Positions 1 through 38,888 of a DNA stretch of 38,888 bases are shown here, in pieces. A model generated the notes under the pieces. It had not been told where the DNA came from. It did no database searches and was given only the letters and a program-made list of their open reading frames with translations. Positions within the stretch are counted from its first letter, which is position 1; each line of letters begins with the position of its first letter. The DNA lies in the NCBI GenBank assembly GCA_028289565.1, contig JANQPE010000047.1:1-38888 (forward strand). The letters run 5' to 3'. The position numbers and the translations under genes were made by a program. This stretch comes from Parerythrobacter sp. (GTDB lineage: Bacteria > Pseudomonadota > Alphaproteobacteria > Sphingomonadales > Sphingomonadaceae).

Positions 1-950
1 CATTCGACCCCATCCTTCGCGCGCGTATCGACGCTTAGCGCGAACACATCGGGCCGCGAATAGTGACCATCGGTATCGAGCGAGGCCAGGTTTTGGCCGA
101 TCTCGGCCAAGTCGAGCTCGGTGTAGAGCACTTCCTCTTCCTCACCCGCCTGAACGATCACCCGCGCATCGGGTGCGGCGATCAGGCTGCCGCCTTTGTT
201 GAGGACATCGCCTTCGATGGCTTCGATTAGTTCTTTCGCGTCCGCATCGCCGCCGCAACGCTCCAGCCCGTCGAACAGATCATCCTTGCGCTGCACCAGC
301 CCTGCAGCAAGCACAAAGCAGCGCCCCTCGAACGCATAATGCCGCGAATTGAGCGCATATTCCTCGCGCACGGTCGGCCAGGCGGCGATATGGACCGCCT
401 CGCCGAGATTGTGCATCGCCGCGCGGGCGAGCGGCATCCAGTGCTCCCAGCAGATCAGGTTGCCGACCTTGCCCCATTCGGCTTCGTGGACGTTGAGCGT
501 CGAACCGTCGCCGCGCATCCATACCAGCCGCTCGCCATGCGTCGGCACCAGCTTGCGATGCGGCAGCGGATCTTGCCCGGGGCGAAACATCAACTGGTTG
601 TTGTAGAGGCTAGAGCGAACCCGCTCATGCGCTCCGATCGAGATACAGGCATCGTTTTCGTCGCACAGTTCCTGCAACGGCGCGAAGCGTTCGTCACCTT
701 CGACCACTGCATTTTCGAGCAGGATCCGGTGCAGCGCCTTGGTGCCCGGATGATCCCATAGCGCCGCACCAGGCGCCTCGTCGAGCCACAGCGGATAACC
801 GCCGAGGAACGTCTCACCGAATGCGACGAGCTTCGCCCCATCGGCCATCGCCTGCCGTGCCAACTCCACCGCCTTGGCGATCCCGTCACCGATCGCCAGC
901 GGGATCGGCGCAGCCTGTGCGATGGCAACGGAGAGGGTATTGGTCGTCAT
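1..950 (-). CDS. Nitrilase-superfamily carbon-nitrogen hydrolase (partial, 3' end outside window)
   Basis: The reading frame starts at ATG 950-948 and stays open through 316 codons to the window edge, so the C-terminus is missing. The catalytic triad of the nitrilase superfamily is visible: Glu46 in AFGETFLGGYP, Lys133 in PHRKLVPTHGERLVW and Cys167 in NLICWEHWMPL. The segment around the cysteine resembles true nitrilases and aliphatic amidases rather than beta-ureidopropionase. Such enzymes hydrolyse nitriles or amides to carboxylates and ammonia in the cytoplasm; the substrate cannot be read from the sequence. The start codon overlaps the stop of the upstream membrane protein (ATGA), so the two are probably translationally coupled. 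Its position just after rimM, where many bacteria have trmD, is unusual. Nitrilase family is well supported; exact enzyme is not. Confidence 0.88.
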   Translation of the reverse strand, partial: MTTNTLSVAIAQAAPIPLAIGDGIAKAVELARQAMADGAKLVAFGETFLGGYPLWLDEAPGAALWDHPGTKALHRILLENAVVEGDERFAPLQELCDENDACISIGAHERVRSSLYNNQLMFRPGQDPLPHRKLVPTHGERLVWMRGDGSTLNVHEAEWGKVGNLICWEHWMPLARAAMHNLGEAVHIAAWPTVREEYALNSRHYAFEGRCFVLAAGLVQRKDDLFDGLERCGGDADAKELIEAIEGDVLNKGGSLIAAPDARVIVQAGEEEEVLYTELDLAEIGQNLASLDTDGHYSRPDVFALSVDTRAKDGVE

Positions 951-1270
951 TTGAAGATATCCGGATCACGGGCCCGCTCGCACCGTTTGGACAACCAATA
1001 GGCGGCCGGAAAACCGGCCACCGCAGCAAGGATAAGCGCCATAACGACAATACCCATGATCGGGACGATCATTTCCGGCCCCTCGCCGATTTCCAGCAAC
1101 AGGGTGACCAGCGGCAAGGACATCGGGATGAACGATCCACCAAGCGCCGCATATAACGCTCGGCGCTGCCAGGCCACATTCTGCGCCACCGTATCAAGGA
1201 GGAACGCCAGGCCAAGCGACACTACTGCCACTACGACGACGATAAACAGGATTCCGGCAATACCCATCAT
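947..1270 (-). CDS. Small membrane protein of unknown function
   Basis: A 107-residue protein starting at MMGIAGILF. A longer in-frame start at 1327 would run 49 bases into rimM, so the ATG at 1270, 9 bases after the rimM stop, is preferred; a GGAG lies within the rimM end. Three hydrophobic stretches are visible (about residues 3-26, 38-58 and 64-88), the last followed by a basic tail (SKRCERARDPDIFK), suggesting an inner-membrane protein with a cytoplasmic C-terminus. I do not recognise a family. It lies between rimM and the nitrilase-like gene and overlaps the latter by 4 bases, so it belongs to the same transcription unit. Confidence 0.7.
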   Translation of the reverse strand: MMGIAGILFIVVVVAVVSLGLAFLLDTVAQNVAWQRRALYAALGGSFIPMSLPLVTLLLEIGEGPEMIVPIMGIVVMALILAAVAGFPAAYWLSKRCERARDPDIFK

Positions 1271-1278
1271 GCTATCCG

Positions 1279-1770
1279 TTACTCCGCGCAGAAATCGCTC
1301 ATGACGACCAGCTTCTCCGTATCCCACTCCGGTATCGCGGCGTCGACCATCGGTACCATGAAACGCTTGCCGTTGGCACGTTGGATCTCGACAATGTCTG
1401 TCGCACCATAATTTTCGATGGCGTGGACGATGCCGATGCCCTCGCCCGTTTCGGTCACAACCCTCAGGCCGACCAGGTCGGCATGGTAATATTCGCCTTC
1501 GCCCAGTTCGGGCAGCGCGGACCGCGGGACGCTCAAGGTGGTGCCGCGCAGTGCTTCCGCGGTGTTGCGGTTGGTTATTTCGGCAAAGCGCGCGATCGCG
1601 CCGCCCTTGTTGTCGCCGCGTATCCCGGTGAGAGTCAACGCTCCCTCGTTGAAGGACTTGTGCACTTTCACGCCGTCCAGCCCTTCACCGAGCAGCTTGA
1701 GGCGGACTTCGCCCGTCACACCATGCGCGCCGGTGACGGCGGCCAGAGTGACGGGCTTGTCCTGCGCCAA
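1279..1770 (-). CDS. rimM: 16S rRNA processing protein RimM
   Basis: The 163-residue product has the family's usual length. It assists maturation of the 30S head by binding ribosomal protein S19 and 16S rRNA. The N-terminal RimM barrel is recognisable (TLAAVTGAHGVTGEVRLKLL), followed by the C-terminal PRC-barrel half, with the typical GEYYHADLVGLRV segment near residues 90-103 and ending in KRFMVPMVDAAIPEWD. It follows rpsP by 5 bases in the conserved rpsP-rimM order, so co-transcription with ffh and rpsP is likely. Confidence 0.95.
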   Translation of the reverse strand: MAQDKPVTLAAVTGAHGVTGEVRLKLLGEGLDGVKVHKSFNEGALTLTGIRGDNKGGAIARFAEITNRNTAEALRGTTLSVPRSALPELGEGEYYHADLVGLRVVTETGEGIGIVHAIENYGATDIVEIQRANGKRFMVPMVDAAIPEWDTEKLVVMSDFCAE

Positions 1771-1775
1771 GGAGC

Positions 1776-2294
1776 TTAGCCCTCGGCCTTTTCTTCGCCG
1801 GCATCGTCAGCCTTGGTTTCCTCGGCCGGAGTTTCTTCAGCAGGGGTTTCCTCGGTTGCAGCTTCCTCCGCCGGAGCATCTTGAGCAGGTGCGTCTTCGG
1901 TCTTTGCTTCTTCCTCGACCGGAGCGTCCTCAGCAGCTTTCAGAGCTTCTGCGGCATCGGCTTCCTTGGCGGCTTTCTCTTCGGCGCGTTCCTTGGCCTT
2001 TTCGCCCGGTTCGGCCTTTTGCGGATTGTTCTTCGGTGTGCGCTCGCGAATGCCGGCGGCATCGAGGAAACGTGCAACCCGGTCGCTCGGCTGCGCGCCG
2101 ACACCGAGCCAGTAACGCGCGCGATCCTCGTCGAGCTTCACCCGGCCTTCGTCGTCCTTGGCGAGCAGTGGGTTGTAGATCCCGATCTGTTCGAGATAGC
2201 GACCATCGCGCGGCTTGCGGCTGTCGGCAGCCACGATGCGGTAATAGGGACGCTTTTTCGCACCACCGCGAGAAAGCCTGAGAGCAATTGCCAT
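1776..2294 (-). CDS. rpsP: Ribosomal protein S16 with long acidic C-terminal extension
   Basis: Residues 1 to about 85 are the S16 fold of the 30S subunit, starting [19 protein letters not shown] and containing the conserved YNPL and [13 protein letters not shown] segments. The remaining roughly 85 residues form a low-complexity tail rich in Ala, Glu, Pro and Thr with repeats of the [12 protein letters not shown] type. Ordinary bacterial S16 is 80-90 residues, so the protein is about twice the normal size. Tails of this sort are known in alphaproteobacterial S16 proteins, but this one is long and strongly acidic. Start ATG 2294 is preceded by GGTAACT. It lies 33 bases after ffh and 5 bases before rimM. 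Confidence 0.95.
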
Positions 2295-2327
2295 GAGTAG
2301 TTACCTTTCCAAATCAAATTTCTGAAA

Positions 2328-3803
2328 TCACTTCTTTTTTAACATATCTCGCAGATCAGGCGGCAGCGTGTCGGGATCGACCCCCGCACCGGCACCAAGG
2401 CCAGGTAGCTGGCCTGCGCCACCAGCCGGCGGACCGCCTGCTCCCCCGAGTCCCGGCATCCCGCCGCCACCGAACAGCGCGCCAAGGCCCTTGAGCCCGC
2501 CCATCTTCTTGATCTGCTTCATCGCGCGCGACATTTCCTTGTGCATCTTCAGCAGTCGGTTCACGTCCTGCACCGCGGTACCCGATCCCCCCGCCACGCG
2601 CCGTTTGCGCTTGGCGTTGAGCAGCGCGGGGTTCTCACGCTCCTTGGGCGTCATCGAACCGATGATCGCATCCATATGGACCAGAACCTTGTCGTCGACG
2701 CCGCTCTGCGCCATTGCCGCCTTGGCCTTCTTCATGCCGGGCAACATCCCCGCGAGCATGCCGAGGCCACCCATCTGGTTCATCTGGTTGAGCTGCATGC
2801 GCAGGTCGTTGAGATCGAACTTGCCCTTGGCCATGCGTTTGGCCAGTGCTTCGGCATCTTCTTCCTTGATTGTCTGCGCGGCCTTTTCGACCAGCGAGAC
2901 GACATCGCCCATGCCAAGGATGCGGTCGGCCACGCGCTTGGGGTGGAAAGCTTCGAGCGCATCGAGCTTTTCCCCGGTCCCGGCAAACTTGATCGGCTTG
3001 CCCGTGACATGACGCATGGATAACGCCGCACCACCGCGCGCATCACCATCCATCCGGGTGAGGACTACACCGGTGAGCGGCACTTCCTCGGTGAAGCTCT
3101 TGGCAACGTTGACCGCATCCTGGCCCGTGAGCGAGTCGACCACCAGCAGCACTTCGGTCGGTGCAGACACACCCGCCACCGTTTTCATTTCAGCCATCAG
3201 GGCTTCGTCGACATGCAGGCGACCCGCGGTATCGAGCAGCAATACATCGGCAGCTTGCAACTTGGCCGATTCCATCGCCCGGCGCGCGATATCGACCGGC
3301 TGCTGGCCTTCGATAATCGGCAATGTAGCGACCTCGACCTGCTCACCGAGTACCGCCAATTGCTCCTGCGCGGCGGGACGGTTGACATCGAGCGACGCCA
3401 TCAACGACTTGCGGCCGTGCTTTTCCTTGATGAACTTGGCGAGCTTGGCGGTAGTGGTCGTCTTACCCGAACCCTGCAGGCCGACCATCATGATCACGAC
3501 CGGCGGCTTGGCCTCCAGCACCAGCCCCTCGGTTTCTTCCCCACCAAGCATCTCGACAAGTTCGTCGCTGACGATCTTGACGACCTGCTGGCCAGGCGTG
3601 ACCGATTTGAGGACTTCCGACCCGATCGCCTTCTCGGTGACCGTATCGACAAACCGGCGGACCACGGGCAGCGCGACATCGGCTTCGAGCAGCGCGATCC
3701 GTACCTCGCGCATCGCATTGCGCACATCCTGCTCGGAGAGCGCACCACGACCGCGCAGCTTGTCGAAGACGCCGCCGAGGCGATCGGACAGAGAATCAAA
3801 CAT
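2328..3803 (-). CDS. ffh: Signal recognition particle protein Ffh
   Basis: The 491-residue SRP54 GTPase binds 4.5S RNA and signal sequences of nascent membrane proteins and delivers them to FtsY. Domains in order: N domain (residues 1-85), GTPase G domain with the P-loop GLQGSGKTTTTAKLA near residue 108, DTAGRLHVD and TRMDGDARGG, then the methionine-rich M domain with LNQMNQMGGLGMLAGMLPGM and a Gly/Pro-rich tail. The start MFDSLSDRL at 3803 is chosen over an in-frame upstream start at 3860 because it follows AGGAGT with good spacing and matches the family N-terminus. It heads the ffh-rpsP-rimM unit. Confidence 0.97.
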   Translation of the reverse strand: MFDSLSDRLGGVFDKLRGRGALSEQDVRNAMREVRIALLEADVALPVVRRFVDTVTEKAIGSEVLKSVTPGQQVVKIVSDELVEMLGGEETEGLVLEAKPPVVIMMVGLQGSGKTTTTAKLAKFIKEKHGRKSLMASLDVNRPAAQEQLAVLGEQVEVATLPIIEGQQPVDIARRAMESAKLQAADVLLLDTAGRLHVDEALMAEMKTVAGVSAPTEVLLVVDSLTGQDAVNVAKSFTEEVPLTGVVLTRMDGDARGGAALSMRHVTGKPIKFAGTGEKLDALEAFHPKRVADRILGMGDVVSLVEKAAQTIKEEDAEALAKRMAKGKFDLNDLRMQLNQMNQMGGLGMLAGMLPGMKKAKAAMAQSGVDDKVLVHMDAIIGSMTPKERENPALLNAKRKRRVAGGSGTAVQDVNRLLKMHKEMSRAMKQIKKMGGLKGLGALFGGGGMPGLGGAGGPPAGGAGQLPGLGAGAGVDPDTLPPDLRDMLKKK

Positions 3804-3940
3804 GATGACTCCTGTCGAACATAAGCACGCCACTCCTTCACAACGCCTTGCGGGCGCCAAATGCCAAAAACGCCGGCGGACGAAACCTCGTCGGCCAGCG
3901 TGCGAATTCCAGTACGAAATCCGACTTTGTGTTCAGTGAC

Positions 3941-4016
3941 TGGTGGAGCCTAGCGGGATCGAACCGCTGACCTCAACACTGCCAGTGTTGCGCTCTCCCA
4001 GCTGAGCTAAGGCCCC
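3941..4016 (-). tRNA. tRNA-Ala (anticodon GGC)
   Basis: A 76-base cloverleaf on the minus strand with encoded CCA. The acceptor stem GGGGCCT/AGGCTCC contains the G3:U70 wobble pair that defines alanine identity. The D arm (GCTC/GAGC), the anticodon stem CAACA/TGTTG around loop CTGGCAG (anticodon GGC) and the T arm AGCGG-TTCGATC-CCGCT are all intact. It lies upstream of ffh on the same strand. Confidence 0.97.
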
Positions 4017-4089
4017 GTATCCAGTCAGTCTGCCCAATCCGGGCGGGACGCAGCCCTTTATGGATCACCACAAAGGTTTGCAAGGGTAA

Positions 4090-4345
4090 TTTAGAGGAGT
4101 CCTTGTTTTACGCAAGCGCGTCCGCGCTTGCGATATCCTCGCTCAAGGGGCCTGACGGCCCAATCGCTACGGGCGGCCCTGTGGGCCTAGGACTGCCGTG
4201 ACCAGGGTTCGGATACCAGGCCGATGGCTCGGTCGCGGAGCACGGTCGGCGACTAGCCGGCCGCAAGGCCTTCTGGCTGCCCGCAGGGGCCCGTAGCATA
4301 GCGAAGGAACAGCCCCGAGAACGAACCGACGAAGGTCAGTTCGAA
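4090..4345 (-). other. Structured non-coding element, possibly a dispersed repeat
   Basis: The 388 bases between the tRNA and the next gene contain no convincing protein gene. Bases 4111-4132 form a near-perfect palindrome (CGCAAGCGCG, 2-base loop, CGCGCTTGCG). Bases 4150-4300 are dense in GGCC-type short inverted motifs. A 63-codon frame on the minus strand spans much of it but has arginine/proline-rich, low-conservation composition, as expected from translated GC-rich structured DNA. The strand is a guess. It could be a non-coding RNA or a repeat family of this lineage; the sequence alone does not decide. Confidence 0.35.
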
Positions 4346-4372
4346 AAACATAAGATTCTCATGCCCCGCGCG

Positions 4373-4393
4373 ATCCCGGATCGAGTCCGGGAT
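4373..4393. repeat. REP-type palindrome, class B
   Basis: Perfect 8-bp arms ATCCCGGA and TCCGGGAT around a 5-base loop TCGAG. Bases 27516-27536 carry the same arms with loop TCAAG, showing a dispersed family. It lies just downstream of the gene that ends at 4405. Confidence 0.75.
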
Positions 4394-4404
4394 GACGCTA
4401 CTTC

Positions 4405-4734
4405 TCAGCTATCATCGTTCCCGTCATCGTCGCCCTTGCCCTTGGAGACGGCAAGGTCTTCGCTGTCATCGCCGAGGTCGACATCCGCATCGGGGCGGTT
4501 CTCGTCCTCGTTCACATCTTCCAGTTCGTCATCGGCAAGGTCACTGTCGGCTTCGCCGTCTTTCTTCTTCTCATCATCATCGAACGGGATCGGCTGCTTC
4601 GTCTTGAGCACCGGCTCCGGCGTCCACTCTTCTCCGCATTCAATGCAGGTCACCGGGTCTTCCTTACCCAGATCGTAGAAGCGGGTGCCGCATTTGGGGC
4701 AGGAACGCTTGGTCCCCCATTCTGGTTTGGCCAT
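4405..4734 (-). CDS. TIGR02300/FYDLN_acid-type protein with zinc ribbon and acidic tail
   Basis: The 109-residue product starts MAKPEWGTKRSCPKCGTRFYDLG. Two CxxC pairs (CPKC and CIEC) in the first 35 residues form a likely zinc ribbon. Residues 50-109 are overwhelmingly Asp/Glu with a lysine patch. This arrangement matches the alphaproteobacterial family named for its FYDLG/FYDLN motif and acidic C-terminus; its function is unknown to me. ATG 4734 is preferred to an in-frame TTG two codons earlier because the family begins MAKPEWG. Confidence 0.85.
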   Translation of the reverse strand: MAKPEWGTKRSCPKCGTRFYDLGKEDPVTCIECGEEWTPEPVLKTKQPIPFDDDEKKKDGEADSDLADDELEDVNEDENRPDADVDLGDDSEDLAVSKGKGDDDGNDDS

Positions 4735-4912
4735 TCGCAAATCCTATCGTAAATCTGTCTGTGCTGCCCGCCGCTGTGACGGGGCTGGAATCCATGATAC
4801 TTGATGGGTGCTCGATCACCCTCAATCAAGAGCGCCGCGCGCCTTGCCATAGGCATGTGGCACTGTCAAAAGCCGCGTCGCGTTTTCCGCCCGAGCCCGA
4901 AAGACGATCTGC

Positions 4913-6238
4913 TTGACAAACCACCCGATCCCGCACCGATATGCCCCACAAGGTCCGCTCAAGGGCACGATCCGCGTCCCCGGCGACAAGTCCATCAGCC
5001 ATCGCGCGCTGATGCTGGGTGCACTGGCCGTAGGCGAAACGCGTATTTCTGGGTTGCTCGAAGGCGAGGACATACTGGCAACCGCCGAAGCGATGCGGGC
5101 ACTGGGCGCACGGATCAAGCGTGGCGAGGACGGCAACTGGGTGGCCCACGGCGTCGGCATCGGCGGACTGCTCCAGCCGCGACAGGCACTCGATATGGGC
5201 AACAGCGGCACTTCCACGCGCCTCCTGATGGGCCTCATCGCGAGCCACGGCATCATGGCTGCCTTTACCGGCGATGCCAGCCTGTCGAAGCGCCCCATGG
5301 ATCGTGTGATCGAACCACTGTCGCGAATGGGCGCAAGCTTTACCCCTTCCCCCGGCAGCACCCTGCCACTGGCGATGGAAGGTAGCCTGCCTGCCGTACC
5401 GATCGAATATCGTCTGCCGGTCGCCAGCGCACAGGTCAAAAGCGCCGTATTGCTCGCAGGGCTTAACACGCCGGGTGTGACGACGGTGATCGAGCCGATC
5501 CCCACGCGCGACCATTCCGAACGGATGCTACGCGGCTTCGGCGCCCAAATCGAGGTGGAAGAAACCAGTGCAGAGCGCGTCATTCGCCTGCATGGCGAAG
5601 CGGAACTGCAGCCGCAATCCATCACCGTACCGGGCGACCCGTCCTCGGCGGCGTTTTTCACTGTGGCGGCCTTGCTAGTCGAGGGGAGCGAACTGATCAT
5701 CGAGAATGTCGGCCTCAACCCTACCCGTGCGGGACTGTTCCGCGTGTTGCGTGAAATGGGGGGCAGTATCGAGGAACTGAACACGCGCGAGGTGGGCGGC
5801 GAACCGGTCGCCGACTTGCGGGTAAGGCATTCACCGCTTTCCGGGATCAATGTGGATCCCGCCATTGCGCCGAGCATGATCGACGAATTTCCCGTGCTGT
5901 TCGTTGCCGCTGCACTGGCAAACGGCACGACCCGCACGAGCGGGATTGGCGAATTGCGAGTCAAGGAAAGCGATCGCCTCGCCGCGATGGCCAGCGCACT
6001 ATCAACGATCGGCGCACAGGTGGAGGAAGGCAAGGACGGCCTTGTCATCGAGGGCACAGGCGGCGAACCTCTTGCCGGAGGTGGGCCGGTTGAGACCCAT
6101 CTCGACCACCGTATCGCGATGAGCTTGGCGGTGGCCGGCCTGGTCAGCCGCGATGGCGTGGAAGTGGACGACACCCGCCCGGTTGCCACCAGTTTCCCCG
6201 ACTTCGAAGCACAGTTTCAAGAGATAGGTACGACCTAA
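4913..6238 (+). CDS. aroA: 3-phosphoshikimate 1-carboxyvinyltransferase (EPSP synthase)
   Basis: The 441-residue enzyme transfers enolpyruvate from PEP to shikimate-3-phosphate, the sixth shikimate-pathway step. Visible motifs are VPGDKSISHRA (Lys26), the NSGTSTRL substrate loop (residues 97-104) and LRVKESDRLAAMASAL near the C-terminus. GDKSISHR places it nearer the class II enzymes of Agrobacterium CP4 type, but the loop has glycine at 99 where CP4 has the tolerance-linked alanine. The only sensible start is TTG 4913; no in-frame ATG precedes MLGALAV, which would remove the catalytic lysine. The ribosome site is weak. Its stop overlaps the next ATG (TAATG), giving an aroA-membrane protein-cmk unit. 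Confidence 0.95.
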   Translation: MTNHPIPHRYAPQGPLKGTIRVPGDKSISHRALMLGALAVGETRISGLLEGEDILATAEAMRALGARIKRGEDGNWVAHGVGIGGLLQPRQALDMGNSGTSTRLLMGLIASHGIMAAFTGDASLSKRPMDRVIEPLSRMGASFTPSPGSTLPLAMEGSLPAVPIEYRLPVASAQVKSAVLLAGLNTPGVTTVIEPIPTRDHSERMLRGFGAQIEVEETSAERVIRLHGEAELQPQSITVPGDPSSAAFFTVAALLVEGSELIIENVGLNPTRAGLFRVLREMGGSIEELNTREVGGEPVADLRVRHSPLSGINVDPAIAPSMIDEFPVLFVAAALANGTTRTSGIGELRVKESDRLAAMASALSTIGAQVEEGKDGLVIEGTGGEPLAGGGPVETHLDHRIAMSLAVAGLVSRDGVEVDDTRPVATSFPDFEAQFQEIGTT

Positions 6239-6504
6239 TGCACGGTATCACCCCCTTCGCCGCGGACATGATCGGCTTTGCTGGCAGCTTCTGCATTGTC
6301 GCCGCCTATGCCTACAGCAACATCGCCAAGGCGATGAACATGGTGGTGTTCAACCTGGTCAACTTCATTGGCGCGGCGCTGCTCGCGGTGTCGCTGACCG
6401 TCAATTACAACCTGCCGACACTGGTCCTCGAGATCGTGTGGATGGGCATCGCCCTCTTCGGCCTCGGGAAAGCCATGCTCGGTCGAAAGCGAGTACCCAC
6501 ATGA
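6238..6504 (+). CDS. Small CBU_0592-like membrane protein
   Basis: An 88-residue protein with three hydrophobic spans (about 8-25, 32-51 and 58-76) and a basic end (GRKRVPT). The arrangement DMIGFAGSFCIVAAYAYSN resembles small CBU_0592-type membrane proteins; this family call is from memory and moderate. It overlaps aroA upstream (TAATG) and cmk downstream (ATGA), so it is translated with two essential metabolic genes. Function unknown. Confidence 0.75.
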   Translation: MHGITPFAADMIGFAGSFCIVAAYAYSNIAKAMNMVVFNLVNFIGAALLAVSLTVNYNLPTLVLEIVWMGIALFGLGKAMLGRKRVPT

Positions 6505-7127
6505 TCATCGCCGTCGACGGGCCGACGGCCTCGGGCAAGGGCACCATTTCCAGGGCGCTGGCGAAGCATTACGACCTACCGCACCTCGATACCGGGCTGC
6601 TCTATCGCGCGGTGGGACGACAAGTGCTCCTCGACGGCGGCGATCCCGACGATGCCAGAGACGCGCTGACGGCCACGAGCTTTCCCGACAGCCTGCTCGT
6701 CGACCCGGTACTGCGCAGCGAGGAAACGGGCGGTTATGCCAGCCGCGTTTCGATCCACCCGGCAGTGCGGCAGGCGCTTTACGAGCGGCAGCGGGATTTC
6801 GCCATGCAAGAAGGCGGCGCAGTGCTCGACGGACGCGATATCGGGACGGTGATCGTGCCGGAAGCCGGGGTAAAGCTGTTCATTACCGCCAGCGTCCAGT
6901 CCCGCGCGAAGCGGCGCTGGCTCGAAATGCAGGGGCGCGAGATCGATATTCCACTCGACGAAATCGAGCGCGATATCGCCGCGCGCGATGCGCGCGATAT
7001 CGCTCGCCCGGACGCCCCGCTGAAAGCCGCACCAGGTGCGCTCATCCTCGACACGACCGAACTCGATCGAGACCAAGCGGTCGCCGAAGCGATCCGGATC
7101 GTCGATGCTCGGCAGGCCGAACGCTAG
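6501..7127 (+). CDS. cmk: Cytidylate kinase
   Basis: The 208-residue CMP/dCMP kinase phosphorylates CMP and dCMP with ATP. The P-loop is VDGPTASGKGT (residues 5-15), followed by HLDTGLLYRAVG and the conserved LDGRDIGTVI, plus RDARDIARPDAPL near residue 160. The ATG at 6501 overlaps the preceding stop by 4 bases. A longer frame from 6438 lies inside the preceding gene and is rejected. In many bacteria cmk precedes rpsA; here it is separated from rpsA by the regulator/VOC pair. The 3' end overlaps the convergent regulator gene by 4 bases. Confidence 0.96.
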   Translation: MIIAVDGPTASGKGTISRALAKHYDLPHLDTGLLYRAVGRQVLLDGGDPDDARDALTATSFPDSLLVDPVLRSEETGGYASRVSIHPAVRQALYERQRDFAMQEGGAVLDGRDIGTVIVPEAGVKLFITASVQSRAKRRWLEMQGREIDIPLDEIERDIAARDARDIARPDAPLKAAPGALILDTTELDRDQAVAEAIRIVDARQAER

Positions 7128-7441
7128 CCGCCCGGCTCCCGAAAGGGTCTCGCTTGCCGCCACGGCGCCAGCACGGTCAGCAGCGCGGCCTCCGTCCGCC
7201 CGCGCCTTTCGACCTTGAGCAATTGCCGCGCTGCCAGCCTTCGCACGGCATCCTGAACCGCCCGCTTGGACAGACCGGTCAGCTCAGCCAGTTCACGATG
7301 GCTGGCAGCAACCCGCCGTCCATCCGACATGCCCAGGATCGCCAGATAGACGAGGTAACTCGACGGCGATCGGTCATGCAGAACAAGGTCGCGCATCAAC
7401 GTGTCCACCACGTAGCGATCGAGAGTGATAGAGTCGTTCAT
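7124..7441 (-). CDS. Winged-helix transcriptional regulator
   Basis: A 105-residue protein. Residues about 20-90 form a helix-turn-helix: SHRELAELTGLSKRAVQDAVRRLAARQLLKVERRG has the pattern of a recognition helix (SKRAVQDAVRRL) followed by a wing. This resembles MarR/GntR-like or primary-replication-initiator-type winged helices; I cannot place it further. The start ATG 7441 (MNDSITLDRYVVD) is chosen over an upstream in-frame ATG because it removes a hydrophobic, divergent N-terminus that would overlap the VOC promoter. The start codon lies inside a 12-bp palindrome, suggesting autoregulation. Confidence 0.75.
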   Translation of the reverse strand: MNDSITLDRYVVDTLMRDLVLHDRSPSSYLVYLAILGMSDGRRVAASHRELAELTGLSKRAVQDAVRRLAARQLLKVERRGRTEAALLTVLAPWRQARPFREPGG

Positions 7442-7464
7442 TGCTATAGCAAGTATTACCATAC
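7441..7464. promoter_or_regulatory. Candidate operator between regulator and VOC gene
   Basis: TTGCTATAGCAA (7441-7452) is a perfect 12-bp palindrome, followed at once by GTAT-TACC-ATAC (7453-7464), a second small inverted repeat. They sit in the 73-bp divergent gap, overlapping the start codon of the winged-helix gene. This is what an autoregulatory site of that protein would look like; binding is inferred. Confidence 0.45.
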
Positions 7465-7514
7465 TGGGGGCGAGGTGCCAGCCTCCATATGAAAGCTGGC
7501 GGAGGAATCGAGCT

Positions 7515-7874
7515 ATGATCAAGAGAGTCAAATTCGTCAGTGTCCCGACCAAGAATCAGGAGCGCGCACTGGCCTTCTGGACCGGCAAGATGGGCTTCCA
7601 GGTACTTACAGACCAGCCGATGGGAAGCCAGCGCTGGATCGAACTGCAAATCCCGGGTGCACAAACCGGCGTGGTACTGTTCACTCCCGAAGGTCAGGAG
7701 GATCGCATCGGCACCACATTCAATGCCGCTTTCTGTTGCGACGATGTAGAATACACCTATCGGCAATTGTCGGAAAAGGGCGTCGAAATCACAGAGCCGG
7801 AGAAGCAGTCTTGGGGAACCTTCTGCACATTCAAGGACAGCGAAGGGAACAGTTTCGTGCTTTCGAGTAGTTGA
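7515..7874 (+). CDS. VOC-superfamily (glyoxalase/bleomycin-resistance fold) protein
   Basis: A 119-residue single-domain protein starting MIKRVKFVSVPTKNQERAL, after a strong GGAGGAA ribosome site. The beta-alpha-beta-beta-beta pattern is clear: ALAFWTGKMGFQVLTDQPMG, then WIELQIPGAQTGVVLF, and the second half CCDDVEYTYRQLSEKGVEITEPE with a final FKDSEGNSFVLSS. The terminal DSEGN is typical for the metal-ligand region of VOC enzymes. The substrate cannot be read. It diverges from a winged-helix regulator, which may control it. Confidence 0.88.
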   Translation: MIKRVKFVSVPTKNQERALAFWTGKMGFQVLTDQPMGSQRWIELQIPGAQTGVVLFTPEGQEDRIGTTFNAAFCCDDVEYTYRQLSEKGVEITEPEKQSWGTFCTFKDSEGNSFVLSSS

Positions 7875-8155
7875 AGTCGACGCTTCTTCGAGCCGCAATT
7901 CGCTTGCCTTTCGTACGGCCTTCCCCTAGGTGCGCGCCCGTCCGACGGACTTTCCCGAAGATGCCTGGCCTATTGGCGCCTTTTCGCGCAGGCCACAGCG
8001 TTTGAAAGATCGTCCCGACGGCTCCTGCGACGGCATCCGGCCTTGCGGGAAATCGGCCCTCTTGCCCCGTACGGCCCGCAATGGTGCGCGCAGACGGGTA
8101 AAGACCCCGGAAAAACCGGTGGCCGGAAGCAAATGTGAAACAGGAACTTCAATCC
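7875..8155 (+). promoter_or_regulatory. rpsA upstream region / 5' leader
   Basis: These 281 bases carry no gene I can support; the frames here have no conserved look. Length and position fit a promoter plus long leader for rpsA, which in several bacteria is autoregulated by S1. AGGAA 9 bases before the ATG is the ribosome site. No classical hairpin stands out by eye. Confidence 0.4.
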
Positions 8156-9862
8156 ATGGCAACTTCTGCCAACCCCACGCGCGACGATTTCGAAGCGCTT
8201 CTCAACGAACAACTCGGCGGTGCTGAAGACGGCGGCTTCGAAGGCCGCGTCGTCAAGGGCACAGTAACCGCGATCGAAGCCGGTCACGCAGTTATCGACG
8301 TCGGCCTCAAGAGCGAAGGCCGCATTGATCTGAAAGAATTTTCCCGCGGTGAAGACGAACACGGCCTGTCGGTCGGTGACGAAGTCGAAGTCTATGTCGA
8401 CCGCGTCGAAAACGCCGACGGCGAAGCCATGCTCAGCCGCGACCGCGCCCGCCGTGAAGCTGCATGGGACAAGCTCGAAAACGAGTTCGGCGAAGGCAAG
8501 CGCGTGGAAGGCCGTATCTTCGGCCGGGTCAAAGGTGGCTTCACCGTCGACCTCGATGGCGCCGTGGCCTTCCTCCCGGGTTCGCAGGTCGATATCCGCC
8601 CCGTGCGCGATGTCACGCCGCTGATGGACATGCCGCAACCGTTCCAGATCCTGAAAATGGATCGCCGCCGCGGCAATATCGTTGTCTCACGCCGCGCCGT
8701 GCTCGAAGAAACTCGTGCCGAACAACGCAGCGAACTGATCGACAAGCTGTCCGAAGGTCAGGTGATCGACGGTGTCGTCAAGAACATCACCGATTATGGC
8801 GCTTTCGTCGATCTCGGCGGAATCGACGGCCTGCTTCATGTCACCGACATGAGCTACAAACGGGTCAACCATCCCAGCGAAATCATCGAGATCGGCCAGA
8901 CCGTGACCGTGCAGATCGTCCGCATCAACGAGGAAACCCAGCGTATCAGCCTCGGCATGAAGCAGTTGGAAAGCGATCCATGGGACGGTGTGGGCGCGAA
9001 ATATCCGATCGACGCCAAGCTCACCGGCACCGTGACCAACATCACCGAATACGGCGCCTTCGTGGAACTGGAGCCGGGTATCGAAGGCCTGGTCCACGTT
9101 TCCGAAATGAGCTGGACCAAGAAGAACGTCCACCCGGGCAAGATCGTCTCGACATCGCAGGAAGTCGAAGTGATGGTACTCGAAGTCGACTCCGAGAAGC
9201 GCCGCATTTCACTCGGCCTCAAGCAGGCCCAGCGCAACCCGTGGGAAGAGTTCGCCGAGAAACACCCGGTCGGTTCGAAGGTCGCCGGTGAAGTCAAGAA
9301 CGCCACCGAATTCGGCCTGTTCATAGGCCTCGACGGTGATGTCGACGGCATGGTCCACATGTCGGATATCGCGTGGGGCATTTCGGGCGAAGACGCCCTC
9401 GCTCTGCACCGCAAGGGTGAGCAGGTCGAAGCCATCGTGCTCGATGTCGACACAGACAAGGAACGCATCAGCCTTGGCATGAAGCAGCTCGAAAAGGGTG
9501 CGCCGAGTGCGGAAGGCGCTGCCGGCGGCTCGCTGCGCAGGGGTCAGACCGTTACCGTCACCGTGCTCGAAGTCCGCGATGGCGGCCTCGAAGTACAGGT
9601 CGGCGAAGACGGTGCGACGGGCTTCATCAAGCGTTCGGATCTCGGTCGCGATCGCGACGAGCAGCGCCCGGACCGGTTCCAGCCCGGCCAGAAAGTCGAT
9701 GCCACGGTCACCGGTTTCGACCGTTCGAAGAAACCGAACTTCTCGATCAAGGCACGCCAGATCGCCGAAGAAAAGGAAGCGGTGGCCCAGTTCGGTTCAT
9801 CCGATTCGGGTGCGTCGCTGGGCGACATCCTGGGCGAAGCGCTCAAGAAGTCGGACGACTGA
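8156..9862 (+). CDS. rpsA: 30S ribosomal protein S1
   Basis: The 568-residue protein helps the ribosome bind and unfold mRNA. Six S1 (OB-fold) repeats can be counted, starting near residues 25, 110, 195, 280, 367 and 460. The central repeats share the GxVxNITDYGAFVDLGGIDGLLHVTDMS pattern and the RISLGMKQLE ending. The start at ATG 8156 (MATSANPTRDDFEALL) matches alphaproteobacterial S1; an in-frame GTG seven codons earlier is disfavoured because AGGAA is spaced for the ATG. The C-terminus ends SLGDILGEALKKSDD. Two hairpins follow. Confidence 0.97.
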   Translation: MATSANPTRDDFEALLNEQLGGAEDGGFEGRVVKGTVTAIEAGHAVIDVGLKSEGRIDLKEFSRGEDEHGLSVGDEVEVYVDRVENADGEAMLSRDRARREAAWDKLENEFGEGKRVEGRIFGRVKGGFTVDLDGAVAFLPGSQVDIRPVRDVTPLMDMPQPFQILKMDRRRGNIVVSRRAVLEETRAEQRSELIDKLSEGQVIDGVVKNITDYGAFVDLGGIDGLLHVTDMSYKRVNHPSEIIEIGQTVTVQIVRINEETQRISLGMKQLESDPWDGVGAKYPIDAKLTGTVTNITEYGAFVELEPGIEGLVHVSEMSWTKKNVHPGKIVSTSQEVEVMVLEVDSEKRRISLGLKQAQRNPWEEFAEKHPVGSKVAGEVKNATEFGLFIGLDGDVDGMVHMSDIAWGISGEDALALHRKGEQVEAIVLDVDTDKERISLGMKQLEKGAPSAEGAAGGSLRRGQTVTVTVLEVRDGGLEVQVGEDGATGFIKRSDLGRDRDEQRPDRFQPGQKVDATVTGFDRSKKPNFSIKARQIAEEKEAVAQFGSSDSGASLGDILGEALKKSDD

Positions 9863-9870
9863 TAGGACAG

Positions 9871-9898
9871 GTAGGCACCCGTCAAGGCGGGCGCCTAC
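9871..9898 (+). terminator. Hairpin after rpsA
   Basis: GTAGGCACCCG and CGGGCGCCTAC form an 11-bp stem with one A-C mismatch and a 6-base loop, 8 bases after the rpsA stop. No T-run follows, so it may act as an mRNA 3' stabiliser as much as a terminator. Confidence 0.5.
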
Positions 9899-9905
9899 TA
9901 CCGAA

Positions 9906-9935
9906 CCGTCACCCCAGCGAGAGCCGGGATGACGG
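9906..9935. repeat. REP-type palindrome, class A
   Basis: CCGTCA...TGACGG ends enclose CCCCAGCGAGAGCCGGG. The same consensus (CGTCAYYCCAGCGAAAGCCGGGATC) recurs at 31474, 31529 and 32933. Confidence 0.7.
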
Positions 9936-9943
9936 AATAGAAG

Positions 9944-9980
9944 AAAGGCCCATCCTCCCCGAACGGGAAGGTGGGCCTTT
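9944..9980 (+). terminator. Rho-independent-type terminator after rpsA
   Basis: AAAGGCCCA(T)CCTCCC and GGGAAGGTGGGCCTTT form a long, nearly complete stem around GAAC, ending in TTTCC on the plus strand. It lies 82 bases after rpsA and 34 before gloB, so it most likely ends rpsA transcription. Confidence 0.65.
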
Positions 9981-10013
9981 CCTACATCGGCGGCAATGCC
10001 TAAGCTGGATGCC

Positions 10014-10769
10014 ATGTTGCAAATCCACCAGTTCCCGTGCCTGTCCGACAATTACGGATACCTCCTCCACGATCCCGCGAGCGGCGAGACGGCGTGTATC
10101 GATACCCCGCATGCCGACACTTATCTGCGCGAGGCGGAAGCGCAGGGCTGGACGATCACGAATATCTGGAACACGCATTGGCATCCCGACCATGCTGGCG
10201 GCAACGAAGCGATCAAGGTCGCCACAGGCTGTACCATCGTCGGCCCCCGTGAAGTAACCAGAATCGCTCCGCTAGACCGGGAAGTGAAACACGGTGACAC
10301 TGTCGCGTTAGGCAGGTTCGAGGCGCGGGTGATCGATGTCGGCGGACACACCAATGGCCATATCGCCTTCTACCTGCCCGAAGCGGGCATGGCATTCGTC
10401 GGCGACAGCGTGTTCGCACTGGGATGCGGGCGAATGTTCGAAGGCACGCCTGAACAGTTCTGGAGCAGCCTCGAAAGGGTAAAGGCCCTGCCCCGCGATA
10501 CCATGCTTTATTGCGCCCACGAATATACACAGGCGAATGCGAAATTCGCGCTCCATGCCGATCCCAGCAATCCCACCCTGCAAGTCTACTGCGAGGAAAT
10601 CGACGCCAAGCGCGCACAAGGCGAACCGACCGTGCCCATGCGCCTCGATCGCGAGCTGGAAACCAATCCCTTTCTGCGCGCCGACGATCCGGTACTTATG
10701 TCGGAATGGGGCGGCAGCGTACCGTACGAGACGTTCGCTGCCCTGAGAGCCGCGAAGGACGATTTCTGA
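10014..10769 (+). CDS. gloB: Hydroxyacylglutathione hydrolase (glyoxalase II)
   Basis: A 251-residue metallo-beta-lactamase-fold enzyme that hydrolyses S-D-lactoylglutathione to lactate and glutathione, the second step of methylglyoxal detoxification. The metal motif is THWHPDH (residues about 52-58), followed by GHTNGHIAFY, FVGDSVFALGCGRMFEG and YCAHEYTQANAKFA, all typical of GloB including the C-terminal glutathione-binding domain. The start MLQIHQFPCLSDNYGYLL at 10014 matches the family; an in-frame ATG at 9996 would add six residues and cannot be excluded. Confidence 0.94.
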   Translation: MLQIHQFPCLSDNYGYLLHDPASGETACIDTPHADTYLREAEAQGWTITNIWNTHWHPDHAGGNEAIKVATGCTIVGPREVTRIAPLDREVKHGDTVALGRFEARVIDVGGHTNGHIAFYLPEAGMAFVGDSVFALGCGRMFEGTPEQFWSSLERVKALPRDTMLYCAHEYTQANAKFALHADPSNPTLQVYCEEIDAKRAQGEPTVPMRLDRELETNPFLRADDPVLMSEWGGSVPYETFAALRAAKDDF

Positions 10770-10834
10770 CCGCCTTCCGCTTTTGTGGATTCACTTGCGG
10801 TAAATCCGCCGGCTGCGCGTTGGCCGACGCTGGC

Positions 10835-11365
10835 TTAAATGCCCGAGATAACCTCGTCCGCCAGCTTGCCGTCGGCATCAGCATCGTGCTTGTCCGCGAT
10901 CAGCGTACGTGAAGCGGATGCGGCAGCGGTTACGGCCCGGTTGCGAACATCTTCGATCGCATCGCGTTCGGCAGCGGCGATCTTGTCCTCCGCCATCTGC
11001 TTGCGGCGCTCGACCAGCGCTTTGCTGTCGGCTTCGGCTTTTTCGAGGATCGCCTTCGTCTCCGCCCTGGCATTTTCAACCAGTTCGGCCGCTTCTTTCT
11101 CCGCTCCGGCGATCTTGCCGGCATATTCGTCCCGCAGTGCTTCGGCTTCGGTACGTAATCTAGCCGCATCTTCAAGCTGCTTGCGGATCGTGGCGATCCG
11201 GTCGTCGAGTATCTTCGCGATGATCTTCGGTACACCCGCGCGTAACGCGATCGCGAACACTACCAGCATGGCGATTGCGACCCAGCCATGCGGGGCAATC
11301 CCGAAAGCAGTCGGGTAATCGTGTTCACCCGCCCCTTGGGCAGCTTCGGCAAGGACTTCAAGCAC
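10835..11365 (-). CDS. atpF: ATP synthase Fo subunit b
   Basis: The 176-residue subunit forms half of the peripheral stalk linking Fo to F1. One transmembrane helix (about residues 28-45, VAIAMLVVFAIALRAGVP) precedes a long charged coiled coil rich in Ala, Glu, Arg and Lys. The GTG start at 11365 lies inside the end of the b' gene (8-base overlap), so expression is coupled. It is the last gene of the operon in this window; the F1 genes are not here, as usual in alphaproteobacteria where Fo and F1 operons are separate. Confidence 0.93.
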   Translation of the reverse strand: MLEVLAEAAQGAGEHDYPTAFGIAPHGWVAIAMLVVFAIALRAGVPKIIAKILDDRIATIRKQLEDAARLRTEAEALRDEYAGKIAGAEKEAAELVENARAETKAILEKAEADSKALVERRKQMAEDKIAAAERDAIEDVRNRAVTAAASASRTLIADKHDADADGKLADEVISGI

Positions 11366-11852
11366 GGTTCAATGCTCCGGCAACGGCGTCGCGGACAGCG
11401 GTTTCGCTTACTCTGGCGCCGGTTAGCTTGGCCACGATATCGCCAGCCGCCTCTGCTGCGACATCTTCGATTTCAGCGAGCGCCGAACGGCGAGCCTCAT
11501 CGAGCGCAGCCGTAGCCTCGTCGACCTTCTTGGTCAGACGCTTATCCGCAGCGGCAATGCGTTTCTCGGACTTGGCGGCACCCTCTGCCTTGGCCTCGGC
11601 AATCACCGCCTGTGCTTCGGCATACGCATCGTTGAGTTTGGCCCGCCACCTGTCTTCGGTCGCATCCGCCTCGTCGCGCAGGCGCTCGGCCTCCGCTAGG
11701 TCGGCGGCGATCTTGGCGTCGCGATCATCGACAGTCGCTTCGACCTTGGGCACGATGCCGCGCCCGACGAAAAAGTAGATCACACCGAGCGCCAGCAACA
11801 GCCAGAACCATTGCGACTGATAGACAAGTAGGAGTTGCTCTAATTGAGGCAT
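11358..11852 (-). CDS. atpF': ATP synthase Fo subunit b'
   Basis: The 164-residue partner of subunit b; b and b' form a heterodimeric stalk in alphaproteobacteria, cyanobacteria and chloroplasts. The N-terminal helix (FWLLLALGVIYFFVGRGIVP, about 16-35) is followed by a continuous coiled coil and ends LTGARVSETAVRDAVAGALN. ATG 11852 is the first start. It sits 70 bases after atpE, from which it is separated by a strong hairpin, and overlaps atpF. Confidence 0.93.
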   Translation of the reverse strand: MPQLEQLLLVYQSQWFWLLLALGVIYFFVGRGIVPKVEATVDDRDAKIAADLAEAERLRDEADATEDRWRAKLNDAYAEAQAVIAEAKAEGAAKSEKRIAAADKRLTKKVDEATAALDEARRSALAEIEDVAAEAAGDIVAKLTGARVSETAVRDAVAGALNRA

Positions 11853-11886
11853 GAATTGGCCCTATACGATCTCTAACAGGCTATGG

Positions 11887-11913
11887 GCCCGATAGCTCGG
11901 AAAGCTATCGGGC
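11887..11913 (-). promoter_or_regulatory. Intercistronic stem-loop between atpE and atpF'
   Basis: GCCCGATAGCT and AGCTATCGGGC form a perfect 11-bp stem with a 5-base loop, starting 10 bases after the atpE stop. No T-run follows, so it is unlikely to be a strong terminator. A stabilising hairpin after the gene for the high-copy c subunit is the likely role (inference). Confidence 0.7.
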
Positions 11914-11922
11914 GAAAACCGA

Positions 11923-12150
11923 TCAGGTGGCATAGAGAATGATCATAGCCACGGCGAACGCCATCAGGCCGAGCAGTTCGGCAGCGGCAAAGCCGATATA
12001 CAGCGTGCCCGTCTGGCCGCCGGCGGCAGCCGGATTGCGCAGCGCACCCTGAAGGAACGAGCCGAAAACGTTGCCGACACCGGCGGCAGCCGCACCGACA
12101 CCGATAGCCGCAAGACCGGCACCGATTACCTGAGCAGAAGCGAGTTCCAT
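11923..12150 (-). CDS. atpE: ATP synthase Fo subunit c
   Basis: The 75-residue proteolipid forms the rotating c-ring. Two hydrophobic hairpin helices (about 8-32 and 50-73) flank the polar loop QGALRNPAA. The ion-binding carboxylate is the glutamate in GFAAAELLGLMAFAVAM (about residue 58). Helix 1 lacks the glutamine of sodium-type rings, so it is probably proton-driven. The true start MELASAQVIGAG at 12150 follows GGAG with normal spacing; a much longer frame running back into atpB is not the gene. Confidence 0.95.
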   Translation of the reverse strand: MELASAQVIGAGLAAIGVGAAAAGVGNVFGSFLQGALRNPAAAGGQTGTLYIGFAAAELLGLMAFAVAMIILYAT

Positions 12151-12182
12151 GTAATTTACTCCGTTGGAAAGATAGTGGAATT

Positions 12183-12962
12183 CTAGTGAAGGTTGACCGC
12201 GTCGTTGATGTACAGCGCGGTAAGCAAAGCAAACACGAAAGCCTGGATCGCGCCGACTAGCAGCTCCAGGGCATTCACGAAAATGACGAACACAAATGCC
12301 AGCAAGCCGACACCGTAACCGGCCGCTCCGCCCGCGCTGAACCCTTGCACGACGAAATTGCCGAAGACGTCGAGCAGGACATGACCAGCGAACATGGCAA
12401 TGAAAGGCCGCAAGCCGAGGCTGAAGGGGCGCACCAGGAACGAAATGAATTCGATTGGTGCGATCAGGACCTTGAGCGGCAACGGCGTGCCGTGCGGCAC
12501 GAACAGCGAAAAGAACTTCAATCCGTGCGTCCAGAAACCAACGCCGAGCACGATGGCGAAGCTGATAATGCTCATCACGCCGGTGACGGTGAACTGGCTG
12601 GTCACGGTAAAAGGATGCGCGCCAGGTACGACGGCGAAAGGCATGGCGCCCATCCAATTCGACACGAGAATGAAAATAAACGCGGTGAACACCCATGGCA
12701 GGTATTTGCGCCCCTGCTTGCCGATATTCTCGCGTGTGATGTTATCGACGAAGCCAGTCAGCATCTCGACCGCGGCTTGCCACCGGCCCGGGACAAGTTG
12801 ACGGCGTGTTCCACCCCACATGAAAATGATGATCGTCACCAGCACTATCAGCATCCAGAGAGCCGAATTGGTGAACTGGAACGGCGTAGCAGCGAGTTGA
12901 TCAGCGCCGATCGGCGTGATCTCGAACTGGCTCATGGGATTGATTTTGCCGGCTTCGGCCAC
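12183..12962 (-). CDS. atpB: ATP synthase Fo subunit a
   Basis: The 259-residue subunit holds the two proton half-channels next to the c-ring. GTG 12962 gives MAEAGKINPMSQFEI, as expected for alphaproteobacteria; ATG 12935 lacks a ribosome site. The essential arginine is in FSLGLRPFIAMFAGH. Histidine in AGH and glutamate in NALELLVGAIQAF are the usual compensating pair, and the glutamine in AIQAF is present. The residue after the arginine is proline where most a subunits have leucine, and alanine replaces the usual asparagine four residues on. Five or six membrane helices are visible. Confidence 0.95.
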   Translation of the reverse strand: MAEAGKINPMSQFEITPIGADQLAATPFQFTNSALWMLIVLVTIIIFMWGGTRRQLVPGRWQAAVEMLTGFVDNITRENIGKQGRKYLPWVFTAFIFILVSNWMGAMPFAVVPGAHPFTVTSQFTVTGVMSIISFAIVLGVGFWTHGLKFFSLFVPHGTPLPLKVLIAPIEFISFLVRPFSLGLRPFIAMFAGHVLLDVFGNFVVQGFSAGGAAGYGVGLLAFVFVIFVNALELLVGAIQAFVFALLTALYINDAVNLH

Positions 12963-12992
12963 GGGCAGTTGCTTCCCTGACTTTCGGCGCGC

Positions 12993-13313
12993 CTAATCGA
13001 CGCGGCTCTGGTTCTGGTTCATGCGGACGACGTGCAAGCACGCGCCGGCAAAGGCGAGGAACATCAGCCCGATGGTAATCCAGGGCAGAGTATCGAATAT
13101 GTTGTCCAGCAGAAGACCGATGAGGATCCCGCCCAGCGGATATCCCACCATCGTCGAGATGACCTGCATTCCAATGCTGTTGGGCGAGCGCATCGGACCG
13201 CGTTCTTTCTCGATCCGTTCGTCTTCAGCCCTGCGAACCGCAGCGATACGCTCTTCGAGCGAATCGAGCTCCGGATCCTCGACAATGGGTGCGTTTTCGG
13301 GGTCGTTGGCCAC
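12993..13313 (-). CDS. atpI: AtpI/AtpZ-like ATP synthase assembly protein
   Basis: A 106-residue protein with a charged N-terminal half (EERIAAVRRAEDERIEKERG) and two membrane helices (about 50-70 and 76-95). The glycine-rich first helix (VGYPLGGILIGLLLDNIF) is typical of AtpI/AtpZ. AtpI is implicated in c-ring assembly and magnesium supply. It leads the Fo operon 30 bases before atpB. The apparent start is GTG 13313, with an AGAGG-like site somewhat far upstream. Confidence 0.88.
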   Translation of the reverse strand: MANDPENAPIVEDPELDSLEERIAAVRRAEDERIEKERGPMRSPNSIGMQVISTMVGYPLGGILIGLLLDNIFDTLPWITIGLMFLAFAGACLHVVRMNQNQSRVD

Positions 13314-13440
13314 GAAGAAACGTCCGCCTCTCGCTGGGTTGCATAGGGATATGCGGCCAGGTCACCCGGCTGCTAACGCGCCGCCTTTAGCCGCGCCCCA
13401 TAGGTGAGTCAACCGAGCCTCGGGTAGGGAATCCACGGCG

Positions 13441-13459
13441 TTCCCGAGCCACTCGGGAA
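13441..13459 (-). terminator. Perfect hairpin between ydbL and atpI
   Basis: TTCCCGAG-CCA-CTCGGGAA is a perfect 8-bp stem, 19 bases after the ydbL stop. There is no T-run. It may end the ydbH-ynbE-ydbL transcript before the Fo operon. Confidence 0.4.
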
Positions 13460-13477
13460 GACAGGTTCAACTCAGTG

Positions 13478-13873
13478 TCAGGGGCATTGAACATGGCGCT
13501 GTGGAGGTGCGCTGGTGCGGGTTAGCCAGGAGCCGTTCGGCGCCTGGTATTTCTCGCCGGGAACCGTGCGCAAAATCAGGATACACCCTTGTGTGAAGGC
13601 ATATTCTTCCAGCGTTGCGCCTTGGGCCTGCGCACGCGTGGTATAATTGTCCCGGCGCAGTATGTTGATCTTGCTGACAACTCTGCGCAGGTCGGCGGTT
13701 TCCGCCCCGACGATACCGAGATAGCCATCCATCTTCTCGCCCACCTGCCCGGACTTGCGGGCCGCGGCATATTCCGGATCGCGCGCGGCCAGGGCCGGCG
13801 TGGCGAGGACCGCCAAGCCGGTCGCTGCAGCCAGAAGCGCAAGGGCGGGTTTGCGAAAGTCCATCTGTTTCAT
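13478..13873 (-). CDS. ydbL: YdbL-family (DUF1318) periplasmic protein
   Basis: A 131-residue secreted protein. The start MKQMDFRKPALALL at 13873 follows AGAGGG at 8 bases; it has a signal peptide with a lysine/arginine end, hydrophobic core and a likely cut after ATPALA. The mature part begins ARDPEYAAARKSGQVGEKMDGYLGIVG, characteristic of DUF1318/YdbL, followed by INILRRDNYTTRAQAQGATLEEYAFTQG. In E. coli YdbL is encoded with YdbH and YnbE and modulates their interaction. It follows ynbE by a few bases here, in the same order. Confidence 0.88.
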   Translation of the reverse strand: MKQMDFRKPALALLAAATGLAVLATPALAARDPEYAAARKSGQVGEKMDGYLGIVGAETADLRRVVSKINILRRDNYTTRAQAQGATLEEYAFTQGCILILRTVPGEKYQAPNGSWLTRTSAPPQRHVQCP

Positions 13874-13885
13874 TCTCTGCACCCT

Positions 13886-14095
13886 CTAAAAGATATCGGG
13901 GTTTTCGTCGATATTCTCGCGGACATCGCTCGCGAGCCGGTAAATCACTTCCTGCCGGATATTGATGTTGAGTTCGATCACGATCGGTTCTTCGGGCGCA
14001 TTGACCGTAATGCACCCGCCGAGCGCAAGCATACCCGCCATCAACAGCGGCAACCTGGCCATTATTCGCGTGGTTTCGAACGACCTCTCCTGCAT
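13886..14095 (-). CDS. ynbE: YnbE-like outer-membrane lipoprotein
   Basis: A short protein of 69 residues from ATG 14095. A lipoprotein signal ends in the lipobox LALGGC (Cys28). The mature part is ITVNAPEEPIVIELNINIRQEVIYRL, very like YnbE, whose short beta-strand segment pairs with the C-terminus of YdbH. An alternative ATG at 14146 overlaps the ydbH stop (ATGA) and gives 17 more residues; 14095 is preferred because AGAGG lies 7 bases before it and it makes a normal 27-residue signal. It lies between ydbH and ydbL, the E. coli order. Confidence 0.85.
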   Translation of the reverse strand: MQERSFETTRIMARLPLLMAGMLALGGCITVNAPEEPIVIELNINIRQEVIYRLASDVRENIDENPDIF

Positions 14096-14142
14096 GGAAA
14101 GGCCTCTCGCACCCGCGCGAAGCTGGGTCAATTGTACAGGAT

Positions 14143-17100
14143 TCATGGCAGAGTCTCGCTTTCCTGGTGCTGAATGGCCGATTCATCGGATGTGAGGTCT
14201 TGTGTATCGATTTCAGATGCCGTCCCTTCGCCGGAAATTGTCTCACGCAAACGCGTTCCGTCGTCTGTCAGCAGACCCAGATCTCTCGGGTCGCGGACCA
14301 AAGCCGGGTCGTATATCGCTTTGAACGAGCCGATCAGCTTGTAGAATGGCGCACGGATGTTGACGTTGAAGCGGATCGGCAGGTCGGCAATCTGCCGGGT
14401 GATGAAATTCCTGTCCGTACCGGCGCCCTGGCTCACTCCGTCGAACCGCACCCGAGTCACGATTTCCCCGGTCAGCGGACCGTCCATCGCGATACTCATC
14501 GTTTCATAGTCAAGACTGCTCAGGGCCGAGAATGCGAAATTAGCGATCGGCGAGAGATCTTCATAGATCAGTTCACCGACATAGGAGACATTGCCCCCGG
14601 GAGTGCGTGAATTGAGCGTTCCTCCTTGGATGACACCATTGCCTATCTCGTCGAATACGATTGGGATTCTGCCATCGAAAATTCCGCTGGCCCTAAGGTT
14701 GCCAAGCTCCGTCTGCTCGACGAACTGGGCACCATCGAGGCCCTCGATACGAAACACGTAACGCCGCGCTTCACTGACACCGACATTCAAATCGACTTTC
14801 TCGAGAATGAGGCGTCCGCCCATGAACGGCCAGGTCCCATCTTCGACGGACAACAATCGACCATCGCGCAGAGCGAACCGGATTTCACCATCAAGTACCT
14901 CGATGCCGGGATTGACAGACCCGATCCTGAGTGTCTGCCTCGGTGCAGTGGTCAGGCCGAGCAGATCGGTGAAGGCAATCGTGCCCGATGCGTCCCTGAC
15001 CGGGCCGAAAGCAGCGGCAAGATCGAGCGATTCCGAAGAAAATTCGCCCGAACTGGTCACATCCTTTTCGTTCCAGTCGATCCGGCCCGTTCCCGCAACC
15101 ATGCCCTTGACATTGGCGACCACGCCCTCCGCCAGATATGTCAGTTCATCCGGCTGAAGCGCGTCGTCGAACCGCAGGCCGTCGACACGCAGATCGGCAT
15201 GTCCCGTGCCGGTCGACACATTGTGCCGAATATCGACGGCCGTGACGATCCGGTCGCTATCGGGTTCACGCAAATCGGCTGCGGCAGTCACGATATTGTC
15301 GGCCAGTCGCAGTATTGCATCGCGGGCAATGAGCGGTTCGAACCTGTGCTCGATCTCACGATCCTCAACAGTAACGACACCTTCGGCCAGAGTGAAAACC
15401 CCGTCGGCATAACGCCAATTCCCGCTCGCATCGCGCAGGTCGAGCGGAACGGCGTCAAGCATCGCTTCCGCGCCGGTAAAGGAGCCCGATAACTCGTTTC
15501 CCAGTAGGGCATCGATGCCGCTTATCCGGAATCGATTGGCTCTGTTTACCGGACCCAGCATAACATCAAGTTCGCGAGCGGTCATAACCCCCGGATAGGC
15601 AAAGCCGACGGGACCGGTGTTGATAGACATCGGCGTGTCGGCCAGCTTCCCGGCGAGATCGAGGCCCGGTATTCCGGCCGCAATACGAACGGTATCATCA
15701 TTTATGCGCGCGATTGCCCCGCTTCGACCGGGACAAAGCGTCAATGCACGGTTCTCGAGTTCCAATTGCGCATAGGCGAGCCGCCGGAAGCCGATCTCGA
15801 TGCATTTGCGCCAAAGGGACAAACCGTTGCCGGACGACCACATGCCGCTTACCGGGATACGCAGCATATCCGCGCCACCGCCAGGTAGAGCACCGCTGGC
15901 AACAATATCCCCGGCAAAACCGATCGCCCCACCTTGCGATTGGGCGAGCGAGATTTCGGGAATTGCCAATAGGCTGTCGCCCGCACGGTACTCGGCCATC
16001 CGCAGGCGAAACAGGGATCGTCCGTTTGACCTGCGCTCCAACCGTCCGGCTATCTTGGGCAGGCCTTCTCCACCGGTAGAGAGATTGCCGGAAAAACGCG
16101 ACGCACCGCCAATGGTGCTCAACCGGACACGAGACGCGGACAGCAACGCCGCCCCGCTGCCTCCACGCAAGCGTGCCGATGGAGAGACCAGCGATACGAC
16201 ATCCCCCTTCTTGCGCACCGTCAGCTCGGCCAGCAGACGACTACCGCGAGCTTCTCTTTGCAACGAAGACCGGATCTTGGAGAGGATCGGAGTCAACAAT
16301 GTGCCCTGACTGGCCAATCCCGCATTTGCCAGTGAAGCATCGAGCACATCGCCCAAGCGTATTTCTTGACCTTCGATATCGGTCTGCAATTCCAATCTAT
16401 CGAAGCCGTCGCGCGAACGGAACGAGCCATCGGCCGTCACTGTCGCCATAGTCACCTGCGGCAGGGCCAGATCGCGCCCGGTCAGTGTGTATCTGGCATC
16501 GACACCGTTCTCGCCATAAACTGTGCGGATTGATCCGCCGATACCACCCCCGCGCATACTACCGATGGCCAATGCGCCACTCGACACCCTGGCGCGACCT
16601 TCGGCACGATCGAACTCCGGCGTCATCGAAATGTCGAGTATAGCGGCCGCATCCTTCCACCTTGCCTGCACTTTCGGACAGGCGAGTTGCGACAACCGCA
16701 AAGGCCCAACGAAGTTCGGCGTTCCGCGAGTTACTCCGACCCGTCCGTAAAGAGACACGTCACGGATCGCGCATCCCCCGGCATCGAGTTCGGGGGCCGT
16801 GGCGGCCAGGACGCCTTCGAAACCATGATCGAGGGCACCCTTCCCTTCCGCCTTGACTCCGATCGAACCGTATTCGCTTTCGATCAGGGCGCGTCCATCG
16901 ATCAACTCCAGGTCGAGCCCGGGTAGCCCGGACGGAGCATCACTATCGGCATGGATTACCTTGTCGAGGCTACCGAAACTCACGGCACCGCCTGCCAGCT
17001 TGCCGAACAGGCGCGGACGGAGAAGCGTCACCCGCCCGACAGCCGGTGTTCCGAAACGATAGCGCAGCGCCACCTCGACACGTTCGATGGTCAGGTCGGG

Positions 17101-17364
17101 GCGCTTGGGATCGCCGATCACGACATCGGTCAGGACCTGCCTTTCGGGTCCAATCGATACTATTTCGTATTCGCCGGGAAGGTCGTATTCGGCCAACGTG
17201 CCGGCTATGATGTCGTTGGCAAGCTGTTCGCGCCGAATCCACCCGTACAAGGCGACAAGTAGCAAGAACAGGACCAAGGAAACGAAAAAACGCCATCGCT
17301 TGCGGCGCGGCACCAGCCGGGCAACAAGGCTTTTTCCAGCAGCGTCCATTTCGGCCTGAGCCAT
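14143..17364 (-). CDS. ydbH: YdbH-family AsmA-like intermembrane lipid transport protein
   Basis: The 1073-residue product has a basic N-terminus and one inner-membrane helix (about 26-43, FFVSLVLFLLLVALYGWI). A very long region rich in beta-strands follows, typical of AsmA-like bridges, and the C-terminal quarter carries the YdbH domain (EQTELGNLRASGIFDGRIPI and VRFDGVSQGAGTDRNFI). In E. coli YdbH, with TamB and YhdP, carries phospholipid toward the outer membrane and forms a bridge with YnbE. The downstream ynbE-ydbL genes support the assignment. MAQAEMDAAG at 17364 is the chosen start; longer frames would overlap the divergent radC-like gene. Confidence 0.9.
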   Translation of the reverse strand: MAQAEMDAAGKSLVARLVPRRKRWRFFVSLVLFLLLVALYGWIRREQLANDIIAGTLAEYDLPGEYEIVSIGPERQVLTDVVIGDPKRPDLTIERVEVALRYRFGTPAVGRVTLLRPRLFGKLAGGAVSFGSLDKVIHADSDAPSGLPGLDLELIDGRALIESEYGSIGVKAEGKGALDHGFEGVLAATAPELDAGGCAIRDVSLYGRVGVTRGTPNFVGPLRLSQLACPKVQARWKDAAAILDISMTPEFDRAEGRARVSSGALAIGSMRGGGIGGSIRTVYGENGVDARYTLTGRDLALPQVTMATVTADGSFRSRDGFDRLELQTDIEGQEIRLGDVLDASLANAGLASQGTLLTPILSKIRSSLQREARGSRLLAELTVRKKGDVVSLVSPSARLRGGSGAALLSASRVRLSTIGGASRFSGNLSTGGEGLPKIAGRLERRSNGRSLFRLRMAEYRAGDSLLAIPEISLAQSQGGAIGFAGDIVASGALPGGGADMLRIPVSGMWSSGNGLSLWRKCIEIGFRRLAYAQLELENRALTLCPGRSGAIARINDDTVRIAAGIPGLDLAGKLADTPMSINTGPVGFAYPGVMTARELDVMLGPVNRANRFRISGIDALLGNELSGSFTGAEAMLDAVPLDLRDASGNWRYADGVFTLAEGVVTVEDREIEHRFEPLIARDAILRLADNIVTAAADLREPDSDRIVTAVDIRHNVSTGTGHADLRVDGLRFDDALQPDELTYLAEGVVANVKGMVAGTGRIDWNEKDVTSSGEFSSESLDLAAAFGPVRDASGTIAFTDLLGLTTAPRQTLRIGSVNPGIEVLDGEIRFALRDGRLLSVEDGTWPFMGGRLILEKVDLNVGVSEARRYVFRIEGLDGAQFVEQTELGNLRASGIFDGRIPIVFDEIGNGVIQGGTLNSRTPGGNVSYVGELIYEDLSPIANFAFSALSSLDYETMSIAMDGPLTGEIVTRVRFDGVSQGAGTDRNFITRQIADLPIRFNVNIRAPFYKLIGSFKAIYDPALVRDPRDLGLLTDDGTRLRETISGEGTASEIDTQDLTSDESAIQHQESETLP

Positions 17365-17420
17365 CTTCCCACCCTTGCGCGTATTGTCTGGCAAAGGCAA
17401 TGAGCCTGCGAGGAACGCCG

Positions 17421-18134
17421 ATGGCGGGGGTTTGGTTGCCGCAAGCTGAAGAAAAGCCGCCGAAACATGGCGGATCCGGGCATCGCGCACGATTGCGAAA
17501 GAGGCTGCTCGAAGGCGGGGCCGAAGCCCTGGCCGATTATGAAGTGCTCGAATACCTGCTATTCGCCGCAGTCAGACAGGGTGATACCAAGCCGGTGGCC
17601 AAAGAGCTGATCGAAAGGTTCGGCTCGCTATCCGCAGTGCTCAACGCCGAACCCGGTGCATTGCTGCAGGTCAAGGGTGTTGGAGAAACCAGCGTCGCGG
17701 CACTCAAGTCGGTGGCGCTGGCTGCACGCAGGATGGCTCGCAACGAAGTGGAACGAAAGCCTGTTTTGGGAAGCTGGCAGGCCTTGCTGGATTACCTTAC
17801 TATCGACATGGCCCACTTGACACATGAGCGGGTGCGCGTGCTCTACCTCAACGCCCACAACCGGCTGATCATGGATTTTCTCGCCGCCGAGGGAACGATA
17901 GACGAAGCTGCAATCCATCCGCGTGAAGTGGTCAAGCGCGCGCTCGACTTGGGAGCAACGGCGTTGATCCTTGTTCACAACCATCCCAGTGGCGATCCGG
18001 AACCCAGCCGGGCCGATATCCAGATTACCAACCGCATCACCGAAGCCGGACGGCTGCTAGGGATCGTCGTGCACGATCATGTCATCATAGGTCGCGACGG
18101 CCACGCTTCGCTCAAGACCAAGGGACTGATCTGA
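17421..18134 (+). CDS. radC: RadC-family (JAB/MPN domain) protein
   Basis: A 237-residue protein. An N-terminal helix-hairpin-helix-like part (LLQVKGVGETSVAALKSV) precedes the JAB metalloprotease-like domain with LVHNHPSGDPEPSRADI, the HxH...SxxD metal motif, and VVHDHVIIG. RadC proteins are linked by name to DNA repair but their biochemical role is unsettled. The ATG at 17421 follows GAGGAA; an in-frame ATG at 17400 has a poor site. It diverges from ydbH with only 56 bases between start codons. Confidence 0.93.
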   Translation: MAGVWLPQAEEKPPKHGGSGHRARLRKRLLEGGAEALADYEVLEYLLFAAVRQGDTKPVAKELIERFGSLSAVLNAEPGALLQVKGVGETSVAALKSVALAARRMARNEVERKPVLGSWQALLDYLTIDMAHLTHERVRVLYLNAHNRLIMDFLAAEGTIDEAAIHPREVVKRALDLGATALILVHNHPSGDPEPSRADIQITNRITEAGRLLGIVVHDHVIIGRDGHASLKTKGLI

Positions 18135-18156
18135 GAGGGTGACGGCTTTCGCCCGG

Positions 18157-20949
18157 TCAGTTTCCCAGACCAAGGTCGTAACGCGAATAGTAGCGTTTCA
18201 GATAAGGTGTCTGGCGCAATGCGGTTTCGATATCGTTCGTGCCGCCATCGTCGCCTTTCGCAAGGCGAACCAAGCCGCGCAAATAGCGCGAAGCGGATTG
18301 CCCTGGTGACATTCGCAGCGCTTCGTCCAGATCGGACAATGCTTCGTCATAACGGCCAAGCCGGAAATGAACCAATGCCCGGCTGTCGAGCGATGGCGCC
18401 GGATTCGCCGCGCGCTCTACGGCCTTGATGCATTGATCAAGCGCATTGTCCAACGCGACCTTGTACAAGCCGCGATACCAGCAATCCGAATTGAGCAGAT
18501 CGGCACTTTGCGAGCGATCCGCCAGCTCTTCCGCGATGGTCTTCAAGCCATCGTCCAGATTGCCGCGAAGCGCAAAAATCTCGGCCCGGGCATCGGCAAG
18601 GCTATCCAGGTCTTCTTCGCTCGCGGGCAGCGAATCAAGCAATTCCATCGCAGCCTCGGTCTCGCCTTCGCGGCCCTGGATACGGGCAAGCTCGATGGCG
18701 AGATGATTCTCGGGATTGATATCGTAAGCCACGGCCAGATCGGTGATCGCCCGGTCCATATGCCCCAGCGACCGCAACACCCGCGCGCGCGACGCATATA
18801 GTAGTGCCGACGGCTCGTGCTCGATAATACGGTCGTAATCGGCCAATGCGCGTTCGAAATCATAGATCAGCTCGAAGAAGCCAGCGCGCGCCTGAAGAGG
18901 AGCGAAATCGTCATCCTTCGCTTCCTCGACCGCTTTATCGTAGCGAGCAAGCGCGTTTCTGGTTCGTCTGGCACGCTCCCTGTCGTCCAGATCCCATCGC
19001 CATTGGATATCTGCCGGAGCATAAAGGCGCAAGGACTGGGCAGCGAAACGACGGGCAGCCCGTTTTTCCCCGGACAGCTGGCCTACCGGTATTTCGCCCA
19101 AAGCGCGGTGTATGCTTTCCCACGTTTCCAGCCTGTCCGCTTCGATCGAAGCGCGACGCGTTACCCGCGTATTGGCAAACTCCGCTTCCAGCTCGCTTTC
19201 GCCGACCAGTTCGTATCCCTTGCCACCCTGCGGTATGGTATAGATCCCGGACATACGGACCAGCGAAGGCCCGAAGGTTGCGACAGGGATATCGCGCCAG
19301 GCCGGCTTGGCGCGATTGGGATTGAACGCCGTCCCTCCCAGACCGGATTCGAGGCGCATGAAAACCTTGCCCCGTTCGAACTCGAAATCGGGCGGCGCTA
19401 CACCTTCGACTTTGATCACTCCCAGCGCGGCATCCTCATCATAGCTGAGTGAAACGTCGGTTACCTGTGCCCCCGATATCATGCCGCTCCCGAACGACCG
19501 CCCGATCTGACTAAGCATTTCCGGATCCTGGTCGATCGCGGTGCTCCGCATCCGGGCACCGGCCGGACCGCTCATTTCCACTTCGATCTCGAACAGGTAA
19601 GGCAAATCGATGCCTGCCGAATGGTCGACCCTTGCGTGAATTGCCATGACCGGAACCGCCTGGATGCGTTGCACCATGGGCACGAGGCCGGCACCATCGG
19701 TGCTCAACGGCAGCGCATAATGAAAGCCGGGAACATCGCCGATATTCGACAGCCGGGTGGCCGAACTGGTCCCATCGAGCCAATATTCCGTACCATCTAT
19801 CGTGGCGCGGACGATCATGTGGTCGAAATTGGCTGGTAGAGGCAACAGATCCGGCAGCGCATCTCCACCGCGACTGGCAACCAGCACGACATCCGCATCT
19901 ATGCCCAGCTCGTGCAATAGCGACAGCAGCAGGACGGATTTCGCCTTGCAGTCGCCGTAGCGAAGCCGCCATGTCTCCTCGGCATCCTGGGGCAGGTAGT
20001 TTCCGCCATCGAGCCCTTTGAGCAGGTAGCTAACTTCGTCCTGCACCAATTGCGTTGCAAGTGCGGCACGCGCCAGAGGATCTTCGGTTTCCGCCGCGAT
20101 CAGCACCACCTGGTCGGCCACCTCGCTTCCGGGATCGATCACCGCCGCTTCGAGGAAATGCGGGGCCATGACCCGCGAAAGCTCGTTCCAACTGTCGAAG
20201 GATCCGACACGCAAGAAGGGCGGCCGTCGATAACGCGATGGGGCATCTCCGGGCATTTCCTCGCGCTCGGCAAGCGGCAGCTCGACGGAGAGCATGCGGT
20301 ATCCGTGGCGCACTTCGGGTTCAGGCAAGGTCACATCCGGCCCGGCACGCCAGCCGATATCGGCATCCTGTGGCCAGCTTACCATCGCGCGGGCATACCC
20401 CACCCGCCACGGTTCGGATGGCAGGAATTGCGTGACTTGTACTTCCTCGCCAAGCGCCTGGTCGGCCAGCGTCGTACTGCTTGCGATTCGCAGCACGTCA
20501 CCCACCCGCAGATCCGGCACGGCGACGGTTGCAGTCAGTTGCCCGTCGAGGAAGCGCTGCTCGAGCCTCCGCTCACGCCGGATAACCTCGAATTCGAGGC
20601 CTTCTCCAATCAGGTCGCGCACCTCTCCATCGCGATGAATTTCAAGGCGATGGATTGTAAGATCGCCCTTGTCCGGCAGCCAGGTGAGCCGGAGGGTTCC
20701 CTGGGATGTAAGCTCGTCCGGATCGTCAAGCCGGATCGCCTTGTCTTCATAGGAATGGACCAGACCGCTTTCGAGCCTGTGCTGGAAATCGTACAGCAAT
20801 TGCGATGGCCCGTTCTGGACTTGCTCGGGGTCGATTTGCGCAACGGCAACCCAGTCAGGCGTAGGCGCGTAGAGGACGTCCGTCCCGGCCAAAGCAGGGG
20901 CGGCAAGCGCCAAAACCGAAACCGTTGCCGATGCTGCAACAATACGCAT
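18157..20949 (-). CDS. Secreted DUF3857/transglutaminase-like protein with TPR repeats
   Basis: A 930-residue exported protein. A signal peptide (residues 1-21, ending APALA) is followed by a DUF3857 domain (about 60-240). A transglutaminase-like domain has a full Cys-His-Asp set: Cys334 in YGDCKAKS, His377 in FDHMIV and Asp392 in WLDGTSS. The C-terminal quarter carries several TPR helices (for example ALADYDRIIEHEPSALLYAS and ALSDLDEALRMSPGQSASRY). It probably works in the periplasm. Its substrate is unknown; the fold allows peptidase, amidase or crosslinking activity. ATG 20949 follows AGAGGGG. Its end lies 22 bases from the convergent radC-like gene. Confidence 0.88.
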   Translation of the reverse strand: MRIVAASATVSVLALAAPALAGTDVLYAPTPDWVAVAQIDPEQVQNGPSQLLYDFQHRLESGLVHSYEDKAIRLDDPDELTSQGTLRLTWLPDKGDLTIHRLEIHRDGEVRDLIGEGLEFEVIRRERRLEQRFLDGQLTATVAVPDLRVGDVLRIASSTTLADQALGEEVQVTQFLPSEPWRVGYARAMVSWPQDADIGWRAGPDVTLPEPEVRHGYRMLSVELPLAEREEMPGDAPSRYRRPPFLRVGSFDSWNELSRVMAPHFLEAAVIDPGSEVADQVVLIAAETEDPLARAALATQLVQDEVSYLLKGLDGGNYLPQDAEETWRLRYGDCKAKSVLLLSLLHELGIDADVVLVASRGGDALPDLLPLPANFDHMIVRATIDGTEYWLDGTSSATRLSNIGDVPGFHYALPLSTDGAGLVPMVQRIQAVPVMAIHARVDHSAGIDLPYLFEIEVEMSGPAGARMRSTAIDQDPEMLSQIGRSFGSGMISGAQVTDVSLSYDEDAALGVIKVEGVAPPDFEFERGKVFMRLESGLGGTAFNPNRAKPAWRDIPVATFGPSLVRMSGIYTIPQGGKGYELVGESELEAEFANTRVTRRASIEADRLETWESIHRALGEIPVGQLSGEKRAARRFAAQSLRLYAPADIQWRWDLDDRERARRTRNALARYDKAVEEAKDDDFAPLQARAGFFELIYDFERALADYDRIIEHEPSALLYASRARVLRSLGHMDRAITDLAVAYDINPENHLAIELARIQGREGETEAAMELLDSLPASEEDLDSLADARAEIFALRGNLDDGLKTIAEELADRSQSADLLNSDCWYRGLYKVALDNALDQCIKAVERAANPAPSLDSRALVHFRLGRYDEALSDLDEALRMSPGQSASRYLRGLVRLAKGDDGGTNDIETALRQTPYLKRYYSRYDLGLGN

Positions 20950-21122
20950 CGCATTCCCCTCTATATTCTGCCCCTCGCGCCAGCCTAACTCCGCACTGGC
21001 CAGATGCAACCGTAGCCAGCGTAATACGACATCGACACGGAATCGAGCGCGTGGCCTTGCCATTGTTCGTCGCCCATCCTAGCCGCGCCTGCAACACGAA
21101 TCTCGCCCAAGCCGGAGTTGTC

Positions 21123-22433
21123 ATGGTTCCCCGTTATGCCCGCCCCGAAATATCCGCCATATGGGAGCCCGAGGCTCGCTATCGCATCTGGTTCGAAATC
21201 GAGGCGCATGCGACCGAAAAGCTAGGTGAACTCGGCGTCGTGCCCGAAAGCGCTTCCAGGGCATTGTGGGATTGGTGGGCTACAAAACCCGAAATCGACG
21301 TGCCGGCAATCGATGCGATCGAGGCGGTCACCAAGCACGATGTCATCGCCTTCCTGACCTGGGTCGCGGAGCAAGTAGGCGACGAGGCACGCTTCATGCA
21401 CCAGGGCATGACTAGTTCCGATGTCCTCGATACGACCCTTGCTGTCCAGCTTGCGCGCTCCGCAGACATATTACTCGAAGATCTCGACTTGCTCCTTGCC
21501 GCGATCAAGCGCCGTGCCGAAGAACACAAATATACCCCGACCATCGGGCGCAGCCACGGTATCCATGCGGAACCGGTCACGTTCGGCCTCAAGCTGGCGC
21601 AGGCCTATGCCGAGTTTGCCCGTTGCCGACAACGGCTCGTCGCAGCACGCGATGAAGTCGCCACCTGCGCGATCTCGGGTGCGGTCGGTACTTTCGCCAA
21701 TGTCGATCCCTCGGTCGAACAGCATGTCGCGGATCGACTCGGCTTGGCAATCGAACCGGTCAGCACGCAAGTGATCCCACGCGACCGACACGCAATGTTC
21801 TTTGCGACTCTGGCCGTAATCGCAGGTTCGATAGAGCGTATCGCGGTGGAGATACGCCATCTGCAACGGACCGAAGTACTCGAGGCCGAAGAGTTTTTCT
21901 CCAAAGGTCAAAAGGGCAGTTCGGCCATGCCGCACAAGCGCAACCCTATCCTGACCGAAAACCTGACCGGGCAGGCACGGATGATCCGGGCCTATGCCCT
22001 GCCCGCGCTGGAGAACGTCGCTCTATGGCACGAACGCGACATATCGCATTCCTCTGTCGAGCGCTTCATCGGCCCCGACGCCACGATTACGCTGGACTTC
22101 GCGCTCGCGCGCCTTACCGGCGTGGTCGACAAGCTGCTCATCTACCCCGAACGGATGCGGAAGAACATGGACCGGATGGGTGGACTGATCCATTCCCAGC
22201 GGGTTCTGCTGGCGCTGACCCAGTCCGGCATCAGCCGCGAGAGTGCTTACGCCATCGTCCAGCGCAATGCGATGAAGGTATGGGAATCGGACGGTACACT
22301 ATCACTGCTCGAGTTGCTGAAGCAGGACAGCAAAGTCACAAGCGCGCTTTCGCATACCGAACTCGAAGAGAAATTCGACCTCGACTATCATTTCAAGCAC
22401 GTGGATACGATATTCGAGCGTGTGTTCGGCTAG
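21123..22433 (+). CDS. purB: Adenylosuccinate lyase
   Basis: The 436-residue fumarase-superfamily enzyme acts twice in purine synthesis (SAICAR to AICAR, adenylosuccinate to AMP). The family signature SSAMPHKRNP is present near residue 270, with MHQGMTSSDVLDT and the ISHSSVERFI segment carrying catalytic residues. MVPRYARPEISAIW at 21123 follows GGAG at 6 bases; the longer frame from 20925 is rejected. The gap of 173 bases to the divergent DUF3857 gene must hold both promoters. Confidence 0.96.
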   Translation: MVPRYARPEISAIWEPEARYRIWFEIEAHATEKLGELGVVPESASRALWDWWATKPEIDVPAIDAIEAVTKHDVIAFLTWVAEQVGDEARFMHQGMTSSDVLDTTLAVQLARSADILLEDLDLLLAAIKRRAEEHKYTPTIGRSHGIHAEPVTFGLKLAQAYAEFARCRQRLVAARDEVATCAISGAVGTFANVDPSVEQHVADRLGLAIEPVSTQVIPRDRHAMFFATLAVIAGSIERIAVEIRHLQRTEVLEAEEFFSKGQKGSSAMPHKRNPILTENLTGQARMIRAYALPALENVALWHERDISHSSVERFIGPDATITLDFALARLTGVVDKLLIYPERMRKNMDRMGGLIHSQRVLLALTQSGISRESAYAIVQRNAMKVWESDGTLSLLELLKQDSKVTSALSHTELEEKFDLDYHFKHVDTIFERVFG

Positions 22434-22514
22434 GCATCGACGCGCCCTTCCCTTCGCTGCCCAACCCGCCTAGCATCGCTGCAGAAACCGATATCGGATA
22501 TCAGGGGAAATTAA

Positions 22515-22865
22515 ATGCAGGTCGTGCGCACGATTTTCTGGTTGCTTCTGCTGGTCGGGCTGATCGTCTTTTCGATTTTCAACTGGAACGCGGTCGAAGT
22601 GAAAATCTGGGACAATTTGGTACTTGAGACCAAGGTTCCGGCGCTGGTGATCGTATCCTTCCTGCTCGGCCTGGTACCGATGTGGTTGGTCCATCGCGGT
22701 ACAAAATGGCGCCTGACGCGTCGCATTGCCGCACTTGAAAACGCAACCCGTGCGATTTCCACCACGCCAGCCATGACCACTCCATCGCCCGTCCCTTCCG
22801 CAAATCATGAACAGCCGGAAGCGGACGCACTCAAACCCTCCGACGATGCGAACGGGACTGCATGA
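22515..22865 (+). CDS. LapA-like (DUF1049) membrane protein
   Basis: A 116-residue protein. Two membrane helices (about 5-24 and 42-60) flank the motif FSIFNWNAVEVKIWD, which is characteristic of LapA/DUF1049 (YciS) proteins; E. coli LapA works with LapB in lipopolysaccharide assembly control. The C-terminal third is a Pro/Ser/Thr-rich tail. It follows purB and overlaps pyrF by 4 bases (ATGA). Confidence 0.88.
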   Translation: MQVVRTIFWLLLLVGLIVFSIFNWNAVEVKIWDNLVLETKVPALVIVSFLLGLVPMWLVHRGTKWRLTRRIAALENATRAISTTPAMTTPSPVPSANHEQPEADALKPSDDANGTA

Positions 22866-23536
22866 GCAATCCTGTCTATCTTGCGCTGGATCTACCTCAG
22901 CTCGACACTGCCAGGGCGCTGGCGCAAAAGGTCAAGGCGCATATCGGCGGCGTGAAACTCGGCCTCGAATTCTTCTGCGCCCACGGCCATCATGGCGTAC
23001 ATGAAATCACGCATCTTGGCCTGCCGGTGTTTCTCGACCTGAAATTGCACGATATCCCCAATACCGTCGCCGGTGCGATGCAGGCGATCCATGTCCTCGA
23101 ACCGGCGATCGTGACCGTTCACGCCAGCGGCGGACGGGCGATGATGGAAGACGCCAAGGCCGCTGCCGCCAACGGGACCAAAGTGGTCGCCGTCACCATG
23201 CTGACCAGCCTCGACGAACGCGATCTGGAGCGGACAGGCGTCAGCGGCAACGCCCACGACCAGGTCATGCGCCTGGCGGAACTTGCGGAGCTTGCCGGAC
23301 TCGACGGGATCGTGTGTTCGGGCCAGGAAGTCGGAGCGGTCCACAAGCAATGGAAAGACGGCTTTTTCGTCGTTCCCGGCTTGCGCCCGGCCGGGAGCGC
23401 CACCGGTGACCAGAAACGCGTCGTCACTCCGCGCCAGGCCCGCGACGATGGCGCCAGCGCATTGGTCATCGGTCGCCCGATAAGCCGCGCCGATAATCCG
23501 GTGCAGGCGGCACGCGATATCGAGGCGACGCTTTGA
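22862..23536 (+). CDS. pyrF: Orotidine 5'-phosphate decarboxylase
   Basis: The 224-residue TIM-barrel enzyme makes UMP from OMP. Diagnostic segments are LALDLPQLDTA (strand 1), VKLGLEFFCAHG and FLDLKLHDIPNTVAGA with the catalytic D-K-x-x-D array. VVPGLRPAGSATGDQKRVVTP and ALVIGRPISRA form the phosphate site. Translationally coupled to the LapA-like gene and followed by trpF 26 bases on. Confidence 0.96.
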   Translation: MSNPVYLALDLPQLDTARALAQKVKAHIGGVKLGLEFFCAHGHHGVHEITHLGLPVFLDLKLHDIPNTVAGAMQAIHVLEPAIVTVHASGGRAMMEDAKAAAANGTKVVAVTMLTSLDERDLERTGVSGNAHDQVMRLAELAELAGLDGIVCSGQEVGAVHKQWKDGFFVVPGLRPAGSATGDQKRVVTPRQARDDGASALVIGRPISRADNPVQAARDIEATL

Positions 23537-23562
23537 CACCCTTGCCACAACCGAACTGAGCG

Positions 23563-24195
23563 ATGACGATTCAGATCAAGATCTGCGGGCTTTCGACACC
23601 CGAGACTCTCGAGACCGCGATAGAGGCCGGGGCGACGCATGTCGGCCTGGTCCATTTCCCGCCCAGCCCACGCCATATCGAACTCGACCGGGCAGTTGAA
23701 TTGCGCCGCCTTGCACATGGCCGAGCCAGGGTCGTCCTGCTGCTCGCCAATGCCGACATACAGACAACAGCCAAGGCGATCGACGCGATAAAGCCCGATG
23801 CGATCCAGTTCCATGGCTCGGAAACTCCCGAATGGACCGATTTGGTCCGGACCCAGCTCAAGCTGGAAGTGTGGAAAGCACTCGGCGTGCGCGACCGCAA
23901 GACGCTGGCCAAGTCGGCGCGCTTTCATGGCAAGGTCGACCGGCTGTTGTTCGATGCACCCGCCAAAGCCCTGCCGGGTGGCACCGGCACCAGCTTCGAC
24001 TGGAGTATGCTGGCTGGACACGATCATCGATTGCCATGGGCGCTCGCCGGTGGCCTGGCGCCCGACAATGTCGTGGAGGCGATCGCTCAGACCGGGGCGA
24101 AAATGGTCGACACGTCATCCGGGGTCGAAAGCGCACCCGGTGTGAAAGACATCGCCAGGATACGCGCTTTTTGCAAGGCAGTGCTCGCCGCATAG
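23563..24195 (+). CDS. trpF: Phosphoribosylanthranilate isomerase
   Basis: The 210-residue TIM-barrel enzyme performs the third tryptophan-synthesis step. The N-terminus IKICGLSTPETLETAIEAGA carries the catalytic cysteine; the catalytic aspartate is in DRLLFDAPAKALPGGTGTSFDW. LAGGLAPDNVVEAI and VDTSSGVESAPGVKD form the phosphate site. In related bacteria trpF is followed closely by trpB; here 230 bases with a foreign remnant separate them. Confidence 0.96.
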   Translation: MTIQIKICGLSTPETLETAIEAGATHVGLVHFPPSPRHIELDRAVELRRLAHGRARVVLLLANADIQTTAKAIDAIKPDAIQFHGSETPEWTDLVRTQLKLEVWKALGVRDRKTLAKSARFHGKVDRLLFDAPAKALPGGTGTSFDWSMLAGHDHRLPWALAGGLAPDNVVEAIAQTGAKMVDTSSGVESAPGVKDIARIRAFCKAVLAA

Positions 24196-24199
24196 AAAA

Positions 24200-24223
24200 A
24201 GGGCGGCCCTTGCAAGCCGCCCT
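24200..24223 (-). terminator. Rho-independent terminator (minus strand) for the beta-barrel remnant
   Basis: AGGGCGGC and GCCGCCCT form a perfect 8-bp stem around an 8-base loop, with a CTTTTTCT run after the stem on the minus strand only. It lies 23 bases after the stop of the outer-membrane protein stub, so it is that gene's original terminator. It may also stop plus-strand transcripts from trpF weakly. Confidence 0.75.
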
Positions 24224-24246
24224 AACGAGTATGCTGTGGCGAAGGA

Positions 24247-24390
24247 TCAGAACTTGAAGCCAAAGCCCGCGACGGCGCTGTTCACATCTGCGAAGTCGCT
24301 GAAGAAGTGGCGGTATTCGGCCTTCAGGTAAGCTCCGCTATCGCTGAGCCTGTGCTCGTAACCGGCGGCAGCTTTTCGCACCGGATGTCT
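24247..24390 (-). pseudogene. C-terminal remnant of an outer-membrane beta-barrel protein
   Basis: Reading back from the TGA at 24249-24247 gives about 48 codons: [23 protein letters not shown] then FSDFADVNSAVAGFGFKF. Alternating hydrophobic residues, the turn and a terminal phenylalanine match the last two strands of OmpA-/Omp25-like porin-family proteins, and a terminator of correct orientation follows. Upstream the frame runs into the start of trpB on the other strand, and no barrel-like sequence continues. The 5' part of the gene has therefore been lost. The exact breakpoint, about 24370-24425, is not resolved. Confidence 0.65.
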
Positions 24391-24425
24391 GGACAGCCCC
24401 TCAAGGCTCTGCCAACGCCGCGCCG

Positions 24426-25637
24426 ATGGACTCGCCCAATTCCTTCCGCAACCAGCCCGACGAACGCGGGCATTTCGGTGATTTCGGCGGACGCTATGTC
24501 GCCGAAACGCTGATGCCGCTTATCCTCGACCTGGAGCGTGAATATCGCACTGCCCAATCCGATCCGGCTTTCCAGGCCGAATTCGACGACCTGCTCGAAC
24601 ATTATGTGGGTCGCCCCAGCCCGCTCTATTTCGCCAAGCGGCTGACCGAGGCACTTGGCGGAGCGCAAGTGTGGTTCAAGCGTGACGAACTCAACCACAC
24701 CGGCGCGCACAAGATCAACAATTGCATCGGGCAGATCCTGCTCGCGATCCGCATGGGCAAGACGCGCATCATCGCGGAAACCGGCGCGGGCCAGCACGGC
24801 GTCGCCACCGCCACCGTATGCGCGCGCTTCGGCCTGCCCTGCGTGATCTATATGGGCGCGACCGATGTCGAGCGGCAGCAGCCCAACGTGTTCCGGATGA
24901 AGCTGCTCGGGGCAGAAGTGGTGCCGGTCACTAGCGGCGCGGCGACGCTCAAGGATGCGATGAATGAGGGGCTGCGCGATTGGGTCGCGAATGTCCACGA
25001 CACTTTCTACATCATCGGCACCGCCGCAGGGCCGCATCCCTATCCGGAACTGGTGCGCGATTTCCAGAGCGTGATCGGCAAGGAAGCCCGCGCGCAGATG
25101 CTCGACCGCACGGGCCGACTGCCGGACCTGCTGATCGCCTGTATTGGCGGTGGGTCCAACGCGCTCGGCCTGTTTCACCCCTTCCTGGATGATCCCGAGG
25201 TCAGGATGCTCGGCGTCGAGGCGGCGGGCTATGGCCTCGATGGTGACCAGCATGCCGCCAGCCTGCTCGGCGGCGCCCCAGGCATCTTGCACGGGAACAA
25301 GACTTACCTGCTGCAGGACGAGGACGGCCAGATCACCGAGGGCCACTCGATCAGCGCGGGCCTCGACTATCCCGGCATCGGCCCCGAGCACGCCTGGCTC
25401 AAGGACACCGGCCGCGTCGAATATACCGCCATCACCGACGACGAAGCGCTCGATGGCTTCCAGTTGCTGTGCCGCACCGAAGGCATCATCCCCGCGCTCG
25501 AACCCAGTCACGCCCTCGCAGCAGTAGCGAAACAGGCGAAGGAAATGCCCGAGGAGAGCGTGATCCTTGCAAACCTGTGCGGACGCGGCGACAAGGACAT
25601 CTTCACGGTGGCCGAGAAGCTGGGGGTGGAAATATGA
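24426..25637 (+). CDS. trpB: Tryptophan synthase beta chain
   Basis: The 403-residue PLP enzyme condenses indole and serine. PLP lysine in HTGAHKINN, the GAGQHG loop and the phosphate-binding GGGSNALG are all visible, with [13 protein letters not shown] intact. The start [18 protein letters not shown] at 24426 lacks a clear ribosome site, perhaps because the DNA just upstream was rearranged. The stop overlaps the small membrane gene (ATGA). Confidence 0.96.
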
Positions 25638-25822
25638 AGGAAATTTTCGACAAACGCGGCATGATCTTTTTCGTCGTTTACGTAATTGTGGCGATCGCGG
25701 TCACCGCTTTCATTGCAGGTTCGACCGATGGCGAGATCCAATTGACCAATCCGATCTGGATTTTGGGCTCAGGCGTGCTTGCTACTTATCTCTTCGGGAA
25801 GATCACCCGCAAAACCAAATGA
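25634..25822 (+). CDS. Small membrane protein inserted between trpB and trpA
   Basis: A 62-residue protein, [20 protein letters not shown]..., with two membrane helices (about 10-28 and 40-55) and a basic end (FGKITRKTK). It overlaps trpB by ATGA at its start and trpA by ATGA at its end, so it is translated as part of the tryptophan synthase unit. Its codon choice is a little AT-richer than that of its neighbours. No family is recognised and no link to tryptophan synthesis is known to me. Confidence 0.75.
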
Positions 25823-26592
25823 CCCGCCTTTCCTCCGCCTTCTCCTCCCCCGCCCTCGTCGCGTTCATCACCGCGGGCGACGGCGACACCGCGGCCAATC
25901 TCGATGCGCTGGTCGAGGGCGGCGCGGATGTGATCGAGCTCGGCATGCCCTTCACCGATCCGATGGCCGATGGCCCCGCAATCCAGGCGGCGAATATCCG
26001 TTCGCTTGATGCAGGCACTACCACCGCGGATGTGATTGCCATCGCCGCCGTCTTCCGTGATCGGTATCCTGAGGTGCCGCTGGTGCTGATGGGTTATGCC
26101 AATCCGATGGTGCGGCGCGGGGCGGCATGGTTTGCCGCTGAATGCAAGCGCTGCGGCGTCGATGGCGTGATCTGCGTCGATATCCCGCCAGAGGAAGACG
26201 CCGAGCTTGGCCCTTCGCTCCGCACCATGGACATCGCGCCAATCCGGCTCGCTACGCCCACAACCGATGCCAAGCGCCTGCCGCAGGTGCTCCAAGGCTC
26301 GGACGGGTTCCTCTACTACGTCTCGGTCGCCGGGATCACCGGCAAGCAGCAGGCTGCGCAGGCCAGCATCGAGGAAGCGGTCGCGCGGCTCAAATCCGCC
26401 ACCGACCTGCCCGTGGCGGTCGGTTTCGGCGTCCGCACGCCCGAACAGGCCGCCGATATCGCCCGCGTCGCCGATGGCGTGGTCGTCGGCTCAGCGCTCG
26501 TCGAGCTGGTCGGCAGGCATGGCAAGGACGCGCCCGACGCGCTAAGGGAACTGACTTCGGCTCTCGCAGATGCGGTCCATACCGCGCGCTAA
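25819..26592 (+). CDS. trpA: Tryptophan synthase alpha chain
   Basis: The 257-residue TIM barrel cleaves indole-3-glycerol phosphate and passes indole to TrpB. Catalytic Glu and Asp are in VIELGMPFTDPMADGPAIQ; CVDIPPEEDAEL, FLYYVSVAGITGKQQ and VAVGFGVRTPEQA follow in order. ATG 25819 overlaps the upstream small gene. A longer frame beginning at 25567 overlaps trpB and is rejected. Confidence 0.96.
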   Translation: MTRLSSAFSSPALVAFITAGDGDTAANLDALVEGGADVIELGMPFTDPMADGPAIQAANIRSLDAGTTTADVIAIAAVFRDRYPEVPLVLMGYANPMVRRGAAWFAAECKRCGVDGVICVDIPPEEDAELGPSLRTMDIAPIRLATPTTDAKRLPQVLQGSDGFLYYVSVAGITGKQQAAQASIEEAVARLKSATDLPVAVGFGVRTPEQAADIARVADGVVVGSALVELVGRHGKDAPDALRELTSALADAVHTAR

Positions 26593-26601
26593 GGAAATGA
26601 A

Positions 26602-27450
26602 ATGAACTGGCTTTCCCGTGTCCGCAACTCGCTGCCCTTCGTCGGCAAGCGCGAAACCCCGGACAATCTCTGGGTCAAATGCCCCAACTGCCAGGAGATG
26701 CTCTTCACCAAGGAGTATGAAGAGAATCTCCACGTCTGCCCGCGCTGCGAGCATCACGGGCGGATCGGGGCAACCGAGCGTCTCGACCAACTGCTCGACG
26801 AGGGTTTCGAAGTGCTCGAACAGCCCGAGGTCAAGGAAGACCCGCTCAAGTTCAAGGATTCGAAGAAATACACCGATCGGTTGAAACAGGCCCGCACGCA
26901 GAATCCTCAGCGCGATGCCTTCGTCGTCGGATCGGGCGAGATCGAGGGCCGGCCCGCTGTCGTCGGAGTCCAGGATTTTGGCTTCATGGGCGGCTCGATG
27001 GGCATGGCTGTCGGCACTGCGTTCTGCCAGGGCGCGGAGCGCGCGCTGGCGCGGAAATGCGCATACATTATCTGTACCGCAGCCGGCGGCGCGCGGATGC
27101 AGGAAGGCATTCTCAGCCTGATGCAAATGCCCAAGGCGACCGTGATGACCCGGCGCCTGAAAGAAGCCGGTCTGCCCTATATCGTGGTGCTGACCGACCC
27201 GACCACCGGCGGGGTCACCGCCAGCTATGCCATGCTGGGCGACGTGCATATCGCCGAGCCGGGAGCGCTGATCGGTTTCGCCGGCCAGCGCGTGATTCAG
27301 GACACGATCCGCGAGAAATTGCCCGAAGGGTTCCAGCGCGCCGAATATCTCCACCGGCACGGTATGGTCGACATGGTGGTGAAACGCCATGCACTGCGCG
27401 AGACACTGGCGAGGTTGCTCGATTATCTGCAGCCTGCCAAGGCTGCGTAG
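26602..27450 (+). CDS. accD: Acetyl-CoA carboxylase carboxyltransferase subunit beta
   Basis: The 282-residue subunit, with AccA, transfers CO2 from biotin to acetyl-CoA in fatty-acid synthesis. A Cys4 zinc ribbon (Cys27, 30, 46, 49: CPNC and CPRC) precedes the crotonase fold with [18 protein letters not shown] and [16 protein letters not shown]. The trpA-accD-folC order is common in proteobacteria. AAGGAAATGAA before the ATG is the ribosome site. Confidence 0.96.
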
Positions 27451-27461
27451 TTGATTTCGTC

Positions 27462-27536
27462 ATTCCGGCAAAAGCCGGAATCGCCCTCAACCCGGGTATT
27501 GCCAGCCGAATAGCGATCCCGGATCAAGTCCGGGAT
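27462..27536. repeat. Pair of REP-type palindromes between accD and folC
   Basis: ATTCCGGC-AAAA-GCCGGAAT (27462-27481) and ATCCCGGA-TCAAG-TCCGGGAT (27516-27536) lie 34 bases apart. The second matches the palindrome at 4373. Two copies of CGCTGGTTTG follow at 27539 and 27558; the second contains the probable folC start. Confidence 0.7.
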
Positions 27537-27563
27537 AACGCTGGTTTGCGGGATGACGCTGGT

Positions 27564-28904
27564 TTGAAAGACTTCGGTACCTCTTCCGATCCCCGCGTCC
27601 AGGCCCAGCTCGACCGGCTGGCGATGCTCAGTGTGCCGCAGGGGCGGCTGGGGCTGGAGACGATCCGCGAACTGCTGGAACGGCTGGGTAATCCACATAA
27701 ACGCCTGCCGCCCGTGTTCCACGTCGCCGGTACCAACGGCAAGGGTTCGACCTGCGCCTTCCTGCGCGCCATGCTGGAGGCGGACGGCAGGCGCGTGCAC
27801 ACCACCACCAGCCCGCACCTTGTCCGCTACAACGAACGTATTCGTGTCGCCGGAGAGCTGATCGAGGATGCACGTCTGGCGGAATTGCTTGAGGAAGTAC
27901 TCGATGCGGGCGAAGATCTCGCGCCGAGCTTCTTCGAAGTCACCATCGCTGCCGCCTTCACCGAATTCGCGCGCGTCCCCGCTGATGCCTGCGTGGTGGA
28001 AGTGGGCCTGGGCGGGCGTTTCGATGCGACCAATGTGCTGGAGCCGGAGGTGCTCGCCGCCTGCGGTATCGCTGCGCTGGGCATCGATCACGAGAAGTTT
28101 CTCTTGGTTCCCGAGGACGGCACGCCGGACGATCCCTTGTCGCGTATCGCTTTCGAGAAAGCGGGGATTACCAAATCCGGTTGCTCGATCGTCACGCTAT
28201 CATATCCCGACAGTCCTACACTCGAAATCGAGCGCACGGCGATTGCGGCGAAAGCCCCGCTTTCCATGCACGGGCGCGAATGGTTAGTCAGCGCGACCGA
28301 CACCGGGCTGCACTACGCCGACGCACACGGTGAACTAACCCTGCCGCTCCCTGTCCTCAGAGGGCCGCACCAGCACGAAAACGCCGCGCTGGCGGTGGCA
28401 ATGCTGCGGCACCAGGGTGTTATATCGGTTTCCCGCGATGCGATGGCGCAGGGGATTCGCTCCGCCCGGTGGCCCGCCCGGCTCCAGCGCCTGGCCTCCG
28501 GCTCGCTTACACGGGGAATTGAGGCGCGGATCTTTCTCGACGGGGCGCACAATGTGCAAGCTGCGCGCGCGCTGGCCGATGCGATCGGCCCCGGCCCGCT
28601 GGTACTGATGTCCGGCATTCTCAAAAATCGTGACTACCCGGCAATATTGGAACCCTTCAAAGGACGCGTCACACGGTTTGCTGGGCTGCCCGTGCCCGGT
28701 CACGACGATCGCGCGCCCCGTGACCTGTGCCGCGCAGCCAATACGGTTTTCGGACTATCCGGCTCCTATCCCGCCACTCGCATCGAAAACGCCTTCGACT
28801 GGCTGCGCGAAAAGCCCCCCGCGCCGGGTGAGCGGGTGCTTGTCATGGGATCGCTCTATCTTGCGGGCGAGGTTCTGCGGTTAAACGACGAACCGCCCGA
28901 TTAA
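27564..28904 (+). CDS. folC: Bifunctional dihydrofolate/folylpolyglutamate synthase
   Basis: A 446-residue Mur-ligase-family enzyme adding glutamate to dihydropteroate and folates. ATP site HVAGTNGKGSTCAFLRA, followed by TTTSPHLVRYNERIRV, VEVGLGGRFDATNV and the C-terminal IFLDGAHNVQAARALADAI, are complete. No ATG is available; TTG 27564 (KDFGTSSDPRVQAQLDRLAML) fits the N-terminus of homologues. The frame continues upstream through REP DNA, where the IPAKAGIA and IPDQVRDN peptides are translated repeat rather than protein. The ribosome site is weak. Confidence 0.93.
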   Translation: MKDFGTSSDPRVQAQLDRLAMLSVPQGRLGLETIRELLERLGNPHKRLPPVFHVAGTNGKGSTCAFLRAMLEADGRRVHTTTSPHLVRYNERIRVAGELIEDARLAELLEEVLDAGEDLAPSFFEVTIAAAFTEFARVPADACVVEVGLGGRFDATNVLEPEVLAACGIAALGIDHEKFLLVPEDGTPDDPLSRIAFEKAGITKSGCSIVTLSYPDSPTLEIERTAIAAKAPLSMHGREWLVSATDTGLHYADAHGELTLPLPVLRGPHQHENAALAVAMLRHQGVISVSRDAMAQGIRSARWPARLQRLASGSLTRGIEARIFLDGAHNVQAARALADAIGPGPLVLMSGILKNRDYPAILEPFKGRVTRFAGLPVPGHDDRAPRDLCRAANTVFGLSGSYPATRIENAFDWLREKPPAPGERVLVMGSLYLAGEVLRLNDEPPD

Positions 28905-28907
28905 GCC

Positions 28908-30239
28908 TTACTTGGACGCTTCTTCGGTCCCCGCCGTGCCCATCGCTGCATCGACCAGCCCGCTGCGCATCATCCACCAGAACAGGATGATTCCCGGGAA
29001 CGCCAAGACGGTGGTTAGCAGATAGAAATTCACATAGCCCATAGCTTCGATCAGCGATCCGGCAGTAGTTCCCGTCAGCAACCTCCCCACGATACTCGCG
29101 CCCGCCGAGATCAGCGCATATTGCGCCGCTGTGAAACGTAGGTCACACAGTGCCGAGAAGTAGGCCACTACCACCACGCCGCCATACCCGCTGGCGAAAT
29201 TCTCAAACCCGATTGCAGCCGCCATGCCAATGTTCGAATGGCCCGCTGCCGCCAGTGCAGCGAAACTGACGTTTGAAATCGCCATCAGGATCAGCGCGAT
29301 CAGAACCGAGCGCTTGAGGCCCAGCTTAGCGTAAATGATCCCACCGATGAACACGCCGATGATCAGCGCCCAGAAGCCTACGCCGACGTCATAGATCGCT
29401 ATCTCGTCATTGGTGTAACCGAGGTCTTCGAACAGTAGACGGAAGGTCAGGTTCGCCAGTGTATCGCCGATCTTGTGGACGAGGATGAATAGCAACACGA
29501 GCCACGCGCCGTTTCGCTTGAAGAACTCGACAAAGGGATCGGCGATTGCGCGTGCCTTATCGGCCACGCTGGTACGCTCTGCCGGGGCCTTATGGCGTGG
29601 TGGTTCTCCAAGAATGAGCGCAGTCAGCATCGCCGGGAGCGCAAATACCGAACACACTGCATAGGCGATGGTCCAGTCACTCCTCGCTGCAACCACGAGC
29701 GCCAGCGCACCAGCGCTCGCCGCGCCGATCCTCCAGCCATATTGGCTCATCCCAGATCCGACACCGAGCTGATATGGCTTCAGTGTCTCAATCCGGTAGG
29801 CGTCGATCACTATGTCGAAAGTCGCGCCGGCTGCTCCTAACATCACCGCCGAGATCGCGACCCAGATGATATCTTCTTTAGGGTCAGCGAGCGCAAGATT
29901 GATTGTCGCGGTGATAACCAGCAAGCCAATCACCAACATCCACGAAACGCGCATTCCCAGTCGTCCGATAACCGGTAGCTTCACGCTATCTATGATCCAC
30001 GCCCACAGCCATTTGAAGTTGTAGACGAGGAAAGCGAGCGTGAACGCCGTGACGGTCGCTTTTTCGATCCCGTCCTGCGCCAGGCGGGTCGTCAAGGTCG
30101 CGGCGAGCAGTGCGAAGGGAAAGCCAGACGACACCCCCAGAAAGAACGCGGCGAGCGATTCTTTCTCCAAATAGGGTTTAACCGAGTCCCACAAACCACG
30201 TTCCTCCACCGGAACAGTTTGCTCCATGCCTTCCGCCAT
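28908..30239 (-). CDS. ampG: AmpG-like MFS permease
   Basis: A 443-residue integral membrane protein with about 12 helices. KESLAAFFLGVSSGFPFALLAATL and DAYRIETLKPYQLGVGSGMSQYGWRIG match AmpG-type transporters, which import anhydro-muropeptides for cell-wall recycling. LVHKIGDTLANLTFRLLFEDLGYTNDEIA in the second half also fits. No recycling genes lie nearby, so the substrate is inferred. ATG 30239 is used; ATG 30227 is possible. It diverges from the Rieske oxygenase gene with a 72-bp shared promoter region. Confidence 0.88.
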   Translation of the reverse strand: MAEGMEQTVPVEERGLWDSVKPYLEKESLAAFFLGVSSGFPFALLAATLTTRLAQDGIEKATVTAFTLAFLVYNFKWLWAWIIDSVKLPVIGRLGMRVSWMLVIGLLVITATINLALADPKEDIIWVAISAVMLGAAGATFDIVIDAYRIETLKPYQLGVGSGMSQYGWRIGAASAGALALVVAARSDWTIAYAVCSVFALPAMLTALILGEPPRHKAPAERTSVADKARAIADPFVEFFKRNGAWLVLLFILVHKIGDTLANLTFRLLFEDLGYTNDEIAIYDVGVGFWALIIGVFIGGIIYAKLGLKRSVLIALILMAISNVSFAALAAAGHSNIGMAAAIGFENFASGYGGVVVVAYFSALCDLRFTAAQYALISAGASIVGRLLTGTTAGSLIEAMGYVNFYLLTTVLAFPGIILFWWMMRSGLVDAAMGTAGTEEASK

Positions 30240-30311
30240 GCCCTAGCGTCCTTCCCGTTCGTGCCATTTTTTGCGACACTAGCCGCACGAAGAGGCAATA
30301 GGAAAGTACCG

Positions 30312-31472
30312 ATGAATACCGTCGATACGCATGTCCCCAGTTTGCAGCCCACCGAAGGTCAACTCGCGCTTGCGAAGGCCATTGCCGATGGCGAAGAACG
30401 CTGCGGCGAGGGAGTCACCTTGGTCCCGGCACATGTCTACACCGATCCCGAATATTTCGCGCGCGAGAAGGCAGCGATTTTTGACCGGCTGCCCCAGGTA
30501 ATCGCGCCTAGCGCACTCCTGCCCGAACCGGGCATGGCCGTGCCGCATGATGGCACGGGGCGGTCGTTACTGGTGACACGCGACACCGATGGCGAGGTGC
30601 ACGTTTTTCTCAATGTATGCCGCCATCGCGGAACCCGGCTGCTCGAGGGCGAGGAAGTGCAATGCGGCAAGAAGCTCGTCTGCCCCTACCACGCCTGGAC
30701 CTACAAGCTCGATGGCACATTGCTCGCACTCCCTCGCCCGGAGACGTTCCCCGGCCTCGACAAGGCCGATAACCACCTGATCGAATTGCCGAGCTGTGAG
30801 ACAGGCGGGCTGATCTGGTTTGCGCCCGTCGAGGATGCGGATTTCACCGATGCGCAAACGCTGGGCGGGGATTTCGATGCATTCGGCATGGCCGACCACA
30901 CTCTTTTCCGCCGCAAGACGCATACGGTCGCGGGAAACTGGAAGCTCATCATGGATGCCTTCCTCGAAAGCTATCACGTCACCCGCCTGCACGCGAAGAC
31001 GATCGGGCCATTCTTCAAGGACGGGATTACCTCGGGGGACATGATCGGCCCTCATGCCCGCTCCGCGGTAGGGCGGCTGGAGGAAATGGAAGGTGTCGAC
31101 CTGACCGACATGGCCGCATTGCGCCACGTGGTTACCTTTGCCTACCAGATGTTGCCGGCGACGATCGTCATCCCCAGCCCCGACTATCTCAACGTGATGG
31201 TGCTGATGCCGCAATCGCATGAACTAACATTGGTCGAGGATTTCATGCTCATTCCCGAAGAGCCGTTGACGGACAAGGCCCGCGATCATTGGGAACGCAG
31301 TTGGGCGTTGCTCGATGGCGGCGTGTTCGCATCCGAGGATTTCCGCGCCGCGGAGCTTGGCCAGCAAGGCCTGTCGACCGGTGCGATCGAGGAATTGACG
31401 CTCGGCACTCTCGAAGGGGGAATCCGCCGTTTCCATGGAACCGTCGAGGAAGCCTTGCGCGCGGCCAATTGA
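30312..31472 (+). CDS. Rieske-type aromatic ring-hydroxylating oxygenase, alpha subunit
   Basis: A 386-residue protein. The Rieske [2Fe-2S] ligands are Cys103/His105 (CRHRG) and Cys124/His127 (CPYHAW). The mononuclear iron site is in DAFLESYHVTRLH. This is the arrangement of oxygenase large subunits that act on aromatic rings, quaternary amines or similar compounds. No small subunit, ferredoxin or reductase gene lies beside it, so partner proteins must be elsewhere; the substrate cannot be read. ATG 30312 follows AGGAAAG. REP DNA lies immediately after the stop. Confidence 0.9.
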   Translation: MNTVDTHVPSLQPTEGQLALAKAIADGEERCGEGVTLVPAHVYTDPEYFAREKAAIFDRLPQVIAPSALLPEPGMAVPHDGTGRSLLVTRDTDGEVHVFLNVCRHRGTRLLEGEEVQCGKKLVCPYHAWTYKLDGTLLALPRPETFPGLDKADNHLIELPSCETGGLIWFAPVEDADFTDAQTLGGDFDAFGMADHTLFRRKTHTVAGNWKLIMDAFLESYHVTRLHAKTIGPFFKDGITSGDMIGPHARSAVGRLEEMEGVDLTDMAALRHVVTFAYQMLPATIVIPSPDYLNVMVLMPQSHELTLVEDFMLIPEEPLTDKARDHWERSWALLDGGVFASEDFRAAELGQQGLSTGAIEELTLGTLEGGIRRFHGTVEEALRAAN

Positions 31473-31473
31473 C

Positions 31474-31554
31474 GTCATTCCAGCGAAAGCCGGGATCTCG
31501 TTCCTCTTGGTCGGACCATATTGCACCAGATCCCGGCTTTCGCTGGAATGACGA
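31474..31554. repeat. Perfect 26-bp inverted REP pair (BIME-like)
   Basis: Bases 31474-31499 and 31529-31554 are exact reverse complements over 26 bases, separated by 29 bases. Consensus CGTCATTCCAGCGAAAGCC followed by GGGATCT. The pair starts 2 bases after the Rieske gene and ends 20 bases before the pseudouridine synthase start. Transcribed RNA would form a very stable stem that could end or stabilise the upstream message. Confidence 0.85.
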
Positions 31555-31574
31555 TCTGTGTAGTGGCGCGGCTG

Positions 31575-32333
31575 ATGAGCACTTCCGAACGCCCCGAAGG
31601 CCACCGTATCGCCAAGCTGCTCGCCCGCGCGGGCGTCGCCAGCCGTCGTGAAGTCGAACGGATGATCGGCGACGGGCGCATCGCGATCGACGGCAAGGTG
31701 CTCGATACGCCGGCTACGATCATCCCCGACCTGCGCGGCGTGACGGTCGACGGAAAGCCGGTCGGCAAGGCGGAGCGCACCCGCCTGTTCCGTTTCCATA
31801 AACCCACGGGTCTGCTTACCGCCGAGCACGACCCGAAAGGGCGGCCGACCATCTATGCCGCGCTGCGCAATGCGCTGCCCAAGGATGCAGGCCGCGTAAT
31901 GCCCGTCGGACGGCTCGACATGAACACGGAGGGCTTGCTGCTGCTTACCAATGACGGCGAGTTGAAGCGGGCGATGGAGCTGCCCTCCAGCGGTATCCCG
32001 CGCATTTATCGCGCTCGTGCTTTCGGCGAAGTTTCGCAGGAGCAGCTCGAAGAACTGATCCATGGCGTGACCATCGACGGGATGCATTACGGCCGTATCG
32101 ATGCAAATCTGGAACGGCGCACGGGCCGTAACCAGTGGATCGAAATGACCATCACCGAAGGCAAGAACCGCGAGGTGCGCCGGGTGCTCGAACATCTCGG
32201 CCTCAAGGTGAACCGGCTGATGCGAACTGCTTACGGCCCGTTCGAACTCGGCGACATGCCGCGCGGCACCGCCAACGAGGCCAGGAAGCATGAAATCGAG
32301 CGTTTCCGCAGCAGCCTGAAGCGCGACGGATGA
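31575..32333 (+). CDS. rluB: rRNA pseudouridine synthase, RluB/RsuA family
   Basis: A 252-residue enzyme. An N-terminal S4 RNA-binding domain (HRIAKLLARAGVASRREVERMI) precedes the catalytic domain with VGRLDMNTEGLLLLTNDGEL containing the catalytic aspartate, and KNREVRRVLEHLGLKVNRLMR. These features are shared by RsuA, RluB, RluE and RluF; RluB is the best guess. ATG 31575 is chosen because the longer frame starts inside REP DNA (IPAFAGMT). It overlaps rsmD by 4 bases. Confidence 0.92.
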   Translation: MSTSERPEGHRIAKLLARAGVASRREVERMIGDGRIAIDGKVLDTPATIIPDLRGVTVDGKPVGKAERTRLFRFHKPTGLLTAEHDPKGRPTIYAALRNALPKDAGRVMPVGRLDMNTEGLLLLTNDGELKRAMELPSSGIPRIYRARAFGEVSQEQLEELIHGVTIDGMHYGRIDANLERRTGRNQWIEMTITEGKNREVRRVLEHLGLKVNRLMRTAYGPFELGDMPRGTANEARKHEIERFRSSLKRDG

Positions 32334-32896
32334 GGATTGTCGCTGGCGAATGGCGCGGACGCCGGCTTGGTACGCCGAAGGGCGAGGCGACCCGCCCGAC
32401 CGCCGACCGCACGCGCGAGACGCTGTTTTCGATGCTGACCAGCCGCCTCGGCGACTTCGAGGAACTGGCAGTCGCCGACCTGTTTGCCGGTTCGGGTGCG
32501 CTCGGCCTCGAAGCGCTTTCTCGCGGGGCATCCCGTTGTCTGTTCGTCGAACAGGAAGAAGCCGCGCTCAAGGCCATCCGCGCCAATATTGCTGCTCTCG
32601 ATGCACGCGCACGCTGCGCTATCCATGCCGGATCAGTGATGCGTCTCGGGCCTGCAAAACAACCATACGACCTGATCCTGCTCGACCCTCCCTATCGCAC
32701 TGGCGCGGGTAATGTCGCGCTCGACCGGCTGGGACGGCTGGGCTGGATCGGCCCGGCGACATGGATCGCGCTCGAAACCGCAGCGGGGGAGGCCGTTGCT
32801 GTGAAAGGGCTTGCCATCGAAACCGAACGCAAAGTCGGCAAGGCGAAGCTCACATTGCTGCACCCGGTGGCCGATCGCAAAGCATCGTCATGCTGA
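32330..32896 (+). CDS. rsmD: 16S rRNA (guanine(966)-N2)-methyltransferase
   Basis: A 188-residue SAM-dependent methyltransferase. MRIVAGEWRGRRLGTPKG and RPTADRTRETLFSML at the N-terminus are typical for RsmD; the SAM site is LFAGSGALGLEALSRGA and the catalytic motif is LILLDPPYR. Coupled to the pseudouridine synthase by ATGA, giving an rRNA-modification pair. Confidence 0.95.
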   Translation: MRIVAGEWRGRRLGTPKGEATRPTADRTRETLFSMLTSRLGDFEELAVADLFAGSGALGLEALSRGASRCLFVEQEEAALKAIRANIAALDARARCAIHAGSVMRLGPAKQPYDLILLDPPYRTGAGNVALDRLGRLGWIGPATWIALETAAGEAVAVKGLAIETERKVGKAKLTLLHPVADRKASSC

Positions 32897-32932
32897 ACTT
32901 GTTTGTCCGCGTGTATTTTCCCTAACCTCACT

Positions 32933-33021
32933 CGTCACCCCAGCGAAAGCTGAGGTCGGTTACAGACTCGCGCAATCGTTCGATCAGGCGGCCTGCGATC
33001 CCAGCTTTCGTTGCGATGACG
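32933..33021. repeat. Imperfect inverted REP pair downstream of rsmD
   Basis: CGTCACCCCAGCGAAAGCTG at 32933 and the complement of CGTCATCGCAACGAAAGCTG ending at 33021 form an inverted pair about 89 bases overall. It occupies the middle of the convergent 195-bp gap between rsmD and the GFA gene. The rest of the gap shows nothing recognisable. Confidence 0.7.
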
Positions 33022-33091
33022 ATAAAGGGAGAGTCTCGGCCATGGGGCGGCTTTGCCTCCGGACTCGTTACGGAAAACTCAGAGCTTGCTC

Positions 33092-33490
33092 CTAATCACC
33101 GGTTGCGAACCGTTCATGCTCAGGCAGTTCGTGCGCCCTCGCCATCCAGCCGATCCGTTCGGCAGTCTGGACATGCGCCTGCGGCGCGATAGCACCGGGT
33201 TCGTCGAGCGTCGCAGACTGGATATCGACCCTGTCCGGCATGAACTCCGGATTGGAATAGAACAGGCTCGTCCCGCATTGAATGCAGAAATAACGCTGCG
33301 CCGTTTCCGATGATGCATAGATCGCCGGCTCTCCGGTGACGGTTAGCTGCGTGTCCGGAACCATGACCCAACCGACCATCGGGGCGCCGGAGGCACGCTG
33401 GCAATCCTTGCAATGGCACAGCATGTGATTGATCGCTTCGCCGGTAATCTCGTAACGGATCGCCCCGCAATGGCAGCCGCCAGTAAGCAT
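33092..33490 (-). CDS. GFA (CENP-V/Mss4-like) family zinc protein
   Basis: A 132-residue protein. Zinc ligands of the GFA fold are visible: GGCHCG (Cys6, Cys8), CHCKDCQ (Cys25, 27, 30) and FCIQCGTSLFY. These proteins are named after glutathione-dependent formaldehyde-activating enzyme, but most members have no shown activity. ATG 33490 follows GGGAG. It is alone, between convergent rsmD and the divergent helicase. Confidence 0.9.
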   Translation of the reverse strand: MLTGGCHCGAIRYEITGEAINHMLCHCKDCQRASGAPMVGWVMVPDTQLTVTGEPAIYASSETAQRYFCIQCGTSLFYSNPEFMPDRVDIQSATLDEPGAIAPQAHVQTAERIGWMARAHELPEHERFATGD

Positions 33491-33598
33491 TTTCGTTCTC
33501 CCTTGCCCCCAATCTAGCGTCCACGGTGTACAAGGAAAGAAAGATCGCTTGCACTCGCTTGCGGTGCACGCCCGCGTTCCCTAGTTGTTCACACCCCT

Positions 33599-35905
33599 AT
33601 GAACGACCCCGTCTCCCTTCCCTCCGGACCCGGCAGCAACGCCGTACCGCCCTATGCCGCAAGGCTGAACGAGCCACAGCGTGAGGCGGTGCTGACAACC
33701 GAGGGTCCGGTGCTGATGCTGGCCGGCGCGGGAACGGGCAAGACAGCCGCGCTGACCGCACGCCTCGCGCACCTCGTCGCCATGCGGCTCGCCTGGCCGA
33801 GCGAGATCCTGTGCGTCACCTTCACCAACAAGGCCGCGCGCGAAATGCGCGAACGCGTTGGCGGGCATATCGGCGAAGCGGTCGAAGGGATGCCCTGGCT
33901 GGGCACCTTCCATTCGATCTGTGCGAAAATGCTGCGCCGCCATGCCGAACTGGTCGGGCTGGAGAGCAATTACACGATCATCGACACCGATGACCAGCTA
34001 CGCCTGCTCAAGGCGCTGATCATCCAAAATGAGCTGGATGAAAAACGATGGCCCGCTCGCCAGCTTGCCGCGCTGATCGACCGCTGGAAGAATCGCGGGC
34101 TCAATCCGGGTGATCTGGATGCAACGGAGAACGAGAGTTTCGCCGACGGGCGAGGCCGACATTTCTACACGCTTTACCAGGACCGATTGAAGGCGCTCAA
34201 TGCCTGCGATTTCGGCGACCTGATGCTGCATATGCTCAATATCTTCCGCAGCGAACGAGATGTGCTCGCGCAATACCAGAACCGCTTCAGTTATATCCTG
34301 GTCGACGAATACCAGGATACCAATCAGGTCCAGTATCTCTGGCTGCGCCTGCTGGCGCAGGAGCGCAAGAATATCTGCGTGGTTGGCGACGACGACCAGT
34401 CGATCTATTCCTGGCGCGGGGCGGAGGTCGCCAATATCCTGCGCTTCGAGAAGGATTTTCCGGGCGCGAAAGTGATCAAGCTGGAGCAGAATTACCGTTC
34501 CACCCCGCATATCCTCGCCGCTGCATCGGGCCTGATCCGCGCCAACACCCAACGCCACGACAAGACGCTGTGGACCGCGACGAATGGCGGCGGCAAGGTC
34601 CGCATGATCGGGGTGTGGGACGGCCCGGAGGAAGCACGCCGGATTGGCGAGGAGATCGAACGACTGGAGGGCGAAGGCGCCGACCTTGACGAAATCGCTA
34701 TCCTCGTGCGCGCGCAATATCAGACGCGCGAATTCGAGGACCGGTTCATTCAGATCGGGGTCAATTACCGGATCATCGGCGGGTTCCGCTTCTACGAACG
34801 CGCCGAAATCCGCGATGCCCTGGCCTATCTGCGCGTGATCGCGCAACCGCAGGACGACCTCGCTTTCGAACGCATCTACAACCAGCCCAAGCGCGGACTG
34901 GGCACGAAGACGCTGGAAAAGATGCACCAGCATGCACGACGCACCGGCCTGCCCCTGGCTGCCGCCTCGCTCCAGCTCGCAGACAGCGACGAGTTGCCCA
35001 AGCGTGCTTCTGGCACGATCGCGGCACTGATGGGCCAGTTCCTGAAATGGCGCGAAGAAAGCGAGAAGGTCACTCCGTCCGAATTGCTCCGCACCGTGCT
35101 CGAGGAAAGCGGTTACGACGCGATGCTCGAAAACGACCGCACCGCCGAAGCCAAGGGGCGGCAGGAAAACCTCTCCGAACTCGCCCGCGCGATGGAGGAA
35201 TACGAAACGCTCGGTTCGTTTCTAGAACATGTCGCGCTGGTGATGGACAACGATGCGCGCGACGATGGCGAAAAGGTCACGATCATGACCATGCACGCCG
35301 CCAAGGGACTCGAATTCGACAATGTCTTCCTGCCCGGCTGGGAGGAAGGCGTATTCCCCAGCCAGCGCGCACTCGACGAAGGCGGGCTGGCATCGCTGGA
35401 GGAGGAACGCCGCCTCGCCTATGTCGCGATCACCCGCGCCAAGCGCCACTGCACCGTGCTCCATGCCGCCAACCGGCGCATTTACGGCCAGTGGACCAGT
35501 TCGATCCCCAGCCGTTTCATCGAGGAACTGCCGGAGGAGAACATCGAGCAGGAAACCACGCTGACCGGCGGCAAGTCGCTGTGGCAGGCGAACTGGAGCG
35601 AACAGGACGATCCCTTCGCCCATGTCTCCACGGCCCGGCCCGACCGCTCCGGCGCACGCGGCCCCGGCTGGCAGCGCGCGCTATCTACCGGCTACGAAAC
35701 CAGACCTGCCCGGATAAAGGAAAACCGCCGCTCCGCCGCCAGCTTCGCCGCCAAACCGCGCACCGACATCGCCATCGGCGCGCGCGTGTTCCACGACAAG
35801 TTCGGCTACGGCACGGTCACCGACCAGGAAGGCAACAAGCTGGAAATCGAATTCGAGAAAGCGGGGACGAAGCGGGTGATCGACAGTTTCGTGACGGTGG
35901 CCTGA
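33599..35905 (+). CDS. uvrD: UvrD/PcrA-family ATP-dependent DNA helicase
   Basis: A 768-residue superfamily 1A 3'-5' helicase. LNEPQREAV (Q motif), AGAGTGKT (Walker A, about residues 42-49), VTFTNKAAREMRERV, DEYQDTNQVQ (motif II), GDDDQSIYSWRGA (motif III), KLEQNYRST (IV), TMHAAKGLEFDNVFLPG (V) and VAITRAKRH (VI) occur in order. The final 60 residues (ARVFHDKFGYGTVTDQEGN...) form the Tudor-like PcrA/UvrD tail that binds RNA polymerase. Role: nucleotide-excision and mismatch repair, replication restart. It ends 9 bases from the convergent radical SAM gene. Confidence 0.95.
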   Translation: MNDPVSLPSGPGSNAVPPYAARLNEPQREAVLTTEGPVLMLAGAGTGKTAALTARLAHLVAMRLAWPSEILCVTFTNKAAREMRERVGGHIGEAVEGMPWLGTFHSICAKMLRRHAELVGLESNYTIIDTDDQLRLLKALIIQNELDEKRWPARQLAALIDRWKNRGLNPGDLDATENESFADGRGRHFYTLYQDRLKALNACDFGDLMLHMLNIFRSERDVLAQYQNRFSYILVDEYQDTNQVQYLWLRLLAQERKNICVVGDDDQSIYSWRGAEVANILRFEKDFPGAKVIKLEQNYRSTPHILAAASGLIRANTQRHDKTLWTATNGGGKVRMIGVWDGPEEARRIGEEIERLEGEGADLDEIAILVRAQYQTREFEDRFIQIGVNYRIIGGFRFYERAEIRDALAYLRVIAQPQDDLAFERIYNQPKRGLGTKTLEKMHQHARRTGLPLAAASLQLADSDELPKRASGTIAALMGQFLKWREESEKVTPSELLRTVLEESGYDAMLENDRTAEAKGRQENLSELARAMEEYETLGSFLEHVALVMDNDARDDGEKVTIMTMHAAKGLEFDNVFLPGWEEGVFPSQRALDEGGLASLEEERRLAYVAITRAKRHCTVLHAANRRIYGQWTSSIPSRFIEELPEENIEQETTLTGGKSLWQANWSEQDDPFAHVSTARPDRSGARGPGWQRALSTGYETRPARIKENRRSAASFAAKPRTDIAIGARVFHDKFGYGTVTDQEGNKLEIEFEKAGTKRVIDSFVTVA

Positions 35906-35914
35906 CTTCCCGTT

Positions 35915-37024
35915 TCAGGCCGCCGTCGGAGCAATTCGCTGCTCGGTTTCCAGCCGATCCGGCTCGCGAGGGACGGACTCTATCGGATCGAGCACATCCT
36001 CGGGAATATAACCGAGATCGTAGAAAGTCTGGCACATGCTGTAGGATGCCGCGAAATCGTCTTTCGACTTGTAGGCAGACAGCCTGCAGGCTCCGCCGCA
36101 CTCGGCCTTCACCGGACATCGGCCGCATATACCTGTCAGATCGTGGTGATCCATGGAACGGAGCCGTTCGAACAGCGGAGCAGTCAGCCACAGTTCGTCA
36201 AAGGGCGTTTCGGTGACATTGCCGACATAAAGCGACTCGTCGGCCCCTGCTACGCCGCAGATCGTCACGTTCCCGTCATATGTCACACCGCAATAGGATT
36301 TCGTCCAGCCGCAACTGGGGCTACGGATTGGAAGAACGTCTTCGGCATGCAGCAACAGCGGGGGAATGTTAAGGAAGACCCTCGATCCTTGCTGCCGGAG
36401 TTCATGACAAAACTGCCGCAACCGGAGTATTTCCTCCACGTCCAAAGCATCGGGAGCCAGGTTCGGTCCACGCCCGTTGTAAGGGTTGAGCAACGAAAAC
36501 CGGACAGGCACGTTCAGATCGCGCGACAACCGCGCGAGAAACGGGACATCGGCAAGGTTGCGCTTGATAATGGTCGCGTTCACCTGGACGTCGATGCCGG
36601 CCTCGCGCAAGGCGGCGATCTCGCTCACTGTTTCCTCATGAGCACCTTCGCGCCCGCGGATATCGTCATGATTGGCCCGATCGCCATCGAGTGAGATCAG
36701 AATGTTGCAATCGGCGAACTCTGCGACACGAGCAACGCGTTCGGGGCTGATGAGCGTGCCATTGGAAACAATCGAGAGTGCAAATCCCTGATCGGCGAAG
36801 GCCTCGAGTATTTCCAGCCAGTCCTTGCGAACGAAAACTTCACCACCCGAAATGATCACCCGCTTGCCACCGACGCTGGCAGCCTCCGCGGCAAGCTTCC
36901 TGATCTGCGGGATGTCGAGGTCGGTCGTCTTCTCCTTGACTGCATTGATATAACAGAACGAGCAACTGAGGTTGCAGGTATTGGTCACATTGAAATGCAG
37001 TGTGTGAAGTCGTGCCTGCGCCAT
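35915..37024 (-). CDS. Radical SAM/SPASM peptide maturase (predicted)
   Basis: A 369-residue enzyme. The radical SAM cluster motif CNLSCSFC (Cys17, 21, 24) lies in an N-terminal barrel with SGGEVFVRKDW and VSNGTLIS. The C-terminal SPASM domain has its full set: C-x12-G-x4-C (CGWTKSYCGVTYDG then NVTIC), CGRCPVKAECGGAC (Cx2Cx5Cx3C) and a last Cys in SYSMC, for two auxiliary [4Fe-4S] clusters. Such enzymes make crosslinks or other radical modifications in peptides or activate sulfatases and dehydrogenases. ATG 37024 follows GGAGGAG; a longer frame to 37075 lacks this. It lies 80 bases after a gene with duplicated Cys motifs, its likely substrate. No separate RiPP recognition domain is evident. 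Confidence 0.92.
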   Translation of the reverse strand: MAQARLHTLHFNVTNTCNLSCSFCYINAVKEKTTDLDIPQIRKLAAEAASVGGKRVIISGGEVFVRKDWLEILEAFADQGFALSIVSNGTLISPERVARVAEFADCNILISLDGDRANHDDIRGREGAHEETVSEIAALREAGIDVQVNATIIKRNLADVPFLARLSRDLNVPVRFSLLNPYNGRGPNLAPDALDVEEILRLRQFCHELRQQGSRVFLNIPPLLLHAEDVLPIRSPSCGWTKSYCGVTYDGNVTICGVAGADESLYVGNVTETPFDELWLTAPLFERLRSMDHHDLTGICGRCPVKAECGGACRLSAYKSKDDFAASYSMCQTFYDLGYIPEDVLDPIESVPREPDRLETEQRIAPTAA

Positions 37025-37104
37025 AGGATTTCTCCTCCGCTCAAATGACGGCATCGGACCAGAGCCATGAGGCATCGACGCCGGCCTCGGCTATACGGAC
37101 TCGA

Positions 37105-37473
37105 TCAGCCGCGCCCGATCAGGCGGGTGGCTATCGAATCGATCACCTCGTCGCTGATCGCGGGATTGACGACCATGTCTTCGGGAGCAGTCGCCGCGCT
37201 GGCACCACAAGCTACGCACCAGTCGGCATTGAGGTCGGCGCTCGAGAGGCGTTCGGACAGCCGCGCGACAAAGTCGTCACGGATCAGGCCTTTGACGATC
37301 TCGGGATCCTGAGAAATCTGTTGCTCGACGACCCGTGGCAATTCGGGTCCGGATGCAGCGCTCGCACCGCAGGCAACGCACCAGTCCGAATTCGCGCGGA
37401 CACGTGGGCTTGAAATGGCATCGCGAATGGCCGCCGAATCAATCTTCAGGGCTTTTTCGTTCGCTTTGGGCAT
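37105..37473 (-). CDS. Predicted RiPP precursor with two DWCVACGASAA cores
   Basis: A 122-residue protein I cannot match to a named family. It starts at ATG 37473 after a perfect AGGAGG. An N-terminal leader-like helix (KALKIDSAAIRDAI) leads to core 1, DWCVACGASAA (residues 30-40), then a charged helical segment (DPEIVKGLIRDDFVARL). Core 2, the same 11 residues (84-94), follows, then a second helix (ISDEVIDSIATRL) and GRG. The only four cysteines and only two tryptophans of the protein are in the cores. The adjacent radical SAM/SPASM gene makes a thioether or aromatic crosslink plausible. Alternative: an unmodified metal-binding protein with two CxxC sites. Confidence 0.75.
   Translation of the reverse strand: MPKANEKALKIDSAAIRDAISSPRVRANSDWCVACGASAASGPELPRVVEQQISQDPEIVKGLIRDDFVARLSERLSSADLNADWCVACGASAATAPEDMVVNPAISDEVIDSIATRLIGRG
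37192..37224 (-). repeat. Core repeat 2 (DWCVACGASAA)
   Basis: Residues 84-94 of the predicted precursor, preceded by NA and followed by TAPE. It matches core 1 in all 11 residues, though six of eleven codons differ. Confidence 0.85.
37354..37386 (-). repeat. Core repeat 1 (DWCVACGASAA)
   Basis: Residues 30-40 of the predicted precursor, preceded by NS and followed by SGPE. The pairing of flanking residues (N-x-core-x-x-PE) shows the repeat extends beyond the core. Confidence 0.85.
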
Positions 37474-37494
37474 GCTTTCCTCCTCTGGGTTAGC

Positions 37495-37720
37495 CAGTAA
37501 ATATCAAAGCAAGCCAAAGGGATCGACAGCATTTTATTTTATAGAATGCATAGGAAGAGTCGAGTCGATTTATTATTACAGGTATTTTGGTTTAATGTAA
37601 AATGTTTTGATTCAATAACGAATCTACATTGTTATATTGTAGTAAAGTCAGTATGATATTTTAATTTATAATATTTATCATTTTGAAGAACGAAAATCCT
37701 GATATAATGCCAGGTATTAG
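37495..37720 (-). promoter_or_regulatory. AT-rich leader upstream of the RiPP operon
   Basis: About 225 bases dominated by A and T, with runs such as ATTTTATTTTATAG and TTTTAATTTATAATA, in a chromosome that is otherwise strongly GC-rich. No gene is visible. It lies directly upstream of the precursor start and ends near the terminator of the neighbouring helicase. It may hold the promoter (a TATAAAAT box lies on the minus strand near 37540), an H-NS/Ros/MucR-like silencing target, or be the edge of a transferred segment. Confidence 0.55.
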
Positions 37721-37762
37721 GCGGTAATTGCCCTCGAGAATCTGACAGCAAGGTATTTTCGA

Positions 37763-37788
37763 AAAACCCCGCCTGCAGGCGGGGTTTT
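37763..37788 (-). terminator. Strong palindromic terminator of the DEAD-box helicase gene
   Basis: AAAACCCCGCCTG and CAGGCGGGGTTTT are exact complements with A- and T-runs on the two sides, so it can work in both directions. It lies 110 bases after the helicase stop on the minus strand and isolates the helicase from the RiPP operon. Confidence 0.8.
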
Positions 37789-37897
37789 CGCGTTCCCGGG
37801 ATTCTCCATGCGCGCGCGACGCACAATTGCGGGGGCCGTGGTTTTCAACTTGCGCGAAACGCAAGTATCGACCCTGACAAGCAGTTTCGGAAAAAAA

Positions 37898-38888
37898 TCA
37901 GTTCGCGCCGAAATCCAGGAAGCCGGGTTTCGGGCCATTCCACTCGCCAGGCTCGACCGGGCCATCATCAGCATCACGGCGTTTCTTACGCGGTTTGGAT
38001 GCGGTTTCCTTCCCGGCTTTATTCTCGGGCTTGCCGGACCGCTTCCTTGAAGGTTTTTCACACTCCGGCTCGGCCGGAGCCTCGCCAGCATCTTTGCCCT
38101 TCGCCCTTTCATGGCGCTTGGGCCTGCCCCCTTTTTTCGGTTCGTCCACCAGTTCGACACGGACGTCGCCTTTGCCGAATACCGGGATTTCGGTCTTGGT
38201 CAGCTTCTCGACATTCCCGATCGCCTCGGCGTCGTCCTCGGCAACCAGCGTGAAAGCGCGACCTTTCGCTCCGGCGCGGCCGGTACGGCCAATCCGGTGA
38301 ACATAATCGTCCGGATGCCACGGGGTGTCGAAATTGAACACATGGCTGACACCCTTGATGTCGAGTCCGCGCGCGGCAACGTCGCTGGCGACGAGGATGT
38401 TGATGTCGCCCGATTTGAACCGGTCGAGTTCGCGGATACGGCTCGTCTGGTCCATATCGCCATGAATTTCACCCGAAGCGAAGCCACTGCGCTGCAATAC
38501 CTTGTTGAGTTCGCGCACGGTCGTCTTGCGATTGGCGAAGATGATTGCGGTTTCGACATGGTCGTTGCGCAGCAGCCATTGCAAGGTGTCACGCTTCTGG
38601 CGCGCCTTCACCGGTACCTTGAATGCGGTGATATCCTTGTTCGTGCTCGCCGCGCGACTGACTTCGATCCGCTTGGGATTGCTGAGGAACGCCTTGGCCA
38701 GTTTCTCGATCGGCGGCGGCATCGTCGCCGAAAACAGCATCGTCTGGCGCGTTTCGGGAAGCTTGGAACAGATGAACTCGATATCGGGTATGAAGCCCAT
38801 GTCGAGCATCCGGTCGGCCTCGTCGATCACCAGCAACTCACATCCGTTGAGCAGGATCTTGCCGCGCTCGAACAAATCCATCAGCCGG
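37898..38888 (-). CDS. DEAD-box ATP-dependent RNA helicase (partial, 5' end outside window)
   Basis: About 330 codons remain; the N-terminal part with the Q motif and Walker A is beyond the window. Visible motifs are VIDEADRMLDMGF (DEAD, II), FSATMP (III), AIIFANRK (IV), VASDVAARGLDIKGVSHV (V) and HRIGRTGRAG (VI). The C-terminal 90 residues are a Lys/Arg/Glu/Pro-rich basic tail (RPKRHERAKGKD and KPRKKRRD) common in RhlE/DbpA-like alphaproteobacterial helicases and likely to bind RNA. Probable role in ribosome assembly or mRNA turnover. Confidence 0.93.
   Translation of the reverse strand, partial: RLMDLFERGKILLNGCELLVIDEADRMLDMGFIPDIEFICSKLPETRQTMLFSATMPPPIEKLAKAFLSNPKRIEVSRAASTNKDITAFKVPVKARQKRDTLQWLLRNDHVETAIIFANRKTTVRELNKVLQRSGFASGEIHGDMDQTSRIRELDRFKSGDINILVASDVAARGLDIKGVSHVFNFDTPWHPDDYVHRIGRTGRAGAKGRAFTLVAEDDAEAIGNVEKLTKTEIPVFGKGDVRVELVDEPKKGGRPKRHERAKGKDAGEAPAEPECEKPSRKRSGKPENKAGKETASKPRKKRRDADDGPVEPGEWNGPKPGFLDFGAN

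Follow-up and report, generated by a model that had tools for sequence, protein, structure and literature searches.

Organization of the locus

The sequence analysed here (the window) is a stretch of 38,888 nucleotides from the genome of a Parerythrobacter sp. It contains two genes on the minus strand, a putative precursor and, 80 bp downstream of it, a radical SAM/SPASM enzyme. This is the arrangement reported in the first-pass annotation, and both open reading frames were confirmed; the features of the locus are collected in Table 1. The start of the enzyme was taken to be the ATG that follows the GGAGG motif; a longer open reading frame begins at 37075.

Table 1. Features of the gene pair and of the adjoining DNA (window coordinates)
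Feature	Position	Strand	Basis
Putative precursor, 122 aa, two DWCVACGASAA cores	37105..37473	-	ORF reading; homologues in L002 and L003
Core 1, DWCVACGASAA, residues 30-40	37354..37386	-	Back-translated pattern search
Core 2, DWCVACGASAA, residues 84-94	37192..37224	-	Back-translated pattern search
Radical SAM/SPASM enzyme, 369 aa, putative maturase	35915..37024	-	ORF; Pfam and NCBIfam profiles; orthologue alignment
Radical SAM cluster motif C17-x3-C21-x2-C24	36953..36976	-	Sequence; kept in 3/3 orthologues
SPASM-region cysteines C238, C245, C256, C300, C303, C309, C313, C331	36032..36313	-	Sequence; all kept in 3/3 orthologues
Likely precursor ribosome-binding site AGAGGAGGA	37478..37486	-	Read from sequence
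Likely enzyme ribosome-binding site GGAGG	37034..37038	-	Read from sequence
AT-rich region upstream of the pair, GC 0.35, promoter-like sites	37500..37799		Best site 37601-37572, minus strand; consensus matches only

Between positions 35800 and 37950 we counted 9 promoter-like sites over both strands, all of them consensus matches only, against a mean of 1.1 (sd 1.0) in shuffled sequences. A perfect palindrome, AAAACCCCGCCTGCAGGCGGGGTTTT, occupies positions 37763-37788 and is probably the terminator of the neighbouring DEAD-box helicase gene; the single Rfam match, at chance level, falls within that same gene.

The precursor and its two cores

The four Cys and two Trp of the 122-residue protein (residues 31, 32, 35, 85, 86 and 89) are all located inside the two identical 11-residue cores, as originally noted, and the homologous precursors from an Erythrobacter and a Paracoccus genome (see below) are likewise free of Cys and Trp outside their cores. 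Scanning the window with the back-translated core recovered the two exact matches and no further place even when 2 mismatches were tolerated; shuffling the window 100 times gave no match to the pattern. Both copies are contained in a 51-nt direct repeat with 76% identity; since 4 of their first nine codons differ, and all of these differences are synonymous, they point to selection on the core peptide rather than to a recent copy of the DNA.

None of the listed matches of the precursor in NCBIfam and Pfam reached its cut-off. The CVACGAS core scored 22.9 bits against the ferredoxin-type model NF058577 (cut-off 65), and the precursor scored 12.5 bits against the thioredoxin/DsbD family model (cut-off 330), and thus by score does not belong to that family. 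The stretch ADWCVAC (37207-37227) is identical to the active-site stretch of the C-terminal thioredoxin domain of DsbD, in a match that is not significant (E = 0.57) and whose clearly shared part is confined to these residues; this identity is probably the outcome of convergence. PHROGs gave a weak match extending over 13 residues. AlphaFold2, with 3 sequences, returned no confident fold (mean pLDDT 44); the segments flanking the cores are predicted to be helical, at low confidence.

The radical SAM/SPASM enzyme

The enzyme passes the Pfam gathering thresholds for both Radical_SAM (88.2 bits vs 29.5) and SPASM (37.7 bits vs 21.5), and the CX3CX2C motif and the predicted auxiliary-cluster cysteines are all present, in agreement with the initial description of both sets as intact. 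Its placement was based on NCBIfam scores. Among the best 25 of its 102 matches (at E = 1) no family attained its cut-off: the top match, ScmF (TIGR04251), covers nearly the full length of the protein (residues 6-343) with 163.4 bits vs a cut-off of 400, and is followed by AhbD (157 bits), NirJ2 (156), WgkB (141) and TIGR04053 (134), all far below their cut-offs, and further down, among others, by StsB (115), MftC (108) and PqqE (97). ScmF, AhbD, NirJ2, AhbC and NirJ match all three orthologues at E = 1e-15 or better, and the same is true of WgkB, TIGR04053, StsB, MftC and PqqE. Models for sulfatase maturases, for QhpD-type (dehydrogenase) maturases and for SCIFF maturases are absent from the 25 best-scoring families; a grouping of the enzyme with sulfatase or dehydrogenase maturases, which the first-pass annotation had named as evidence against its own proposal, was therefore not seen. 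Judged by sequence, this is a SPASM enzyme outside the named equivalogs found among the best 25 of 102 NCBIfam matches, and the early impression that the core fits no named family is borne out, for the enzyme too, within the matches given above.

The solved structures closest to the enzyme in sequence are SkfB and then PqqE, and Foldseek ranks SkfB, PqqE and SuiB at the top for its predicted model, which is weak (mean pLDDT 55.8, with a poor SPASM part). PHROGs returned general radical SAM families. As previously remarked, Pfam recognises no recognition domain in the enzyme; a PqqD homologue is present in the Erythrobacter and Paracoccus host genomes, on contigs other than those carrying the pair, and none was found in the window's genome, which is 85% complete.

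Relatives, pairing and rarity

Relatives were collected from GTDB genome contigs by means of six octapeptide patterns taken from the enzyme, a scan that relatives lacking all six patterns would escape. Of the 8 loci recovered two are close and six are at most 31% identical. In the Erythrobacter MAG (L002) the enzyme is 85-86% identical to that of the window and the precursor has 123 residues and two cores; in the Paracoccus MAG (L003) the enzyme is 61% identical, and the precursor, of 81 residues with one core, lies in a different genomic context. The precursor is found directly upstream of the enzyme, on the same strand, in the window and in both close orthologues (at least 61% identity), two of these three pair loci having been found through the enzyme. 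The arrangement by which RiPP systems are recognised, a modifying enzyme beside a short precursor, is accordingly present at these three loci and not beside the distant enzymes examined, and the proposed pairing holds in two contexts with the core unchanged. A profile of the precursor detected one precursor gene in each of the three pair-bearing genomes (an extra Paracoccus match, with E = 0.37, is not significant). A precursor widespread without the enzyme would have spoken against the original proposal; no precursor homologue without the enzyme was found in the genomes sampled.

The pair is rare in the genome sets that we searched, which are overlapping samples. The enzyme was detected in 1 of 385 genomes of the class (E = 1e-45), in 1 of 397 from the window's family (E = 1e-40) and, with the profile, in 1 of 1 genome of the window's genus, in each case the window's own. 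The starting genome was likewise the one genome recovered with the enzyme profile in the genera of the Paracoccus (1/125) and Erythrobacter (1/114) genomes, with the precursor search among relatives (1/98), and with the precursor profile in the family of the Paracoccus genome (1/198). Across the phylum the enzyme profile recovered 3 of 398 genomes, corresponding to the window's genome and two Rhizobium-type enzymes. The suggestion to search the sphingomonads first was thus answered in two ways: the precursors found, in the window and in both close relatives, neighbour the enzyme, but the system is not sphingomonad-wide, occurring in one of the 397 family genomes and also in one Paracoccus MAG.

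Several candidates for further members were set aside. With one mismatch allowed, the core pattern was found in 3 of 235 genomes, and the two hits besides the window's genome are not precursors: in one (L060) the near-match sits in a thioredoxin-like protein, and in the other (L061) in an open stretch of 43 residues that looks like no gene. The six remote enzymes (L004-L009) were not counted as members, as the core is absent from the open reading frames checked at these loci, namely those on the plus strand in the vicinity of the match that either exceed 200 residues or, if smaller, carry a motif of the C-x(1-3)-C type. The Rhizobium-type enzymes (27% identity) were also rejected, as no core protein occurs in about 3 kb of L013 and L014 or in four translated coding sequences of L010. 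In L010 the relative (4905-6173), itself a radical SAM/SPASM protein, is carried by plasmid p42d together with nolL; in L010, L013 and L014 it directly follows the gene of an adenine phosphoribosyltransferase, about 4.5 kb before prs (ribose-phosphate diphosphokinase), and may be part of a nucleoside-type pathway that is so far undescribed. Among plasmids there was no precursor and no DNA match to the pair, and neither the two profiles nor the core pattern detected a relative in viral contigs; phage records contained low-identity enzymes only (29 records, of which the 5 listed are 22-25% identical). No paper describing a two-gene DWCVACGAS system was found among titles and abstracts of the open-access literature, and on the basis of this literature and of the protein family libraries the pair is probably undescribed.

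The DNA between the two genes differs among the three loci. In L002 a strong hairpin followed by a U-rich stretch is found between precursor and enzyme (3599-3701; z = -4.75), and could possibly be an attenuator that keeps the precursor in excess. The hairpin is moderate in L003 (z = -2.03) and there is none in the window (z = -0.38); attenuation was dropped as an argument.

Genomic context

In both the window and L002 the pair is situated between uvrD and a DEAD-box helicase gene that converge on each other. A uvrD gene was located in 28 further genomes, and for 20 of them (L040-L059) the corresponding site (35905-37898 in the window) was compared. At these 20 sites neither the precursor nor the enzyme had a tblastn match at E = 1e-5; the distance from the end of uvrD to the aligned end of the helicase ranges from 117 to 2704 bp, part of which is the unaligned tail of the helicase, and the open reading frames, as read by eye, differ from site to site, with L046 (117 bp) being nearly empty. 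The stretch between uvrD and the helicase holds variable cargo. The Paracoccus pair is flanked by a gene for polyribonucleotide nucleotidyltransferase and, at its other end, by a zinc alcohol dehydrogenase-type gene. Given the variable site and the different context in Paracoccus, the pair appears to behave as accessory DNA, which was probably transferred.

Pfam scans of 18 neighbouring proteins (8 in the window and 10 in L002 and L003) recognised no protease and named no heme or siroheme family. The remark that no protease is visible nearby is in keeping with these scans; the parallel remark on transporters stands for the immediate neighbours, but needs to be amended for the wider window, where an MFS-type gene (28911-30239), the one transporter recognised among the 18 proteins, lies beyond uvrD about 5.7 kb from the pair, without evidence of belonging to it.

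Conservation of the core and drift of its flanks

In the alignment of the three precursors the core columns are invariant. All five cores in the three genomes keep DWCVACGAS; the Paracoccus core ends as DWCVACGASSS, and those of the window and of Erythrobacter as DWCVACGASAA, so that the claim of identical 11-residue motifs holds for the latter two and is reduced to the first nine residues in Paracoccus. Compared two at a time over their first nine codons, the five cores show 2-6 synonymous and 0 nonsynonymous differences in each case; the zero is in part a result of construction, because an exact search for DWCVACGAS was used to find the cores, but none of the three proteins has a Cys or Trp anywhere else. 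Outside the cores, 28 of 104 aligned codons are nonsynonymous between the window and Erythrobacter, and 48 of 70 between the window and Paracoccus. With the cores masked the Paracoccus precursor still aligns to residues 42-119 of the window's precursor, at a score that 0 of 2000 shuffles attain. For the flanks of core 1 no relation was detectable to those of core 2 (score attained by 737 of 2000 shuffles), nor was there a match in Paracoccus (435 of 2000); it can be recognized from these two comparisons that it is the nine-residue core itself that recurs.

In many antimicrobial RiPPs the core is variable and the leader is kept. Here the core is frozen while the flanks drift, which is the reverse trend, and for this reason the product is probably bound to a single chemical task, as a cofactor, a metal or redox center, or a signal, rather than being a diversifying antimicrobial. 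The core is unchanged between two alphaproteobacterial lineages, yet the pair was seen in three genomes only, suggesting that horizontal transfer has spread a chemical function that does not change; an unchanged core across lineages is unusual in so rare a system.

Interpretation of the gene pair

We consider it likely that the pair represents a minimal RiPP-type radical SAM system in which a fixed core is modified. The sequences show the genes, their conservation and their pairing, whereas the reaction, its recognition step, any leader cleavage or export, and the fate and role of the product are inferences. The 122-residue protein would be the substrate, with the segments beside the cores probably serving recognition; the SPASM enzyme would reduce and cleave SAM, abstract a hydrogen within each DWCVACGAS segment, and then form a bond in the core, for which a thioether contributed by one of the two Cys is the best candidate. 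If this reading holds, such an intramolecular thioether is the leading outcome, about evenly balanced against all others; some other change, for example a heterocycle, is possible at a clearly lower level, and a Trp-centered C-C crosslink is less likely still. Because no protease or transporter was recognised as travelling with the pair, the product may stay within the intact protein. The adjacent, co-oriented genes at three loci in two contexts, the invariant core, the kept radical SAM and SPASM cysteines and the closeness in sequence to SkfB and PqqE count in favor of a RiPP system; the facts that there are only three loci, that tetrapyrrole enzymes are among the top NCBIfam scores, that the distant enzyme relatives have no core protein in the stretches read, that Pfam finds no recognition domain in the enzyme, that no protease or linked transporter was recognised among the scanned neighbours, that the intergenic hairpin is missing from the window, and that the core resembles ferredoxin and thioredoxin CxxC motifs (all below cut-offs) count against it. 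Should the core prove to be modified, the radical SAM peptides would gain a precursor family whose internal Asp-Trp-Cys-Val-Ala-Cys-Gly-Ala-Ser core is frozen, and its chemistry may be testable with just two genes.

The resemblance of the core to CxxC motifs can be given a different meaning: the precursor could act without modification, as a small metal, Fe-S or redox protein that uses its CxxC motifs, with the enzyme as its redox or cluster partner or acting on another substrate. The weak ferredoxin-type match to CVACGAS, the identity of ADWCVAC with the DsbD active-site stretch, and the presence of one of the two foreign near-matches of the core in a thioredoxin-like protein are all consistent with such a role, which we nevertheless regard as unlikely, considering that every family match is below its cut-off, that the Paracoccus form has two Cys only, and that Asp, Trp, Val, Ala, Gly and Ser are as invariant in the core as Cys; the lack of a confident AlphaFold2 fold, which is weak evidence, goes in the same direction. 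A combination of the two ideas, quite unlikely in our estimate, sees in the core a free-standing copy of a thioredoxin-type active site (ADWCVAC), which the radical SAM enzyme would lock by a covalent bond, making a new redox or metal cofactor that is borne by the protein and retained in its intact form; if true, this would be a cofactor-making system without leader cleavage, protease or exporter.

The NCBIfam scores raise the question of whether the substrate of the enzyme is instead a small molecule, a tetrapyrrole for example, as for NirJ, AhbD or the ScmE/F group, with the small protein as a carrier or accessory. ScmF, AhbD, NirJ2, AhbC and NirJ are indeed among the best scores of the window enzyme and extend to all three orthologues, and the surroundings of the Rhizobium plasmid relative, between the phosphoribosyltransferase and diphosphokinase genes and followed by two hypothetical proteins with no CxxC motif, are compatible with small-molecule chemistry. 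These scores, however, amount to 127-163 bits vs cut-offs of 400-650, peptide maturases (WgkB, StsB, MftC, PqqE) score in an overlapping range, and the scan of 18 neighbouring proteins named no heme or siroheme family; a small-molecule substrate is in our opinion very unlikely. A sub-case that overlaps with the RiPP-type reading is that the enzyme epimerises, heterocyclises or otherwise alters the core without a crosslink. SPASM-type formation of thiooxazole on a Cys substrate (PMC11002830) and of cyclopropylglycine (PMC9062424) is reported; nothing speaks directly against this sub-case, although Cys, Trp and Asp in a fixed short motif suit crosslinking at least equally, and we consider it rather unlikely.

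Comparison with known systems

A modified core in a RiPP-type system can be compared with several described families. By score the enzyme is closest to ScmF of SynChlorMet, from which it is separated by the distance of that score to the cut-off. The SynChlorMet cassette usually contains ScmE and a PqqD homologue, whereas next to the pair neither another radical SAM gene nor a homologue of PqqD was recognised. As in the ranthipeptides (freyrasin PapA/PapB, SCIFF/CteB), a radical SAM/SPASM enzyme accompanies a small protein with Cys motifs. According to PMC8172795 the PapB rule is Cys-x3-Asp, with Cys first; unlike this, the core has its Asp before the Cys (D-x-C-x2-C), and within the conserved DWCVACGAS no Asp, Glu or Asn follows a Cys. 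The difference from SCIFF lies in the enzyme, whose 25 best NCBIfam families include no SCIFF model.

Triceptides, in which SPASM enzymes join Trp to residue i+2, offer a likeness of another kind, in that the Trp at core position 2 could fit a three-residue W-C-V cyclophane; the i+2 partner in the core is Val, not one of those named in PMC11002830 (Asn, Arg, Asp, Ser). For a product that is kept in the protein there is a precedent in the gamma subunit of quinohemoprotein amine dehydrogenase (QhpC), where the radical SAM maturase QhpD forms thioethers inside a whole protein; the subunit has Cys-Asp, Cys-Glu and Cys-Trp links (PMC8172795). The present system differs from it in that the scanned neighbours yielded no subunit of an amine dehydrogenase, no protease of the subtilisin type and no flavoenzyme (the dehydrogenase-type gene next to the Paracoccus pair is of the zinc alcohol type), and in that there is no QhpD-type model among the 25 best NCBIfam families of the enzyme. 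Bufferins are a looser precedent for long Cys-modified precursors (PMC12452194). Nearest in kind among the systems found are the peptides of SSN cluster 59, a radical SAM system with no assigned product (PMC9062424): the motif there is Asp-Cys and a recombinase gene is present, as opposed to Asp-Trp-Cys-Val-Ala-Cys-Gly-Ala-Ser and no recombinase recognised here, and both systems consist of few genes with a repeated motif that contains Asp and Cys.
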